Positions 1 through 64,000 of a stretch of 64,000 bases of DNA are shown one piece after another. The stretch is from NCBI GenBank assembly GCA_003994795.1, contig AP018269.1, positions 3,249,484-3,313,483 on the forward strand, given 5' to 3'. Each line of letters starts with the position of its first letter. The first letter of the stretch is position 1. The position numbers were made by a program, and so were the translations under genes. The notes below the pieces were generated by a model, which did not search any database, was not told the origin of the DNA, and worked only from the letters and a program-made list of their open reading frames with translations. The stretch comes from Cylindrospermum sp. NIES-4074. GTDB lineage: Bacteria > Cyanobacteriota > Cyanobacteriia > Cyanobacteriales > Nostocaceae.

Positions 1-189
1 GGTACTCCTGTGCCTGGTGGGTTGGAGTTAGAGCAAGCCTTTTGTCTGTTTCGGGAGTTGGTAAAAAGCGATCGCCAAATTATTGGCTTTGATGTCTGCG
101 AAGTCGGGGACGCTGAGTGGGATGGGAATGTGGGTGCGAGAATTGTTTATAAGCTGGCGAATTTGCTAGATTTATCTCAACAAAGATAA
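1..189 (+). CDS. Arginase/agmatinase family protein, C-terminal fragment
   Basis: The frame is open from the window edge to a TAA at 187-189 and gives 62 residues. The segment GTPVPGG followed by GFDVCEVG resembles the last part of ureohydrolases (arginase, agmatinase), where the substrate loop and a late beta strand lie. These manganese enzymes hydrolyse a guanidino group and release urea. The metal-binding Asp/His motifs lie upstream of the window, so substrate (arginine, agmatine or other) cannot be decided. Confidence 0.7.
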   Translation, partial: GTPVPGGLELEQAFCLFRELVKSDRQIIGFDVCEVGDAEWDGNVGARIVYKLANLLDLSQQR

Positions 190-548
190 AATATCTTGGC
201 GTTTTGACAAAAAGAGACGTTTCATCAAACGTCTCTACATTCGTAAGGAAGAATATAACTAAAGAAAAATAATAAACCTCTACCTAAAGAGGGTAATGGA
301 AAATATAAATTGGTTATGTAATACAGGTACAAATATTTTTAATATAAAAGCCAACAATAACTAGCTATAAAAGTGAGGTAAATAAAAAATTAGGATGTTA
401 AGCTTAGACCAATAAGAGGATTTTTCAAAGTTTAGGAAAACCTCAATTGATATTTGTTAAAAAGAGAGTAAGTAATTGCATAGAAAAATTCCATCAAGGA
501 AAGTAGAACCTGCTCTCAACAAGTGCGATCGCACAAGGAGAAAGGAAG
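190..548. other. Intergenic region with one hairpin repeat
   Basis: About 360 bp of AT-rich sequence with no supported gene. It holds one copy of a dispersed palindrome at 213-236, placed about 25 bp after the arginase-family stop, where it could act as a weak terminator. The rest presumably carries the promoter of the SDR gene at 549; I could not identify convincing -10/-35 boxes. Confidence 0.5.
213..236. repeat. Dispersed AGAGACGTTT palindrome, copy 1
   Basis: Arms AGAGACGTTT and AAACGTCTCT surround a four-base centre. The same hairpin recurs at 9470-9497, 21636-21663 and 46911-46938, always in spacers and several times just after a gene end. It is a small interspersed palindrome, possibly serving as a transcription terminator or mRNA-end stabiliser. 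Confidence 0.75.
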
Positions 549-1517
549 ATGCCACGACCAATCAACAATTCAGTCATTGTGATTACAGGTGCGTCTAGCG
601 GAATTGGACGCGCTACAGCACGGGAGTTTGCTAAACAGCGTGCCAAATTGGTATTAGCAGCACGGCGTGAAGGAGCCTTACAGGAAGTTGCCGATGAGTG
701 CAACCGTCTAGGGGGAAGTGCTATAGCGGTGCGAACCGATGTCACATATGAGTCAGATGTTCAAGCATTAGCACGCCGGGCGATGGATTCCTTTGGGCGG
801 CTGGATGTGTGGGTGAATAACGCCGCTGTGAGTTTATTTGCCCGCTTTGAGGATGCACCCTCTGACGTTTTCCGTCGGGTAATTGAGACAAATTTATTCG
901 GTTACGTTTATGGTGCCCGTGCTGCCTGGCCCCACTTCCGTGAGCAAGGTAATGGTAATTTGATTAATGTTTCTTCGGTTGCAGGAGTCACTGGTCAGCC
1001 ATACACAAGTCCTTACACTATTAGTAAATACGCTATTCGCGGGCTTTCTGATTCCCTGCGGATGGAGTTGTATTTAGACAATGCAACTGATATCCATGTC
1101 TGCACAGTTTTACCTGCTTCCATTGATACGCCGATTTTTCAACACGCGGCCAACTATTCTGGTCGTCGAATCAAGGCTATGACCCCTGTATATCCGCCCA
1201 GACAAGTTGCTGAGGCAATTGTTGGGTTAGTAGAAAGACCACAGCGGGAAATCCTTGTCGGTCAAGCTGCTTATCTTCAGGTTTTGGAGAAGACTTTGGC
1301 ACCAGAGATATATGAGCGGATGATGGCTCGTCAAGTTGATCAAGACCACTTTCAAGACCACAAACCAGCCCCACGGACTGATGGCAATGTGATGGAGCCG
1401 ATGCTGGATTACACTGGCATCAGTGGTAATTGGATAGGTACTGAGGGGATAACGACGCCAGATGTTTGGGATATGGCAAGGCAAGCAGCGCAGAGAATTG
1501 GTTTGCCGTTCTCTTAG
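549..1517 (+). CDS. SDR family NAD(P)-dependent oxidoreductase
   Basis: 322 residues. The N-terminal Rossmann motif ITGASSGIGRA (about residues 12-22), NNAAV near residue 90, a catalytic Ser in INVSSVAG and the YxxxK pair in SPYTISKYA define a classical short-chain dehydrogenase/reductase. About 80 residues follow the usual 240-250-residue core, including a QDHFQDHK stretch and a GNW-containing tail, as in the longer SDRs common in cyanobacteria. A purine-rich Shine-Dalgarno (GGAGAAAGGAAG) immediately precedes the ATG. The gene appears monocistronic. Substrate is unknown. Confidence 0.9.
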   Translation: MPRPINNSVIVITGASSGIGRATAREFAKQRAKLVLAARREGALQEVADECNRLGGSAIAVRTDVTYESDVQALARRAMDSFGRLDVWVNNAAVSLFARFEDAPSDVFRRVIETNLFGYVYGARAAWPHFREQGNGNLINVSSVAGVTGQPYTSPYTISKYAIRGLSDSLRMELYLDNATDIHVCTVLPASIDTPIFQHAANYSGRRIKAMTPVYPPRQVAEAIVGLVERPQREILVGQAAYLQVLEKTLAPEIYERMMARQVDQDHFQDHKPAPRTDGNVMEPMLDYTGISGNWIGTEGITTPDVWDMARQAAQRIGLPFS

Positions 1518-1539
1518 TTTGATAGTTTAACCAAATTTA

Positions 1540-1622
1540 GCGATCGCTTTTGCTCGCGGGGTAGGGGCACAGCAGTGCTGTGCCCCTACGGCATATGTGG
1601 TGCAAATAAATCAAACCTGCTG
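1540..1622. repeat. 83-bp direct repeat, left copy
   Basis: Begins with a HIP1 octamer, contains a perfect 14-bp-arm palindrome (GTAGGGGCACAGCA, one central base, then its complement) and ends in AAACCTGCTG. It matches 2241-2323 at 79 of 83 positions in the same orientation. The two copies bracket the BrnT/BrnA genes. Confidence 0.9.
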
Positions 1623-1669
1623 TCATGGTAAAGTGCGACGGCGTACCCGCCCGCCGGAGGCGATCGCCT

Positions 1670-1927
1670 TTAAGCTGATTGCTTATGTGCTTCCGCATAA
1701 ATCCGCAAAGCCGCAGCCATGCGTTTTTCATAATCTTCTCCCTGCGCTTGGAACCATGCCAGGGTTTCAGCATCAACTGCAATTAGAACACTGGGTGATG
1801 ACACAGGTTTTCTCCACCGTGCCTTACTAAAAAATTCCTCTGTCAGTGGTGGAATATCAGAAGTGTCGATTTCATCATCTGTCATTGCGTCAAGTTTCTC
1901 CCAATTCGTCCTTGAGGTATTGTTCAT
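1670..1927 (-). CDS. brnA: BrnA family antitoxin
   Basis: About 85 residues. The N-terminal block NWEKLDAMTDDEIDTSDIPP and the C-terminal ribbon-helix-helix-like part (SVLIAVDAETLAWFQAQG) are typical of BrnA, the DNA-binding antitoxin that neutralises BrnT and represses its own operon. The upstream ATG at 1942 would only lengthen the overlap with brnT; the ATG at 1927 keeps the conserved N-terminal block. It lies after brnT on the same strand and overlaps its end, the order known for brnTA. The C-terminus QSA* ends about 47 bp from the left 83-bp repeat. Confidence 0.82.
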   Translation of the reverse strand: MNNTSRTNWEKLDAMTDDEIDTSDIPPLTEEFFSKARWRKPVSSPSVLIAVDAETLAWFQAQGEDYEKRMAAALRIYAEAHKQSA

Positions 1928-2183
1928 AGAGTTTTCGTTCATGGGGTAATGCTTTTCGGAGTGAGATTATACGAATGGTTTGGTCATCGGGTTCGGTGTA
2001 AACTACAACTATTACCCGTCCATTCAGCATTCCTAGTCCAATCCAGCGGTCTTCTCCATAGTTTTCTCGCTCATCTAGACTAATCAGAAGTGGAAAATTA
2101 AAAATCTGTGGGGCATCGGCAAAATCTAATCCATGCTTGGTGATATTGACTTCGTTTTTGCTTTCATCCCAATCAAAGTACAT
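1890..2183 (-). CDS. brnT: BrnT family toxin (RelE-fold ribonuclease)
   Basis: 97 residues. The start FDWDESKNEVNITKHGLDF is the BrnT signature (W-D-x-x-K-x-x-x-N-x-x-K-H-G), followed by DRWIGLGML, GRVIVVVYTE and IRIISLRKA, a RelE/ParE-like fold. BrnT toxins are mRNA interferases that arrest growth until bound by BrnA. The downstream antitoxin frame overlaps its 3' end, so translation is probably coupled. The pair sits between two 83-bp direct repeats, which suggests acquisition or excisability as a unit. Confidence 0.88.
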   Translation of the reverse strand: MYFDWDESKNEVNITKHGLDFADAPQIFNFPLLISLDERENYGEDRWIGLGMLNGRVIVVVYTEPDDQTIRIISLRKALPHERKLYEQYLKDELGET

Positions 2184-2240
2184 ATCTCTATCGTATTACA
2201 TCTTGGAAGATATCGCTCTTATTCCACACTATACACAAGT

Positions 2241-2323
2241 GCGATCGCCTTTGCTCGCGGGGTAGGGGCACAGCAGTGCTGTGCCCCTACGACATATGTG
2301 GTACAAATAAATGAAACCTGCTG
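2241..2323. repeat. 83-bp direct repeat, right copy
   Basis: Second copy of the repeat at 1540-1622, in direct orientation with four mismatches. It includes the same perfect GTAGGGGCACAGCA palindrome at 2261-2289. It lies upstream of brnT and may also contain part of the toxin-antitoxin promoter region. Confidence 0.9.
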
Positions 2324-2392
2324 TAAATTTCGCCTTTTGTCTTTGAGCGACCCTTACACCTACATCTCAGAAATTTAATCGGATTTTGTAAA

Positions 2393-4309
2393 TTAAAGTT
2401 GGGCTGGTACTCCCACATAAAACATCAGCAATACCAGCACAAATGCCGCAAATGCTCCTGTAGCTCTAAGCTGAGTTCTATTTAAAGGTATTTTTGCTTC
2501 TAAGCCAAGATTACCGGCAAATAAATAACCTGCAATGCCAGCAAAAGAGGCTGCTAAAAATCTAACTATTGCTAGAGTTCCGCCGTTCATAACTCTAGGG
2601 TTAAGGGCAAGCACAATAAAAGTTATTAATACTGCTAACGCCATAGCAAGTGCAATACCACGTTCAGCTGATGAAATGTGCGAAGGTGGTTTCTGATCTG
2701 GTGGTGGTAGCGGATTGTTCATAGATTGATTATTAATATTTCTAGGCTTGTCTATTGTCTCATAATCTTTATCTCGTTGGCGACGTTCTTCTTCAGTTTC
2801 AATACCGTTTAACAGTTCTCGCGCATTAAAAGCTTCGGTTAATCCTGGGGGGATGATAGGTAAATTCTTCTCTGCATAAACGAGTAAGTTTTTGTAGTCT
2901 ACAACAATATTGGGATATCCCGGAATCGGCACTTTTTCTTCTGGTACTAATCCTTTAATAGTCTGATGAATAGCATCAAACTGAGAACGGATCATCGCCA
3001 GTAGTTCCCGACGGGTGGCAGTGGGGCCGCTAATAGAAATAAAGATTTTGCGGTCTTCTTGATCACTCTTCACCAAAGCTCGGTTATTTTGGTATTTTAA
3101 AACAATGCCACTACGCCACCAAGTGCGCTTCTCCCCATGATGGTGCATTCGCACAATAAAGCGGGAAATAATGCTGCTAGGGAGGACATTGTAATGATAT
3201 TGGAAAGCTAGAATATTCTCCCAATCTCCCGTTGCCGGTTCTTCTTTAGGTAACAAGTCGGGGATGAGATACCTATCACTATTACCACCTTCCAGGGGAA
3301 AGCAAAGTTCAAATTTCCGCATCATCTCAATAATGAATTGTTGCTTACTGCGGGGATATTGGCGGCTGTCTAAAATTCTGTGCAGTTGATTGCGCTCCAG
3401 AATACCCCGGAATTCAGTTATTAACCGATTGTCATTGAGAATCTTGTAAACAGCATTTGTCACCCACTCCGGGTTAAGGACATGGGTATCTTCTAAGCGG
3501 GGGTCGTCGCGGAAGTTGAGGACTATACCCAAGCGATGCAGCAGTTCAATTAGGGTGAATTGGTTAACTTTATCGGTAATTAGCTCCTCCAAACACAGAC
3601 GTTCATAGTCGCTGTAGGGAATGTAGTCGTTTTCCATCTGTTCTAGACGAGTTTTGACCTGAAACCAGCTTCGGGGTAAGACATCGTGAATATGTTCTAA
3701 GCAAGAAAGTTCACGGATGATAGTTGACTGCAATTGCTCCAGACCTTCCCCAGTTTTGCAGGAGACAGGCACTATATCTTTAATAGAGGGGTATTTTTGC
3801 CGCAGTCCGCGCTGGTCGATATCCAAGGGATGATCATCAATCTGGTTGCCAACAAGGATAATAGGAGAATCATCGCCAAAGCTTTGGATAATTTTCAGCC
3901 AGTATTCCAGTTGATTTTGTCGCTCATCATCACGGGACTTTAGCACCAACAGGTAAAGACTGCGTTTGGTCAGAAAAAATTGGTGGGTAGCGTGCATGAT
4001 TTCCTGGCCGCCAAAGTCCCATACATTCAGCCTGATGGATTGGTTATTAATGATAATTTGCCAATTTTGGATGTTAATGCCTTCCGTTTTGGGTTGGTGG
4101 GGGTCATAGCTGTTTTCAATCAGCCGTTTGACGAGAGAGGTTTTGCCCACATCACCTTGTCCTACTAGCAGTACTTTAGCTTCGTTGAGGGGCTTTTTTT
4201 GCTCGGCTTGCAGAGAGAAATAGTAACTGAGAATCTGGGACGGCTCACCCAAACTACCCCAACTATCACCTAAAATTTCCGGCGGAATTGGCAGCTGATT
4301 ACCACGCAA
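2393..4309 (-). CDS. Roc-COR GTPase portion of the Roco protein, with C-terminal membrane segments
   Basis: 638 residues from the first ATG; the same frame stays open upstream to the frameshift near 4671 and encodes more LRRs. Roc domain: P-loop GQGDVGKTS (about residue 50), DFGGQEIMH as G3, and GNQIDD at the NKxD position. A COR-like region follows to about residue 480 (for example DTHVLNPEWVTNAVYKIL). A charged linker leads to two or three hydrophobic helices (ALAMALAVLITFIVLAL and AAFVLVLLMFYVGV), so the C-terminus is probably membrane anchored. Roco proteins are dimerisation-dependent GTPases; bacterial partners are mostly unknown. Translation alone would lack most of the LRR sensor. Confidence 0.8.
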   Translation of the reverse strand: MRGNQLPIPPEILGDSWGSLGEPSQILSYYFSLQAEQKKPLNEAKVLLVGQGDVGKTSLVKRLIENSYDPHQPKTEGINIQNWQIIINNQSIRLNVWDFGGQEIMHATHQFFLTKRSLYLLVLKSRDDERQNQLEYWLKIIQSFGDDSPIILVGNQIDDHPLDIDQRGLRQKYPSIKDIVPVSCKTGEGLEQLQSTIIRELSCLEHIHDVLPRSWFQVKTRLEQMENDYIPYSDYERLCLEELITDKVNQFTLIELLHRLGIVLNFRDDPRLEDTHVLNPEWVTNAVYKILNDNRLITEFRGILERNQLHRILDSRQYPRSKQQFIIEMMRKFELCFPLEGGNSDRYLIPDLLPKEEPATGDWENILAFQYHYNVLPSSIISRFIVRMHHHGEKRTWWRSGIVLKYQNNRALVKSDQEDRKIFISISGPTATRRELLAMIRSQFDAIHQTIKGLVPEEKVPIPGYPNIVVDYKNLLVYAEKNLPIIPPGLTEAFNARELLNGIETEEERRQRDKDYETIDKPRNINNQSMNNPLPPPDQKPPSHISSAERGIALAMALAVLITFIVLALNPRVMNGGTLAIVRFLAASFAGIAGYLFAGNLGLEAKIPLNRTQLRATGAFAAFVLVLLMFYVGVPAQL

Positions 4310-4329
4310 ATCTAGCTTCTTGAGGTGGG

Positions 4330-5200
4330 TGAGTTGCTGTATTTCCGGGGGTAAGGTCGTCAGTTGATTATTTTCGAGGGAAAGCTGGGTGAGGGCGGTG
4401 AGTTGACCTATCTCTGCTGGCAGGGTTTTCAGTTGATTTCTGTTGAGGTCAAGCTCGGTGAGGGTGGTGAGTTGACCTATCTCTGCTGGCAGGGTTGTCA
4501 GTTGATTGTCGCTGAGGTAAAGCCGGGTGAGGGCGGTGAGTTGAACTATCTCTGCTGGCAGGGTTGTCAGTTGATTGTCGCTGAGGTAAAGCCGGGTGAG
4601 GGCGGTGAGTTGAACAATCTCTGCTGGCAGGGTTGTCAGTTGATTGTCACTGAGGTAAAGCTGGGTGAGGGGGTGAGTTGAACTATCTCTGCTGGCAGGG
4701 TTGTCAGTTGATTGGCGCCGAGGTCAAGCAGGGTGAGGGTGGTGAGTTGAACAATCTCTGCTGGCAGGGTTGTCAGTTGATTGTCACTGAGGTAAAGCTG
4801 GGTGAGGGCGGTGAGTTGACCTATCTCTGCTGGCAGGGTTTTCAGTTGATTGTTGTAGAGGCGAAGCTCGGTGAGGGCAGTGAGTTGAACTATCTCTGCT
4901 GGCAGGGTTGTCAGTTGATTTCTGTTGAGGAAAGCAGGGTGAGGGTGGTGAGTTGAACTATCTCTGCTGGCAGGGTTTTCAGTTGATTGGCGCCGAGGTC
5001 AAGCTGGGTGAGGGCGGTGAGTTGACCTATCTCTGCTGGCAGGGTTGTCAGTTGATTTCTGCTGAGGTCAAGCAGGGTGAGGGCGGTGAGTTGACCTATC
5101 TCTGCTGGCAGGCTTGTCAGTTGATTGTTGCTGAGGTAAAGCAGGGTGAGGGCGGTGAGTTGACCTATCTCTGCTGGCAGGCTTGTCAAGCTTTGTCCAG
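4330..5200 (-). repeat. Tandem leucine-rich repeats (69-bp unit)
   Basis: Twelve near-identical 69-bp units plus degenerate end units. Each encodes 23 residues of the form LTxLDLxxNQLxxLPAEIGQ, the bacterial LRR consensus. Units differ mainly at the residues before and after NQL, as expected from unequal crossing-over. On the plus strand the repeat gives spurious open frames rich in LCWQGCQLI, which I do not regard as genes. Two units are 68 bp long and carry the frameshifts. Confidence 0.92.
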
Positions 5201-5285
5201 AAAGGTTTAATTTGGGTGCTTTGTCTCTGGCAGCTTTTTGAATGATTTGCAGCAGTTCTTTGTTGCTCATGGGTGGGGCTTCCAC
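4911..5285 (-). CDS. N-terminal LRR fragment of the Roco protein
   Basis: 124 residues. A leader (SNKELLQIIQKAARDKAPKL) and SLTSLPAEIG-type repeats run until the frame breaks near 4930, where the expected GAGGTCAAGC of other units reads GAGGAAAGC, one base short; translation then ends in SSTEIN. As it stands it would be a soluble, truncated LRR protein. The intact gene would continue into the Roc-COR part. The start is chosen because the leader is typical of cyanobacterial Roco proteins. Confidence 0.7.
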   Translation of the reverse strand: MEAPPMSNKELLQIIQKAARDKAPKLNLSGQSLTSLPAEIGQLTALTLLYLSNNQLTSLPAEIGQLTALTLLDLSRNQLTTLPAEIGQLTALTQLDLGANQLKTLPAEIVQLTTLTLLSSTEIN

Positions 5286-5392
5286 AGAGTTTGCAGGAGA
5301 GATGTGTAGCTTATGACCAATTTAGCCTGTATAAAAGGTGAAATGGGCGAATCTGGTTTTATTGGTTTATTTATCCCCACTCCGAGCCTAAA

Positions 5393-5805
5393 GCTTGAAA
5401 CTTCCACCCTAAAGCTTGGAACTTTTACCCTAGAGCTTGTAACTTCGAGCCTAGAGCTTGGAACTTCCACCCTAAAGCTTGGAACTTCGAGCCTCAAGCT
5501 TGGAACTTTCACCCTAAAGCTTGAAACTTCGAGCCTCAAGCTTGAAACTTCGAGCCTCAAGCTTGAAACTTCGAGCCTAGAGCTTGGAACTTCGAGCCTC
5601 AAGCTTGGAACTTTGAGCCTAAAGCTTGGAACTTTGAGCCTCAAGCTTGGAACTTTGAGCCTAAAGCTTGAAACTTCGAGCCTCAAGCTTGGAACTTTGA
5701 GCCTCAAGCTTGGAACTTCGAGCCTAGAGCTTGGAACTTCGAGCCTAAAGCTTGAAACTTCCACCCTAAAGCTTGGAACTTCGAGCTTCAAGCTTGAAAC
5801 TTCCA
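5393..5805. repeat. 21-bp minisatellite, 20 tandem copies
   Basis: The landmark GCTTG occurs at exactly 21-bp intervals from 5393 to 5792, giving 20 units related to AAGCTTGGAACTTCGAGCCT with a few variant bases (CCACC for GAGCC, GAAAC for GGAAC). Because 21 is a multiple of three, both strands stay open through the array: heptapeptides LKLGTSS on plus and LEVPSFR-like on minus. No start with a ribosome binding site or flanking domain supports a protein on either strand, so I call it non-coding repeat DNA. Confidence 0.92.
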
Positions 5806-5901
5806 CCTTTTCTGGTTGTCGAGGATAGAGCGATCGCACTGCTGCAAATGAATTTATAGTAGTGGCGTGGCAAGCATAAATTTGTGCATTATGTTTTTCT
5901 C

Positions 5902-5959
5902 GTAGAACAGGCGTCTCGCCTGTTTTGGGCGGGCGAGACGCCCACCCCACAAGAAGCTT
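5902..5959 (+). repeat. 58-bp dispersed repeat, copy A (inverted relative to 9754-9811)
   Basis: Contains two short hairpins, AACAGGCG/CGCCTGTT and a GGGCG/CGCCC arm, and ends in AAGAAGCTT. Its reverse complement is identical over all 58 bp to 9754-9811. The copies enclose ilvA and the riboswitch-glycosyltransferase unit. Confidence 0.9.
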
Positions 5960-6083
5960 CATTTGGCGCGACACAGAGAAATGAGAGTTTGAGAGATATT
6001 CTGCGTAAGTCCTATTTAGCTAAGTAATCACCAACTAGCGGTAAAATTAACATCCACCCCCAAAACCCCCACCCCTTGACCCC

Positions 6084-7595
6084 ATGTATTGCGATTACCT
6101 GGTACAAATTCTGACCGCCCGTGTGTATGATGTTGCCCAGGAAACACCACTGGATTATGCCCCGAACCTATCCGCACGGCTGAATAATAAAATCCTCCTC
6201 AAGCGGGAAGATATGCAATCAGTGTTTTCCTTCAAGCTGCGGGGGGCGTACAATAAAATGGCGCAACTGCCACCGGAACTGTTAGCCCAAGGCGTCATCA
6301 CCGCTTCTGCTGGCAACCATGCCCAAGGTGTCGCCCTCGGTGCTAGTCGGTTAGGAACGCGAGCTATTATCGTTATGCCCGTAACCACACCCCAGGTAAA
6401 GATAGATGCAGTTAAAGCACGGGGGGGAGTAGTCGTATTACACGGCAATACCTTTGATGAAGCTTGTGGACACGCCCGACAACTGGAAGTAGAAAAAGGG
6501 CTAACATTTATACATCCCTTTGATGACCCTTATGTGATTGCTGGACAGGGAACCATTGGGATGGAAATTCTCCGACAATATCAGCAACCCATTGAGGCAA
6601 TTTTTGTGGCTATTGGTGGGGGTGGCTTAATTTCGGGAATTGGGGCTTATGTCAAGCGGTTGCGTCCCGATATCAAGATTATCGGCGTGGAACCAGTAGA
6701 CGCAGATGCGATGTATCAATCTTTAAAAGCCGGTCATCGGGTGCGCTTGTCTCAGGTGGGGTTATTTGCTGATGGCGTCGCAGTGCGGGAAGTGGGGGAA
6801 GAAACCTTCCGGTTGTGTCAGCAGTATGTGGATGAAATCATTTTGGTAGATACAGACGCCACCTGTGCCGCCATTAAAGATGTGTTTGAGGATACCCGAT
6901 CTATTTTAGAACCTGCGGGGGCATTGGCGATCGCAGCTGCCAAAGTCTACGCCGAACGAGAACAAATTGAAGGCAAAACCTTAATCGCCGTGGCCTGCGG
7001 TGCTAACATGAACTTTGATCGCCTGCGGTTTGTGGCAGAACGGGCAGAATTTGGCGAACGTCGAGAAGCCATTTTTGCGGTGACAATACCCGAAGAACCA
7101 GGAAGTCTGCGCCAGTTTTGCGAATGTATAGGTAGCCGCAACCTCACAGAATTTAACTATCGCATAGCCGATGAAAAAATTGCCCATATTTTCGTGGGGA
7201 TGCAAATTCAAAACCGGGCTGATGCTGTCAAAATGGCGGCTACCTTTGAAGCACATGGCTTAAAAACCCTAGATTTAACCGACGACGAACTAACTAAATT
7301 ACACCTGCGGCACATGGTGGGCGGACGTTCTCCCCTCGCACACAATGAATTACTCTACCGCTTTGAATTTCCCGAACGTCCCGGTGCATTGATGCAGTTT
7401 GTCGGTTCTATGTGTCCTGATTGGAATATTAGCCTTTTTCACTACCGCAATAATGGCTCAGACTATGGGCGCATCGTCGTTGGGTTGCAAGTCCCCCCCC
7501 ATGAAATGGAAGAATGGCAAGCGTTTCTCGACACCCTTGGCTATCGCTATTGGGATGAAAACAAGAATCCTGCATACAAGCTGTTTTTAGGTTAG
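6084..7595 (+). CDS. ilvA: Threonine ammonia-lyase, biosynthetic
   Basis: 503 residues, the usual length of the long biosynthetic form. It deaminates threonine to 2-oxobutanoate, the first step to isoleucine, using PLP. The catalytic domain has the Schiff-base lysine in SVFSFKLRGAYNKM, the phosphate loop GGGGLISG and ASAGNHAQG. Two ACT-type regulatory repeats follow (about residues 325-395 and 420-500, starting EEPGSLRQF and ERPGALMQF), so feedback inhibition by isoleucine is expected from the family. No clear Shine-Dalgarno precedes the ATG, which is common in cyanobacteria. ilvD, a later enzyme of the same pathway, is also in this window at 61 kb. Confidence 0.95.
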   Translation: MYCDYLVQILTARVYDVAQETPLDYAPNLSARLNNKILLKREDMQSVFSFKLRGAYNKMAQLPPELLAQGVITASAGNHAQGVALGASRLGTRAIIVMPVTTPQVKIDAVKARGGVVVLHGNTFDEACGHARQLEVEKGLTFIHPFDDPYVIAGQGTIGMEILRQYQQPIEAIFVAIGGGGLISGIGAYVKRLRPDIKIIGVEPVDADAMYQSLKAGHRVRLSQVGLFADGVAVREVGEETFRLCQQYVDEIILVDTDATCAAIKDVFEDTRSILEPAGALAIAAAKVYAEREQIEGKTLIAVACGANMNFDRLRFVAERAEFGERREAIFAVTIPEEPGSLRQFCECIGSRNLTEFNYRIADEKIAHIFVGMQIQNRADAVKMAATFEAHGLKTLDLTDDELTKLHLRHMVGGRSPLAHNELLYRFEFPERPGALMQFVGSMCPDWNISLFHYRNNGSDYGRIVVGLQVPPHEMEEWQAFLDTLGYRYWDENKNPAYKLFLG

Positions 7596-7723
7596 CGGGT
7601 TAGAGAATAGGGTTGTAGGTACGTCGGTGGGGGGTGAGAGGAAAATACATGAAGAAACGAACCGCGAAGGACGCAAAAAACGCAAAGGAAGAAGGGTTAG
7701 AGAGAGTTCTTGCGTAAGTCCTG

Positions 7724-7757
7724 GATTTTTAATTTTTAATTCTTAATTTTTAATTGT
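7724..7757. repeat. Short TTTTTAA-type heptamer repeat array
   Basis: Four or five degenerate copies of a TTTTTAA/TTTTTAAT unit follow the ilvA region. Heptanucleotide tandem repeats of this kind are a known feature of heterocystous cyanobacterial genomes. No function can be read from it. Confidence 0.55.
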
Positions 7758-7829
7758 TTAACCCCTTGACATAACAGGGGATTACCAGTTATTATCTCAA
7801 GGCGTAAAATCGGTCTGCCTAATCCATAA

Positions 7830-8015
7830 CTTACCCTAGAAACATTTATGCATCTGGGTAAGCCGGGAGCGGAGGAACCAAGTGTGGGGCGAATCTCCAA
7901 AAAGGGTCAAAGAAAGAGTGCGAAGCATCAATTTCCAACTTTACCCTTGGGGAGAAGGACATCTCTCAGTCCTAGTCCGTCAGCTAACTTCGTCGGCATT
8001 GAGAGGAGACTGAAC
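7830..8015 (+). promoter_or_regulatory. c-di-AMP riboswitch (ydaO-yuaA leader)
   Basis: Conserved blocks of the ydaO motif appear in order: GGGAGCGGAGGAACCAA (from about 7865), GGGGCGAATCT (about 7887), a GGGGAGAAGGACATCTCTCAGTCC segment spread over 7949-7972, and TCCGTCAGCTAACTTCGTCGGC (7976 on). A 7-bp stem CTTACCC/GGGTAAG (7830-7836 with 7856-7862) closes the 5' side. In characterised members c-di-AMP binding promotes termination and lowers expression of osmolyte or cell-wall genes. Here it precedes the sucrose-phosphate-synthase-like gene at 8176 by about 160 nt, and the TCCTTGGCT/AGCCAAGGA pair (8056-8112) may belong to its expression platform. No other gene lies in this 580-bp spacer. 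Confidence 0.88.
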
Positions 8016-8175
8016 GAGCAGCATTGTTTTGAGTAATGCTTTGTTCTCGTCAGTGTCCTTGGCTGGTAACTTTCCGCTGCGTTGTCCCTGCCATTGAGCC
8101 TGAGCCAAGGATGATCATACCTTGAATTCTGGCGTCTGAGGCAGGATTAGTTGCCTTTGAGGTTAAGTTCTACTT

Positions 8176-9456
8176 ATGCTGTTCCAGAGTACAAAAAATC
8201 GCATTGCCCTAATTTCCGTTGATGGTGATCCCGCCGCAGACATTGGTCAAGAAGAGGCTGGGGGTCAAAATGTCTATGTGCGTCAAGTTGGTTATGCATT
8301 GGCTGAACAGGGTTGGCAGGTGGATATGTTTACCCGCCGCAGTAGTTCTGAGCAAGCTACTATTGTGCAACATAGCCACAACTGTCGCACAATTCGGTTA
8401 CAGGCTGGGCCTGTGGAGTTTATGGGACGAGATCACTTGTTTGACTATCTCCCGGAATTTGTCGCCCAATTTCTGCGATTTCAAAAGCAGCAAGGATTTT
8501 CTTATTCCCTAGTGCATACCAATTACTGGTTATCTTCTTGGGTGGGGATGGAACTGAAAAAGCACCAACCGCTGATTCAGGTACATACTTACCACTCTTT
8601 GGGAGCGGTAAAATACAGAACAATTGGTGATGTTCCTGTGGTGGCTGTGCAACGGTTAGCGGTGGAAAAAGCCTGTTTGGAGAATGTAGACTGTGTGGTG
8701 GCTACCAGTCCCCAAGAACAGAAGCATATGCGGATACTGGTTTCCACTAAGGGACGAACGGAAATGATTCCCTGTGGAACTGATATTGAGAAGTTTGGTG
8801 GTGTTGAACGGTCTGTCGCTAGGGAGAAGTTGGGAATTGCCGCAGATGCGAAAATGGTTCTGTATGTTGGGCGCTTTGACAGGCGGAAAGGAATTGAAAC
8901 TTTAGTGAAAGCTGTTGCTAGGTCTAGGTTTCGGGGTGAGGGGAATTTGCAATTGGTGATTGGTGGTGGTAGTCGTCCTGGTCAAAGTGATGGGTTTGAG
9001 CGCGATCGCATTTCTGGCATTGTAACAGAACTAGGACTGCAAGATTGTACCACCTTCCCAGGTCGCTTAGATGACAGCATTCTCCCGTACTACTACGCGG
9101 CTGCTGATGTCTGCGTCGTGCCGAGCCACTATGAACCATTTGGTTTAGTTACCATTGAAGCAATGGCGAGTCAAACCCCTGTGGTAGCTAGTAATGTGGG
9201 CGGTTTGCAGTTTACCGTTGTTCCAGAAGTGACAGGTTTACTGGCTCCTCCCAAAGACGAAATTGCTTTTGCAAATGCGATCAATCGTATACTTAGTGAT
9301 GCAGATTGGCGAGATCAGTTAGGAGCAGCTGGACGCCAAAGGGTAGAAATTGCTTTTAGTTGGTATAGTGTGGCCACCCGACTAACTCAGTTGTATAAAA
9401 ATCTGCTGGCTCAAAGTGCAAATAAATCTCAGAAACAAGCTCAAATTGCGGCTTAA
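8176..9456 (+). CDS. Glycosyltransferase family 4 protein, sucrose-phosphate-synthase-like
   Basis: 426 residues, a GT-B fold. The N-terminal IALISVDGDP...GQEEAGGQNVYVRQV loop is that of sucrose-phosphate synthase and sucrose synthase, and VHTYHSLG and NYWLSSWVG match SPS family blocks. The C-terminal donor site has YVGRFDRRKGIETL, VPSHYEPFGLVTIEAMA and SNVGG. Its length fits the minimal cyanobacterial SPS without a phosphatase domain, which joins UDP- or ADP-glucose to fructose-6-phosphate. I infer but cannot prove that acceptor. A GAGG lies about 15 nt before the ATG. The long leader carries the c-di-AMP riboswitch, consistent with control of a compatible solute by osmotic signalling. Confidence 0.85.
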   Translation: MLFQSTKNRIALISVDGDPAADIGQEEAGGQNVYVRQVGYALAEQGWQVDMFTRRSSSEQATIVQHSHNCRTIRLQAGPVEFMGRDHLFDYLPEFVAQFLRFQKQQGFSYSLVHTNYWLSSWVGMELKKHQPLIQVHTYHSLGAVKYRTIGDVPVVAVQRLAVEKACLENVDCVVATSPQEQKHMRILVSTKGRTEMIPCGTDIEKFGGVERSVAREKLGIAADAKMVLYVGRFDRRKGIETLVKAVARSRFRGEGNLQLVIGGGSRPGQSDGFERDRISGIVTELGLQDCTTFPGRLDDSILPYYYAAADVCVVPSHYEPFGLVTIEAMASQTPVVASNVGGLQFTVVPEVTGLLAPPKDEIAFANAINRILSDADWRDQLGAAGRQRVEIAFSWYSVATRLTQLYKNLLAQSANKSQKQAQIAA

Positions 9457-9469
9457 ATTCTAGTAAATA

Positions 9470-9497
9470 GTAGAGACGTTTTATGAAATGTCTCTAC
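9470..9497. repeat. Dispersed GTAGAGACGTTT palindrome, copy 2
   Basis: Arms GTAGAGACGTTT and a one-mismatch complement AAATGTCTCTAC, starting 13 bp after the glycosyltransferase stop. Position and hairpin form would suit a terminator, though no T-run follows. Confidence 0.7.
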
Positions 9498-9516
9498 ATA
9501 GGAAAAGAGTTTATTT

Positions 9517-9600
9517 AACCGCAGAGGCGCAGAGAAGCCAGTGCGTTGGGCGGGTTTCCCGACTTGAAGCAACTGGCGCGACGCAGAGGAAAGAGGTTAA
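9517..9600. repeat. MITE-like composite repeat
   Basis: Ends resemble each other in inverted orientation (TTAACCGCAGAGG... and ...GCAGAGGAAAGAGGTTAA). The inner module GCCAGTGCGTTGGG ... AAGCAACTGGC (9537-9577) recurs in expanded form at 47597-47748. The rest of the 380-bp spacer (9457-9839) holds only the 28-bp palindrome and the 58-bp repeat; I see no gene. Confidence 0.6.
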
Positions 9601-9753
9601 AGAGGAATTTCTTGACTGAAATTTTTACTTACTTTGAAAAAGATAGTTATGGATATTATTTCTAGCGCACTGAAAATCTAGGATGGTGCGTTAGCCTGCG
9701 GCATAACACACCCTACTGGACTGGCAAGGAAGGCTCAAATTGTGTATAAAACC

Positions 9754-9811
9754 AAGCTTCTTGTGGGGTGGGCGTCTCGCCCGCCCAAAACAGGCGAGAC
9801 GCCTGTTCTAC
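9754..9811 (-). repeat. 58-bp dispersed repeat, copy B
   Basis: Identical over 58 bp to the reverse complement of 5902-5959. It lies 28 bp beyond the metK stop, so its GGCGTCTCGCC-type hairpins could also end metK transcription. Confidence 0.9.
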
Positions 9812-9839
9812 AATAAAAACATAGACCGCTGAATGCTTG

Positions 9840-11024
9840 TTAAAAAACACTAATTTTATCCACTTTTTCCCAAGGTAATTCTATATCGTTTCTCCCTACA
9901 TGACCGTATGCAGCAAGTTTTCTGTAAAAGCCACCTTTCATTAATGAAGGTAGAAATCTGAGATTGAATTGTTTGATAATTCCTGCAAGACGAAAATCAA
10001 AATACTGCTCTAGAATTGTGGTGATTTCTTCATCGGAAATTTTACCTGTACCAAAGGTTTCTACTTGCACACTCACAGGTCGAGAAAGGCCAATAGAATA
10101 ACTTAATTGTACTTCACATTCTTCAGCTAATTTGGCAGCTACTATATTTTTAGCTGCATAACGGGCGGCGTAGGCTCCTATTCTATCTATTCTAATGGGG
10201 TCTTTGCCACTCAAAGCCGAACCACTATGTTTAGAATATTCACCATAAGTATCTATCGCATTCTTTCTACCTGTTAACCCAGCATGGACAGATGGCCCAC
10301 CAATAATAAATGGGCCATCAGGATTAATAAATATTCTAGTTTTGGCATCTGGTTTAATATCTTCATTATCAAATATAGGATAAATTATTGTTTCCCGAAT
10401 ATCATCCTGTAATTGCTGAAAATCTGGTTTTGATGCTTTATTTTGACTAGCAATAACTGTAATGCTGTGAATTCTATAAGGTCGGCGATTTTTATATTCA
10501 ACACCTACCTGGGTTTTACCATCAGGGGTAAGATATGGCAGAATTTTTTGGCGTCTCACATCACTAATTTGTCTAGCTAGCTTATGTGCCAACCATATAG
10601 GTAAGGGCATGAAAGTATCTGTTTGATTGCAGGCAAAGCCAAAAACATTTGCTTGATTATTAACAGTAATTTTTTCTATTTCTTCATCAGATAGACTTTT
10701 TTCATCAAAAAAACAGTGATGTTCTGGAGGCAATTGTGTTGAACTTGTCAAAATACTACAGTTCTTACCATTAAAATCTGATTGTTCATAACCAACTTGC
10801 TCAATAACTTGTCTGGCTATATTGGTAAAATCTACGTTAGCGTTAGGTTCAAATCTGGCAGCTATAAAAACAATGCCTGTAGATACAGCACATTCTGTAA
10901 TGACTCTAGCATAAGGGTCTTGTTGCAAAAAACGATCAACAATCGCATCGCTGATCTGATCACAAAGTTTATCAGGGTGTCCCTCTGTGACTGATTCTGA
11001 TGTAAACATGAAGTCTTTTTTCAT
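9840..11024 (-). CDS. metK: Divergent methionine adenosyltransferase (S-adenosylmethionine synthetase)
   Basis: 394 residues. MetK makes S-adenosylmethionine from ATP and methionine. Retained blocks: TEGHPDKLCDQISDAIVD, DGKTQVGVEY, LTGRKNAIDTYG and SGKDPIRIDRIGAYAARY. The usual GDQG loop reads NNQA and the usual GD before GLTGRK reads SVH, so two aspartates that bind metal or methionine in the E. coli enzyme are not present. This is a separate MetK subgroup and probably not the housekeeping copy. It follows the P-type ATPase gene by 57 bp on the same strand. Coding bias is AT-rich. Activity should not be assumed. Confidence 0.82.
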   Translation of the reverse strand: MKKDFMFTSESVTEGHPDKLCDQISDAIVDRFLQQDPYARVITECAVSTGIVFIAARFEPNANVDFTNIARQVIEQVGYEQSDFNGKNCSILTSSTQLPPEHHCFFDEKSLSDEEIEKITVNNQANVFGFACNQTDTFMPLPIWLAHKLARQISDVRRQKILPYLTPDGKTQVGVEYKNRRPYRIHSITVIASQNKASKPDFQQLQDDIRETIIYPIFDNEDIKPDAKTRIFINPDGPFIIGGPSVHAGLTGRKNAIDTYGEYSKHSGSALSGKDPIRIDRIGAYAARYAAKNIVAAKLAEECEVQLSYSIGLSRPVSVQVETFGTGKISDEEITTILEQYFDFRLAGIIKQFNLRFLPSLMKGGFYRKLAAYGHVGRNDIELPWEKVDKISVF

Positions 11025-11081
11025 ACATATTCATCTTCTTTATCTAAATTTATTTTTGTACCAGAGGTAAACACTGATAAT

Positions 11082-14000
11082 TTAATAGTATTTATCTGTG
11101 TTCATCTGTGGTTTAATACTCTTCGTCCCTTCATTCACCAATAGAGGTAGCAAAGCACTACCACCAATCACAGCGCTATCCACAAGATTTAGAGGTGTAA
11201 TCTTCAACAAACTCCTCAATGGGGGAACAGTTAGCGCTAAAAATTGAATAGCGAAAGAGCCTGTAACAGCCATAATTAAATAAGGATTACCAGGCAGTTT
11301 TTCTTCACTAAAGATACTGTGTTTTTCTGAACGACTGCTAATAGTATGCAGCAATTGTCCAGAGGTCAAAGTCATAAAAGCAACAGTGCTGGCCCTCGGC
11401 CCAATACCATATCTAGACATAGCGTAACCATAAGCAGCGAGGGTACTAATTGATAGAGTGGCAGATTCAAAGGCAATTCTGCTAAAGTCGGAATTTTTAA
11501 TAATTGGTTCGTCAGGATTGCGTGGTGGTTGACTTAATACTTCTGGTTCTGGTGCTTCTAAAGCTAAAGATAAACCAGGGAAAATATCAGTTACTAAATT
11601 TAGCCATAAAAGTTGAATAGCGTTTAATGGTTCACCGATGCCTACAGCTGTAGCGGTGGTCATAACCATAATTTCGCTGAGGTTTGTAGCTAGTAAGAAA
11701 TGTACAGATTTTCTAATATTGTTGTAGATTGTCCGTCCCCGACTAACGGCAATCATCATTGTTTCTAATCTATCATCTTCTAAGACAATATCGGCAACTT
11801 CCCGCGCTACGTCGGTTCCTCCTTTACCCATTGCGACACCGACTTGTGCGGCTTTAAGTGCGGGTGCGTCGTTGATACCATCGCCGGTCATGGCAACAAC
11901 TTTACCAGCTGCTTGTAAGGCTTGGACAATTTGCAGTTTATTGCTGGGACTAATGCGGGCAAAAACGTCTACTTTGTCGCTGAGTGCTGTTAATGCTTCA
12001 GGTGTGAGATTGTTGAGGTTAGTGGAATCGAGAATTTCTAATTGTGGATCTCTATTTAATTCTAATTCTTTGGCGATCGCAAAAGCTGTTGGACTTTGAT
12101 CACCTGTAATCATTACGGTGTCGATACCTGCTTGATGAAAATCGGCAATTAGTTCTTTGGCATTTTTTCTAATGGGATCTGCCATTCCCACCAGTCCCAA
12201 CCAAATTAAGTCTGACTCATAATTATTGCCATTATTCGGTTCCTCAATATAGCCGTAAGCTACTCCCAGCACCCGCAACGCTTTACCTGCCAAGCGATCG
12301 TTTTCGATTTCCATCGCTTGTCTATCAAATTCTGTGAATGGCACTACTTGCCCGTTTTTCATCCATCGGCTGCAAAGTTGAATTACTTCTGCGGGATTGC
12401 CTTTAACTGCAACCATCTGCTGACCATTGTGAGTCTCATGAATTGTACTCATGATGTTGCGGTTTTCTGAACGCAGATTTGTTTGCAGGAGGGGATATTT
12501 TTGTCTAATGGCGATCGCATCAACTCCGGCACTAATTGCTGTGTAAATTAGGGCATTTTCGGTTGCTGAACCTGTCACTACATACTCACCATCGTCTTGG
12601 GGAATAACTTCGCTTTCATTGCAAAGAACTGATATATGCATTAACCTTAACAAGTCATTGCAGATATAGGGGTTAATTTTCTCTCCCCCAACGATAAATT
12701 CATCGTTAGCGACTTTAATATGTCTGCTATTAGTCACCATCTCCACCACAGACATTTTGTTTTCCGTCAGTGTCCCGGTTTTATCGAGGCAAATTGTCTG
12801 CACAGAACCTAAAGCTTCCACTGCGCTGAGACTGCGGACGAGGACGTTATTTTGCCGCATATCTCGGATACCTAGTGCGAGGGTAGTAGTGGCAATAGTG
12901 GGTAAACCTTCTGGTACTGCTGCAACCGCTAGAGATATGGATGATTGCAGCATTTGCATGAGACCGTATCCGCGCATGACTCCCAAAGCAAATACTAGAC
13001 CGCAGATACCCATACCGATAAATACCAGTTGAGAGCCTACCTTGTCTAGTTGTTTAACCAAGGGGGTTTCTATGGCTGTAGCTTCACTAACCAATTGTTG
13101 GATTTTGCCCATTTCAGTAAATTTGCCTGTGGCTACTACCACCGCAAATCCTTGTCCCCCGGTGATTAGCGTCCCTTTATATATCATATTCAGGCGATCG
13201 GCTAATGGCACATCTTCAGCAGTTAAAGATGCCGTAATTTTGCTAACAGGAATACTTTCTCCTGTGAGGGCAGATTCATCAATACTCAAATTTTCTGCCT
13301 CAATCAGTCGGGCATCTGCTGCCACATAGCTGCCGGGTTTAAGAATTAAAATATCACCTAAAACTACATTTTTTGTGGAAATTTCTATCAGGTTGCTATC
13401 TCTAATTACCCAAGTAGAAGTTTCTTCTTGATTTCTGAGGGAATTAATGATTTTTTCAGATTGACTTTCTGTAGTATAGCCAATGGCAGCATTAAGACCA
13501 ACAACTCCCATAATCACCACAGCATCAATCAATCCTCCAGTAAAAATAGAAATTCCCGCAGCTACACCTAGTAAAGCAACTGGCAGAGATTTGAATTGGT
13601 CAACTAAAATGCCCAGATGAGAACGAGTAGCTACTTCAGAGAGAATATTCGGCCCATATTTATGCAAATTTATTGTTGCATCTGCACTAGATAATCCTGC
13701 TGTTTTGGAAGTATGGAAAATATCTAGAACTTTATCTGCTGCTATTAAATGCCAGTTTTCTATGCTTTGCGTTTGGGCATTAATAACAGGTAAATTTTTA
13801 TTATTTGCAGTTTTAGCTAATTTTGGCAGTTGAGTTAATCTGCCAGAGTTTTTATAATCTAATACCGATTTTTCAATGATTGTAGCAATCTTGGTGTAAC
13901 TGATCTCATCTTTTTTAAAGATAACAAGAATATTGCTCGTTAACGAATTGGCAGAGACATAAATTATTTCCGGTATATTTACAAGCGACTGCTCCAAATA

Positions 14001-14084
14001 CTTTTTCAGATTTGGCGCTCTATAAAGTTCACTAACTTTGTATCTAGCTCTCCCTTTTACCCTAGTATGTATTGCTTGAATCAC
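11082..14084 (-). CDS. Cation-transporting P-type ATPase with N-terminal HMA-like domain
   Basis: 1000 residues. A GTG start with AGGAGC nine bases upstream. Residues 1-80 resemble an HMA-type ferredoxin fold without a CxxC. The rest is a P2-like pump: actuator LTGES, M4 motif VAAVPEGLPT, phosphorylation site DKTGTLTE (about residue 430), TGDGINDAPALK and about eight to ten membrane helices. PEGLP rather than CPC argues for a Ca2+/Mn2+-type or monovalent substrate rather than Cu or Cd; the ion is unknown. It sits between a DUF5132-like membrane protein gene (81-bp gap) and metK (57-bp gap), probably one operon. Confidence 0.9.
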   Translation of the reverse strand: MIQAIHTRVKGRARYKVSELYRAPNLKKYLEQSLVNIPEIIYVSANSLTSNILVIFKKDEISYTKIATIIEKSVLDYKNSGRLTQLPKLAKTANNKNLPVINAQTQSIENWHLIAADKVLDIFHTSKTAGLSSADATINLHKYGPNILSEVATRSHLGILVDQFKSLPVALLGVAAGISIFTGGLIDAVVIMGVVGLNAAIGYTTESQSEKIINSLRNQEETSTWVIRDSNLIEISTKNVVLGDILILKPGSYVAADARLIEAENLSIDESALTGESIPVSKITASLTAEDVPLADRLNMIYKGTLITGGQGFAVVVATGKFTEMGKIQQLVSEATAIETPLVKQLDKVGSQLVFIGMGICGLVFALGVMRGYGLMQMLQSSISLAVAAVPEGLPTIATTTLALGIRDMRQNNVLVRSLSAVEALGSVQTICLDKTGTLTENKMSVVEMVTNSRHIKVANDEFIVGGEKINPYICNDLLRLMHISVLCNESEVIPQDDGEYVVTGSATENALIYTAISAGVDAIAIRQKYPLLQTNLRSENRNIMSTIHETHNGQQMVAVKGNPAEVIQLCSRWMKNGQVVPFTEFDRQAMEIENDRLAGKALRVLGVAYGYIEEPNNGNNYESDLIWLGLVGMADPIRKNAKELIADFHQAGIDTVMITGDQSPTAFAIAKELELNRDPQLEILDSTNLNNLTPEALTALSDKVDVFARISPSNKLQIVQALQAAGKVVAMTGDGINDAPALKAAQVGVAMGKGGTDVAREVADIVLEDDRLETMMIAVSRGRTIYNNIRKSVHFLLATNLSEIMVMTTATAVGIGEPLNAIQLLWLNLVTDIFPGLSLALEAPEPEVLSQPPRNPDEPIIKNSDFSRIAFESATLSISTLAAYGYAMSRYGIGPRASTVAFMTLTSGQLLHTISSRSEKHSIFSEEKLPGNPYLIMAVTGSFAIQFLALTVPPLRSLLKITPLNLVDSAVIGGSALLPLLVNEGTKSIKPQMNTDKYY

Positions 14085-14165
14085 AGTGAATTTTGCTCCT
14101 GCAATGCTCCTATTAGATTCTCAAAGTTTAGCTACAGACTTTTTGGTTGGATTTTGAATTGCTTA

Positions 14166-14672
14166 TTATTCCCCTACATTGTTAAGCTTAATAAAAGTAT
14201 CAAATGCATACCAAGCTAAAGTATGCCAGGGAATTTCTGCCAAGTCTAATCCCTGATCAATTAGTTGGTAAATAGCCAGCGTCCCTAATCCCACAGGTAA
14301 TAACAAGCGCAAATCTACAATACCTTCACTCATCCGTTCTACATCTGCATTAAAGTCAGATATTACATGGATTAAATCATTAGCTGCCTGTGACCTACCA
14401 TCAATCAAAGATATTTGCGACATTGTAGACTTCCGTCTTTCCTGCTTATTAGCCGGGGGATCTGCGGTTATTTTTGCCAAAAAATTGCCGAATTCGGCAA
14501 TTGCTGCCATAAACGATTCAGATAGGGCAATTGCTACCTTGATAGCGGCTTGAACTACAGGTTGTTTTACAGCTGCTGCTACAGGAAGAATTACAGGAGA
14601 GAAAACTATTGCTGTGAGATTATTGAAAGTTTCCCAAACATTAACTATTTCTAAGTTGAATGTAGATAACAT
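14166..14672 (-). CDS. DUF5132-like membrane-associated protein of the P-type ATPase operon
   Basis: 168 residues from an ATG at 14672, chosen because GAGGAG lies seven bases upstream; the longer frame from 14741 adds 23 residues without support. The N-terminal hydrophobic FSPVILPVAAAVKQPVVQAAIK is a DUF5132-like membrane segment. The C-terminal VDLRLLLPVGLGTLAIYQLIDQ ... WHTLAWYAFDTFIKLN resembles the small hydrophobic domains found next to HMA-like domains beside P-type ATPases. It is first in the three-gene operon and may be an accessory subunit; this is inference. Confidence 0.65.
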   Translation of the reverse strand: MLSTFNLEIVNVWETFNNLTAIVFSPVILPVAAAVKQPVVQAAIKVAIALSESFMAAIAEFGNFLAKITADPPANKQERRKSTMSQISLIDGRSQAANDLIHVISDFNADVERMSEGIVDLRLLLPVGLGTLAIYQLIDQGLDLAEIPWHTLAWYAFDTFIKLNNVGE

Positions 14673-15008
14673 CTGTAAATCTCCTCTGATAAGCCATAGG
14701 CAAACAATATCTAACTCTAAATTAAATCTCTCATCAGTCACATCAGCCTAAGGTTACAGAGACAGTTTTCAGCAAGTGATAAAAGTTGCCAAAATCTATC
14801 TTAAGAGAGAAGTACGAATCAAGCGAAACTTTACTTAAAATACCACTATGGGTATAAATGAGAAAGCATTGTTACGCAGTATTATACCTTTAGGCTCACG
14901 CAATTATACAAAATAGATGTTAATACTGAATAGAGCTTTACCAGCTTAAAAAACTGGTTTTTGTCAAAACTGTCTAATTGATAAAAATTAACAAAAACAA
15001 GAAAGTAA
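14673..15008. other. Divergent intergenic region
   Basis: About 335 bp between two divergently transcribed genes, AT-rich, presumably holding both promoters. I found no repeat, RNA or convincing additional frame in it. Confidence 0.4.
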
Positions 15009-15449
15009 ATGACAACTACTACAGATTACAATCCACAAATCCAGCAACTGCGTGAATTAATTCAAGACCTTGATTCGGGGATGTTAACCACCATTGATGA
15101 TGATGGCAGCTTGCACAGTCGCCCCATGTTCGCTAATAGCCAGATTGACTCTGATGGTACACTTTGGTTCTTCACCTATGCTAATTCTCATAAGGTGATT
15201 GAGATTGAGCATCACCAACAAGTTAATGTTAGTTATTCTTCATCTGAACAAGAACGATACATTTCCATTTCTGGTACAGCACAACTAGTGCAAGACCGCA
15301 ACAAGCTGCAACAGCTATGGAAACCAGAACTGCAAACTTGGTTTCCCAAAGGATTAGAAGAACCAGACATTGCTTTGCTGAAAGTGCATATCAACAAAGC
15401 TGATTATTGGGATAGTCGAACTTGTTTTCAGCCACAAACAATTAGTTAG
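15009..15449 (+). CDS. Pyridoxamine 5'-phosphate oxidase family protein (general stress protein 26-like)
   Basis: 146 residues. GMLTTIDDDGSLHSRPM, DGTLWFFT, VIEIEHHQQVNVSYSS and YISISGTAQLV are the strands of a split-barrel flavin-binding fold as in GSP26. The last segment LLKVHINKADYWDS is also typical. Members bind FMN/FAD or F420; many are stress-induced with no settled reaction. It stands alone, followed at 15.5 kb by an aldo/keto reductase on the same strand, with a small CGCTAAA/TTTAGCG hairpin (15463-15481) between them. Confidence 0.85.
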   Translation: MTTTTDYNPQIQQLRELIQDLDSGMLTTIDDDGSLHSRPMFANSQIDSDGTLWFFTYANSHKVIEIEHHQQVNVSYSSSEQERYISISGTAQLVQDRNKLQQLWKPELQTWFPKGLEEPDIALLKVHINKADYWDSRTCFQPQTIS

Positions 15450-15519
15450 TTTGTGTACTCGCTAAACTTTTTTTAGCGTGGGAATTTTGAATAATCAAAG
15501 TCAATTGTAGGTCAAAATA

Positions 15520-16554
15520 ATGACAAAGCGGCGGCAGTTTTTACAAGGAATCGGCGTGATTGGTGCAGGAGGAATTCTCGCTGATCACATCCTCAATCCT
15601 CACGCTGAGGTAGCAGCATCACCCGTAACTACGGGTGTGATTCCTCGCCGTCCTTTGGGAAAAACAGGGGTGGAAGTGTCGCTGATTGGGCTGGGAGGTG
15701 CAACTTTAGGGCAGGCTAAAAGTAAGGAAGAAGCGATTCGCATTACCCATGAAGCCATTGACAACGGCATCAACTTTATGGATAACGCCTGGGAGTATAA
15801 CCAGCACCGCAGTGAGGAGTGGATGGGGGAAGCCTTGCGGGGTCGCAGAGAGCAGGTATTTTTAATGACAAAGGTTTGCACTCACGGACGCGATCGCCAA
15901 GTGGCTATGCAACAACTAGAGGAATCCCTGCGCCGGCTCAAAACTGACCACCTTGACTTATGGCAAATCCACGAAGTTGTTTATGACAACGACCCAGAAA
16001 TGATTTTCCGTGCCAATGGGGCAATTGAAGCCCTGACTCAGGCGAAAAAAGAGGGTAAAGTCAGATTCGTGGGCTTTACGGGTCACAAAGACCCCGCTAT
16101 TCATCTAAAAATGCTGGCTTACAACTACCCCTTTGATACGGTACAGTTGCCGCTCAATTGTTTTGATGCCAGCTTCCGCAGTTTTGAGCAATTAGTGCTA
16201 CCAGAACTTAATAAACGGGGAATTGCGGCTATTGGGATGAAAAGCCTGAGTGGCAATGGCGATGCGGTGAAAAAAGGTGTACTCACGGCACGGGAAGCCC
16301 TCAGCTATGTGATGAGTTTACCGATCGCCACCGTGGTGAGTGGAATTGATTCCCTGGCTGTGCTGCGGCAAAATTTAGCGATCGCTCAAGGTTTTCAACC
16401 AATGTCACCACCACAAATGCAATCATTGCGCGATCGCTGCGCCCAATATGCCGCTGATGGACGTTTTGAACTCTTTAAAACCTCGAAGAAATTTGATGCA
16501 GATGTTGGCAGAATTCAGCACGGCTTTCCACCCCAAAGCCAAATGCAATCTTGA
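15520..16554 (+). CDS. Aldo/keto reductase with Tat-type signal
   Basis: 344 residues. The N-terminus MTKRRQFLQGIGVIGAGGIL has a twin-arginine motif (KRRQFL) and hydrophobic core, so periplasmic or thylakoid-lumen export is likely. The catalytic barrel begins at RRPLGKTGVEVSLIGLGG; catalytic residues are visible as D in NFMDNAWEYNQHRSE (with Tyr four residues later), Lys in VFLMTKVC and His in LDLWQIHEV. NADPH-dependent reduction of an unknown carbonyl is expected. The next genes, chaB and a DUF4142 gene, are close downstream on the same strand. Confidence 0.88.
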   Translation: MTKRRQFLQGIGVIGAGGILADHILNPHAEVAASPVTTGVIPRRPLGKTGVEVSLIGLGGATLGQAKSKEEAIRITHEAIDNGINFMDNAWEYNQHRSEEWMGEALRGRREQVFLMTKVCTHGRDRQVAMQQLEESLRRLKTDHLDLWQIHEVVYDNDPEMIFRANGAIEALTQAKKEGKVRFVGFTGHKDPAIHLKMLAYNYPFDTVQLPLNCFDASFRSFEQLVLPELNKRGIAAIGMKSLSGNGDAVKKGVLTAREALSYVMSLPIATVVSGIDSLAVLRQNLAIAQGFQPMSPPQMQSLRDRCAQYAADGRFELFKTSKKFDADVGRIQHGFPPQSQMQS

Positions 16555-16596
16555 TTTTTTGCTCTTTTAATTATCAAAAAATCACCAGGGGAATTT

Positions 16597-16800
16597 ATGC
16601 CTTACCAACAAATTGCAGATTTACCTGAAACAGTTACAGAAAACTTACCCCACCACGCCCAAGAAATTTTTCGGGCAGCATTCAACAGTGCTGAAGCACA
16701 ATATGGCGAAGAAGAAACTGCCTTTCGTGTTGCTTGGAGTGCGGTGAAGCGAGATTACGAAAAAGGTACTGATGGGCAATGGCACAAAAAACCAGAATAG
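16597..16800 (+). CDS. ChaB family protein
   Basis: 67 residues with the ChaB core LPETVTENLPHHAQEIFRAA ... AFRVAWSAVKRDYEK. ChaB was first linked to the ChaA cation antiporter in E. coli and is a small helical protein of unclear role. AGGGG lies a few bases before the ATG. It sits 42 bp after the aldo/keto reductase and 42 bp before the DUF4142 gene. Confidence 0.88.
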   Translation: MPYQQIADLPETVTENLPHHAQEIFRAAFNSAEAQYGEEETAFRVAWSAVKRDYEKGTDGQWHKKPE

Positions 16801-16842
16801 CTGAAATGACATTGACCAGGGTTGAATTGAGGAAATTTAGTT

Positions 16843-17415
16843 ATGAACTTACAAAAAATAGTTATGGCTGCCCTGATAGTCGCTGCCATTATTATGGGCA
16901 CATCAGGCAAGAATATGACTACAGCACAGCAAAATGCGATCGCTGCTAGATTAACTCAAAACCCTGTCAGTGCTGCCGATAGGCAATTTGTCATTAAAGC
17001 TGCTCAAGGGGGTATGGCAGAAGTTGAACTGGGGCAATTGGCATCGCAACGCGCGTTGAATAGTGAAGTTAAAGAATTTGGACAGCGGATGGTGCGGGAT
17101 CATACCCAAGCAAATGCTGAACTTAAAGAATTAGCCGCCCAGAAGGGCATCACACTGCCGCAAGATATTGGAGAAGAGAATAGGAAGATGAAAGCTAATC
17201 TCTCACAACTATCTGGTGTAGCTTTTGATGAGGCATACATGAACCACATGGTTGCAGATCATAATCAAGATGTGTCTTTATTTGCGCGTCAGTCTCGGCA
17301 AGGAAATGATGCAGATTTGAAAGCTTGGGCGGCTAAAACTTTACCGATTTTACAAGAGCATTTGCAACTTGCGCGATCGCTTTCCCAGAAACTGCCGATG
17401 CACAGCCGGTTATAA
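16843..17415 (+). CDS. DUF4142 domain-containing secreted protein
   Basis: 190 residues. An N-terminal hydrophobic segment (IVMAALIVAAIIMGTSG) looks like a signal peptide or anchor. The rest is the helical DUF4142 domain: DRQFVIKAAQGGMAEVELGQLA, FGQRMVRDHTQANAELKELA, DEAYMNHMVADHNQDVSLF. The fold is ferritin-like, but the His/Asp/Glu residues do not prove metal binding. Function unknown; family members are often envelope-stress related. AGGAAATTTAGTT precedes the ATG. Confidence 0.88.
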   Translation: MNLQKIVMAALIVAAIIMGTSGKNMTTAQQNAIAARLTQNPVSAADRQFVIKAAQGGMAEVELGQLASQRALNSEVKEFGQRMVRDHTQANAELKELAAQKGITLPQDIGEENRKMKANLSQLSGVAFDEAYMNHMVADHNQDVSLFARQSRQGNDADLKAWAAKTLPILQEHLQLARSLSQKLPMHSRL

Positions 17416-17435
17416 AATGGCGATCGCATTTCGTC

Positions 17436-17903
17436 TCAAGATGGGAATTTAGGCGATCGGCAAGCCCATGAAGCTGAAACTCTTGTATTAGAAAGTTTCT
17501 CTCGTCGCAGTCTGATCCTGATAGCACGACCATCTCTGATAGCTGCACCTATGACAACTCTATATGGACGATCAGACATATTGAGGTTAAATCTTATCCG
17601 TGGTGGGCTTGTATAGTGCAAAGTGACTGTTTTCTTATAGGGCCCAAATGCTTGCACGAGTGCCTCGACTGTCGGGGGCTTGACAGGGGTAATTTCTATG
17701 TCTTCCGGAGTGTTTAGTGGCTTACGGGTAGTGAAATCAATATCCCTCCCCACGTTTACTTCCTTGAACTGCGGATCGTAAGGCTTGACCAAGACATTCA
17801 CACCATAATCATAAGTCACTGTGCCAAATTTCCCGACAAATTCATCCATCGTCAGCGGCTCGGATGCCAGAAGACACGCGATCGCTTGTATTTCGGCAAT
17901 CAT
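17436..17903 (-). CDS. Hypothetical protein, possible partner of the adjacent effector
   Basis: 155 residues, not recognised. A helical start (IAEIQAIACLLASEPLTMDEFVGKFG) precedes two strand-rich stretches (TVTYDYGVNVLVKPYDPQFKEVNVG and VTLHYTSPPRIRFNLNMS). It starts nine bp after the stop of the 501-residue HExxH protein on the same strand, so the two are probably co-transcribed. A small gene right after a candidate toxin is often an immunity protein, but it could equally be a chaperone. The last 15 or so residues run into HIP1-containing sequence and may be atypical. Confidence 0.6.
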   Translation of the reverse strand: MIAEIQAIACLLASEPLTMDEFVGKFGTVTYDYGVNVLVKPYDPQFKEVNVGRDIDFTTRKPLNTPEDIEITPVKPPTVEALVQAFGPYKKTVTLHYTSPPRIRFNLNMSDRPYRVVIGAAIRDGRAIRIRLRREKLSNTRVSASWACRSPKFPS

Positions 17904-17912
17904 ATTTTATCC

Positions 17913-19418
17913 TTATTTTTGAATATATCTCTGCTGATAGAATGTTCTTTTGGCCGCCTCTCCCACTTCTATTGCATCGCTCTCTATCTCAATATCTTGA
18001 TATGCATAAAAAACCATAGCACGCAAAATACTGATTAGAACGCCAGGTCTGTTAACATCATAGTCATCCGGGTCACTCTTTTGCTCATCAATTGCTGTTT
18101 TTAACTTGTCATGAGCCGACTTTATTGATTGGATATTGTCCAGAATTCGTTGGTCATCTTTGTCCATTTGCCTGCTGTTTTTGATTTCAACAACTAGTTT
18201 ATCAAAGTAGTTATGGAGTTGATTTCCTATTTTAATACTTAGGATCTCAAAATCAGCCATTAACTGCTTGCTATCAGCATCAGTTTTTGACTCATCCTCT
18301 GTTTTATCAGGTTCAGTTTTGGACTTATCCTCTGTTTTATCAGGTTCAGTTTTGGACTCATTTCCTGTTTGTTTGGTGTCAATTTCTTGCTCATCCTCTG
18401 TTTGTTCAAACCTCGCTTCCAACTTATTCTTTAGTATCTCGATCAGCAGCAGCATTGCGTTGACTTCGCTTCTATATGCTGCATATTTCCCATAGAAAAA
18501 CTTCTCCCATCCCTGAGCTTCCGCTATCAATTCTTTGTTTGCTTCAGTATCACCTGCCAAAGGTGATTTCATTGCCGCTTCTACAACTGCTAGCGGAATA
18601 CTCATCTCAGCGTCAATATCTTCAGCAGTTTTCCCCTGTCCTGCCTGCATCTGAGCCAGCCGGAAAACCTGTTCAAAATGGCGGGATTCATGGCAAGTTG
18701 TATCAATAATATCAGCAGCACGATCCTCACTAATGTCACTTATTTTCGATGCTTGGGGCTTGTCGCTGAATTCGTTTGTATTAAAATATATTATGCAACT
18801 CTCAAATTCAAACGCACCGATAGACCCGGAGGTTGTATATCTGTGCTCGCAGGGATAAGGCAGCTTCTCGTTAACCTTTGCCATGAGAAAATCAACGAGG
18901 TCTGTCATTGGTTTCTCTTGGTTTCCTGGGTCTTTCCAAAAATTATAGGCTTCTTTCCCAAACGCATCAGTCAACGACTTCGCTGCTATCCCACTGGAAG
19001 ATTTTTTTTCCTTAGTAGCTTCAGGTGCTTTTGTATCCCCAGGAACCGTCTTTTGCTCAGGTGATGGGGTCGGTTGTGTTTCTGGCTTCTTCGGAGTTTC
19101 TACTTTCTGTTGTGGCATCTCCTTGTGCTGAATATCTGCTGGCTCAGACTGTTGCACTTGTTCCCCAGTCCACTTAAAGTCCAGCTTCTTCATCTGAATT
19201 CCTGGCAGTTTTGGGCGGATGGCATGACGGCTCAAAATCCCTTGAGGTAGGATATCACTTTCGGGAATCTTGGCATTTTGGTCTTTTCCCTCCTGTGTGG
19301 CAGTCCTTTCTACATCTTGCTGCGGTTGAATGGTGAAAGGTCGAGGTGCAAACCGAGAAGGTGCATCCTGTGATTCTGGTTTCCCAGAACTGGGTCTTTT
19401 GATTCTTTCGTATGTCAT
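17913..19418 (-). CDS. Candidate contractile-injection-system-type cargo protein with HExxH motif
   Basis: 501 residues. The N-terminus (KRPSSGKPESQDAPSRFAPRPFTIQPQ) resembles the leader of cyanobacterial proteins often found with extracellular contractile injection systems. A disordered P/E/K/Q-rich linker runs to about residue 145. A globular domain follows with IIDTTCHESRHFEQVFRLAQ (about 235-255), whose HESRH fits the HExxH zinc-protease motif. Acidic repeats EDKSKTEPDKTED-type lie at about 355-385. No membrane segment or Sec signal is visible. The downstream 155-residue gene is its likely partner. The function is inferred; it may be a plain hypothetical protease-like protein. Confidence 0.62.
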   Translation of the reverse strand: MTYERIKRPSSGKPESQDAPSRFAPRPFTIQPQQDVERTATQEGKDQNAKIPESDILPQGILSRHAIRPKLPGIQMKKLDFKWTGEQVQQSEPADIQHKEMPQQKVETPKKPETQPTPSPEQKTVPGDTKAPEATKEKKSSSGIAAKSLTDAFGKEAYNFWKDPGNQEKPMTDLVDFLMAKVNEKLPYPCEHRYTTSGSIGAFEFESCIIYFNTNEFSDKPQASKISDISEDRAADIIDTTCHESRHFEQVFRLAQMQAGQGKTAEDIDAEMSIPLAVVEAAMKSPLAGDTEANKELIAEAQGWEKFFYGKYAAYRSEVNAMLLLIEILKNKLEARFEQTEDEQEIDTKQTGNESKTEPDKTEDKSKTEPDKTEDESKTDADSKQLMADFEILSIKIGNQLHNYFDKLVVEIKNSRQMDKDDQRILDNIQSIKSAHDKLKTAIDEQKSDPDDYDVNRPGVLISILRAMVFYAYQDIEIESDAIEVGEAAKRTFYQQRYIQK

Positions 19419-19695
19419 GTTATGCCTGGTTTCTCGGTTAGCTTTCGATTAAGTGCAATTTACTGTTGTTGATTTTGTGATATAGTTATTTGTGCTGCCT
19501 ACCATAAATTAGACAGCAGCAATTATCATTAATAACCGTTTATTAGCTTGACTAATTTTAGCCTGAAATTACTTAATTTGTCCAGGCTTTTGTTACAATG
19601 AATATTCTTTTTCTAGAGAAAAATGCTGTGAAAATTATTGTTCGATTTCAGTTATTTTTCTCTGTTCAGAAATGATAACGTCTTCAAGTTAAATC

Positions 19696-19820
19696 AGGAC
19701 TTACGCAACTGGCATGGCTTTGTAGGGTGCGTCAGATGCCGAAAATTTGTTGCTTGTTACCGAATTATCGAGTCTGACGCACCCTACACGAGACATTGAG
19801 TAGACACTTGCGTAATTCCT
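19696..19820. repeat. 125-bp MITE-like palindromic element
   Basis: Outer ends AGGACTTACGCAA and TTGCGTAATTCCT are inverted repeats with one mismatch; inside, GTAGGGTGCGTCAGA (19722-19736) pairs perfectly with TCTGACGCACCCTAC (19773-19787). Single half-sites TGCGTAAGTCCT also occur near 6002 and 7711. The rest of the 434-bp spacer 19419-19852 is AT-rich with no supported gene and should carry the promoter of the effector gene. Confidence 0.75.
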
Positions 19821-19852
19821 ATAAATATCCAAAATTTTTAATTGGTGAAAAT

Positions 19853-20056
19853 TTATATCTCCCTCACCTGGGGATGAGCATTTTCAATGTGCTGAATTAA
19901 GCTTTCTGCCATTTCCACAGCGACAATAATTAATTGCTGTTCAATGTTTCCATAACCGCCCTCATCGCTGACTTGTGGGTAAATGTGCGGGTTAGATAAC
20001 ATAGCTGCTAGCAGTTGGGAAGCAGTTTCTTTGATTTCATAATTTGGTGGGTTCAC
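19853..20056 (-). CDS. Small hypothetical protein
   Basis: 67 residues, acidic and helical (KETASQLLAAMLSNPHIYPQ, EQQLIIVAVEMAESLIQHIE). No family recognised. It begins four bp after the stop of the HPF/cold-shock gene on the same strand, so it is the third gene of that operon, and the tight spacing favours a real gene. Confidence 0.65.
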   Translation of the reverse strand: MNPPNYEIKETASQLLAAMLSNPHIYPQVSDEGGYGNIEQQLIIVAVEMAESLIQHIENAHPQVREI

Positions 20057-20060
20057 GCGC

Positions 20061-20708
20061 CTACTCCCTCCAATCTAAAGGTGGTTCAATTATCGTTTGC
20101 TGTGACTTACCAGCACGGACACCAGGCTTATCCACAATCTTCACGGTGCTAGCTTGGGGGCCTGCTTTGCCTTGTTCTAGAGAAAAATGGACACCAGTGC
20201 CAATTTCTAAGCGTTCAAAATCTTTATGTAAAACGCTATTACGGTGGAAGTAGATTTCCTCACCATCCAAGGCTTTCAGGAAACCATAACCTCTTTCTGG
20301 AAATAACTTGGTGACAATTGCGATCGCTTCCTGTGGTGCTTGATGACCCTTGGCTTGATCGCTTTCGTGCTGACGCTTGGTAAGTTTGATCAGTTGCTGA
20401 CGTGCCGTATCAAAAGCTTCTCGAATCACCGCGTCTAGGGGTTGATACTGGATACCTTCTGGGGGATTAATTTCGGCTACAAGTTCATGATTAGGGGGAA
20501 CAGTGATATCAATGCGGACTCGATAGGGGGAACCACTGCGAGGGCGGTCGTGTATCTTTTCAATAGCAACCTGGCAATTATTAATGTAACTGCAAACCTG
20601 CTCTAGCTTGGCAATTTTTTCTGCAACTAAAGTAGCGATCGCATCTGTTTTTTCTAGATGGCGATAGGTAATCTCTGGTGGAACTTTCATATTTTTCTCA
20701 AATATCAA
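20061..20708 (-). CDS. HPF/RaiA family ribosome-associated protein fused to a cold-shock domain
   Basis: 215 residues. Residues 1-110 match the HPF/RaiA/YfiA ribosome-hibernation fold (VPPEITYRHLEKTDAIATLVAEKIAKLEQV, YRVRIDITVPPNHELVAEI). Residues 145-205 are an OB-fold cold-shock domain with RNP1-like GYGFLKAL and RNP2-like EIYFHRNSVL. The usual dimerisation tail of long HPF is absent. It probably binds the 30S subunit or mRNA under stress or slow growth. It lies eight bp after the phosphoribosyltransferase gene. Confidence 0.85.
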   Translation of the reverse strand: MIFEKNMKVPPEITYRHLEKTDAIATLVAEKIAKLEQVCSYINNCQVAIEKIHDRPRSGSPYRVRIDITVPPNHELVAEINPPEGIQYQPLDAVIREAFDTARQQLIKLTKRQHESDQAKGHQAPQEAIAIVTKLFPERGYGFLKALDGEEIYFHRNSVLHKDFERLEIGTGVHFSLEQGKAGPQASTVKIVDKPGVRAGKSQQTIIEPPLDWRE

Positions 20709-20715
20709 TCCTGGT

Positions 20716-21381
20716 CTACGTGCCGAGAGATAATGGTTGATCGTGGTTTGCAGCTTGTGCTAGTAGTTCACAGACTTCATCATCTGTGGTTTGGGGAAAG
20801 TTGTTATACCAGATACCAACGCTGTAAAAAGGCTCAGGTTGGGCAATGCAGACTAGTTTATCTACAACCCGTGCTAAATGTTGGTAGGTTTCGGATGCGG
20901 CAACAGGTACCGCCACGATAATCTGCGCGGGTTGCTGTTTGCGTACAGATGCGATCGCCGCCCACATAGTTGCACCAGTGGCTAAACCATCATCTACCAA
21001 GATCACAGTGCGGTCTTCTAAATCTGGAAAAGGGCGATCGCCTCGATAAAGGCGTTCACGTCGTTCTAACTCCCGTTCTTCCTGCACTGCAATTCTGGCG
21101 ATCGCATCATCAGAGATATTTCCTTCACTGATAATCATTTCATTAAGTATTCTCACACCACCAGAGGCGATCGCACCCATTGCTAGTTCTTCGTGATCAG
21201 GTACACCCAATTTCCTGACCACCAACACATCCAAAGGCGCATTTAAAGCCTTAGCAACTTCAAAAGCGACAGGTATACCACCTCTAGGCAAACCTAACAC
21301 CACCACATCTGGACGATTAGCATAAGCTGCTAATTCCCCAGCCAAGGACTTTCCCGCTAACCTTCGGTCTTGGAATAGCAT
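20716..21381 (-). CDS. Phosphoribosyltransferase
   Basis: 221 residues, type I PRTase fold. The PRPP-binding loop is VILVDDGLATGATMWAA (about residues 125-141) and the PPi loop lies in VVVLGLPRGGIPVAFEVA. The domain arrangement and IAQPEPFYSVGIWYNNFPQ tail match the stand-alone phosphoribosyltransferases often encoded next to stress genes; the base substrate is unknown. It is the first gene of the operon with the HPF-cold-shock protein and a 67-residue protein. Confidence 0.88.
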   Translation of the reverse strand: MLFQDRRLAGKSLAGELAAYANRPDVVVLGLPRGGIPVAFEVAKALNAPLDVLVVRKLGVPDHEELAMGAIASGGVRILNEMIISEGNISDDAIARIAVQEERELERRERLYRGDRPFPDLEDRTVILVDDGLATGATMWAAIASVRKQQPAQIIVAVPVAASETYQHLARVVDKLVCIAQPEPFYSVGIWYNNFPQTTDDEVCELLAQAANHDQPLSLGT

Positions 21382-21517
21382 GGTGTCACACTCCTGATAA
21401 TCATCTCATATAGGTTTTCAACCTGATTCTTTTATCTTCTGAACCGATTCTAGAAAGCTAAAAATTCCCTGACCTCTGACTAACGGGGCGATATCCTCAA
21501 TCTAGAGACATATCTGT

Positions 21518-21618
21518 TAGGATTCATATTTGATTCATGAACTTACTCGTAGAGGTAGGGAACAGGGAAAGTAAAGTCATAGATTGTTTTTTTCAGAAAT
21601 CAAATACTAGTCCTATAT
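21518..21618. repeat. MITE-like repeat, copy 1 (shared with 54814-54944)
   Basis: Contains TTGATTCATGAACTTACTCG and, near the other end, AAATACTAGTCCTATA, with AAAGTCATAG in the middle. All three blocks recur in the same order at 54814-54944, which is longer by an internal purine-rich insertion. Ends resemble an ATAGGACT/AGTCCTAT inverted repeat, degraded on the left here. Confidence 0.7.
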
Positions 21619-21635
21619 ATCCCTGACAAACAAAT

Positions 21636-21663
21636 GTAGAGACGTTTCATGAAACGTCTCTAC
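21636..21663. repeat. Dispersed GTAGAGACGTTT palindrome, copy 3
   Basis: Perfect inverted repeat: GTAGAGACGTTTCA and TGAAACGTCTCTAC. It is the best-preserved of the four copies in the window. Confidence 0.8.
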
Positions 21664-21723
21664 ACGCCCCTTCCGTAACGCTAACACCCTGCATAATAAA
21701 GACAGGCGTTATCTTCACTTTAT

Positions 21724-22506
21724 ATGCACTTAACTTGGTTAGACAACAATAGTTGGCTCATAGAAATTGGCAGTCAAAAGATACTACTTGACCCTTGGCT
21801 AGTTGGTGACTTAACCTTCAATAATGCAGATTGGTTTTTTAAAGGCTCCCGGCAGCAAGATCCCCCAATACCAGAAAACATTGATTTAATTCTGCTGTCT
21901 CAGGGTATAGAAGACCATACTCACCCCCCAACCCTCAAGCAGCTAGACCATAATATCAAAGTTGTAGCTTCTCCAACTGCTGTCAAAGTTGTAGAAAAAT
22001 TGGGTTACAACCAAATAACCGCCCTTACTCAAGGTGAAACTTTCACATTAAATCAGCAAGTAGAAATTACAGCTTTTCCCGGCACATCAATGGGGCCGAC
22101 CGTGTTAGAAAATGCTTATCTTCTCAAAGAGTTAGAAAGTGGTTTGACGATTTACTACGAGCCTCACGGCAATCATTCCCCACAAATTAAGCAGCTTGCC
22201 CCGGTGGATATAGTAATTACGCCAATTATTGATTTTGGTTTGCCTTTAATAGGCTCAATCATTAAAGGAGGAAATACTGCCTTAGAAGTTGCCAAATGTT
22301 TGCAACCACAAATCATTTTACCCACAGCATTAGCTAGGGATGTGCTGTATGAGGGATTCCTGACTAAATTCTTGCGAGCTACAGGAAGTGTTACAGAGTT
22401 TCGAGTGTTATTAGAAAAGAACAATGTAGCAACGCAAGTATTTGATCCTCAGCCGGGAATACGCTTTGAAATGCCATTAGAAAAACGCGAATTAGCCAAA
22501 TTATAA
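21724..22506 (+). CDS. MBL-fold metallo-hydrolase-like protein
   Basis: 260 residues. The strand-loop pattern MHLTWLDNNSWLIEIGSQKILLDPW, YYEPHGNHSP, ITPIIDFGLPLIGSIIKGGNTA resembles UlaG-type metallo-beta-lactamase-fold proteins. The catalytic HxHxDH position reads SQGIEDHTHPPTL, keeping only part of the ligands, so metal binding may be altered. Similar proteins occur across cyanobacteria and in plastids. Function unknown. Its stop is followed by a GGCGCTGCTG/CAGCAGCGCC stem shared with the convergent endonuclease gene end. Confidence 0.8.
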   Translation: MHLTWLDNNSWLIEIGSQKILLDPWLVGDLTFNNADWFFKGSRQQDPPIPENIDLILLSQGIEDHTHPPTLKQLDHNIKVVASPTAVKVVEKLGYNQITALTQGETFTLNQQVEITAFPGTSMGPTVLENAYLLKELESGLTIYYEPHGNHSPQIKQLAPVDIVITPIIDFGLPLIGSIIKGGNTALEVAKCLQPQIILPTALARDVLYEGFLTKFLRATGSVTEFRVLLEKNNVATQVFDPQPGIRFEMPLEKRELAKL

Positions 22507-22516
22507 CTCACCATTC

Positions 22517-22563
22517 GGCGCTGCTGTTGGGATATGTTTTTTCTCTCTTAACTCAGCAGCGCC
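22517..22563. terminator. Hairpin between convergent genes
   Basis: Arms GGCGCTGCTG (22517-22526) and CAGCAGCGCC (22554-22563) with a 27-nt loop containing a T-rich run. It lies between the MBL-like gene and the convergent endonuclease gene and could stop transcription from both sides. Confidence 0.45.
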
Positions 22564-23186
22564 TCTGAGGGACACCCCAGCCGCGCACAAATATTTTGGC
22601 AGTGTTGAGCCACCTTTGGTTGTAGACTAGCTATGGTGATGGGATTAGGCGGTAATTGTTCTGCAAACAACCTTCCTAAGTGTATTTCATCCCATAGCGA
22701 TCGCATTTGTAATCCCCGTCCTTTACCAGGGGCATGAATGCCAAAACCAGAAATAATACTACACCAAACAGGCTGGAAATGCCTAATTAGCACAGCTTCA
22801 CCCCAAGCAACTAGATCAACAGCCATAGCCACCACTGTAAAGTGAAAATCTGCGACATCAAGATTGTTAACTTGGCGAATGGAATTTCTATGCTCTCTTA
22901 AACGACCCACTAAACCCCCTGCAACAGTTCCTTTACCAGTACGCTTGCCCGGATTCTCCGCTTTTCCGATGTAAATGGGCAGACAACAAGAATTCTGATT
23001 GGCGTAAGTGATGCCTGAGTAGAGAGGAAATTGTCCTCTATAGTAAAGTAAATAGACACCGACATAGCCAGCTAACTGTTCTTTGATTTGTTCGAGTTCA
23101 GTCAGAGGATGGCAATGCTGTCTAGCTTGAAACTCGATTAACTGTTCGCGCAGTGTTGCAGGTGCTTGAAAAACCTCTAATGGCAT
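22548..23186 (-). CDS. Eco29kI-family type II restriction endonuclease (GIY-YIG)
   Basis: 212 residues. VGVYLLYYRGQ (about residue 43) and LPIYIGKAENPGKRTGKG give the GIY-YIG core, followed by LVGRLREHRNSI with catalytic Arg/His and AWGEAVLIRHFQPVWCSIISGFGIHAPGKGR, matching Eco29kI-type enzymes. Characterised members cut CCGCGG; the specificity here is inferred from family only. The ATG at 23186 is preferred to a TTG two codons upstream. It lies 12 bp after the C5 methyltransferase stop on the same strand, a compact restriction-modification pair. Confidence 0.88.
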   Translation of the reverse strand: MPLEVFQAPATLREQLIEFQARQHCHPLTELEQIKEQLAGYVGVYLLYYRGQFPLYSGITYANQNSCCLPIYIGKAENPGKRTGKGTVAGGLVGRLREHRNSIRQVNNLDVADFHFTVVAMAVDLVAWGEAVLIRHFQPVWCSIISGFGIHAPGKGRGLQMRSLWDEIHLGRLFAEQLPPNPITIASLQPKVAQHCQNICARLGCPSEALLS

Positions 23187-23198
23187 GAGCAATTTTAA

Positions 23199-24398
23199 CT
23201 AGACAGCACTTACCATTTTGTAGGGAGATGCAACTTCCTGTAAATGGGTGCGGACGCTAGTAGCCAGGAGATTAGCTAGAGTAACAGGTACAGCATTGCC
23301 AATTTGACGCATTGACTCACCCCAAGCAGTGGGAAAATAGTAATCATCGGGGAAAGTTTGCAATCTTGCTGCCTCTCTGACTGTGAAGTAACGGACTTGT
23401 CCATTGGTAAGAGCAAGCATATTCTCGCCACCAGGGACACCATGCACACCTGCTTTCAGGGTTTTGGACGGCTCATCTAAAAGACTACCTGTATGCCCTG
23501 GATAACTTCTGGCTCCCGGAATGTATATGTGATTAGTAATTTCTGTTGTCAAATCAGTGTTTTCAGGTGGCGGTAGGTCAGTAATAGCATCCCGGACAGT
23601 CCGCCAAGGGGCAGTCATGCTACCGAGTAAACTCGGCCCATTACGTTGCCAGCGCGTGCGTAGTTTTGCAGACATCTCTGGGCGCTCCTTACTGGCAATG
23701 CTGTGACGCTCCCAGTACTCACCTGTCACCCACTTATGCCAAATCAGCGCTTCTTCTGTATACTTTGGCTCAGGAAAAGACCAATTAGGGTTTAAATCAG
23801 CGCGGAAACCAACAATAAAAACCCGTTCTCGCTTCTGTGGTACTCCATAATCAGCCGCATTGAGCAACCGCCAAGTCACCCGATAACTAAGTTCATCTTT
23901 GGGGCTACTGTTGTGATGTAGCTCAAGTCGTCCCAAATGGTCAGTCCAAGATTCATCAAGCTTGGATAATAGCTGAGGATGATTTAACTGTAAAATAATA
24001 TACTCAAAATATTTAAGAAAATTAGGACGCACTAACCCGCGTACATTCTCGATAATAAAGGCTTTGGGACGTAATTCCCGCACCGCTCGGAAAAACTGGG
24101 GAAACATATCCCGCTTATCCGAATAAGCATTATGCCTGCCACCAATGGAAAAAGGCTGACAAGGTGGGCCTCCAGCTAAGAGGTCTATTTCTTTCCCAAT
24201 AGTAGAGTAGTCAAAATCTGCCACATCCATTTGATGAATACACCAGTCGCTGATAAGTGTACTTCCTCGGTGTTGATTTTCGCGGATGGTGTGACAACTG
24301 TGCTTATCCCATTCCACAAGTGCTTGATGATGAAAGCCAGCCATAGCGCATCCCATAGCCAAGCCCCCAGCACCCGTAAATAACTCTACCGATTTCAC
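23199..24398 (-). CDS. DNA (cytosine-5-)-methyltransferase
   Basis: About 399 residues from a GTG at 24398; an in-frame TTG at 24449 would add 17. Motif I VELFTGAGGLAMG, motif IV GGPPCQPFS with the catalytic Cys, motif VI IENV, motif VIII QKRERVFIVGF and motif X RQIGNAVPVTLA are in order. It transfers methyl from SAM to cytosine C5 and protects host DNA from the adjacent Eco29kI-type nuclease. The start was set so that motif I lies near the N-terminus. It is divergent from the PadR operon across about 190 bp. Confidence 0.92.
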   Translation of the reverse strand: MKSVELFTGAGGLAMGCAMAGFHHQALVEWDKHSCHTIRENQHRGSTLISDWCIHQMDVADFDYSTIGKEIDLLAGGPPCQPFSIGGRHNAYSDKRDMFPQFFRAVRELRPKAFIIENVRGLVRPNFLKYFEYIILQLNHPQLLSKLDESWTDHLGRLELHHNSSPKDELSYRVTWRLLNAADYGVPQKRERVFIVGFRADLNPNWSFPEPKYTEEALIWHKWVTGEYWERHSIASKERPEMSAKLRTRWQRNGPSLLGSMTAPWRTVRDAITDLPPPENTDLTTEITNHIYIPGARSYPGHTGSLLDEPSKTLKAGVHGVPGGENMLALTNGQVRYFTVREAARLQTFPDDYYFPTAWGESMRQIGNAVPVTLANLLATSVRTHLQEVASPYKMVSAV

Positions 24399-24590
24399 TT
24401 TAGACCATCCAACATAATTACTTGCAAAACATATTGATGATATATCCAATCGCTTGCGGCTGGCGTCATTTCAGGCATTTTTAGTGGAAGAGGTGATTTT
24501 ATCTACAAACAAAAATATACTTGCCAATTTATATATCAACATTGTATAGTACATTTATAACGTCAATATCATCTTGTTAGCAAAGTATAT

Positions 24591-24950
24591 ATGAATAAGA
24601 AAAGCGATGAATTAATTACCCTGTCAGCACTTGAGGAAGACTTACTGACAGTGGTGTGTGATAAAGAACTGTACGGACTGCAAATTATGAACGCCATCAA
24701 CGAAGCTAGTCGTGGTAAGCGTCAGATAGGATTTGGTAGCTTGTACCCCACCCTTCACCGGATGGAAAAAAAAGGTTTTGTTAAGTCCCGTTGGGGTGAA
24801 GAAACAGATCAGGAATCTGGTGGTGCGCGACGCAAATATTACGAAATCACTGGTTTAGGGAAACGAACCCTGAGAGAAACCCAAGAATACCGCGCGCATC
24901 TTACTGTATGGAAACCAGTATTCGGTCAACTGGGAGCAGAAGGGGTATGA
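24591..24950 (+). CDS. PadR family transcriptional regulator
   Basis: 119 residues. A winged-helix PadR domain: EEDLLTVVCDKELYGLQIMNAI, IGFGSLYPTLHRMEKKGFVKSRW and GARRKYYEITGLGKRTL. The C-terminal dimerisation helix is short. PadR proteins usually repress their own operon and respond to a ligand. Its TGA overlaps the next ATG (ATGA at 24947-24950), so it is translationally coupled to the coiled-coil membrane protein. An imperfect inverted repeat ATATACTTGC/GCAAAGTATAT (24515-24590) brackets the promoter region and could be its operator. Confidence 0.88.
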   Translation: MNKKSDELITLSALEEDLLTVVCDKELYGLQIMNAINEASRGKRQIGFGSLYPTLHRMEKKGFVKSRWGEETDQESGGARRKYYEITGLGKRTLRETQEYRAHLTVWKPVFGQLGAEGV

Positions 24951-25651
24951 AGATGACGAACTTCAATAAGTTTTTAAAGCTTGTACCCAAGTTACCAATA
25001 ATGTTGCAGATATTGCTATTACTACCGTTAGCACTGCTATGGCTCTTAACACAATCATTCGTAATAGTCTCGGTTATAATTTTAGTTTGTGTTTTATTTT
25101 TATACAGGCACAAACTAAAAGTATTCGTTGAACATTTTGTAGAGCAGAAAGATCAGGAGATAAACAGAGTTATTGGCAAAATAGAGATAATCCATGAAGA
25201 ATTAAAGCTTAAACTTCAATCTGACAATTCTGACAATTCTGACAATCGAGAAAATCTATTGGAATCTCAATCTAAATTAGAAAACATAATTAAAAATTTG
25301 CAGACATCAAGAGATAGCTTTCATGATGCAATAGCAATATTTAATGAATCAATTTCAGGATTAAATGAAGAAAACCAGAAATTCAATAAGCGAATTAATG
25401 CTTTATTCAGTAATTCTGAAAAATCAAATAAACAACCCAAATTACCTGTATTGCTTGCAAAAAGACTTTCTGAAGACTGGTGCAGTGACTTAGAAGAGTT
25501 ACAAAGTCATTGGGTTAACTCTGGATGTTCAGCCCTAGTTGTCCAACTACGAACTATTAAATGTTTAGTAGAAATGGGTTGGGCTAAATTAATGATTCGG
25601 TGGCAAGATTACCTCGATAGTAAAACAACACAGCAAATTAACGATAAGTAA
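24947..25651 (+). CDS. Membrane-anchored coiled-coil protein of the PadR operon
   Basis: 234 residues from the ATG that overlaps the PadR stop. Residues 15-55 hold two adjacent hydrophobic segments (LPIMLQILLLLPLALLWLLT and SFVIVSVIILVCVLFLY). Residues 60-155 are charged and helical, likely a coiled coil (HEELKLKLQSDNSDNSDNRE, SKLENIIKNLQTSRDSF), with SDNSDNSDN as a small repeat. The last 70 residues (LPVLLAKRLSEDWCSDLEEL) may be globular. No family recognised. Five bp separate it from the 2-TM gene. Confidence 0.75.
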   Translation: MKMTNFNKFLKLVPKLPIMLQILLLLPLALLWLLTQSFVIVSVIILVCVLFLYRHKLKVFVEHFVEQKDQEINRVIGKIEIIHEELKLKLQSDNSDNSDNRENLLESQSKLENIIKNLQTSRDSFHDAIAIFNESISGLNEENQKFNKRINALFSNSEKSNKQPKLPVLLAKRLSEDWCSDLEELQSHWVNSGCSALVVQLRTIKCLVEMGWAKLMIRWQDYLDSKTTQQINDK

Positions 25652-25656
25652 ACAAT

Positions 25657-25953
25657 ATGAACAACTCCTATCTGTCTAAAAATTCTCAACCTCCTCACAA
25701 TCACTATTCAGAAATAAAAGTGAGTATCGCTAAAGAACGTTTACGACAAGCTCATCAAAGTTTCAATTTAGCTTGGTTTACGACTTTATTATGTAGTATG
25801 GTTACTGTAGTAGGAGCACTACTCTTACTATTTGGTAATGTCACAGGAGGATCTGTCACAGCTGCGACGGGGGCAGTATCAAGTATATGTTGCCTTAAAT
25901 TTGCTAAGGATGCTAATGATAGATTAGATAAGATTACAAAGGAGTGGAAATAA
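25657..25953 (+). CDS. Cyanobacterial TRADD-N-associated 2-TM-type protein
   Basis: 98 residues. The pattern IAKERLRQAHQSFNLAWF, then two membrane helices (TTLLCSMVTVVGALLLLFG and GSVTAATGAVSSICCLKFA), then AKDANDRLDKI, matches the small two-transmembrane family that accompanies TRADD-N-like adaptor proteins in cyanobacterial conflict systems. The family name is from memory of that signature. It is last in the PadR operon. I see no separate nuclease or ATPase effector here. Confidence 0.72.
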   Translation: MNNSYLSKNSQPPHNHYSEIKVSIAKERLRQAHQSFNLAWFTTLLCSMVTVVGALLLLFGNVTGGSVTAATGAVSSICCLKFAKDANDRLDKITKEWK

Positions 25954-26134
25954 GAAATTTAAACAATAAAGTGCTATATAAACGCAGTTTTTCTACACGA
26001 ACTTCCAGAAAATCAAGTGTTTGAAACCCGCTTGCGCGTCCTTTGGGGTATCCCTCTGGCAAGCTGTTCGCATTCGTTAACCAAAACTTTCACCAATCAG
26101 ATAACATTGCTATACATATCATGAGCAACTTTCT

Positions 26135-26557
26135 ATGCGTCAGTTATTACCCGCCTTAATCACCATCCTCACCCTCAGCAGCTTAACTACACCTGCTGTA
26201 ACAAAGGCAAACACAACCCCTAATAACTCAGAAATACACTTAGCTCAACGGCTAAATTGTAACAATGCTCAAACTCAAAGAGAGATCAATCAATGCGCTG
26301 ACTTGTCCTATAGGAATGCTGATAAAAAATTAAACCAAGTTTATAGACAACTCTTGCCAAAATTGCCAAAATCTAGACAACAGAAATTAATTGCTGCACA
26401 GCAAGCATGGCTGAAGTTTCGGGATAGCAATTGTGAATTTGAGAGAAGCGCATTTGAGGGGGGAAGTATTGCTCCTAGCATTTACGCTGGTTGTCTGGAA
26501 GCAGCTACAAAACAGCGTACTCAACAATTACAGGAATATCTCAAAGACGACCTTTAA
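26135..26557 (+). CDS. Lysozyme inhibitor LprI family (DUF1311) secreted protein
   Basis: 140 residues. A signal peptide (LLPALITILTLSSLTTPAVTKA) precedes the domain with LNCNNAQTQREINQCADLSYRNADKKLNQVYRQL, AAQQAWLKFRDSNCEFE and IYAGCLEAATKQRTQQL. Its cysteines fit the LprI/DUF1311 pattern and are probably disulfide-bonded in the periplasm. Proteins of this group include a lysozyme inhibitor, but many have no known role. It stands alone upstream of hemC. Confidence 0.87.
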   Translation: MRQLLPALITILTLSSLTTPAVTKANTTPNNSEIHLAQRLNCNNAQTQREINQCADLSYRNADKKLNQVYRQLLPKLPKSRQQKLIAAQQAWLKFRDSNCEFERSAFEGGSIAPSIYAGCLEAATKQRTQQLQEYLKDDL

Positions 26558-26719
26558 GAAAAATGCCTTTCACTAGCTGAGTATGAAAAAGAATGTGAAT
26601 AAATGTAAAGAAAAACTCCCATAAACTTGCTCAAAACCAGGCAAATTGCCATCCAGTCAGTCACTCACTGCGGTAGTCTAGATGAAGTGAATTTATCGCC
26701 TGGTTTGACATATTATTTT

Positions 26720-27691
26720 ATGACTTCAGTTGTTTCCAGTCCACCGCGCACTATTCGTATTGGTTCACGTAAAAGCCAACTGGCACTAGTTCAAACATAC
26801 TGGGTGCAAGAGCAACTCCAGAAAAGCTTCCCTGATATCACTTTTGAAGTCCACACCATGTCTACCCAAGGCGACAAAATCCTGGATGTAGCATTAGCCA
26901 AAATTGGTGATAAGGGACTATTTACCAAAGAACTCGAACTGGGAATGCTGAATCAGGAGATTGATTTTGCCGTTCATTCCCTCAAGGATCTGCCAACTAA
27001 CTTGCCTGAAGGGTTAACACTGGCAGCAATTACCGAACGGGAAAACCCAGCAGATGCGGTAGTGTTGCATGAAAAATATAAAGGTCAGCAACTTGAAACT
27101 CTGCCAGCAGGTGCGGTCATTGGTACATCTTCCCTGCGACGACTGGCACAGTTACGCCACAAGTTCCCCCATTTTACATTTAAAGATGTGCGGGGTAACT
27201 TAATTACACGCATGGCGAAACTGGATGCAGGTGAGTATGATGCGCTGATTTTAGCGGTAGCTGGGTTAGAAAGATTAGAAATGAGCGATCGCATTCATCA
27301 AATCTTACCCAAAGAAATTTCCCTCCACGCCGTCGGCCAAGGTGCGCTGGGTATCGAGTGCCGCGCTGATGACACCGATTTAATCACCCTGTTGAAAGCG
27401 ATCGAACATCCCCAAACACGCGATCGCTGTCTCGCTGAAAGATCCTTCCTACGCGTACTTGAAGGCGGTTGTCAAGTACCCATAGGCGTAAATACAGAAA
27501 TTATTGGTGAGGAATTAACCCTAACGGGACTAGTCGCCAGTGTAGATGGTCAAAAGCTAATTAAAGATACCATCGTCGGTGTTGCCAAAGAAGCTGAAGA
27601 ATTAGGCGCTCAACTTGCCAATATCTTGCGCCAGCAGGGAGCTACGGAAATTCTAGAGCAAATATTCACCGAGGTTCAGCGGGGTTCTTGA
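26720..27691 (+). CDS. hemC: Hydroxymethylbilane synthase (porphobilinogen deaminase)
   Basis: 323 residues from the ATG at 26720; the frame is open to an earlier ATG at 26627, but [14 protein letters not shown], the conserved start of the family, begins 11 residues after the later one. It condenses four porphobilinogens in tetrapyrrole synthesis for haem, chlorophyll and bilins. HSLKDLP, GTSSLRR, DVRGNL and the dipyrromethane-cofactor cysteine in [10 protein letters not shown] are all present. Monocistronic by spacing. Confidence 0.96.
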
Positions 27692-27830
27692 GCCATACCG
27701 TAACCAGATGTGATTAGATCAGAATTGATTGCCGTTGCACAAAAGCTGTGCCAGACGCAACTAATCGCGTTTGTTGGGATCATGAGGTGACATTGAAAAT
27801 ATCGGCAGAACTGGGGAAACAAAAACTACC

Positions 27831-29258
27831 ATGCGGATTCTATTTGTAGCAGCAGAGGCAGCTCCCGTTGCAAAAGTTGGCGGAATGGGTGATGTTGTGG
27901 GGGCACTACCCAAAGTCTTGAGAAAAATGGGGCATGATGTGCGGATATTCCTGCCTTACTATGGCTTCTTGCCAGACAAAATGGAGATTCCCAAAGAACC
28001 AATTTGGCGGGGATATGCCATGTTTCAGGACTTTGCAGTTTATGAAAGTGTTCTGCCTGGTACTGATGTTCCCTTGTATTTATTTGGGCATCCTGCTTTT
28101 ATGCCCCGCCGCATTTATTCTGGAGAAGATGAAGACTGGCGGTTCACTTTATTTGCCAATGGTGCAGCTGAGTTTTGCTGGAATTATTGGAAACCGGAAA
28201 TTGTCCATTGTCATGATTGGCATACAGGAATGATTCCCGTGTGGATGCACCAAGATCCAGACATTACCAGCGTGTTTACCATTCATAACTTGGCTTATCA
28301 AGGGCCGTGGCGTTGGTATTTGGAAAAAATTACTTGGTGTCCCTGGTATATGCAAGGACACAACACTATGGCCGCAGCGGTGCAATTTGCTGACAGGGTG
28401 AATACAGTTTCCCCCACTTATGCCGAGCAAATCAAGACAGCGACCTATGGCGAAACCCTGGAAGGTTTGCTGTCTTTTATTAGTGGAAAGTTATCAGGAA
28501 TTGTCAATGGTATAGATACTGAAGTTTACAACCCAGTTAATGATAAATACATTAACCAAACCTTCGGTACTGATAGCCTAGATCAACGCAAGGCTAACAA
28601 AATTGCGCTGCAAGAAGAAGTGGGGTTAGAAGTTAACCGCAATGCTTTTTTAATTGGGATTGTCACCCGATTAGTAGAACAAAAGGGCATTGATTTGATT
28701 TTACAAATCTTGGATCGCTTCTTGGCTTATACAGATGCACAGATTGTTTTGCTGGGAACTGGCGATCGCTATTACGAAAGCCAAATGTGGCAAATGGCAT
28801 CTCGCTATCCCGGACGCATGGCCACTTACCTACTTTATAACGATGCCCTATCTCGCCGCATCTACGCTGGAACTGATGCCTTTTTGATGCCTAGCCGTTT
28901 TGAACCATGCGGTATTAGCCAAATGATGGCTTTACGTTATGGTTCTGTACCGATTGTGCGTCGCACGGGTGGATTAGTTGACACAGTAACGCACTACGAC
29001 CCAGCAAACGAAATCGGTACTGGTTATTGCTTTGACCGCTATGAACCTCTAGACTTATTTACCTGCATGATTCGCGCTTGGGAAGGTTTCCGTTTTAAAC
29101 CCCAATGGCAAGAGTTACAAAAACGCGGTATGAGTCAGGACTTTAGTTGGATTCAATCTGCCAAGCAGTATGTGAAACTTTACAGGTCACTTTACGGCTT
29201 GCCAGAAGAAGAAGAGGTGGAATCTGTGGAACAGCCAGAGTTAGTTTTGAAACAATAA
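27831..29258 (+). CDS. glgA: Glycogen synthase (ADP-glucose type)
   Basis: 475 residues, GT5 family. The ADP-glucose loop [14 protein letters not shown] (residues 15-28) is present, with [20 protein letters not shown], and the donor-site segments [13 protein letters not shown] and [18 protein letters not shown]. It elongates alpha-1,4-glucan from ADP-glucose. The C-terminus has an acidic extension ([13 protein letters not shown]). A perfect 14-bp hairpin directly follows. Upstream is hemC with a 139-bp spacer, so it probably has its own promoter. Confidence 0.95.
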
Positions 29259-29269
29259 TCTGCTAAAAG

Positions 29270-29307
29270 AATAGCTAATGGCTAATTTTCTCAGCCATTA
29301 GCTATTT
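29270..29307. terminator. Bidirectional terminator after glgA
   Basis: Inverted repeat AATAGCTAATGGCT and AGCCATTAGCTATT with a short AATTTTCTC loop, a perfect 14-bp stem ending in TTT. It lies between glgA and the convergent gene ending at 29317. Confidence 0.75.
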
Positions 29308-29316
29308 ACATAGACT

Positions 29317-30042
29317 TTAAGATGCGCTGTTGATTGCAGGATTCAAGAGTAAATCTCTTTGCTTTTGTAGATAAACAAAGGCTTCATCAGCTGCTTCTGT
29401 AAAGATATTAAAAATATCTTGAACTAACTCAAAGGCTTCTTGGCGCTCTGTTTCTGTTAATTGGATTTCAGAAATTAGTTTTTCCCTGTCCAGAAATCCT
29501 ATAGTGTGGCCGGTTTCTCTTTCTAGATGGTGTTGACCTAGATATTGATATTCTTTACCTAACACAGGTTTCAACTCTTGAGTAAGTTTCGTTGATACGC
29601 AGAGAAAAGCATGGCCGGCAGCTTCTATTGATTCGATCACAATTAGCTTTTGTATGGGTTTTGCTCTAAAAGTATACCCAGAGAATTTATAAGACATCTG
29701 GCGTATTTTGATGGTATCTTTACTCCAGATAAACTTAACAAATTCGGTGAAACTAAGGGAATTATCGAAATTAAGTTTCTTGAGATCCTCTAAAAACCAA
29801 ATCCAGTGATTGCTATCCTCATAAGTATGATAATTAATGAGTTTTTGAATCTCATCTTCAGCAGATTCTTGTCTGAAAATGTATTTATTTAAATCGGCAA
29901 AGCTCATCACCCAATGCGTTATGCAGGGCAAGAATAGTATTTTTTCTCTAGGATCATTATTTGGATCTTGGAAAAACTCAAACAGGGATGAGTTGGCAAA
30001 CTCTTGTTTTTTAATCTCTATAAAATCTAAGATTTCTTGCAT
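29317..30042 (-). CDS. Haem-oxygenase-fold-like (possible diiron) protein
   Basis: 241 residues. I chose the ATG at 30042 because GAGGAG stands four bases upstream; an ATG at 30063 would add seven residues. The protein is all-helical with spaced E and H residues: HTYEDSNHWIWFLEDL, IESIEAAGHAFLC and GQHHLERETGHTIGF, the pattern of haem-oxygenase-like/TenA-like metal oxidases. That suggests iron-dependent oxidation in a specialised pathway, but it is inference. It lies on the same strand as the DMATS-type prenyltransferase, 406 bp downstream, with a MITE between them. Confidence 0.6.
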   Translation of the reverse strand: MQEILDFIEIKKQEFANSSLFEFFQDPNNDPREKILFLPCITHWVMSFADLNKYIFRQESAEDEIQKLINYHTYEDSNHWIWFLEDLKKLNFDNSLSFTEFVKFIWSKDTIKIRQMSYKFSGYTFRAKPIQKLIVIESIEAAGHAFLCVSTKLTQELKPVLGKEYQYLGQHHLERETGHTIGFLDREKLISEIQLTETERQEAFELVQDIFNIFTEAADEAFVYLQKQRDLLLNPAINSAS

Positions 30043-30080
30043 TTTCTCCTCAATTTTGATCACTATCTAATTAGGTTTTT

Positions 30081-30348
30081 CGTAAGCATTCAGCTATCAG
30101 CGTTCAGCAGTCAGCGTTCGACGCTCGCTCACGCCGTAAGCGCAAAGCGCAGGCTTGTCTGCGACACGCTCCGCGAACCGCCAACGCGTAGCGTTCCGCA
30201 GGAAAGTCTAAAACAGAGTTTTAGACTGAGTTTAAGGGTTTTTCTCAAGGGATAATTACACCAAAAACAATTAGTAATCCCTCTGTCATAATGCTCATAA
30301 ATTCTTGAAGATTGCTGATAGCTGACCGCTGACGGCTGAATGCTTACG
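30081..30348. repeat. 268-bp MITE, copy 1
   Basis: Terminal inverted repeats CGTAAGCATTCAGC and GCTGAATGCTTACG with inner TCAGC-rich blocks. The middle has CGCTCACGCCGTAAGCGCAAAGCGCAGGC and GTAGCGTTCCGCAGGAAAGTCTAAAAC blocks. A second copy lies inverted at 51179-51424. No open frame or transposase; the element fills the spacer between the two genes of the presumed DMATS locus. Confidence 0.88.
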
Positions 30349-30448
30349 ATATATGACTCCGTTGTAGCTCTGAAAAATTATTTTCGACTACTTCATACAT
30401 CAGCATTTACTGCAACCAAACTTCATGGTTACGAGTAGGTTAATCTCT

Positions 30449-31531
30449 TTATGTTTGTGACGAGATTAACTTATAAGTTTCTGGTGCAATATAACTTGTT
30501 ATGCTTTTTTTGTTCTGCTGCCGCTTTAAAGACAAATAAGTTTGAATACCAGTACCAGCAGCAAGAGGACGATCTGCCACACAAGATATTACTTGTTTAT
30601 TAATAGCAGCTTCTTGTGGACTCAAAATGTGATTGCTTTTTTGTATCGCTATTTCATCGTTACTCACATAAAACTGAATTGGTACATGTAATGTAGTACT
30701 AAAAGGGTGTGTTTCATCATCGTTAGTAAATGCAAAACTAGAAACCACAGGACGATTTGTAAATGAAGATTGCTGGCCATTAGTGGCTCTGCAAAATTCA
30801 ATAACTTCTCCATGTTCATGATATGGATTACCTGCTAATACATCTGCTAAATTCTTGATTGTGGCATTTTTATGCACAACATAGACTTTAAAACGAGCAT
30901 CTTTGCTGTAGGAAAGATCAAGGGAAAAGTATTTTAATTCGTCTTGTTCTCCACGCTGAAGAGCAAATTGAGAAATACAATGCCATGCTTTAGTAAACCC
31001 AAGATAATGGAGAGCTTTTTCAACTAGAGCAGGTGCTTGCTTGATTCCACGACATTGTGGATTAAGGTAAAGTTTAAATTTAGGTTGACGGCCTTGCTCT
31101 AAATCAACTGCATGCCACATTGCAAACAAAGCTTGAGGATCATCAGGTGCGAAGATATCTTTTATCTGCTTGAATCTAGCAATAGATGCACCAAAACGCT
31201 TCTCCAGTTCTTCATTTAATTTGCATCCCAATGCCCAGCTAGATTCTAGTGTATTTAACTCACTTAAATTATCAGTCAGAAACCGGAGGACAGGCTTTTC
31301 ACCGTTCAAAGATAGGGAAAACTCAAAGGGTGTAGAGTCTTCAGTAATATCCGAGAACCAACGAGGCTTTGTGCCAATAGTCAAATCACTCCAAGAACCA
31401 GCCATCAAATTAAAAATATTCAGCGTAGCATTAATTTCTTGTTCCTTAAAGTTAAGAATGCCACAGATTGATTTCAGCTTTTCAGAAGCAAATAAGCCAA
31501 ATGTCTTTTCAGCAATCCAGTTATAATTCAT
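30449..31531 (-). CDS. DMATS-type aromatic (indole) prenyltransferase
   Basis: 360 residues, the size of bacterial DMATS-family enzymes. The ABBA barrel strands are recognisable: PFEFSLSLNGEKPVLRFLTD, PKFKLYLNPQCRG, YFSLDLSYSKDARFKVYVVH and FAFTNDDETHPFSTTLHVP, with alternate Lys/Arg/Tyr residues that bind the diphosphate in the family. These enzymes transfer a dimethylallyl or longer prenyl group to an indole or other aromatic substrate without Mg2+ dependence. AGGAAGTT precedes the ATG. No NRPS, tryptophanase or cyclase gene is in reach, so the substrate is unknown. Soluble, cytoplasmic. Confidence 0.75.
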   Translation of the reverse strand: MNYNWIAEKTFGLFASEKLKSICGILNFKEQEINATLNIFNLMAGSWSDLTIGTKPRWFSDITEDSTPFEFSLSLNGEKPVLRFLTDNLSELNTLESSWALGCKLNEELEKRFGASIARFKQIKDIFAPDDPQALFAMWHAVDLEQGRQPKFKLYLNPQCRGIKQAPALVEKALHYLGFTKAWHCISQFALQRGEQDELKYFSLDLSYSKDARFKVYVVHKNATIKNLADVLAGNPYHEHGEVIEFCRATNGQQSSFTNRPVVSSFAFTNDDETHPFSTTLHVPIQFYVSNDEIAIQKSNHILSPQEAAINKQVISCVADRPLAAGTGIQTYLSLKRQQNKKSITSYIAPETYKLISSQT

Positions 31532-32426
31532 AACTTCCTATCGTATTAACAGAACTTAGTTAATGAACTAGTCGTTAAATAGGCAAAAAACACAGATTAA
31601 AATCATCACGCAACAACTTGATTTGTTAATTAAATCAATGAGCGTGAATGCGTGATGAACTACTGCGCTGTATGAACACTGTATAAACGCTGCGTGAACA
31701 CGAATTAAATGTAGTATTAATTTTTTAGTCAGACATCAGTAATTTTACTAAAACAGTATATTTTATTTTACTTAATTTAAGTATGTAGTTTTAACTCTTT
31801 GTTAAATATAAATACTGCAAGCGCGTAAAGTTACGGCTTTGTAATATGGAGTAATCCTCAGTATTTACTTAAATAAAATATCAAAAGTACGAGTGAGGAA
31901 AATCGGCAAAATATAGAATTTTGAGGCAATTTTGCCGACTTATCAGAGATTTTCGATAGCTCACATCTTGCACAATAAAAATAGATGTAATTTAATTACA
32001 CCGTATTAGCTGAAAACCCTTGATTGAGCCATAATAGCCAATAAACATAAGGTAGCCTTATCACGCATCTTTTTAGGCTGCCTGGGTTTATACGGTGAGA
32101 GGCAAGATACAAGGCTTCCACGGGCGTTTTTGCACGCCAGTAACAAATGAAAGCAGCAAATTTTTCTTCACGTTCTGAAAGTCTTGCTTTATAAAAATTA
32201 TAAAATATACTTCTTAAGATATAGATAATATTAAACCATTGACAGATTCATTTTACCTAACTTCTTGCTCTTATGACTAGCTACGACTCATTTTTAATGC
32301 CCATTTGTCGCCAATATTTTTTTAATTGGTTTCTACAGCCTGGATATATAAATACCCCTGGTTCAACGAAGTAACCAAGGGTAATTCTTAAGTATATTTC
32401 TGGAAATCACACTGCCATGATATTTC
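31532..32426. other. Long AT-rich intergenic region with one gene remnant
   Basis: About 895 bp. The first 450 bp are AT-rich with no feature beyond a probable promoter for the prenyltransferase. A protein-like frame without start codon lies at 31996-32247 on the minus strand (described separately). Confidence 0.5.
31996..32247 (-). pseudogene. Open frame without start codon, probable gene remnant
   Basis: 83 codons open between stops. The translation has protein-like composition (YKARLSEREEKFAAFICYWR, AKTPVEALYLASHRINPGSL, IRLPYVYWLLWLNQG), rich in Arg/Lys and aromatic residues, but no ATG, GTG or TTG gives a usable start near its 5' end; an ATG in another frame at its 5' edge stops after six codons. 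It is either a decayed gene, the 3' part of a frameshifted one, or chance. No function recognised. Confidence 0.35.
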
Positions 32427-33542
32427 TTAGTTCAGCTCTAAGTAGTTTTGAACAATTTGCAAGATGCGTTTTGCTGCATGACCATCTCCAAAGGGATTAA
32501 TGGCATTTGCCATTGCTGTATAAGCCTCTGGGTTACTGAGTAATTCACTAGCAGATGCAAAAATATTCTCAGTTGTAGTTCCTACTAGTTTGGCAGTACC
32601 TGCGGTGACAGCTTCTGGTCTTTCTGTGGTGTCTCTCAGAACTAATACAGGTTTGCCGAGACTAGGTGCTTCTTCTTGCAAACCACCGGAGTCGGTTAAC
32701 AAAAGATGCGATCGCGCGATCGCCCCCACTAATTCTGCATAATCTAAGGGTTCTGTTAAGAAAATTCGCGGATGATTGCCTAAAAGCACTTGCAATGGTT
32801 CTCTAACTGTGGGATTGCGGTGTAATGGCAATAGCAAGGCTGTATCTGGAAACTTGTTTAAAATCTGCAAGAATGCTTGCGCGATCGCTTGTAGTGGTTC
32901 TCCCCAATTCTCCCGGCGATGCACCGTTGCAAGCATTGTCCGATATTTATCCCAGTTTAACCCTGGTATATCACAGGCTGGTTGGGTTGCAGCTACATTC
33001 AACAACGCATCGATTACTGTGTTACCCGTGAGGTGAATTTCTCCCAACACCCCAGAACGTTGCAAGTTTTCTGCCGCCCAAGGAGTTGGGGCAAAATGTA
33101 ACTGGGTAAGTTGAGAAATTAACCGCCGATTAGCTTCTTCTGGGTAAGGGTTGAATAAATCATCGGTTCTTAAACCCGCTTCTACATGACCTACAGGAAT
33201 TTTTTGGTAAAAAGCTGCCAAAGTTGCAGCAAAAGCGGTGGTAGTATCTCCCTGCACTAGAACTAAATCTGGTTTATGTTCTTGGAATAACGCTTCCAAC
33301 CCTCGCAAGCTACGGCAAGTAATATCATTCAGCGATTGCTGCGGTTGCATAATCTCCAGGTTGCGATCTGCCTTGAGATGGAATAGTTGCATCACTTGTT
33401 CAACCATCTCGCGATGCTGTCCAGTCAAAATTACTTGCAACTCCAAGTCTGGAGAATTTTGGAAAACTTGAATCACCGGCGCTAATTTAATTGCTTCCGG
33501 ACGAGTACCCAAGATAATGCAAACTCGTTGTTGATGAGTCAT
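32427..33542 (-). CDS. wecB: UDP-N-acetylglucosamine 2-epimerase (non-hydrolysing)
   Basis: 371 residues. It interconverts UDP-GlcNAc and UDP-ManNAc for cell-surface polysaccharide. Family blocks: ILGTRPEAIKLAPV at the N-terminus, VQGDTTTAFAATLAAFY, HVEAGLRTDD, FAPTPWAAENL, TVHRRENWG, DSGGLQEEAPSLGKPVLVLRDTTERPEA. The start ATG is the last of four ATGs spaced seven bp apart in a heptamer array, with no Shine-Dalgarno. No other polysaccharide genes adjoin it. Confidence 0.95.
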   Translation of the reverse strand: MTHQQRVCIILGTRPEAIKLAPVIQVFQNSPDLELQVILTGQHREMVEQVMQLFHLKADRNLEIMQPQQSLNDITCRSLRGLEALFQEHKPDLVLVQGDTTTAFAATLAAFYQKIPVGHVEAGLRTDDLFNPYPEEANRRLISQLTQLHFAPTPWAAENLQRSGVLGEIHLTGNTVIDALLNVAATQPACDIPGLNWDKYRTMLATVHRRENWGEPLQAIAQAFLQILNKFPDTALLLPLHRNPTVREPLQVLLGNHPRIFLTEPLDYAELVGAIARSHLLLTDSGGLQEEAPSLGKPVLVLRDTTERPEAVTAGTAKLVGTTTENIFASASELLSNPEAYTAMANAINPFGDGHAAKRILQIVQNYLELN

Positions 33543-33570
33543 TAGTCATTAGTCATTTGTCATTGGTCAC
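33536..33570. repeat. Heptamer repeat array overlapping the wecB start
   Basis: On the minus strand, ATGACAA, ATGACTA, ATGACTA, ATGACTC follow one another, with ATGs at 33563, 33556, 33549 and 33542. The last is the wecB start. Since seven is not a multiple of three, each ATG opens a different frame. Confidence 0.8.
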
Positions 33571-33672
33571 TATAATAAACCCCATTTGACAACTGACAAC
33601 TGACAGAAGTGGAGGCAATAGTATTTATCTATGACCTCTTACCTCTTGTCTTCTTTAATAACTGACCAAAAC

Positions 33673-33694
33673 GAAAAAACCCGGCTAGACCGGG
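33673..33694 (-). terminator. Rho-independent terminator
   Basis: On the minus strand CCCGG-TCTAG-CCGGG is followed by a run of six T. It lies 35 bp after the stop of the 124-residue membrane protein gene. Confidence 0.85.
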
Positions 33695-33728
33695 CAGATG
33701 CAATGTTTGTCGAATTCGGTGATGATAA

Positions 33729-34103
33729 CTAAAACTTTGTCTCACAAGTTAAAGGGCAAGCAGCATAAACAGTAGTCTGTGCCTGCTCTGTCTCTCCATG
33801 CAGCCAGCTTAACCATCTGACTTCATGAGGGTGAATTCCCTTAAGAGTTAGCACGCCAGCAGCAATCAACACCGCCATGACATTAAACATAATCAAACCA
33901 CCTGCCACAACCAAAACTGCACTAACAGGCATTACAGATTGCAGCACAATCGACAACAAGCATCCGACCGTCGCCATCAATACGACTAATGGAAAACCGA
34001 CAACCAACAAGCATACTGCCAATGTAAAAGTCCAGATCAAAAAGCTTTTTACCTTCAACAAGGAGTAGGTCTTTCCGAGATTAGAGCTTTGAGCCGAAAC
34101 CAT
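33729..34103 (-). CDS. Small hypothetical membrane protein
   Basis: 124 residues from the ATG at 34103, chosen because GGAGG stands about seven bases upstream (an ATG at 34124 would add seven). Two or three hydrophobic segments: SFLIWTFTLAVCLLVVGFPLVV, MATVGCLLSIVLQSV and VSAVLVVAGGLIMFNVMAVLIAAGVLTL. The C-terminus is hydrophilic with two cysteines (YAACPLTCETKF). Family not recognised. Monocistronic, with its own terminator. Confidence 0.7.
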   Translation of the reverse strand: MVSAQSSNLGKTYSLLKVKSFLIWTFTLAVCLLVVGFPLVVLMATVGCLLSIVLQSVMPVSAVLVVAGGLIMFNVMAVLIAAGVLTLKGIHPHEVRWLSWLHGETEQAQTTVYAACPLTCETKF

Positions 34104-34656
34104 GACTTTTCCTCCCAAATACACAGCAAGGTTTAATTTAAATCATTTCTCGCTTGCGGCGAGCCAACCTGAAAAAAGTGCTTCAGTGAAATTCAGTATA
34201 TAGAAACCTCTAGGTAAAATGAGCATTTATTTACTAAACTTTACACTTAATTTTTTGTAATTATGAATATAAAGCTCAATTTACATCCAAGAAGCAAGCC
34301 TATTGTTGGCATCTGTCTTAGGGAGTAGAAGCTTTCGTTCGTTAGGTGCAAAGTTTGATCCCTGAGACTTACTCAGGATAGCGCTTAACATTTCTTATAA
34401 AAACTGGCAGTAACTCTCATAATTCTCAGAGCGGTCTGCAAACATGATTTGTCGATAAATCTACTGTTAATGGCTAGCTATTTAGATTCCTACTGAGGAA
34501 AAATTTCTCATCTAACACCGGAGAATATTCGTAATATAAATATATTGTGTTACTAAATACTTAATAATCCCAGGAAATTCACTGGGGGAGTTTGGGGGCT
34601 ACTGTGTGTTAAACAAGTTGATATGTGTGAAATAATTTCTATATAACTGGTAAATA
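34104..34656. other. Intergenic region, no feature seen
   Basis: 550 bp upstream of the 124-residue protein gene (divergent) and pilT. AT-rich; a TTAACAA- and TAT-rich promoter environment but no specific box, repeat or RNA I can support. Confidence 0.4.
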
Positions 34657-34809
34657 GTGGCATTTAAAGAAGAAAAGATACAAGTGGAGGTAGATGAACT
34701 GAAACAGCCGATTGTGCCAAAATGGCGATTGCCTACGGTAGGCTACCTCAACGCACCGAAACCATCGCCAACCGCTATTCTGCCCAAGTCACCAATAAAT
34801 TTTTGCTGA
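34657..34809 (+). CDS. Possible 50-residue peptide upstream of pilT
   Basis: A GTG-started frame encoding AFKEEKIQVEVDELKQPIVP followed by KWRLPTVGYLNAPKPSP and ending INFC, with ordinary codon use and a stop 33 bp before the pilT start. No clear ribosome binding site. It could be a small gene of the pilT operon or a chance frame. Confidence 0.35.
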   Translation: MAFKEEKIQVEVDELKQPIVPKWRLPTVGYLNAPKPSPTAILPKSPINFC

Positions 34810-34841
34810 TTTAACTTTCTGCCTGCCAAACATAAAGATAT

Positions 34842-36122
34842 ATGACAGAATCAAATCCCCGTAATCTACCACCAGTCCCACCACCACCACCACCAGCGAT
34901 CTTCACCCAGCGTCAAGCTACCCAAACGTTGGATTTGTCAATTGATCGGAATGCTAACACTGTACCATCACCACCAACAGCATCTGCACCTATTGCAGCC
35001 CATCGTCCGGGAATTGCACCACCGATAAATACTCATCCAGCTCACGCCAAAATTCAGGATTCGAGACTGACTTTAGCACAGCTCATTAAGGAAGCTTTTG
35101 ATCAAGGATATTCTGACCTGCACGTAGGTGTTGGTGAGAAACCCCGCTTCCGCAACCGAGGAGAAATCCAGATAACAAATTATCCTGAAACCGATAAAGA
35201 AGGTTTTATGGCTTGGTTGCGCGAGGTCTTGACCGAGGCGGAAATTAGGCGGTTTGAAGAACAACTAGAATTTGATGGTGCAACTCAGTACGAATTCGCC
35301 CGTGTACGGATCAATATTTTTGAATCCCTCAAAGGGCCAGCAATGGTGATGCGGTTAATTCCGCTGAAAATATTGACTATGGAGCAGTTGCGATTACCCC
35401 CTGTTTTAAGGGATATTTGCCACTATCACAAGGGTTTGATTTTGGTAACTGGCCCCACTGGTTCCGGTAAATCTACAACGATGGCGGCGATGGTTGACTA
35501 CATCAATAAAGAGATGGCCAAACATATCATCACCATCGAAGACCCAATCGAATTTGTCCACCAAAGCCATAAGTCTTTAGTCAAGCAGCGGGAAGTGGGA
35601 ATCCACACCCGGAAATTTGATAACGCCTTAAAAGCAGCTTTGCGAGAAGATCCAGACTTGATTCTGGTGGGGGAAATGCGGGACAAGGAAACAGTCAATA
35701 CCGCCCTGAAAGCGGCTCAGACTGGTCACTTGGTAATGGGAACCCTGCACACCAACAGCGCTGTCAAGACCATTGAGCGGATTCTCAATCTCTACTCTGG
35801 TGAAGAACAGGATGCAATGCGGGTGGCAATTTCTGAGTCTTTAGTGTCAGTGATTGCTCAAGGTTTGTGCCGCACAACCGATGGCAAACGGGCAGCCTTC
35901 CACGATATCCTGATTAACACAGAAGCGGTTAAAGAATGGATCAAGGACGGTAAGTATGATGAAATTACCGAGTTGATGAAGCAAGCTGGTTTTGATGGCA
36001 TGATCACCATGAATCAGTCATTGCTCAACCTTTATCAAGAAGGCCGCATCACAGAAGAAACGGCTTTGGAAATGTCACCAACTCCTAACGAAATGGCACA
36101 ATTTCTCCGAGGTCGAGTTTAA
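34842..36122 (+). CDS. Type IV pilus retraction ATPase, PilT family
   Basis: 426 residues. A proline-rich N-terminal region of about 70 residues (VPPPPPPAIF, PSPPTASAPIAA) precedes the PilT N-domain (LIKEAFDQGYSDLHVGVGEKP). Walker A GPTGSGKSTT near residue 205, ASP box ITIEDPIEFVH, Walker B LREDPDLILVGEMRD, and His box GHLVMGTLHTNSAVKT follow. It powers pilus retraction at the cytoplasmic membrane base. PilT-family paralogs occur in cyanobacteria, and the proline-rich extension suggests this is not the short core PilT1; exact paralog uncertain. Confidence 0.9.
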   Translation: MTESNPRNLPPVPPPPPPAIFTQRQATQTLDLSIDRNANTVPSPPTASAPIAAHRPGIAPPINTHPAHAKIQDSRLTLAQLIKEAFDQGYSDLHVGVGEKPRFRNRGEIQITNYPETDKEGFMAWLREVLTEAEIRRFEEQLEFDGATQYEFARVRINIFESLKGPAMVMRLIPLKILTMEQLRLPPVLRDICHYHKGLILVTGPTGSGKSTTMAAMVDYINKEMAKHIITIEDPIEFVHQSHKSLVKQREVGIHTRKFDNALKAALREDPDLILVGEMRDKETVNTALKAAQTGHLVMGTLHTNSAVKTIERILNLYSGEEQDAMRVAISESLVSVIAQGLCRTTDGKRAAFHDILINTEAVKEWIKDGKYDEITELMKQAGFDGMITMNQSLLNLYQEGRITEETALEMSPTPNEMAQFLRGRV

Positions 36123-36127
36123 CTCAA

Positions 36128-36252
36128 AAAGGGGTGTAGGGTGTAGGGTGTGGGGTGTGGGGTTCAAGGCTGCTTTAGCCTTAACGATATGTACAAAGCA
36201 ACTTAATTAATAAAAAGTATATTCTTCTATACCCTACCTCCTACACCCTTTT
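36128..36252. repeat. Imperfect inverted repeat between pilT and the KaiB-domain gene
   Basis: AAAAAGGGGTGTAGGGTGTAGGG at one end and CCCTACCTCCTACACCCTTTTCC at the other form a long imperfect stem over about 120 bp. It looks like a small MITE or a repeat-based terminator. Confidence 0.5.
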
Positions 36253-36261
36253 CCTTGACCT

Positions 36262-37032
36262 GTGACTAAGTTAACTACAGACAAACTATCTAGACCCCTT
36301 CTGTTTAAAGGCATTGCTCTGTTTACACCAGGGGGAGATTTAATTTACTGCATCGACCCTAGTAAACAAGGACGATGGCATTTACATTTGTGTGGTGCTT
36401 TGCAAGAAATCCTAGATTTATCAGAACCACCGCACTTTTTAGTACCTTGCTATACTGCAACTATTGACAACTGGTTAGATCCACGTAGCCAAGAAGTGCG
36501 AACCTTTGCGGAAGCTTATCCAGCAGTTATCCGCCATCAGGCTGTGCTGAATGCGATTTTTGGCACGGGTGAGTTAGTATGGCAAGCAACTCCTTGGCAA
36601 GAGGGATTGTGCGATCGCCTCATGTTGGCAACTTATCGGGCTTCATTCCCCCAATTATGGGAAGACCACGACTTAATTGCGCGTTTAGACCTTTCGGAAC
36701 CAGCACCACCCAACCACCCCCCAGTCATCACCACCCACAAACCACCGCTTAAAACTCAAGGTTATGTCCTCCGCTTGTTTGTTGCTGGCCATAGTGGCAG
36801 CACAGAGCGCATCCTGGAGAATTTGCACGAATTGTTAGAGCGATCGCTTGGCCATCCTTACACCCTCAAAGTGATTGATGTTTTAACACACCCAGAACAA
36901 GCCGAAATCGATCAAGTTTCAGCAACCCCCACCCTCGTCAAAGTTTGGCCTCAACCAATTCGGCGGATTGTTGGCAATTTAGATAATGTGGAGAAACTCT
37001 TACAGATGTTAGGTGCTAAAGAAAGTTTTTGA
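36262..37032 (+). CDS. KaiB-domain protein with N-terminal extension
   Basis: 256 residues from a GTG. Residues 1-165 are a cyanobacterial domain of unknown function (FKGIALFTPGGDLIYCIDPS, LCGALQEILDLSEPPHFL). Residues 168-250 are a KaiB-like thioredoxin-fold domain: YVLRLFVAGHSGSTERILEN, LKVIDVLTHPEQAE, VSATPTLVKVWP, PIRRIVGNLDN. The closest pattern is the KaiB/SasA sensory domain that binds KaiC rings, so a role near the circadian clock is possible but unproven. It follows pilT on the same strand. Confidence 0.85.
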   Translation: MTKLTTDKLSRPLLFKGIALFTPGGDLIYCIDPSKQGRWHLHLCGALQEILDLSEPPHFLVPCYTATIDNWLDPRSQEVRTFAEAYPAVIRHQAVLNAIFGTGELVWQATPWQEGLCDRLMLATYRASFPQLWEDHDLIARLDLSEPAPPNHPPVITTHKPPLKTQGYVLRLFVAGHSGSTERILENLHELLERSLGHPYTLKVIDVLTHPEQAEIDQVSATPTLVKVWPQPIRRIVGNLDNVEKLLQMLGAKESF

Positions 37033-37042
37033 AGAATACAAT

Positions 37043-37065
37043 GAGTAGGGGATTTAGACCCCTAT
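37043..37065. terminator. Hairpin between convergent genes
   Basis: TAGGGG and CCCCTA arms with an ATTTAGA loop, between the KaiB-domain gene and the convergent DUF3352 gene. The short stem makes it a weak call. Confidence 0.5.
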
Positions 37066-37075
37066 TCAATAAATT

Positions 37076-38956
37076 TTAATTTTCCTTTCTTGCAGGTGCT
37101 AAAACTACGAGAAAGTCGAATTGTTCTCGGTTATCTGTTGTAGAACTTGTGGCGCTCAAGCTGTAAACTGAACCCATAAGTTCTTTGAAAGTTCGCACAT
37201 ATTCATTGTCGTTATATTCACGAGGGATAAAAGCATAAGCCCAGGAAAGAGAAGACCCCATATTGACGTAAAAATAACCGAAGTTAGGACGGGGTAGGGA
37301 ATTAGTAGCAGTGGTAAAATTATAGGTTTTAGGCAATAATATATAAGGCTGGGGTACTAAATCGGCAATGGCTCCAAACCCAGTTGTCACAACAACTGTC
37401 TTCTCATCTACCCAACTATAAGCCAGCAAACTTTGTGAAGAATCACCCTGGACATCCCAACTGGTGATAGGTTGCCCCTTAATAGTTTGAGTATTAACTT
37501 CTACTACTCCACCTGAGAAGGATTTGACAAATTCATCTAGCTTTTTGAGAGAAGTTTCTGCTGCATCTCGATTGTTGGTTTCTACAGCCAAACCTACCCC
37601 TAAATTAACATCGTTTCCTATCACTTGTCCAAGCATTTTAAATAGTCCTCCCTTAGTTGGATAAAGGAAGAAACCATATTCACCATCCATCCAACTGATG
37701 ATATCTTTGTCTACATCTAACCCACTGCTGGTACGGACAAAATCGCGGAATTGTGTCAGCCATTTTTTTAGTTCAGGTTCTGTACTCAGGGCTGTAGTGA
37801 GGATTTGCCACTGTTGGTTGAGATTGCGTCCAGTGGCAGCTGAGTAAGTTGCTGCTGGCATCCGCGTGAGAATGGTTTCAGATGCGGGACGAAGTTCGCT
37901 AATGTTCTCTCTAGGTGTTTGCCTATAAGCGTTGATTTGAAAGCGTAGCCCTTCTGGTTGGATTAAAACTAAGGTGTTGATGCTGTTATACTCCTTAAGT
38001 CTTTCTGGCTTGATATCATAAGCCTTAGGGAGGGGAACAGGCAGTCTAGGATCTTTGGAAATATCTTGTAGTAGGGAAATAAAAGTAAATGGGTTTTGAT
38101 ACATTTTAAACAGCACTTGACCACCTTCGGGGAACTGGTTAGCCTGCTGATAGTTGGGATTTTGCTCTAGATTGGGGCTACCTTCTTGGGAAACATCGAT
38201 GATCTGCTCAATTGATTTGGCACTCAGACCGATCGCCACATATCCTGGTAAAGTAGCGATCGCTAAAGTCCGCGATTTTTTTTCTGGTTTTGCCTTGTCT
38301 AACTTAGATGCAGAGGACACCTGAATTTTTCTAGGGCTGTTGACATTGGGCAAAGGTAGTGATGGTAATTTTGGCTCTGATATTGTGGTTTCCAGTTCAA
38401 TAATAGTAAAACCCTTGTACTGCCTCTGTTTTGCCTCTTCGGTGTTTTCTTGAAGTTTATCTAAAAACGGCTGCAAGCGTTTTTCATCTTTAATAGGCGC
38501 TATCACCAAAAAGTTAGATTCTATGCTAGCTTTGGCATCGCCAATTTTGGGCATATATGCAAGTACTACTTCCTCACCTAACCAGGACTCAACATCTTTT
38601 GCATAATCAAATTTAATATCTGGCGGTAAAAACTGGGATACTATCTTGATGACTAATTGGTAATATTGAAAACGTCCCAAGGATTTCCAAACCTCGGACT
38701 TAGTATTAATTGTGACGACTATTGGCGCATCGGCTGGTAAGATAGATGCGATGGCTTTGCCCGCCTCCGGCATCGTCTGCCCTGCTTCCTCCCCGTTTTC
38801 AGTTGGCTTGCTTTCTTCCAAAGCGCTGGGTGCCATCTCTGGGGTAGTTGATGTTGAGTTTTGAGAAAGTTGAGGAAAATTTGCTGCTGGTGCTGCTGTT
38901 GAGCAAAGCAGCCAGAACAATGTTGCTGTCACTCCCCCTTTTACAAGATGTTTCAT
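37076..38956 (-). CDS. DUF3352 domain-containing secreted protein
   Basis: 626 residues from the ATG at 38956, chosen because AGAGGCAGAAA precedes it and a signal peptide follows at once (GGVTATLFWLLCSTAAPAANF). An ATG at 39004 would put charged residues in front. The body matches DUF3352 of cyanobacteria: ILPADAPIVVTINTKSEVWK, EVVLAYMPKIGD, TLAIATLPGYVAIGLSA, DIISWMDGEYGFFLYP. Probably periplasmic or thylakoid lumenal, function unknown. Confidence 0.87.
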   Translation of the reverse strand: MKHLVKGGVTATLFWLLCSTAAPAANFPQLSQNSTSTTPEMAPSALEESKPTENGEEAGQTMPEAGKAIASILPADAPIVVTINTKSEVWKSLGRFQYYQLVIKIVSQFLPPDIKFDYAKDVESWLGEEVVLAYMPKIGDAKASIESNFLVIAPIKDEKRLQPFLDKLQENTEEAKQRQYKGFTIIELETTISEPKLPSLPLPNVNSPRKIQVSSASKLDKAKPEKKSRTLAIATLPGYVAIGLSAKSIEQIIDVSQEGSPNLEQNPNYQQANQFPEGGQVLFKMYQNPFTFISLLQDISKDPRLPVPLPKAYDIKPERLKEYNSINTLVLIQPEGLRFQINAYRQTPRENISELRPASETILTRMPAATYSAATGRNLNQQWQILTTALSTEPELKKWLTQFRDFVRTSSGLDVDKDIISWMDGEYGFFLYPTKGGLFKMLGQVIGNDVNLGVGLAVETNNRDAAETSLKKLDEFVKSFSGGVVEVNTQTIKGQPITSWDVQGDSSQSLLAYSWVDEKTVVVTTGFGAIADLVPQPYILLPKTYNFTTATNSLPRPNFGYFYVNMGSSLSWAYAFIPREYNDNEYVRTFKELMGSVYSLSATSSTTDNREQFDFLVVLAPARKEN

Positions 38957-39194
38957 TTTCTGCCTCTTGGTAATATTTTTATTTTTATACCATAAAAGGC
39001 ACAAATTTATTTAGTATTATTTCGGTTAGTTAAGCCGAAAAAAGGGTGTTGAATTGCCCTAATTTAGGAAAAATAATCGCATTTAGCAGTTAATAGAATG
39101 CTGTTTAAACCTGCCGTTAGAAGGATGTTTAAATTTTACCAATCTGCTAAGAATAATTTGGTATTAAATTAATTTAAGCTGAGTTGCCATCTAT

Positions 39195-40166
39195 ATGAGT
39201 CGTTCCGCCTGCCTTATCTTTAATCCGGTTGCGGGTCAGGGTGATCCAGAAATAGAACTGCAACAGATTCGGGCAATATTAGAGCCAGAAATCGACCTGG
39301 ATATTTATTACACCACTGAGGAAATGGGTGCTGACACACTGGCTTATGTAGCTGTAGAACGAGGAGTAGATGCGATTATTGCTTCCGGGGGCGATGGTAC
39401 TTTATCAGCAGCGGCCGCAGCGGTAGTGGGAACTAAAATTCCCTTTGGCATTATTTCACGGGGAACAGCAAACGCTTTTGCAGCAGCTTTAGGCATCCCA
39501 GACACGATCGCCGCTGCTTGTGAGACAATTTTGCAAGGCAAAACCCGGAATGTAGATATGGCCTATTGCAACGATCAGCCAATGGTACTATTGGCAGGTA
39601 TTGGCTTCGAGGCACAAACTGTAGAACGGGCAGACAGGGAAGCTAAAAATCGCTTTGGGATGGCAGCATACATCCTAGCCGGAATCCAAGAACTGCAACA
39701 CTTACAGAAATTTGATGTAGAAATTGAAACGGAAGATAAGATAATTAAGACTACTGCTTCAGCGGTGACAGTGGCAAATGCTGCCCCTCCCACTTCAGTT
39801 TTAGCTCAAGGCCCAGCCGGGATTATTTTTGATGATGGGTTGCTAGATTTAACAATTGTAGCTCCTGTGAGTAAGGCAGGGGCGATCGCTGCTACTTTCC
39901 ATTTGTTTCAAACTGCTTCTACTGGTACTCCAGTGGAACGGGATGATATTGGCTACTTGCGAGCTAAAAGTTTTAAAATTACTACTGATCCACCGCAAAA
40001 GGTGGTTGTGGATGGTGAAATAGGCGCTACAACTCCTATTGAGGTTAGGTGTGTACCCGCAGGTTTGACGGTATTTGTGCCATCTGTAGAAGAAGATGTA
40101 CTGACAGAGAAATTAGAGGGATTGCCTAATTTGACTGTGGAGTTAAAAGATTCGACGGGGGCATGA
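39195..40166 (+). CDS. YegS/Rv2252/BmrU family lipid kinase
   Basis: 323 residues, diacylglycerol-kinase catalytic fold. The nucleotide site is IIASGGDGTLSAAAAAVV and the Gly-rich NPVAGQGDPE lies near the N-terminus; GTANAFAAALGIP is the conserved GTxNxFA motif and DDGLLDLTIV lies in the C-terminal domain. It phosphorylates a lipid such as diacylglycerol or a sphingoid-type substrate; substrate uncertain. The gene is monocistronic and divergent from the DUF3352 gene. Confidence 0.9.
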   Translation: MSRSACLIFNPVAGQGDPEIELQQIRAILEPEIDLDIYYTTEEMGADTLAYVAVERGVDAIIASGGDGTLSAAAAAVVGTKIPFGIISRGTANAFAAALGIPDTIAAACETILQGKTRNVDMAYCNDQPMVLLAGIGFEAQTVERADREAKNRFGMAAYILAGIQELQHLQKFDVEIETEDKIIKTTASAVTVANAAPPTSVLAQGPAGIIFDDGLLDLTIVAPVSKAGAIAATFHLFQTASTGTPVERDDIGYLRAKSFKITTDPPQKVVVDGEIGATTPIEVRCVPAGLTVFVPSVEEDVLTEKLEGLPNLTVELKDSTGA

Positions 40167-40371
40167 TGGGGGAGTTTTTGGGAATTATCCGTTTTGCTAA
40201 AGTCAATTTTAGGGAAATAGCACCACAGATAAACACAGATGAACACAGATAATTTGGATTGAAGATTGATAAGTTGATGATATGGGAAATTTGTAATTTT
40301 TTATTAATCTCAAATTGCCAATTTAAAATCTAAAATTGGCTTTGAGAGTTGGAGTTAAGAGTTAGGGGTGG

Positions 40372-41940
40372 GTGGCGTTGAAACTTGTTTTTGATCCGGC
40401 GATCGCAAAAAAAATTCAGAAGATGCAGCAACGGGTACGATGGCAAGATCCGTTAATTGTGGAACGGAACATTGACCAAACTCGGTTAGTGCTGGATGAT
40501 GAACGCGCGAATGATAGTGAATTCTCGTTTTTGGTGGTGGGTGATAGTGGTTCAGGAAGACATCGGAAACATAACCCCCAGCGAGAGGTTGCAGAACTCA
40601 TGCTTCCCCATCACCAAGAATGCAGTTTTATGTTGCATACAGGTGACGTAATCTATTTAGTGGGGTCGAGTGAATACTACCAGTCGAACTTTATCCAGCC
40701 TTACCGCGAGTTTCTCTTGGGTGGTGAACATCCCCATCGCATCGCTTACGACCAAATGGTTTTTAAGCTGCCGATTTTACCTGTACCGGGAAATCACGAT
40801 TACTATGATTTACCAGTTCTCTTGAGTTTGCTTTCTTTCTCAACCATCCCGATTCGGCATTTATTGCGATCGCGTTTAGACTTGGATGTGGGTTTGCATG
40901 GTTCCAAAACCGGTGAAGCTTATGCAAAGGCATTTCTTGACTATCTTCAAGGGTTGTCAATGCCGGGAGAGTTAGCCGATCATTTAGATAAATACTACAC
41001 TGCCAAGACCAACACAGGGCGCTGTCTTCACTACCAACCGGGAATTTTCACCCGTCTCCCCAATCGTTACTACACCTTTCGCTACGGTGGAATTGACTTT
41101 TTTGCCTTAGACTCTAATACTTTTAATGATCCGCCACCGCTACCGACAACCCCAGAAGGAGAAAGCGATCGCCAAATTTTAGCAAAACGCCGCGCTGATT
41201 TGGAACAGGAAAAGCTGCAAATTATGGAAACTTCAGCCCAGCTAAATCCTGAAAACCCCGTTGATGCTGATGAATTAGACGACTTGCAAGCCAAGTTGTC
41301 ACAAATTGAGGAAATTATTGTTGATATTGACAAGCAGCTAACTACTGACCGACCAGCACAGACTGATACTGCACAATTAGAATGGCTAAAGCAAAGACTA
41401 ATTGCGTCTTGGCATGATCCAGAAGTTAGGGGCAGGGTAATTTATTTTCATCATCCCCCCTATGTCACTGAGGCGACAAAGTGGCAACAAGCGCAAACTC
41501 TGGCAATTCGCCGTCGTTTACGTGCTGTGCTAGATGGTGTGGCTAAATCCGTAGGTTCCCTGAATCAAGGGCGTCCTCTGGTGGATTTGGTGTTAAACGG
41601 TCATGCACACTGCTTGGAACATCTGCAAACATTGGATACAGGACACGCTGACTCACATATAAATTGGGTTGTTTGTGGCGGTAGTGGCTTTAGTTTGCGT
41701 CGTCAACGGACTGAAGGTGCAGATTTGCAAGAAGACAATCGATTAATTGCGCGATCGCATCTTTTCATTGGTCGTAGTGGTCAAGGTCAAGAGAAACGAC
41801 GGCCTTATTCAGGTTTACGCATAGATGTTAAAGATGTTAAAGGCGATCGCCACCCTAGCTTTATTATCCGCCCCTTAATTGCAGAATGGTATCAGCGACG
41901 ATGGCATCATCGTGAACTTGAACCGTTAATTATTTCCTAA
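40372..41940 (+). CDS. Metallophosphoesterase
   Basis: 522 residues from a GTG at 40372. Calcineurin-like motifs in order: VVGDSGSG, HTGDVIYL, PVPGNHDYYD, VIYFHHPPYV, LNGHAHCLEH. A charged helical insertion (about residues 265-320, RRADLEQEKLQIMETSAQ) separates two catalytic halves. No signal peptide. It hydrolyses phosphoesters with a dinuclear metal; the substrate is not predictable. An in-frame start a few codons later is possible since no clear ribosome binding site is seen. Confidence 0.87.
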   Translation: MALKLVFDPAIAKKIQKMQQRVRWQDPLIVERNIDQTRLVLDDERANDSEFSFLVVGDSGSGRHRKHNPQREVAELMLPHHQECSFMLHTGDVIYLVGSSEYYQSNFIQPYREFLLGGEHPHRIAYDQMVFKLPILPVPGNHDYYDLPVLLSLLSFSTIPIRHLLRSRLDLDVGLHGSKTGEAYAKAFLDYLQGLSMPGELADHLDKYYTAKTNTGRCLHYQPGIFTRLPNRYYTFRYGGIDFFALDSNTFNDPPPLPTTPEGESDRQILAKRRADLEQEKLQIMETSAQLNPENPVDADELDDLQAKLSQIEEIIVDIDKQLTTDRPAQTDTAQLEWLKQRLIASWHDPEVRGRVIYFHHPPYVTEATKWQQAQTLAIRRRLRAVLDGVAKSVGSLNQGRPLVDLVLNGHAHCLEHLQTLDTGHADSHINWVVCGGSGFSLRRQRTEGADLQEDNRLIARSHLFIGRSGQGQEKRRPYSGLRIDVKDVKGDRHPSFIIRPLIAEWYQRRWHHRELEPLIIS

Positions 41941-42519
41941 AGAAACATTTTGCCAAATTCTACTCTCATCACATATTACGAAATATAATAACATTAATTT
42001 TTACAACATAGTATAACAAGAGATTAGTAGTTTTTTAGGCTGTGCATATAGGAATATAGCCTATTAATGTATTCATAGAGACATAAAAAATTTAGAATTA
42101 TGTACAGAAAAATGTCAAAAATAATTTCGAGAATAATGCAATTATGATTCTATTAAAATGATAAAAAAGTGAGATTTTACAATAAAAAAGAAAGAAGCAT
42201 TGAATTCGTAAAAGTGCAGATAAAGCTTTTATGAACAATGGGAACAGCTAAATGATTTTGTCAAAAAATATCAGCAGGATCTCAAGAATCTGAATTTTCG
42301 GAAAAACCTATTATTGACAATCTACATGCAGCTAATTACAAATAGCAAATTCTTACTAGTCTGTTATCTTAGCACACATAGTAAATTGCATACAAGCGTT
42401 ATGGCAACAATAAAAATTATGGATGTTGTGATATATTTAGCCTCTGCTAGACTAATAGCAATCCTATAAATGAATACACTAGAACATTTAATTTTCTAGT
42501 ATTGTGTTCCCTAGCATTA
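41941..42519. other. Long AT-rich spacer before the hybrid kinase gene
   Basis: 580 bp with no gene, hairpin or repeat I can support. Several short frames are broken within 15 codons. It should contain the promoter and a long leader of the 4.2-kb kinase gene. Confidence 0.4.
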
Positions 42520-45500
42520 ATGAACTCTAACCAGTCCGCTGAGTCCTCAGAATTCAATTCCTCTGCTATTGGGGCATTAACACAGCAACAGCAGGAAAAA
42601 AGCAACGAATTATTTCCTATAGTTGGCATTGCCGCATCTGCGGGGGGATTAGCAGCATTTACGGAATTACTGGAGAATTTACGCATCGATACAGGCATGG
42701 CATTTGTGCTGATTCAGCACTTAGATCCCAGCCACAAGAGTCTGCTGACTGAGATTCTGGACAGGAAGACTCAAATGCCTGTCAGTGAAGCGCACTCTGG
42801 GATGCCCGTAGAACCGAACCAGGTGTACGTCATTCCCCCGAACACCAAGATGACCCTTGCTCAAGGGATGCTGCAACTCATGCCCCGTGATAAAATTGCC
42901 GGGAAATATATGCCTGGCGATGCTTTCTTTACTTCCTTAGCAGCAGAACTGGGGAGCAAAGCGATAAGTGTTGTTCTATCTGGGAGCGATGGAGACGGCG
43001 CACTGGGATCAGAGGCAATAAAGGCGGCTGGCGGCATTACCTTTGCTGAGTGTGAAACATCAGCACAATTCAGTTCCATGCCCAATACCGCTGTTGCCAC
43101 GGGTCATGTAGACTTTATCTTGCCGCCACAAAAAATTGCTGAGGAACTGGCAAAGATTGCTCGCCATCCCAGCTTGGCCCGTCCGATTCTCTCACAAAAA
43201 GTTGAAACAGTTGAGCCACTCCTGGAAAGCGAAGATACCTTTTCGATCATCTTTGCTTTATTGCACACTGCCACAGGAGTTGACTTCACCCACTACAAGC
43301 AAACTACCTTCCAGCGGCGAATTCAGCGGCGAATGGTGCTGTACAAGCTGGAACGACTGGAGGATTACGTCCGGTATCTCCAAAGCCATCCGGTTGAAGT
43401 ACAGGCGTTGTACCAAGATGTTCTCATCAGTGTCACCAGTTTTTTCCGTGATCCTGAAGGTTATCAAGCCTTGAAAGAGCAAGTTTTTCCGACTATTGTC
43501 AAAGGCAAGTCATCTGAGTCGCCAATTCGGATTTGGGTGCCAGGATGTGCAACCGGCCAGGAAGCTTACTCCATTGCCATCTGCCTGATGGAGTTTTTGG
43601 ATAATGTCAACCCCAAACCTGCAATTCAAATTTTTGCTACGGACATTAACGAGACAGGTATCGAAAAAGCTAGGTCGGGCATTTACAGGGATAGCGAGAT
43701 GGCTGAGGTTTCACCAGAACGGCAAAGACGCTTCTTTATCCAGGTAGAGAGCGGATATCAGGTCAAAAAATCGATTCGTGAAGTGTGTATCTTTGCCAGA
43801 CAAAACTTAATTAGCGATCCACCATTTTCTAATTTGGATCTGATTAGTTGTCGGAACCTGCTGATTTATTTTGAATCAGTTTTACAGAAGAAGTTAATGC
43901 CGATTTTCCATTACAGTCTTAAGCCCACAGGGTTTTTGATGTTAGGTAATTCGGAGAGTGCAGGAGAATACTCAGAATTATTTGCTTTATTGGACAGAAA
44001 GCACAAGATTTATTCTAAAAAGTTGGCAACCAATCATCTGAATGTTGACTTTGTGACCCGCAACTATCCCTTAGCGAAAGTAAATCCTGACAAACAAATG
44101 AGTAAAGAGGCTTGGGACATTGTTGATTTACAGAAAGATGCAGACCAGATCGTCTTGAATCGCTATGCTCCAGTTGGTGTCTTAATCAGCGACGATATGG
44201 ACATTGTGCAATTCCGAGGAGATACCAGTGTCTATTTGAGGCCTGCTCCCGGTCAGCCCAGCTTCAACTTGCTCAAAATGGCCCGAAAAGGCTTACTGGA
44301 AGAGTTACGTACCGCGATACATCAGGCCAAAAGGCAGGATGTTACCGTGAGAAAGGAAAATTTACAAATCCAAGGGAGCGAACCGCCGAGGAAAGTCAAT
44401 ATTGAGGTGATTCCGGTCAAGACTCCCTCAGCCGCAACTCGCTACTTTCTGGTCTTATTTGAGGATGTACCTTTATTAGCAGCGCAACCTAGCCTAGTAC
44501 CAGAAAATCAGGAACAGGCAGACACAGCACCTGAAATATTAAGACTCCAACAGGAACTATCTACGACTAAGCAGGAGCTTGCTGTCACGCAAGAGTATTT
44601 GGAATCGATTATTCTTGAGCGGGAAACCACGACACAAGACTTGAAGGTGGCGAATGAAGAAATCCTGTCGAGCAACGAGGAATTGCAAAGCACTAATGAA
44701 GAATTGCAAACAGCAAAAGAAGAAGTTCAAGCAACCAATGAAGAACTGAAAACAACCAACGAAGAACTACACAGTCGCAATCTCGAATTACACCAAGTCA
44801 ACAACGATTTGTTGAATTTACTCAACAGTGTTAATATTCCCATTTTAATACTGGCAAATGATTTGCGGATTCGACGCTTCACTCCCACAGCACAGCGGCT
44901 CCTCAATCTGATTCCGACCGATGTGGGGCGACTATTTAGTGATATCCGCTCTAATATTAACCTTCCTAATTTAGAGTCATTGCTCCTAGAGGTAATCGAC
45001 ACCTTCAATGTCAAAGAACTAGAGGTGCAAGACCAAGGGGGGCATTGGTACAATCTGCGAATTCGACCTTACAGGACAACAGAAAATCAAATTAATGGCG
45101 TGGTCATGGTATTGGTGGATATTGATGCCCTCAAACGCAGTGCCCAGCAGCTTGAACAAGCCCGAAATTACGCCGAAGCCATTGTGGAGACTGTGCCGGA
45201 GCCTTTAATAGTCCTTGATTCTGGCTTACGAGTGGTGACAGCCAATCAGGCTTTTTATCAAACTTTCCAAGTTTCATCAGCAGAAACAGAGCAGCACCTG
45301 ATTTTTGAGCTAGGAAACAGTCAATGGAACAATCCTCAGCTAATAAAGCTCCTGGAAGAAATTTTCCTCCACAATACTCAGCTTCAAGATTTTGAGTTAG
45401 AGCAGGTCTTCGAGAAAATTGGGTATAAAGCTATGCTGCTCAATGGTTGTAAAATTCCTCAAGAAGGCAACGACCAGATAATTCTGTTGGCAATCCAGGA

Positions 45501-46752
45501 TATAACGCAGCGAAAACAGTTTGAAGCAGAACGTGCTCAAATATTGGCTCAGGAGCAGTCAGCCCGTCAGGACGCAGAGGCATCTAACCGAACCAAGGAT
45601 GAGTTTTTATCGATTCTCTCCCATGAACTCCGCAACCCGCTCCATGCCATGCTGGGATGGTCTCAGTTGCTCCGCAAGAAAAATCTTGATGCAGCTCAAA
45701 TCTCTCATGGACTTGACGTGCTTGAGCGCAGTGCTAGGGCACAAACTCAACTGATTGAGGATCTCTTGGAGATTTCGCGCATTACCAGCGGTAAGCTCAG
45801 TCTGAAAAATCGTCTAATTGATCTTGCCCCTGTGGTTGGGGCCGCCCTTGAGGTCGTCCATTTATCGGCAGAGGCTAAGAATATTCAGATTGAATCGCAA
45901 GTGCCATCTGGGATGGTAAAGGTACTGGGTGATGTAGATCGCTTGCAGCAGGTAATCTGGAATTTGCTTTCTAATGCTGTCAAATTTACCCCCGTTGGGG
46001 GACGTATTGAAGTCACACTGGAGCGTATTGATTCCCAAGCCCAAATTCGAGTTAGCGACACAGGTATTGGTATAGCTAATGACTTTCTCCCTCATGTCTT
46101 TGAACGTTTCCGCCAAGCTGACAGCACCAAAGTTCGTGCCCACAATGGGCTGGGGCTGGGGCTGTCGATTGTGCGTCATTTGGTCGAACTTCACGGGGGC
46201 ACGGTTCACGCAGAAAGTCCAGGTGAGGGGCTAGGGACAACGATGATCGTTAGGCTGCCCCTCTGCTCCACTATCGAGGAGCGATCGCAGCTCAGTGACT
46301 CAGATATGATGACTGTAGCCAGGGGTCTGGAAGCATCTGTTGATCATCTCCCGTCTCTGGAAGGTTTGCAGATACTCGTGGTAGATGACGAGGCAGATAT
46401 GCGGGAGTTATTGATGACAGCGCTTCAAGAGTATGGGGCTGAGGTGACAACGACCGCATCCGCCGATGAAGCATTCTCGGTACTCACGAGTCATCCTGGT
46501 ATGTATGATGTACTTTTATCCGACATCAGTATGCCAAAGCAAGATGGCTATTCTCTGATTCGCCGTGTGCGATCGCTTAGTCCGGAAGTTGGGGGACAAA
46601 TTCCCGCAGCAGCGCTGACGGGATATGCCCGTAATGAAGAACGCCTAGAAGCTCAATTGGCAGGTTTCCAAATGCACATCGCTAAACCCATCGAATTAGC
46701 TCAACTGGTCTTAATCGTGGCAAACCTAGCTGGCAGATATGTAAATAGTTGA
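42520..46752 (+). CDS. CheB-CheR-PAS-histidine kinase-receiver hybrid protein
   Basis: 1410 residues from the ATG at 42520. CheB methylesterase (about 30-215: catalytic Ser in AASAGG, His in IQHLDPSHKS, Asp in GSDGDGALGS). CheR (about 240-500: SAM motif WVPGCATGQEAYSIA near 340, ISCRNLLIYF). A PAS-like region, then a long coiled coil (about 670-765, heptads EELQSTNEELQTAKEEVQ), two PAS domains, HisKA with SHELRNPLHAMLG near 1030, HATPase_c and a C-terminal receiver with a phospho-acceptor Asp in LLSDISMPKQDGY near 1335. CheB and CheR without an intact chemotaxis receptor nearby suggests phosphorelay signalling. Soluble; no sensor membrane segments. Confidence 0.92.
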   Translation: MNSNQSAESSEFNSSAIGALTQQQQEKSNELFPIVGIAASAGGLAAFTELLENLRIDTGMAFVLIQHLDPSHKSLLTEILDRKTQMPVSEAHSGMPVEPNQVYVIPPNTKMTLAQGMLQLMPRDKIAGKYMPGDAFFTSLAAELGSKAISVVLSGSDGDGALGSEAIKAAGGITFAECETSAQFSSMPNTAVATGHVDFILPPQKIAEELAKIARHPSLARPILSQKVETVEPLLESEDTFSIIFALLHTATGVDFTHYKQTTFQRRIQRRMVLYKLERLEDYVRYLQSHPVEVQALYQDVLISVTSFFRDPEGYQALKEQVFPTIVKGKSSESPIRIWVPGCATGQEAYSIAICLMEFLDNVNPKPAIQIFATDINETGIEKARSGIYRDSEMAEVSPERQRRFFIQVESGYQVKKSIREVCIFARQNLISDPPFSNLDLISCRNLLIYFESVLQKKLMPIFHYSLKPTGFLMLGNSESAGEYSELFALLDRKHKIYSKKLATNHLNVDFVTRNYPLAKVNPDKQMSKEAWDIVDLQKDADQIVLNRYAPVGVLISDDMDIVQFRGDTSVYLRPAPGQPSFNLLKMARKGLLEELRTAIHQAKRQDVTVRKENLQIQGSEPPRKVNIEVIPVKTPSAATRYFLVLFEDVPLLAAQPSLVPENQEQADTAPEILRLQQELSTTKQELAVTQEYLESIILERETTTQDLKVANEEILSSNEELQSTNEELQTAKEEVQATNEELKTTNEELHSRNLELHQVNNDLLNLLNSVNIPILILANDLRIRRFTPTAQRLLNLIPTDVGRLFSDIRSNINLPNLESLLLEVIDTFNVKELEVQDQGGHWYNLRIRPYRTTENQINGVVMVLVDIDALKRSAQQLEQARNYAEAIVETVPEPLIVLDSGLRVVTANQAFYQTFQVSSAETEQHLIFELGNSQWNNPQLIKLLEEIFLHNTQLQDFELEQVFEKIGYKAMLLNGCKIPQEGNDQIILLAIQDITQRKQFEAERAQILAQEQSARQDAEASNRTKDEFLSILSHELRNPLHAMLGWSQLLRKKNLDAAQISHGLDVLERSARAQTQLIEDLLEISRITSGKLSLKNRLIDLAPVVGAALEVVHLSAEAKNIQIESQVPSGMVKVLGDVDRLQQVIWNLLSNAVKFTPVGGRIEVTLERIDSQAQIRVSDTGIGIANDFLPHVFERFRQADSTKVRAHNGLGLGLSIVRHLVELHGGTVHAESPGEGLGTTMIVRLPLCSTIEERSQLSDSDMMTVARGLEASVDHLPSLEGLQILVVDDEADMRELLMTALQEYGAEVTTTASADEAFSVLTSHPGMYDVLLSDISMPKQDGYSLIRRVRSLSPEVGGQIPAAALTGYARNEERLEAQLAGFQMHIAKPIELAQLVLIVANLAGRYVNS

Positions 46753-46910
46753 ATGAAATATAGGAATCCGGTTTGATTCCTGTTCGCGAAGCGTGGCGTA
46801 GCCATAATTATTTGTGTGGGCAGGCAAGAGGATTTTAGAAGATTATGGTGTACCGAGTTTTATTCAAAAATCCAAGAGGAGTCCTATATACAAAAAATAG
46901 TTAAGTCAAT

Positions 46911-46938
46911 GTAGAGACGTTTCATAAAACGTCTCTAC
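46911..46938. repeat. Dispersed GTAGAGACGTTT palindrome, copy 4
   Basis: GTAGAGACGTTT and AAACGTCTCTAC around CATA, between the kinase gene and the convergent gene at 46965. It may serve both as a terminator. Confidence 0.8.
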
Positions 46939-46964
46939 TATTTATCTGAAAATTGCTGTTTAAA

Positions 46965-47372
46965 CTAAATTACTCCCGTTCCCTTACCCCTTCTGTCACC
47001 AGTTTCCGTCAAATCACCTTGGTGATCCTCATTCACTTCTTGCAGTTCTTCCATTCGTTCTGCGGTATCTTCAGCTATTGCTTCCCTTGCATCACCTGGC
47101 TCTTCATAATACATTTCTGGTTCAACTGCGTAGTTATTCAACAAACCTTCTTTATCAACAGTATAGCCATCAGTGGTGCGTATACTCTCAACATCAGTTT
47201 GGTCATCAGTTGGTGCATTTGAAACCTTTTCTTCTGTAGGCAGCTGTTTATAATTCGCTCCTTCTCTTTGTTTCCGCGCCGCAGTTTCAGCAGGAATAAT
47301 GCCTCTATCGTATGTATCTATTTCAGCTCGTTCAGATGAATCTATTGTTTTATTAACTGCTTCATTAGCCAT
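46965..47372 (-). CDS. Hydrophilic acidic hypothetical protein
   Basis: 135 residues, strongly charged and low in hydrophobics (ERAEIDTYDRGIIPAETAAR, EDTAERMEELQEVNEDHQGD), probably disordered. No domain recognised. It carries a short GRRGKG-like tail (ETGDRRGKGTGVI). AGGAGG lies nine bases before the ATG. Similar acidic proteins are frequent next to stress genes in Nostocales, and this one starts a cluster of such genes on the minus strand. Confidence 0.7.
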   Translation of the reverse strand: MANEAVNKTIDSSERAEIDTYDRGIIPAETAARKQREGANYKQLPTEEKVSNAPTDDQTDVESIRTTDGYTVDKEGLLNNYAVEPEMYYEEPGDAREAIAEDTAERMEELQEVNEDHQGDLTETGDRRGKGTGVI

Positions 47373-47584
47373 TAATTATGTCCTCCTTAAAAAGTCTCTA
47401 AAATAACTCTGACAACTAGATTAAACTATTAAAAATCATAAAAATACTATCTATAGAAGTGAATTAAACTAAAGCCCAAAATAAGATTTTCCGCCTGTAG
47501 ACATATTTTAAAATCACCTGAATTAAACTTAATTGTAGAAAAATACTCTTTATATCATGACCGGTTAAATACTAATAATTAAAT

Positions 47585-47839
47585 GTAGGTTGGGGAGCCA
47601 GTGCGTTGGGGAGACAGCGCCGTGGTGAGGCAGCGCGGTCTTGGGGGTTTCCCCCATGAGCGACTGCCGAAAGGGTTTCCCGACTTGTTCGCGTAGCGTC
47701 TCGTAGAGAGGCGACTGTCGTCGGCTCTGCCCACTTAAAGCAACTGGCGTTTGAGGGACGTTCGCGAACAGCGTGCCGGAGGCATAACCCAACACAACCT
47801 GTCTAAATGTTGGGCTTCACTTCGTTCAACCCAACCTAC
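47585..47839. repeat. MITE-like composite element, about 255 bp
   Basis: Ends GTAGGTTGGG and CCCAACCTAC are perfect inverted repeats. Inside are several Nostoc-type blocks, including GCCAGTGCGTTGGG and AAGCAACTGGCG shared with 9537-9577, and TTCGCGTAGCGTCTCGTAGAG shared in part with 57670-57690. The surrounding 700-bp spacer (47373-48071) contains no gene I can support. Confidence 0.7.
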
Positions 47840-48030
47840 TAATAAAAGTTTTATGCTAACTAATTATCCGGACTTGATATTAATTATGATTAAAGGGATT
47901 TTATGTAAATAAACCACGCTGTAATTCCCCAAAAATGCCTGTGTTTGTCTGTGGTTTAATTTTCCTGTAGTTGACTTTTATATAATATTCATTAAATCAA
48001 ATTCAAATCAGTAATAAAGCCGAAAATATA

Positions 48031-48049
48031 AGGTGGGTAATCCCCACCT
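48031..48049 (-). terminator. Hairpin after the CAAD gene
   Basis: AGGTGGG and CCCACCT arms with a TAATC loop, 23 bp beyond the stop of the minus-strand CAAD gene, followed on that strand by TTATATTTT. A plausible weak terminator. Confidence 0.5.
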
Positions 48050-48071
48050 CATATTAAATTAGCTAATAAAT

Positions 48072-48527
48072 CTAATTTAATGATTCTGAAACTTCGCTAC
48101 CCAAAGTTTGTGCTTGAAACAAACGAATTTTATCAGCTAATTCTTGCCGGGTGCTAGCCTTAATAAGATAGCGAAAACTAAACCAAGTGACGTAACCAAG
48201 ACCAATCAATTCAAAAGTCGGTGCTAGCAATGGAATACCGTTAATAGCATCCAATAAAGCTAGCAATATCTTGACTGTCACAACTGCCAACAAAATTAAA
48301 CCAACAGTCAACAAAGGCTGCCGATATTTCCTCAAAAGGCTGCTTAAATATTCAGGCAGATTTGCTAAAAAGTCAGAAGTTTGTCTACCAATTCGCTGCC
48401 ATTGGGATTCAGTTTCGCTAGCGGGTGGTAGCTTTGGCAAGCTGGAAGTATTTGCACCCTCAAGGGCTAGGAGACCTTGAGGGGATATCGAATTATCTGA
48501 TTTTGGTTGCTGTTGTTCGGTTTCCAT
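48072..48527 (-). CDS. CAAD domain-containing (CURT1-like) membrane protein
   Basis: 151 residues. A hydrophilic N-terminal 50, an amphipathic helix (IGRQTSDFLANLPEYLSSLL), then two membrane helices (PLLTVGLILLAVVTVKILLALLDA and LLAPTFELIGLGYVTWFSFRYLI), then KASTRQELADKIRLF. This is the CAAD domain, known both as an appendage of cyanobacterial aminoacyl-tRNA synthetases and, alone, as the thylakoid-curvature family CURT1. It is probably thylakoid-located. Confidence 0.88.
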   Translation of the reverse strand: METEQQQPKSDNSISPQGLLALEGANTSSLPKLPPASETESQWQRIGRQTSDFLANLPEYLSSLLRKYRQPLLTVGLILLAVVTVKILLALLDAINGIPLLAPTFELIGLGYVTWFSFRYLIKASTRQELADKIRLFQAQTLGSEVSESLN

Positions 48528-48728
48528 AATTTTTTAGTAGGCAATCACAACAGTTTGGATGAGAGGATGTTTCTAAAGTATCAAGTTGCATCAAGATCCC
48601 GCTAAATTCACGTCAGTTTGCACAACTCTAGAAGAGCAAGCAACTGGCGTGAGCTAGAGGGGATCTTTAGATTTTTGATCCGTCAGCAACGACTTTTAAA
48701 ACATCCTGTTAGCGGCTCCGGGAATTTG

Positions 48729-49184
48729 TTATCGTTGCGGAGTGGCAATAGCTACTTTTGTAACCACTACTCTGACGCCGTTAATCTCTTTTGCCAAAGG
48801 TTCTATTTTAGCTAATTGATCCTGATTGTTCACGGTTCCTGCTATTGTGACAGTACCATCATCTGTGGCATTAACTGTGAGTTGACCATTGGGAATATTA
48901 GCTTCTAATTTAGAGCGAACCTCACTGGCCAGGTCAGCTGCGCTTCTAGTTGCGCCGTTACCAGTAGCAATTTTTCGCTCTTCACGGGCGCGAATATCAG
49001 CGTTAAGTTGCCTTCTGCGGGTATCGCTTTGAGCGTCTTCTTTAGCAGCTTGGGTTGTTTCTGCACTTGGTGCTTGTGGATTTTCATCAGGAGCAGGTGC
49101 AGTTACAGTCGTTTTAGCTGTATCTTGACAAGCGACTGCACCCAAAAGTAGAAAAGAAATTAGGAAGGGCGTTAGCTTTTTCAT
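48729..49184 (-). CDS. BON domain-containing lipoprotein
   Basis: 151 residues. A lipoprotein signal (LTPFLISFLLLGAVAC with a lipobox ending in Cys) precedes a Thr/Ala/Pro/Gln-rich linker and a BON domain (RSKLEANIPNGQLTVNATDDGTVTIAGTVNNQDQLAKIEPLAK). BON domains bind membranes or small ligands and often mark osmotic-stress proteins. Minus strand, 84 bp after the GSP17M protein gene. Confidence 0.86.
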   Translation of the reverse strand: MKKLTPFLISFLLLGAVACQDTAKTTVTAPAPDENPQAPSAETTQAAKEDAQSDTRRRQLNADIRAREERKIATGNGATRSAADLASEVRSKLEANIPNGQLTVNATDDGTVTIAGTVNNQDQLAKIEPLAKEINGVRVVVTKVAIATPQR

Positions 49185-49267
49185 TTGTTTATTTCTTGAT
49201 ATAAATCTGCAAATGGTGGATTATTTCTGGGAGCCAGATGATAAAAATCCGGCCCCCAAAAATTGTC

Positions 49268-50848
49268 TTAGATTCTTTCATCCCGGCGATCAATAATGAC
49301 CACAGGAGATTCTTCTGGATAATTAGTGTGAACGCTTTCAGCAACTGGTGTTTCGTGGTGCTGAACTCGGTCAAAACCTGGGCGATGTTCGCCTACATCA
49401 TGGGCATCATAAATGGCAAATTCTTCAATTCCTCGACGTTTGAGAATTGTTTCGGCGTGATGAATTTGTGTTTCAGTACCATCGACAATTATTAAGTAAT
49501 CACCTCTTTGGAAGCGATCGCCATAAATTCGCACCCGATCTTCGGGAATTCCTAAGCCAACAAGTCCGCCAGTAATACTTCCAGCCGCTGCACCTATAGC
49601 ACCACCTGTCACCGCTGTTGCTAAAGCCGTCGCTGCTGCACCCCCAGCAATTACAGGCCCGACGCCAGGAATTGCTAATGTACCTAAACCAACTAACAAG
49701 CCGCCTAAAGTCCCTAAAGCGCCGCCTGTAGCTGCTCCGGCTTTTGCCCCCTCGTCTGCTTTATTGCCTGCACCGCCATTCCCGTGGACACCAGTGCCAC
49801 TTCCATCTTTAGCAATCAGAGAGACTTGATTGAGGGGGAAGCCAGCATCTCGCAATTCTGCTAAGGCTGCTTCTGCGTCTCGGCGGTGAGAGAAGACACC
49901 GATTGCTCGTTTAGTAGTTTGTAAAGGTGCATGGCGATCGCAAATTTGCCATTGTTGAATACCATGCTGGCTGAGAATAACAGCAGCGCGTTGGATTTCT
50001 GCATCTGTACCGTTAACAATGATGACGTAATCCCCTTGATGGATGCGCTCATTGTAGAAGCGAGTGCGGTCATCTGGGAGTCTTAAGCGATTTTGATCAA
50101 AGCGATCGCTCACATGAACACCTGCAAAGTCTTCCCTTCTGATACCTTCCTTGTGAATAAAAGAAATTTGGCTTAAGGGAAAGCCTGCTTTTCGCAAGTC
50201 ATTAATTGCCGCTTCCGCATCTTGCCGATGAGAAAAGTAGCCTATGGCGTGTTTGCTGGCAGCAATATTTTCATGAGTCACATTGGTAGGTGCTTGTGTG
50301 CCATCTGGATGGTCATAAACCCCATACTCTTCAATACCCCGCCGCTGAAGAATAGTTTGCGCTCTAGCAATTTCCTCATCTGTGCCGTCAATTATGACTA
50401 AATACTCCCCTCGCTGCACTCGTTCGTTATAAACTCTGGCTCGTTCTTCGGGGATTCCTAAACCAATCAAAGCACCAATTAAACTACCAGCAGCAGCACC
50501 AATCCCAGCACCAGCTAGGGTTGTAGCTAAGGTAGTGGCTGTAGCTCCAGCAAGCATGATTGGCCCAACTCCCGGAATTGCTAAAGTGCCAAGACCAATT
50601 AATAAGCCAGTCAAACCACCTAATGCACCCCCAGAAATTGCCCCGACTTTTGCACCTTCATCAGCTTTATCTCCAACCTTCTCTCGTACTGGAGTACCAG
50701 CAATATCGTCTTTGTGGTCAGCATCCCGCGCAATCACAGAAACTCTATCCATTGGGAAGCCAGAATCTCTCAATTCATGCAGCGCGTGTTCAGCATCCCG
50801 GCGATTAGGAAACACTCCTACAGCACGTCTACGTATAGCTATAACCAT
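49268..50848 (-). CDS. General-stress-protein-17M-like protein with three repeats and glycine-zipper segments
   Basis: 526 residues. Three homologous modules begin RRAVGVFPNRRDAEHALHEL, KHAIGYFSHRQDAEAAINDL and KRAIGVFSHRRDAEAALAEL, each with GFPxxxVSxIAxD, the GSP17M/YflT signature. Modules 1 and 3 are followed by long glycine-zipper stretches (GALGGLTGLLIGLGTLAIPG and GALGTLGGLLVGLGTLAIPG) and each module ends RGxYxVIxxGTxxE. The zippers may insert in or associate with membranes. Duplication of an ancestral module is clear; module 2 has lost its zipper. Likely stress-induced. Confidence 0.87.
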   Translation of the reverse strand: MVIAIRRRAVGVFPNRRDAEHALHELRDSGFPMDRVSVIARDADHKDDIAGTPVREKVGDKADEGAKVGAISGGALGGLTGLLIGLGTLAIPGVGPIMLAGATATTLATTLAGAGIGAAAGSLIGALIGLGIPEERARVYNERVQRGEYLVIIDGTDEEIARAQTILQRRGIEEYGVYDHPDGTQAPTNVTHENIAASKHAIGYFSHRQDAEAAINDLRKAGFPLSQISFIHKEGIRREDFAGVHVSDRFDQNRLRLPDDRTRFYNERIHQGDYVIIVNGTDAEIQRAAVILSQHGIQQWQICDRHAPLQTTKRAIGVFSHRRDAEAALAELRDAGFPLNQVSLIAKDGSGTGVHGNGGAGNKADEGAKAGAATGGALGTLGGLLVGLGTLAIPGVGPVIAGGAAATALATAVTGGAIGAAAGSITGGLVGLGIPEDRVRIYGDRFQRGDYLIIVDGTETQIHHAETILKRRGIEEFAIYDAHDVGEHRPGFDRVQHHETPVAESVHTNYPEESPVVIIDRRDERI

Positions 50849-51178
50849 TTATTCCTCCAAAATATTCGACATTTATCTGCAAATTTATTCATGCCAATAC
50901 CTCTATTACTACTTTTTTTTAGCTATTTTTCATCAATCTGCCGGAATAAGTATTAGGTCTATCAATAGGTATAGGTTTTTTTGTTTAGCTGTATAATTTT
51001 TCAGGAAATAACAATAAAAAATAATCACCTGGAGAAAATTTGGCTTGATTAATATTTTAATAATTATGTTTTTAGAACAGGGTAAATTAACTTCTATGGA
51101 TAATACCCAAAAGTTGCCACTAAATATAATTAATATCTGGTTCTTCAATTTCCTGTTGAACTGCTATCTAAGGAGCAG
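50849..51178. other. AT-rich spacer before the second MITE
   Basis: 330 bp. It should contain the promoter of the 526-residue stress protein. I see no gene; frames on either strand are spurious or run into the MITE. Confidence 0.4.
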
Positions 51179-51424
51179 CGTAAGCATTCAGCCGTCAGCT
51201 ATCAGCTATCTTCAGGAATTTATGAGCATTCTGACAGATGGATTACTAATCGCTTTTAGTGTAGGTCTCCTTTCTCCAACTCAAAACCCTTAAACTTCAG
51301 TCTAAAAAACGGTTTTAGACTTTCCTGCGGAACGCTACGCGTTGGCGTGAGCCTGCGCTTTGCGCTTACGGCGTGAGCGAGCGTCGAACGCTGACTGCTG
51401 ACCGCTGATAGCTGAATGCTTACG
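51179..51424. repeat. 246-bp MITE, copy 2 (inverted)
   Basis: Inverted copy of 30081-30348: the same CGTAAGCATTCAGC/GCTGAATGCTTACG ends, the same AAAGCGCAGGC/GCCTGCGCTTT and GTTTTAGACTTTCCTGCGGAACGC core blocks, about 20 bp shorter internally. No coding capacity of its own. Confidence 0.88.
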
Positions 51425-51741
51425 GAGCAGCAAAGATAAGCTTTATATGATACTGTTAATAAATGTGATCAAAGACTTAAAGTACAAAGAGTAGCAATCT
51501 TGATGTCGTAAATTTACTTAAACAGGATTAAGTAACTTAACTAGAATATCCCTGAGAGAAAAATAGCAGTAGATCATTAACTAATAACTCAAACTTTATC
51601 TGTGACTGAGATCACAAAAATAATAGCTTTAAATCACTGTTGATTAATTCATCTGTCACTTGGTATTGAGGCGAATAAATTACACTAAAGTAAGAGATAT
51701 ATTTTTAGTTATAGATTGGTGTTGGTGAGGGAGTTAATATT
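51425..51741. other. Spacer upstream of the small secreted peptide gene
   Basis: About 315 bp, AT-rich, no repeat or gene found. GGGAG lies about eight bases before the ATG at 51742. Confidence 0.4.
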
Positions 51742-51888
51742 ATGTGGGAAAAATTATTTTTAGCAGGAGTGTTAACATTTAGCTTCAACTTATTTGCACA
51801 AATAAGTTTATCTTCTCCCAGCCAGAGAACAGAAGCAATGTCTTTGCAGAACCAGGAAATTCTGGCTCTCACTCAACTCCACAAGTGA
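51742..51888 (+). CDS. 48-residue putative secreted peptide
   Basis: A short frame with a ribosome binding site (GTGAGGGAG) and an N-terminal signal-like helix (KLFLAGVLTFSFNLFAQISL), then a hydrophilic tail with QNQEILALTQLHK. Family not recognised. It lies 96 bp before the pentapeptide gene on the same strand, so it may share its transcript. Too short for a firm call. Confidence 0.5.
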   Translation: MWEKLFLAGVLTFSFNLFAQISLSSPSQRTEAMSLQNQEILALTQLHK

Positions 51889-51984
51889 TCAAGGACATTA
51901 CGGTAGGCAAATGGTTAGGATTGCTCGTATCATCTGTGGTATAAATCTGCTTTAGCTATGGTTGACTCTTGAGTAAGACCCAGT

Positions 51985-52755
51985 ATGAAAAGCCAAATTC
52001 TAGCCACAGCCACGTTTTTAACCACTATCAGTCTCGCAACAACCGTCCAAGCAGCAAATTCTGAACACATCAGACAGTTATTGGCAACCAAAAAATGTCA
52101 AAACTGTGACTTAGGTGCTGCTGGTTTGGTGATGGCTGACTTATCAGGAGCCGATTTAAGCGGTGCCAATCTCACAGGTGCTAACCTCAGCCGTGCAAAT
52201 TTGAGTGGGGCTGATTTGCGGGGTGCAAACTTGAGCGGTGCTAGTTTATTTGGTGTTAACCTCACTGAAGCTAAACTCAGCGGGGCCAACTTGGCTGGTG
52301 CTGATTTGAGAAATACCTATTTAACCAACGTTCAATTGACTGGTGCTAACCTCAACGGTGCTAACTTCCAAGGTGCAATTGGCATACCCCTGCAAATTGC
52401 TACAGCAGCGGAATTTTATGGCTGGGGTGTAGCAGAAGGACAAAAAGGCAACCTCCAACCAGCGATTGATTATTTCAGTCAAGCGATCGCCATGAAACCC
52501 GATTATGCAGAGGCATATTTGGCTCGTGGTATTGCCCGCTACCAAAGCTTAGATCGAAAAAGCGCCTTACAAGATGCTCAAATCGCCGAAAAACTGTTTA
52601 CAACTGCCAAAAATGCCCCAGGAATGCAAACAGCCCAAGCTTTCGTGAAAGAACTGCAAACACCATACTCAGAAAAAATCAGTACTGGTAAACCCAGTTT
52701 CTTCGATTTTGTAGGTAGTATTGGCTCAGTCTTGCTCCAGTTTTTACCTTTCTAA
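51985..52755 (+). CDS. Pentapeptide-repeat protein with C-terminal TPR-like region
   Basis: 256 residues. A signal peptide ([20 protein letters not shown]) precedes a CxxC-like pair ([13 protein letters not shown]) and about 15 pentapeptide units of A(D/N)LSG type to residue 125, a right-handed quadrilateral helix. Residues 130-225 resemble one or two TPRs ([20 protein letters not shown]). Secreted or periplasmic. Function unknown; pentapeptide-TPR fusions are common in cyanobacteria. Convergent to the kinase gene ending at 52764. Confidence 0.88.
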
Positions 52756-52763
52756 TGCAGAAG

Positions 52764-54122
52764 TCAGAATACAGGAGTCAGACGGACATGGAAGGGCAAC
52801 TTAATAGTAAAAGTGCTGCCTTGACCTAATTCACTTTCCACATCTAAGCTACCGTGGTGTGCCTGGACAATTGCTTGAGCGATCGCTAATCCTAATCCAG
52901 AACCACCAGTGCTACGGGAGCGATCGCTATTCACTCGATAAAAGCGATTAAATATCCGAGTAATTTCCGGTTGCGGAATCCCAATACCTGTATCCTGAAC
53001 CTGAATTATCGCATAATGGTTACAGCGGTCTAAGCAAACAGTGACTTTTCCGGTTTGTGGCGTGTATTGAATTGCATTGATAATTAAGTTAGAAAATAGG
53101 CGATAAAGCTGATCTTCATTACCGACAACATTCAAGGGAGTTGATACCCGAACGGAATGGGTTAAAGTTACACCTGCTGCGATCGCCAATGCCGCAAATT
53201 CCTCTATTAAATCGTTAACAATATCATTCAAGCAGCAAATGTCTCTTTGCACTTGCAGAGGTTGACGATCCAGACGAGTCAGCAATAATAAATCTGTAAC
53301 CAGGGTTGTGAGTCGCTGATTTTGACGCTGTAGAGTTTGCAGAATGTCCCGTTTCTCTATTTCATCTAGTTGAGGCATCAACAGCGCTGATTCTACCGTC
53401 GCTTGTGTTGCTGCTAACGGTGTCCGCAATTCGTGTGCGGCATCTGCTGTAAATTGTTGAATTTGTCTGTATGAGCGATAAATTGGTTGCATCGCTAACC
53501 CGGCTAACCACCAACTAGCAACACCAACCAGAACCAAAACGATTGGTAATCCCAATGCTAAAGTAAGTTTCATAGCCACAAGATAACTATTGAAATCTTG
53601 CAGACTTCGCCCTACTTGAATATACCCCCAATCACGATTTTTTTGGGTATGCATAACAAGAGAAATCTGGTGGTAAAGGTGTCCTTGACTGTCCTTGAGA
53701 GTTTGCCAAGGTTCTTTGTTAAACACCAGAGACAATCCCTCTGGATGAGTTCCTGCTATAGCAATCAAGCGCCCTGAATTATCGAAAAAGCGTACATAAT
53801 AATTACCTTGATTGATTGCGCTTAAAATATGACGTTTGGAACTTAACTGCTCTTGAATGCAGCTAGTACCAACTACACAAATATTAGGTAAAAGCTTCTG
53901 TATAACTGGTTCCAATTTACCGGGTTGCTGTAATTTTAGTTCTATACTGTCATGCAACGTTCCGGCCACAGATTCCAGTTCTCTGTCTAATGTTACCCAA
54001 TGAGCATGGGCGATCGCTTTGTAGATGCCAAATCCGCATAGACTTAAAATCAAAGCCATAATCAGGGCATACCACAGCGCTAAACGCAAGCGAGTCTGCT
54101 TAAACAGTATATTTTGATTCAT
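52764..54122 (-). CDS. Two-component sensor histidine kinase (RppB-like)
   Basis: 452 residues. A first membrane helix (LALWYALIMALILSLCGFGI), a periplasmic domain of about 140 residues, a second helix (LALGLPIVLVLVGVASWWLAG), a HAMP-like linker, HisKA AHELRTPLAATQATVESAL with the phospho-His, and HATPase_c with NAIQYTP, DTGIGIP and GGSGLGLAIAQ. The periplasmic domain has two cysteines (NICVVGTSC). It overlaps the upstream response regulator by four bp (ATGA). This pair resembles RppB/RppA of Synechocystis, which relates to redox or nickel response; the signal here is unknown. Confidence 0.92.
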   Translation of the reverse strand: MNQNILFKQTRLRLALWYALIMALILSLCGFGIYKAIAHAHWVTLDRELESVAGTLHDSIELKLQQPGKLEPVIQKLLPNICVVGTSCIQEQLSSKRHILSAINQGNYYVRFFDNSGRLIAIAGTHPEGLSLVFNKEPWQTLKDSQGHLYHQISLVMHTQKNRDWGYIQVGRSLQDFNSYLVAMKLTLALGLPIVLVLVGVASWWLAGLAMQPIYRSYRQIQQFTADAAHELRTPLAATQATVESALLMPQLDEIEKRDILQTLQRQNQRLTTLVTDLLLLTRLDRQPLQVQRDICCLNDIVNDLIEEFAALAIAAGVTLTHSVRVSTPLNVVGNEDQLYRLFSNLIINAIQYTPQTGKVTVCLDRCNHYAIIQVQDTGIGIPQPEITRIFNRFYRVNSDRSRSTGGSGLGLAIAQAIVQAHHGSLDVESELGQGSTFTIKLPFHVRLTPVF

Positions 54123-54814
54123 GGCGTGACATTGAGACGATATCCCGTACCATGCAAAGTTTCAATTATGTTTTCACAGCCATTATTAGCTAGTTTACGA
54201 CGCAGCAAACGCATTTGTGCTGCTACCACATTACTAATAGGTTCTGCACCCACCTCCCAAAGCTGATTGCGAATTTGTTCAGTAGTCACAATTTGGTTCG
54301 GGTGTTTCATAAAATACTCTAGTAGCTGGAATTCTTTATTAGTCAGGGACATTTCCTGTTTATTTCCCGCACCTTTTTGACTAACAACCATATTGTTGCC
54401 GTAATCGAGAGTTAGATTGCCAACAGTTAATTCCTGTGGCTGAAATTGGGGCGATCTCCTTTGCAATGCCCGTAATCTTGCTAGTAATTCCACCATACCA
54501 AATGGTTTTACTAAGTAATCATCTGCCCCTGCATCCAGCCCAGTAACTTTATCTTCCATTCTGTCTTTAGCTGTGAGCATTAATACAGGTAGAGGATTTT
54601 TGTGATGGCGTAGCTTTTTACATAACTCCAAACCTGACATTCCTGGTAACATCCAATCAAAAATAGCTAGGGTATATTGTGTCCAACTATTTTCTAAATA
54701 TGCCCAGGCATCATTACCATTCAATACCCAATCAACCAAGTACTTCTGCTGAGTCAGAGTTCTCTTAATAGCAGCACCCAAATCTGGTTCATCTTCAACT
54801 AGCAGCACTCTCAT
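54119..54814 (-). CDS. OmpR-family response regulator (RppA-like)
   Basis: 231 residues. Receiver domain with phospho-acceptor Asp in LAIFDWMLPGMSG (about residue 52) and Lys in DDYLVKPFGM, then an OmpR/PhoB winged helix (LTNKEFQLLEYFMKHPNQIV, RLLRRKLANNG, IETLHGTGYRLN). Its start ATG is immediately preceded by a MITE-like repeat. The kinase gene overlaps its stop. Three TTTCAT boxes lie upstream at 54983-55014, a likely binding site for a regulator of this subgroup. Confidence 0.92.
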   Translation of the reverse strand: MRVLLVEDEPDLGAAIKRTLTQQKYLVDWVLNGNDAWAYLENSWTQYTLAIFDWMLPGMSGLELCKKLRHHKNPLPVLMLTAKDRMEDKVTGLDAGADDYLVKPFGMVELLARLRALQRRSPQFQPQELTVGNLTLDYGNNMVVSQKGAGNKQEMSLTNKEFQLLEYFMKHPNQIVTTEQIRNQLWEVGAEPISNVVAAQMRLLRRKLANNGCENIIETLHGTGYRLNVTP

Positions 54815-54944
54815 ATAGGACTCCTATTTGATTCATGAACTTACTCGTAGAGGCAGGGAACTCTTAACAGGGAACAGGGGAAGAGGGAAGAGGGGAGGTA
54901 AAGTCATAGGTCGTTTTTTCGGAAATTAAATACTAGTCCTATAG
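54814..54944. repeat. MITE-like repeat, copy 2, abutting the response regulator start
   Basis: ATATAGGACTCCTATTTGAT at one end and AATACTAGTCCTATAG at the other form an ATAGGACT/AGTCCTAT inverted repeat. Shares blocks with 21518-21618 and has an extra purine-rich insertion (GGGGAAGAGGGAAGAGGGGAGG). It occupies the 5' leader of the response regulator gene. Confidence 0.72.
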
Positions 54945-54982
54945 AGTTAACCTGTCAATAAGTAAGTTCTAAAAATTGCAAA

Positions 54983-55014
54983 TTTCATCTTTGCAAATTT
55001 CATCTTAATTTCAT
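54983..55014. promoter_or_regulatory. TTTCAT direct repeats, candidate response-regulator operator
   Basis: TTTCAT occurs at 54983, 54998 and 55009. The last two are exactly TTTCAT-5 bp-TTTCAT, 11 bp apart, the spacing expected for a dimer of an OmpR-type regulator; the first is 15 bp from the second. From memory, TTTCAT-N5-TTTCAT is the site bound by the copper regulator CopR in Synechocystis. It lies in the divergent spacer between the response regulator and the SbnA-like gene. Confidence 0.6.
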
Positions 55015-55136
55015 ATTTAGTTTTTAGCATAGAAATATGAGTTCCATTCATCACAGACATTTCTTTGAACAGGATTTAGAGAAGGACTCTGTTGGACGAA
55101 TTTTTCAGGACTTTCTGATTTTTATAGACAGTCAAT

Positions 55137-56243
55137 ATGAATCAGCTTACTAAATCTTCATCATTTGATAACTTTGCTAGCTCTCAATCTAACAATTGTA
55201 GGATATGGAAAAAAATTGCCCCTACCGATGTTGCAGCTGATGTCACCCAGGCATTAGGAAATGTACCTATTGTGAGACTCCGAAACATTTCCCCTGTATG
55301 CCTGGAATCAGAATGCTTATTGAAGCTGGAGAGCTGCAATCCCGGAGGGTCAATTAAGGAGAAAAATGCAGTCTACCTCATCAACCATGCGGAGGAGGAG
55401 GGGCTGCTAGCGCCTGGTGGTACGATTATCGAGTCAAGCTCAGGCAATTTTGGCGTTGGTCTAGCAATGGTAGGAGCAGCACGAGGGTATCGAGTCATTA
55501 TTGTTGTTGATGCAAAAACTGCTCCACCGTTTCGACGGATGCTTCAAGCATACGGTGCTGAACTTGTGGATGTACCTCTTCACGAAGCAGACGAATCTGG
55601 ATCTATGCAAAAGGCACGAATGAAACGGGCCCAGGAGCTTGCAGCAACGATTCCTCGGTCATGGTATCCGTGTCAGCACTTAAACCCTCTGAATTTTGAA
55701 GCACATTCTTACTACACTGGGCGTGAGATTGCCGCTCACTTTTCTTCTGGCCTTGATGCCGTGGTGGTCGGTGTTAGCACTGCGGGGCAAATAATGGGAA
55801 TTGCTCACTATCTTTTACCACGGTTTCCCGGACTCCAGATTGTTGGTGTTGATGTGGAGGGGTCAGTCATTATGGGAACGCCACCACAACCATACAAGAT
55901 GACAGGTATCGGGTTATCATTCTTTCCACCTAATCTTGATCTCTCGCTCCTCAGCCGTGCATACGTAGTACCTGAATCACTGGCTTACTCAGTCTGTCAT
56001 ACCCTTGCGCGTCGTGAGGGATTGCTTCTTGGGGCATCAACTGGAGCAATTGTAGCTGGTGGCTTGCATCTTGCCCGTGAACTTGGCCCCAATGCACGCA
56101 TTCTCATGATCAATCCCGACCGAGGCGATCGCTATTTGGAAACAGTATACGATGCCAATTGGCTTGCCCATAATGGATTTGCACTAATCGAGGGTGAGCA
56201 TCTTGATCATGCGATCGCTTCACTAATTCCTGTGTATTTTTAG
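55137..56243 (+). CDS. SbnA-like PLP-dependent synthase (cysteine synthase superfamily)
   Basis: 368 residues, about 40 longer at the N-terminus than SbnA. PLP-fold type II motifs: NPGGSIKEKNAV with the Schiff-base Lys, ESSSGNFGVGLAM and GVSTAGQIMG as phosphate loop. SSSGN instead of TSGNT is closer to SbnA, which makes N-(1-amino-1-carboxyethyl)-glutamate from O-phosphoserine and glutamate for 2,3-diaminopropionate, than to CysK. The partner SbnB gene is not in this window, so the product is uncertain. The next gene, an exporter, begins two bases after this stop. Confidence 0.8.
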   Translation: MNQLTKSSSFDNFASSQSNNCRIWKKIAPTDVAADVTQALGNVPIVRLRNISPVCLESECLLKLESCNPGGSIKEKNAVYLINHAEEEGLLAPGGTIIESSSGNFGVGLAMVGAARGYRVIIVVDAKTAPPFRRMLQAYGAELVDVPLHEADESGSMQKARMKRAQELAATIPRSWYPCQHLNPLNFEAHSYYTGREIAAHFSSGLDAVVVGVSTAGQIMGIAHYLLPRFPGLQIVGVDVEGSVIMGTPPQPYKMTGIGLSFFPPNLDLSLLSRAYVVPESLAYSVCHTLARREGLLLGASTGAIVAGGLHLARELGPNARILMINPDRGDRYLETVYDANWLAHNGFALIEGEHLDHAIASLIPVYF

Positions 56244-56244
56244 T

Positions 56245-57579
56245 TTGAACCACATGAAGACCCCACCCCATCTTGAGGAAGGTAAGAAAGCACTTCAAAA
56301 GCGATCGCTCTTAACCCTACTTTCCCAGTTTATCCCACTTTCTTTATCTGATGTGGCCATGACTCTCGGTGATCCGCTTCAGACAGCAGCACTCAGTCGT
56401 CTAACATTCCCCCAAGAGACATTAGCCGCAGTAGGAGTAGTCAAAGCCGTTGCTGTATTTCTTGAAAGCCCCATTATCATGATTCTTCATGCCTCAACCG
56501 CACTTGGAAGCTATGCTGTGTCTCGGCGTGTGCTGTGGCAATTTACGGTGATTGCCGGACTTTCCCTGAGTGCTATATTTCTGTTACTCACCTGGGAGCC
56601 TTTGTATAACTGGCTGCTGCTTGATGTATTTGGCGTCAGTCCTTTCATCGCCACACGAGGTAGAAGTCCTTTTCTGTTAATGTTCCTGTGGCCCTTCATT
56701 ATTGCTTGGCGAAGATTTTTTCAAGGACTGCTGATCCGCGCTCAAAAAAGTGCTCCTGTAGGATTGGCAAGTATTGCCCGATTTACTTGGGTAATTGTCG
56801 CCCTTGGAGTAGGAGTTAGTCTCAGATTTGATGGCGCCCTCCTGACAGGTATAACTATGATGGGAGCAATCTTAATTGAAGCGGTGCTGGTTACATGGTT
56901 TTGTTCGCGTCTTGGTATCACCTCTATTCTTGACCAACAAATGCACCAAGATACTAAGAAGCTTCCTCAAACCTTGCCAGGTGTCACAGTTTACTATCTT
57001 CCCCTAGCCTCAACGATGCTTCTGATCTGGGGTGCGCGGGCAATACTCTTAAGTTTCGTTGCTCGTTCCTTCGATGGTAGTCTTGCACTTGCTGTGTGGC
57101 CTGCTGCCTGGGGACTAGTTCTTTCTATTGCCAACGGTACACGCATGGTTCAACAAGTGGTAATTTCCTCCTATGAAGAAACTTCAAAGCGGACACTTAC
57201 TACTTTCGTAGTTCTTGTTGGTTTGAGTTTTACCTCAATACCGTTTTTTCTGGGGTTTACAAACCAGGGATTCTCGCTTCTTAGTCAATTTTTTGGCGAT
57301 AACCCAACTCTTGTAAAAGCCACACTTCCAGTTATACAAGTGCTATCGGGCTTACCTCTCCTGCTGACGCTGCAAAATACATTCCAAGGGCTACTGATTC
57401 ACAGCGCAAAAAACTGGTTTATTAATCTGGCAACAGTAGTTGCCGCAGCCCTCACCTTGATAGTATGTGGAAGTCTTATTTTTACTGGACATAGCGGAGC
57501 TACTTCAGCAGCCTATGGAATGATGACGGGAATTGTGGGCGAAATTATAGTCCTTTTTTTCGCAATTCAACGTAAATAA
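56245..57579 (+). CDS. MATE-like (MOP superfamily) membrane transport protein
   Basis: 444 residues with about 12 hydrophobic segments. DVAMTLGDPLQTAALSRLTF, GVVKAVAVFLESPIIMILHA and WPFIIAWRRFFQGLLIRAQK resemble MATE-fold proteins of the ANKH/MatE type rather than NorM. It is translationally close to the SbnA-like synthase (one-base gap) and could export its product; that is inference. Start at ATG 56245; an ATG three codons later is an alternative. Confidence 0.75.
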   Translation: MNHMKTPPHLEEGKKALQKRSLLTLLSQFIPLSLSDVAMTLGDPLQTAALSRLTFPQETLAAVGVVKAVAVFLESPIIMILHASTALGSYAVSRRVLWQFTVIAGLSLSAIFLLLTWEPLYNWLLLDVFGVSPFIATRGRSPFLLMFLWPFIIAWRRFFQGLLIRAQKSAPVGLASIARFTWVIVALGVGVSLRFDGALLTGITMMGAILIEAVLVTWFCSRLGITSILDQQMHQDTKKLPQTLPGVTVYYLPLASTMLLIWGARAILLSFVARSFDGSLALAVWPAAWGLVLSIANGTRMVQQVVISSYEETSKRTLTTFVVLVGLSFTSIPFFLGFTNQGFSLLSQFFGDNPTLVKATLPVIQVLSGLPLLLTLQNTFQGLLIHSAKNWFINLATVVAAALTLIVCGSLIFTGHSGATSAAYGMMTGIVGEIIVLFFAIQRK

Positions 57580-57649
57580 TTTGGTCAAGATACGTTTTAA
57601 AAAACCAAGATAAAACATCAAATTCACATATTTAAATTTGGTAAAACTT

Positions 57650-57719
57650 TTGTGGGGTGGGCATACTTCTCTACGAGACGCTACGCGAACGACAAGCTCA
57701 GTACAAGTCTTGCCCACCC
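57650..57719. repeat. Palindromic dispersed repeat
   Basis: TTGTGGGGTGGGCA at the left and TGCCCACCCT at the right form an inverted repeat around CTACGAGACGCTACGCGAACG, a block also found in the 47585 element. It lies between the exporter gene and the convergent ung gene and may end both transcripts. Confidence 0.65.
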
Positions 57720-57750
57720 TAATCATGAGATTTAAATGTGGAATAGACTA

Positions 57751-58455
57751 CTACAAATTGGGAATCTGCCAATCAATTTCCGGCTTCCCAGAGGCGCGTA
57801 AAGCTGAATTGATAGCCGAGAAGGGTTTACTGCCAAAAAAACCATTACGTGCAGACAGCGGCGAAGGATGTGCCGATTGAATCACAATATGTCGGCTTGT
57901 ATCTATCAATTTCAGCTTCTTTTGGGCATATCCACCCCATAAAACAAACACAACAGGATCAGCCTTATCGTTAACTTTGTTAATCACCGCATCTGTGAAA
58001 GTTTCCCAACCTTTATTTTTATGAGAATTTGGTGTATGTGCCCTCACAGTCAGCACTGCGTTTAGCATCAACATCCCCTGTTTAGCCCATTCTACAAGAT
58101 AACCATTATTGGGGATATCAAACCCAACATCTTGTTTGAGTTCTTTAAACATATTCACCAGTGATGGCGGTGGTTTAATACCAGGTTTAACCGAAAAGCA
58201 TAAACCATGTGCTTGGTTATCATCATGATAAGGATCTTGCCCTAACAATAAAACATTCACTTGCTCATATGGTGTCAATTCAAAGGCAGAAAAAACGTTT
58301 TCTTCAGTTGGATAAATACTATAAGCTAGCCTTTCTTCTGCCAGAAAATTTTGGAGTTTACCAAAGTAAGGTTTCTCAAATTCGTCGTTAAGCACTGTCT
58401 GCCAAGAACCAGAAAAATGAGGATTTGTCATGGGATTTAAGATTGTGGATGTCAA
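57751..58455 (-). CDS. ung: Uracil-DNA glycosylase
   Basis: 234 residues, family 1. Removes uracil from DNA in base-excision repair. GQDPYHDDNQAHGLCFS holds the catalytic Asp, and IQSAHPSPLSA holds the catalytic His and minor-groove loop; VFVLWGGYAQKK is also conserved. About ten residues precede the usual start (SGSWQTVLNDEFEKPYF). Neighbouring nth, 46 bp away on the same strand, acts in the same repair pathway. Confidence 0.96.
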   Translation of the reverse strand: MTSTILNPMTNPHFSGSWQTVLNDEFEKPYFGKLQNFLAEERLAYSIYPTEENVFSAFELTPYEQVNVLLLGQDPYHDDNQAHGLCFSVKPGIKPPPSLVNMFKELKQDVGFDIPNNGYLVEWAKQGMLMLNAVLTVRAHTPNSHKNKGWETFTDAVINKVNDKADPVVFVLWGGYAQKKLKLIDTSRHIVIQSAHPSPLSARNGFFGSKPFSAINSALRASGKPEIDWQIPNL

Positions 58456-58501
58456 AAAATTATGTTGACTTATTAAATGAGTAATGTCTGAAAATTCAAT
58501 A

Positions 58502-59143
58502 CTAGACTTCTATATTGATTTTTTCGCAGACAGTTTGCAAATTGCATTCTAGACACTTGGGATTTTTGGCAGTGCAGGTATAGCGTCCGTGAAGTACAAC
58601 AGCCGGGCCAAAAAAAGTCCATTCATCTTGGGAAACTAACTTCATTAAATCCTGCTCAATTTTTTCTGGGTTTTTATTTTTTGTTAGCCCCAAACGCTGA
58701 CTGACTCTCAATACATGAGTGTCTACAATAATGCCGGAACTCATATTAAATGCGGTGTTAAGCACAACATTAGCTGTTTTTCGGGCTACTCCTGGTAGTG
58801 TTACCATTTCTGCCATTGTGTTCGGTACTTCACCGTTAAATCGTTCAACTAATTGCTGACAGACGCTTTGAATTGTCTTGGCTTTGTTGCGGTAGAATCC
58901 TGTGGGTTTAATGTCTTGCTCTAATTCCAGAATATCAACTTGGGTATAAGATTGGGCATTTGGGTACTTGATAAATAGGGTTTTTGTCACCTTATTTACC
59001 CGTTCATCTGTACATTGTGCAGCGAGGATGGTAGCTACAAGTAGCTGTAGTGGAGTTTCCCAATCTAACTCATAAGTAGCATTGGGAAAGGATTGTTTTA
59101 GATGACTGATAATTGTCTCAATTAGCTGGAAATTATTTGACAT
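58502..59143 (-). CDS. nth: Endonuclease III
   Basis: 213 residues. A DNA glycosylase/AP lyase for oxidised pyrimidines. Helix-hairpin-helix LPGVARKTANVVLNTAF with the catalytic Lys (K in RKTA), catalytic Asp in VDTHVLRVSQRLG and the C-x6-C-x2-C-x5-C iron-sulfur cluster motif (CTAKNPKCLECNLQTVC) are complete. Directly upstream of ung on the minus strand, so the two are probably co-transcribed. Confidence 0.96.
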   Translation of the reverse strand: MSNNFQLIETIISHLKQSFPNATYELDWETPLQLLVATILAAQCTDERVNKVTKTLFIKYPNAQSYTQVDILELEQDIKPTGFYRNKAKTIQSVCQQLVERFNGEVPNTMAEMVTLPGVARKTANVVLNTAFNMSSGIIVDTHVLRVSQRLGLTKNKNPEKIEQDLMKLVSQDEWTFFGPAVVLHGRYTCTAKNPKCLECNLQTVCEKINIEV

Positions 59144-59181
59144 AAAATCATGTTTCTTTATGTCTTTATTTTACTCTAAAA

Positions 59182-60117
59182 TTAATCAGAATTGACCGAT
59201 TCTGATATTTGTCTCGAACGAGATGAATGAGTTTGTCTCCAACGCCTCAAGCCATAAATACCAGCAGCTAAAATCAATAAATATGGACTGTAAACCATTA
59301 ACCAAATGACTAATTTGAGTAAACCAAGAGTAAAGCCACCAAAGGAACTAGTGGAGTTGTTCCAGGTTTCCTGAATTTGCAAACCTAAATTAGGCTGTGG
59401 GTTAGTGCTAGACACGGCTGCTTGTAGGTTTAGTGTAATAGTGGAATCAGCAACTTGATTTTGTAAGTTTTGCAGTTGGGCGTTAATTTGTTCTATATTT
59501 TGGCGGACATTACTAAGTTCTTGAGCAACACTGAGAACATCTCTGACGGAACCAGCCCGATCCATAATTTTTTGTAAATTAGCTTCAGTTTTTTTCAGGT
59601 TAGTTAATCTAGCTTGTAAATCTACTAGTTGATCACCTACATCTTCCGCAGTGATATTGCGATTTTCTACTGTACCTAATTTAGCTAGTTCATCTAGTGT
59701 CGGTTCTAGTAGGTTTTGTGGTACTCGCATCACTATTGATGCTGTATGCCGTGCATTGTATTTTGTGGGTTGTTGTTCATTTAACCCAATTAAATCACCT
59801 TGCTGTTTATTGATAATTTGCGAGACACTTTTGAGACTTTGATCTACAGAATTCACAATTACAGTTAATGCTGCTTTTTTGATTAATTGGGAACGTCTGC
59901 GGGTTGCGGGTGCAGCTTGAGACTTATCAGCAACATTTCCCGCAGCATCTTTTTGCGCGATCGCCTCCGTAATATCCTGAGACGCTGGTGCTGCTTCCTT
60001 TGTAGCCTGATTGAATGAAGAACCAGATTGAGCAGCACAACTGCTAAAAATTGCCCCTCCCAGCAGTAAGCTCACCAATAAAGCTGATTTGCGTGGTAAT
60101 CGAGTTGAGATGTGCAT
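59182..60117 (-). CDS. DUF4349 domain-containing lipoprotein
   Basis: 311 residues. Signal peptide with a lipobox-like end (LLVSLLLGGAIFSSCAAQ). The body has DUF4349: LIKKAALTVIVNSVDQSLKS, GDLIGLNEQ, ASIVMRVPQNLLEPTLDEL, a coiled-coil pair (RLTNLKKTEANLQKIMDR, RQNIEQINAQLQNLQNQ) and a C-terminal membrane helix (LGLLKLVIWLMVYSPYLLILAAGIYGL). Probably anchored to the envelope at both ends. Function unknown; followed by nth at 38 bp. Confidence 0.87.
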   Translation of the reverse strand: MHISTRLPRKSALLVSLLLGGAIFSSCAAQSGSSFNQATKEAAPASQDITEAIAQKDAAGNVADKSQAAPATRRRSQLIKKAALTVIVNSVDQSLKSVSQIINKQQGDLIGLNEQQPTKYNARHTASIVMRVPQNLLEPTLDELAKLGTVENRNITAEDVGDQLVDLQARLTNLKKTEANLQKIMDRAGSVRDVLSVAQELSNVRQNIEQINAQLQNLQNQVADSTITLNLQAAVSSTNPQPNLGLQIQETWNNSTSSFGGFTLGLLKLVIWLMVYSPYLLILAAGIYGLRRWRQTHSSRSRQISESVNSD

Positions 60118-60370
60118 TATCTGCCCCCAGATAGATGAAGTTAACCTTAGTATCGTTGAGGGCAGGATTAAAAGCGGGGATTGTTGCGAATTATGTAACC
60201 AGCGATCGCATTAAAAACGTACTTACAGAGGATGTAAGCTTTACGGTATGGGTAAAGCGGGTGATGAAAGTGGCGATCTGCTGTCTGTGAATTCCGCAGA
60301 CTTTAGCACGGTAACTGCCACTACAAGATTAGATAGAATAGTCATAGTTCCCAAATTTAGCTACAAATCT

Positions 60371-60937
60371 ATGATTCAAACCAGTTTAAAGCGTCTCACT
60401 TTTGAAGAGTACCTAACCTACGATGATGGCACAGATAACAAATATGAACTGATGGATGGGGAGTTAGTGTTAATGCCACTTCCTCTATTTGGACAAGTAG
60501 AAATTTTAAATTTTATTTATATAGCCTTTTATTTAGAAATTCAACGTTTGGGTTTAGACTGGATAGTTAGACAAGGATCTGTCGGCGTTAGAACCACTAT
60601 AAACAAGTCTCGTATCCCTGATGTATGTGTGATTAACGGTGAAGAATGGCGACAAAATTCACCAGATTCTCCTGCCGTATTAGAAACCGCACTATTATTA
60701 GTAGTAGAAGTTGTCAGCGAAGGTTCTATAGCTACTGATTATCGCCGTAAACGCACCGAGTATGCTAATCGAGAAATCCCTGAATATTGGATTGTCGATC
60801 CCATCGCTGCTAAAGTTTCTGTGTTGTTACTAGATGAGGGATTTTATGATGTTGTTGAATTTATAGATAATCAGAAAATTGTTTCTAAGACTTTCTCCGA
60901 ATTAGATTTAACAGCCCAACAAATATTGACAGCATAA
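60371..60937 (+). CDS. Uma2 family (PD-(D/E)XK-like) protein
   Basis: 188 residues from the ATG at 60371; the frame extends to 60248, but TSLKRLTFEEYLTYDDGTDN is the usual Uma2 start. YELMDGELVLMPL, SRIPDVCVINGEEW, LLVVEVVSEGSIATDYRRKR and EYANREIPEYWIVDP match this restriction-endonuclease-fold family, hugely expanded in cyanobacteria. Enzymatic activity is generally unproven. It stands alone, upstream of ilvD. Confidence 0.88.
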   Translation: MIQTSLKRLTFEEYLTYDDGTDNKYELMDGELVLMPLPLFGQVEILNFIYIAFYLEIQRLGLDWIVRQGSVGVRTTINKSRIPDVCVINGEEWRQNSPDSPAVLETALLLVVEVVSEGSIATDYRRKRTEYANREIPEYWIVDPIAAKVSVLLLDEGFYDVVEFIDNQKIVSKTFSELDLTAQQILTA

Positions 60938-61041
60938 AATCGCGCTGTACCTTTGGTAGTCGCTCAATTTATTTTTGAATATTGTGTAGCATATTTTGAG
61001 AAAATCGCAACAGTCACGATAACGGCAGGGAAGAAAAAAAG

Positions 61042-62733
61042 ATGTCAGAAAATTTGAAAAGTCAAGTAGTGACGCAAGGAGTGCAGCGATCGCCAAATCG
61101 TGCGATGCTAAGGGCAGTTGGTTTTAGGGATGAAGACTTCACTAAAGCCATTGTGGGCGTTGCTAATGGTTACAGTACCATCACTCCCTGCAATATGGGG
61201 ATTAATCAATTAGCGCAAAGGGCAGAACTGGGGATAAAGAATGCCGGGGCCATGCCGCAAGTCTTTGGCACAATCACTATCAGCGACGGGATTTCGATGG
61301 GAACTGAAGGGATGAAATACTCCCTAGTGTCCAGGGACGTTATCGCTGATTCTATCGAAACTGCCTGCACTGGGCAAAGTATGGATGGTGTGCTTGCCAT
61401 TGGCGGTTGTGATAAAAATATGCCAGGAGCGATGATTGCGATCGCCCGCATGAATATTCCCGCTATTTTTGTTTATGGTGGTACCATTAAACCTGGACAC
61501 TACAATGGACGGGATTTAACCGTTGTCAGTTCTTTTGAAGCAGTTGGTCAATATAGCGCCGGCAAAATTGACGAAAAGGAACTTTTAGCAGTTGAAAGTT
61601 TGGCTTGTCCCGGTGCTGGTTCCTGCGGTGGGATGTTCACAGCTAACACCATGTCTTCGGCTTTTGAAGCAATGGGGATGAGTTTACCCTATTCTTCCAC
61701 AATGGCAGCGGAAGATGCAGAAAAAGCTGATAGTACGGAAAAATCAGCCTTTGTCTTAGTCGAAGCCATTCGTAAGCAAATTTTACCCCGCCAGATTATC
61801 ACCCGTAAATCTATCGAGAATGCCATTTCTGTAATTATGGCAGTCGGTGGTTCCACAAATGCTGTATTGCACTTTTTAGCGATCGCCAATGCAGCTGGTG
61901 TAGAACTAACAATAGACGACTTTGAAACTATTCGCGGTCGTGTCCCCGTTTTATGCGACTTGAAACCCAGCGGTAAGTATGTGGCTACAGACTTACACAA
62001 AGCCGGCGGTATTCCCCAAGTGATGAAAATGCTCCTGGTGCATGGTTTACTACATGAAGATGCCCTCACCATCAGCGGTCAAACCATAGCAGAAGTCTTA
62101 GCAGACATCCCCGCAGAACCATCCCCCAACCAAGATGTCATCCGTCCTTGGGATAACCCCATGTATGCCCAAGGTCACTTAGCCATCCTCAAAGGCAATT
62201 TAGCCACAGAGGGCGCGGTCGCTAAAATTACAGGTGTGAAAAAGCCAGTGATTACAGGCCCTGCAAGAGTGTTTGAATCGGAAGAATCTTGTTTAGATGC
62301 CATTCTCGCAGGTAAAATCGTAGCAGGTGATATCATCGTCATCCGCTACGAAGGCCCCAAAGGTGGGCCGGGAATGCGGGAAATGTTGGCTCCCACCTCA
62401 GCAATTATCGGTGCTGGTTTGGGTGATGCAGTGGGATTAATTACCGACGGGCGCTTTTCTGGCGGTACTTATGGCATGGTTGTGGGTCACGTTGCACCAG
62501 AAGCAGCTGTTGGCGGTGCGATCGCTCTCGTAGAAGAAGGTGATAGCATTACAATTGATGCTCCTGCTCGCCGTTTACAGTTAAACATCTCCGATGCAGA
62601 ATTAGCCCAACGGCGTGCCAACTGGCAACCCCCCGCACCACGTTACACTAAAGGTGTACTGGCAAAATATGCCAAACTGGTATCTTCTAGCAGCGTTGGT
62701 GCAGTCACAGATTTAGACTTGTTTAATAATTAG
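61042..62733 (+). CDS. ilvD: Dihydroxy-acid dehydratase
   Basis: 563 residues. Converts 2,3-dihydroxy-isovalerate or methylvalerate to the keto acid in valine/isoleucine synthesis, with an iron-sulfur cluster. [39 protein letters not shown]-like [13 protein letters not shown] and [18 protein letters not shown] are conserved. AGGG(AAG) before the ATG. A hairpin terminator follows at 62755. Confidence 0.96.
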
Positions 62734-62754
62734 TTATTAGTCGTTGACTTTTAA

Positions 62755-62796
62755 TCAGAGATGAGTCAATGTTCCGACTCATCCCTGATTTTTTAG
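62755..62796 (+). terminator. Rho-independent terminator after ilvD
   Basis: GATGAGTC and GACTCATC arms with an AATGTTCC loop, followed by TGATTTTTTAG. Lies 20-60 bp beyond the ilvD stop and before the P450 start at 62816. Confidence 0.8.
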
Positions 62797-62815
62797 ATAT
62801 CAGAAATAATTTTTT

Positions 62816-64000
62816 ATGAAAAACGATCTCATTCCTCCCGGCAATTTTGGTCTACCCTTAGTTGGAGAGACATTTGCCTTTGCAGCGAATCCGTATATCT
62901 TTGTTAAAAACCGCTATCAAAAGCACGGCTCTATCTTTAAAACTAACATTCTTGGTAGACCAACAGTTGTCATGGTGGGGCCAGAAGCGGTGGAGTTTTT
63001 CCTTTCTAGCCACATGGAGAATTTTTCCTGGCGTGAAGGATGGCCTAATAATTTTAAGGTATTGTTAGGAGAATCGCTGTTTCTACAAGATGGAGAGGAA
63101 CACCGCCGAAATCGCCGCTTAATTATGCCAGCATTACATGGGCCAGCATTGGCAAATTATGCGGATGCAATGGCAGAGATTACCCATAGCTATCTCAAAA
63201 AGTGGGAGCAAAAACAGGAATTTACCTGGTTAGAGGAGTTTAAACAACTAACATTTGATATCGCTAGCCAGTTATTACTGGGTACTAATCCCGGTACTGA
63301 AACTGCCCGATTGAGTCGATTATTTCAAACGTTGACAAACGGTTTGTTGGCAATTAACCCTTTATCCTTACCATTTACTAAATTTGGCAAAGCAATAGCA
63401 GCTCGCAATCAAATTTTAGAGCATTTGACTAAAGTTGTCAGAGAACGTCAGCTAAATCCCACCAGCGACGCCCTCAGTTTGTTAGTCCAAGCTAGGGATG
63501 AAGAAGGTAATTGTATGAGTGAAAAAGAACTCATTGCCCAAGCAGTATTATTACTCTTTGCTGGACATGAAACTACAACATCAATGTTAACTTGGCTGTG
63601 TTTAGAATTAGCCCGTCACCCAGAAGTAATGCAACGCGCTAGAGAAGAACAAATGCAACTTGCTAGCCAAGGTACATTGAGTTTAGAACAATTGGGGCAA
63701 ATGCCATATTTAGAGCAAGTTTTATGGGAAATTGAAAGACTACATCCGCCAGTTGGGGGGGGATTTCGTGGTGTAATTAAAGAGTTTGAGTTTAATGGCT
63801 TCCGCATTCCCGCAGGTTGGCAATTATACTATTCGATTCTCATGACTCACCAACTCAAAGAAATTTACCCAGACCCAGAGCGTTTTGACCCAGAACGTTT
63901 TAGTCCTCAACGCCAAGAACACAAACAATATCCCATGAGTTTAATAGGTTTTGGCGGTGGGCCTCGCATCTGTGTTGGCATTGCCTTTGCCAAAATGGAA
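62816..64000 (+). CDS. Cytochrome P450, CYP120-like, incomplete at the window end
   Basis: 395 codons visible and open to the edge. PPGNFGLPLVGETFAF at the N-terminus, WREGWPNNFKVLLGE, I-helix FAGHETTTSML, ExxR in WEIERLHPP, PERF-type DPERFDPERF and the haem-binding loop FGGGPRICVGIAFAKME with the Cys ligand are in order. This resembles CYP120, which in Synechocystis oxidises retinoids; the substrate here is unknown. The last 40 or so residues are missing beyond the window. Start ATG follows a run of T. Confidence 0.92.
   Translation, partial: MKNDLIPPGNFGLPLVGETFAFAANPYIFVKNRYQKHGSIFKTNILGRPTVVMVGPEAVEFFLSSHMENFSWREGWPNNFKVLLGESLFLQDGEEHRRNRRLIMPALHGPALANYADAMAEITHSYLKKWEQKQEFTWLEEFKQLTFDIASQLLLGTNPGTETARLSRLFQTLTNGLLAINPLSLPFTKFGKAIAARNQILEHLTKVVRERQLNPTSDALSLLVQARDEEGNCMSEKELIAQAVLLLFAGHETTTSMLTWLCLELARHPEVMQRAREEQMQLASQGTLSLEQLGQMPYLEQVLWEIERLHPPVGGGFRGVIKEFEFNGFRIPAGWQLYYSILMTHQLKEIYPDPERFDPERFSPQRQEHKQYPMSLIGFGGGPRICVGIAFAKME

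Follow-up and report, generated by a model that had tools for sequence, protein, structure and literature searches.

We estimate, with a probability of roughly 75%, that the leader at positions 7839–8175 of the DNA examined here is a riboswitch, and that c-di-AMP controls the adjoining sucrose-phosphate synthase (SPS) gene of Cylindrospermum sp. NIES-4074 through this leader, whichever the sign of control. The window, by which we mean the whole stretch of 64,000 nucleotides that was analyzed (AP018269.1:3,249,484–3,313,483), belongs to a genome of 7.7 Mb, and all positions below refer to it unless another contig or locus is named.

The aptamer and its surroundings

We compared the 64-kb window with Rfam using cmscan, and found that RF00379 was the single match above the gathering threshold. 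The c-di-AMP riboswitch aptamer occupies positions 7839–8013 of the plus strand (62.8 bits versus a gathering score of 38, E 3.5e-12), and model positions 1–134 are covered completely. The first-pass annotation had proposed a ydaO-yuaA riboswitch in this 5' leader and had named a covariance search with RF00379 as a check, and the match bears out that proposal; its span begins 9 bases 5' of the aptamer, at 7830, and ends exactly with the gene, at 9456. The distance from the end of the aptamer to the SPS start codon is 162 nt (gene, 8176–9456). A consensus scan also detected a promoter-like site, TTGACA-18-TATTAT, 5' of the aptamer on the plus strand (7766–7795, 11/12 matches); two such sites were present in the region 7600–8260, compared with a mean of 0.5 (sd 0.9) in shuffled sequences, these being pattern matches only.

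The known aptamer helices served as a positive control for a pair screen of the leaders, in which double-change and broken cells count sequences rather than events. In 65 distinct leaders (99 before the removal of near-duplicates), the helix GCGGAG:CUUCGU exhibited five double-change cells and AGGAC:GUCCU eight, with no broken cells in either. The presumed 5' strand of the pseudoknot, CUCUCA (7963–7968, plus strand), is complementary to the 3' strand UGAGAG (8000–8005, plus strand). The full stretch UCUCUCAGU:AUUGAGAGG comprises nine pairs joining a loop to the 3' end (7962–7970:7998–8006); across the 65 leaders, we counted 20 broken cells and 12 one-sided changes in this stretch, and no double change. 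Between these strands lies a conserved strand that is unpaired at nine positions in the Rfam consensus structure, GUCAGCUAA (7979–7987, plus strand), hereafter strand J. The leader thus resembles the RF00379 class in its full-length aptamer above the curated score, its loop-to-3'-end complementarity and its 5' leader position.

Elsewhere in the window, positions 4364–5974 are repetitive, with overlapping open reading frames on both strands, of which that at 4911–5285 (minus strand) reads as leucine-rich repeats.

The enzyme encoded downstream

The open reading frame at 8176–9456 (plus strand) encodes a putative minimal SPS of 426 amino acids, possibly an SPS-A orthologue, belonging to the GT4 glycosyltransferases. 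Two GT4 domains scored above their cut-offs (PF00534, E 7.2e-42; PF13579, E 8.1e-24), and the best match among solved structures was Tll1590 (TeSPS, 6kih; E 8.9e-141), followed by MshA (3c48; E 3.5e-63). Identity to TeSPS, the assayed SPS of T. elongatus and likewise a minimal GT4 enzyme (PDB 6kih; PMC7264703, which like the other papers cited is drawn on in excerpt), was 223 of 400 aligned residues (about 55%). All 11 catalytic or ligand-contact residues of TeSPS are kept in the window protein, compared with 6 of 11 in MshA as a control, in which both fructose contacts are missing; the 11 residue numbers were taken from PMC7264703, with a chain-to-paper offset of 3 inferred from A48 and Q51. 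These positions were invariant across 37 proteins of the riboswitch clade except for one A48S.

It is conceivable that the protein is a GT4 enzyme with another acceptor, MshA-like or resembling the glucosylsucrose synthase Tll1591, as its top NCBIfam match was MshA (281.1 bits, cut-off 462.5) and the NCBIfam SPS model TIGR02472 gave 128.7 bits versus a cut-off of 576. However, the assayed TeSPS scored alike with the same profiles (MshA, 288.7; SPS model, 144.8); because it too falls below the cut-off, TIGR02472 does not cover the minimal type of SPS, and we rejected the identification as MshA on the strength of this control. Together with the retained residues, among them the two fructose contacts absent from MshA, and within a comparison comprising TeSPS and MshA, this leaves another acceptor very improbable. 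The view that the window enzyme is a minimal SPS of the cyanobacterial type is supported both by these residues and by its resemblance to an SPS that has been assayed, in keeping with the sucrose-synthesis signatures that had been read from the GT4 sequence at first pass.

Two further close SPS homologues are encoded in the genome (67% and 65%). In one homologue, on contig C4 (L006, 70–2778), the SPS-like domain lies C-terminal to about 480 residues without a Pfam match, within an open reading frame of 902 amino acids. A candidate S6PP-family phosphatase was found at C1:3454743 (PF05116, model 2–247, E 1.9e-74), a family that also occurs in 11 of 14 control genomes, including E. coli.

Linkage of aptamer and SPS across relatives

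To the extent covered by our searches, the pairing of aptamer and SPS is conserved and copy-specific: it is found in one SPS clade and is absent from sister copies where tested. Relatives were collected from a genome collection by searching with the window protein, and the best 80 of 114 are the named loci; since the search patterns came from the window protein, close kin are favored. RF00379 was located upstream on the same strand in 36 of the 80 named SPS loci (16/16, 15/16, 4/17, 1/16 and 0/15 in successive batches), and because of this recurrence the pairing in the window is more than chance. All 36 aptamer-bearing loci fall in the SPS clade of the window protein. Among the 44 without the aptamer, 42 had at least 350 nt of upstream DNA, and RF00379 was detected in none of these 42, two of which lie inside the riboswitch clade.

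In a tree of 83 proteins, the aptamer label requires 2 changes, compared with 27.4 for shuffled labels. The smallest well-supported group to contain every one of the 37 riboswitch rows comprises 39 rows (98/83), and 40 (100/96) when L122 is counted. The extra rows are L079, L084 and L122; the contig of L122 begins 79 nt upstream, and L079 and L084, clade members with testable upstream DNA, gave no RF00379 match even at E 0.01. A match to MIR847 in the Rfam search of L084 was below gathering and was taken as chance.

A search of 217 Nostocaceae genomes listed 82 SPS matches at E up to 1e-190. The window is itself one of the best 57; the upstream DNA of the other 56 was retrieved, together with that of 5 among the 25 ranked next. 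The aptamer precedes 55 of the best 57 among these 82 matches, in 54 genomes (54/56 by nhmmer, plus the window), the two without it being G022, with a contig as long as that of L084, and G100; nhmmer found it in none of the five sampled among the next 25. The named-locus and Nostocaceae counts are not independent, since many assemblies are shared and the named loci, probably without the row of the window, were the training set of the nhmmer profile. Over 80 fetched upstream regions, nhmmer gave 63 strong matches, 1 weak match and 16 without a match, and Rfam, applied to 20 of the 80, recovered RF00379 in 10, nine of which come from four other families of the order. The weak match (L194, 220–398; 19.8 bits), on a contig as long as that of L079, lies at the expected place of the aptamer, was not confirmed by Rfam and is possibly a remnant.

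The messenger and other RF00379 sites in the genome

The genome contains one match to the diadenylate cyclase domain (DAC, PF02457) and one to PF07698 (7TM-7TMR_HD), a phosphodiesterase candidate; since both proteins are encoded, c-di-AMP can be made and probably degraded. RF00379 occurs at three sites genome-wide. The two others (L017), at C1:5323877–5324084 and 5327458–5327593, are 3.4 kb apart. One lies 5' of a set encoding a permease, an NMT1-type binding protein and an ATPase, of which the permease and ATPase exceed the cut-offs of NCBIfam models of nitrate ABC transporters. The second lies 5' of a Usp gene, which is followed by a CitMHS/ArsB-type transporter.

The expression platform

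No intrinsic terminator was found on the plus strand in the region 7600–8260, the sole terminator-like site lying on the other strand. In this respect the leader differs from the RF00379 class, and its platform would be of the translation type. The Shine-Dalgarno core GAGG (8159–8162, plus strand) is located 13 nt 5' of the start codon in a context conserved in the leader alignments; in most leaders, folding predicts it to be mostly base-paired.

A hairpin after the aptamer (8009–8054, plus strand) is closed by ACUGA:UCAGU, for which we counted 1 double change and 9 broken cells over five pairs in 89 leaders from two gene contexts. It is followed by a candidate anti-aptamer strand, UUGGCUGGU (8059–8067, plus strand), which is the complement of strand J and is hereafter termed anti-J. 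All nine pairs between the two strands are possible in 59 of the 65 leaders, eight in 5 and six in 1; as a control for chance, 132 of 5000 dinucleotide shuffles of the window platform held a full nine-pair complement of J. Because both strands are nearly invariant, this pairing exhibits no double changes. Other aptamer strands also have potential partners in the platform: the 3' strand of P1 (7995–8002) can pair with 8050–8057, and the 3' strand of the pseudoknot can pair with UUCUCG at 8044–8049, an alternative with 0 double changes and 25 broken cells over six pairs in the 65 leaders. Further downstream, CCUGCC (8087–8092, plus strand) could pair with 8061–8066, with one U.U mismatch as read by eye, or with its possible 3' partner GGCAGG (8140–8145, plus strand), for which 2 double changes and 25 broken cells were counted in the 65 leaders.

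The pair screen returned 61 stretches of at least five pairs, many of them mutually incompatible, and complementarity alone is therefore weak evidence; the stretch with the most double changes corresponds to no known helix. Of the 28 pairs that RNAalifold predicted from 33 leaders, none exhibited a double change.

The conserved platform is common to the SPS leader and an ABC-transporter leader. Among transporter-type leaders taken without preselection, 7 contained a full nine-pair complement of J, and the rest reached 7 or 8 of 9 at best. The agreement of the 24 aligned transporter leaders is not independent, because they were picked partly by a motif of the GGCUGGUAC type.

Some further arrangements were observed at other loci. 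An SPS gene and an ABC permease gene lie head to head, and a separate RF00379 site precedes each of them, in L058 (3167–3386, minus strand, and 3676–3843, plus strand) and in L065 (2925–3132, minus strand, and 3658–3840, plus strand). RF00379 leaders with a different platform were seen in L024, L025, L026, L028 and L042; in L026, L028 and L042 these are followed by short open reading frames that start with PI(K/Q)NR-(A/T)-FF.

Mechanism and sign of control

Translation is the likely level of control. In the mechanism that we propose, c-di-AMP would stabilize P1, strand J and the pseudoknot, whereas in the absence of ligand these same aptamer strands could pair with the platform at 8044–8067. 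Such a strand exchange would alter the downstream pairing, so that the Shine-Dalgarno core would be either masked or exposed. If the switch is OFF at high c-di-AMP, a falling c-di-AMP level would release sucrose synthesis. The predicted product of the enzyme is sucrose-6-phosphate, from which a separate phosphatase would yield sucrose.

Given a working switch, we somewhat prefer the sign OFF at high c-di-AMP to ON. We computed the accessibility of the Shine-Dalgarno core under folding constraints. In 21 of 65 leaders, the core was more open when the aptamer was imposed than when anti-J was imposed (median log10 ratio –0.32), and in 25 of 65 it was more open with the imposed aptamer than in unconstrained folding (median log10 ratio –0.20). 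Constraint folding thus leans weakly toward OFF and leaves the sign undecided, in a model that folds without pseudoknots and in which the Shine-Dalgarno core is nearly always masked. Riboswitches for c-di-AMP are described as off-switches (PMC9960051), and in the riboswitch of the osmolyte gene ablA, fewer than 5% of transcripts pass with c-di-AMP in vitro (PMC9337991). For the ablA leader of Dehalobacter, pairing of the P1 and pseudoknot strands with the platform has been proposed (PMC9337991); that leader likewise precedes a gene for an osmolyte precursor, and the proposed alternative pairing of aptamer strands with the platform is similar to the one considered here. However, it differs in that it has transcription terminators and a Na+ riboswitch in front, in tandem, and belongs to the beta-lysine pathway.

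We further considered the opposite sign, in which c-di-AMP would hold J in the aptamer and free anti-J (8059–8067) for CCUGCC (8087–8092), which would unmask the Shine-Dalgarno core and activate sucrose synthesis. The strands needed for this are conserved in SPS leaders and in transporter leaders, the latter chosen partly by motif, and ON was also the prediction of a pairing ladder that we drew by eye; however, folding agrees in the 21 of 65 leaders only, and the c-di-AMP riboswitches described in the literature excerpts (PMC9960051, PMC9337991) are OFF. The published c-di-AMP levels point both ways. After 24 h of salt, c-di-AMP was up in Anabaena PCC 7120, which would suit an ON switch, but down in F. 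diplosiphon, which would not, and unchanged in Synechocystis and Synechococcus; with sorbitol, it was higher in Synechocystis and F. diplosiphon, again as an ON switch would have it, and did not rise in Anabaena (PMC5986932). The c-di-AMP responses in cyanobacteria thus do not fit one sign, and on the whole we regard an ON switch as rather unlikely. Far less probable still is a silent aptamer, with the gene governed by its promoter alone, for instance through the salt regulator OrrA. The promoter-like site 5' of the aptamer, the clade members without an aptamer and the reported regulation of sucrose synthesis by OrrA in PCC 7120 under salt stress (PMC6753628) are in favor of this explanation; however, the aptamer and platform are conserved over several families of the order, and nearly all of the best 57 Nostocaceae matches keep the aptamer. 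Control of the SPS gene by c-di-AMP through the leader, with OFF as the somewhat preferred sign, remains our reading.

Which isozyme carries the aptamer

The riboswitch clade may correspond to SPS-A, an indirect assignment by composition. The published composition of SPS-A from Anabaena PCC 7120, as excerpted, is W5 Y14 F15, with 54% identity to TeSPS. Among 36 riboswitch-clade proteins, one shares this published composition exactly (L062, Nostoc parmelioides), and none of 45 proteins without the riboswitch does; near misses occurred in both groups, for example L212–L214 (W5 Y14 F14–16) and L218 (W5 Y14 F13). Identity to TeSPS was 52.0–55.4% in the riboswitch-clade proteins and 50.4–55.6% in the others, and the published 54% does not discriminate SPS-A because both groups span it. 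OrrA has spsA as its particular target; PMC6753628 states no more than the regulation of sucrose synthesis by OrrA. The heterocyst enzyme is SPS-B, which NtcA activates (PMC4390843, PMC4046671). We looked for NtcA-like sites (GTAN8TAC) within 400 nt upstream; none of the 36 riboswitch loci had one, compared with 2 of the 42 others and 0 of 20 loci of the Nostocales sister clade, and the identification of the sister copy as SPS-B by such sites was dropped.

We tentatively propose that cyanobacteria divide sucrose synthesis between SPS paralogues by means of an RNA switch, such that an SPS-A-type osmotic copy would carry the c-di-AMP riboswitch and anti-aptamer platform, and a sister copy, plausibly the heterocyst SPS-B, would be without them; the same module on a nitrate-type ABC transporter would then form part of a c-di-AMP osmotic regulon. 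Our confidence in this proposal, somewhat short of even, was lowered slightly because the 54% identity is non-discriminating and the NtcA-like sites lent no support to SPS-B.

Relation to published work and implications

Nelson 2013 is credited with linking cyanobacterial c-di-AMP riboswitches to the synthesis and transport of osmoprotectants (PMC4284465, PMC5986932). A cyanobacterial c-di-AMP riboswitch has been reported as verified for Synechocystis slr0753 (PMC10117731); set beside it by description, the present leader differs in its target, which there is a putative chloride efflux transporter (PMC10117731). A literature search, to which the gene lists of Nelson 2013 were external, found no paper joining c-di-AMP riboswitches to SPS; in the excerpted literature, one review named both c-di-AMP and sucrose phosphate synthase, and no joining of the two was found there. 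The riboswitch class, its presence in cyanobacteria and the general link to osmoprotectants are thus already in print, and the present work adds that the aptamer is confined to one SPS clade and that the platform is shared.

These results suggest that c-di-AMP directs the production of sucrose for protection against salt or drought. The signaling that activates sucrose synthesis in salt-stressed cyanobacteria is, according to PMC6753628, poorly understood. Should the switch work, c-di-AMP would act directly, via RNA, on a gene for making sucrose, and on one SPS copy only. What c-di-AMP does in cyanobacteria under osmotic stress would then become testable, and the leader would offer a natural handle for steering sucrose production.
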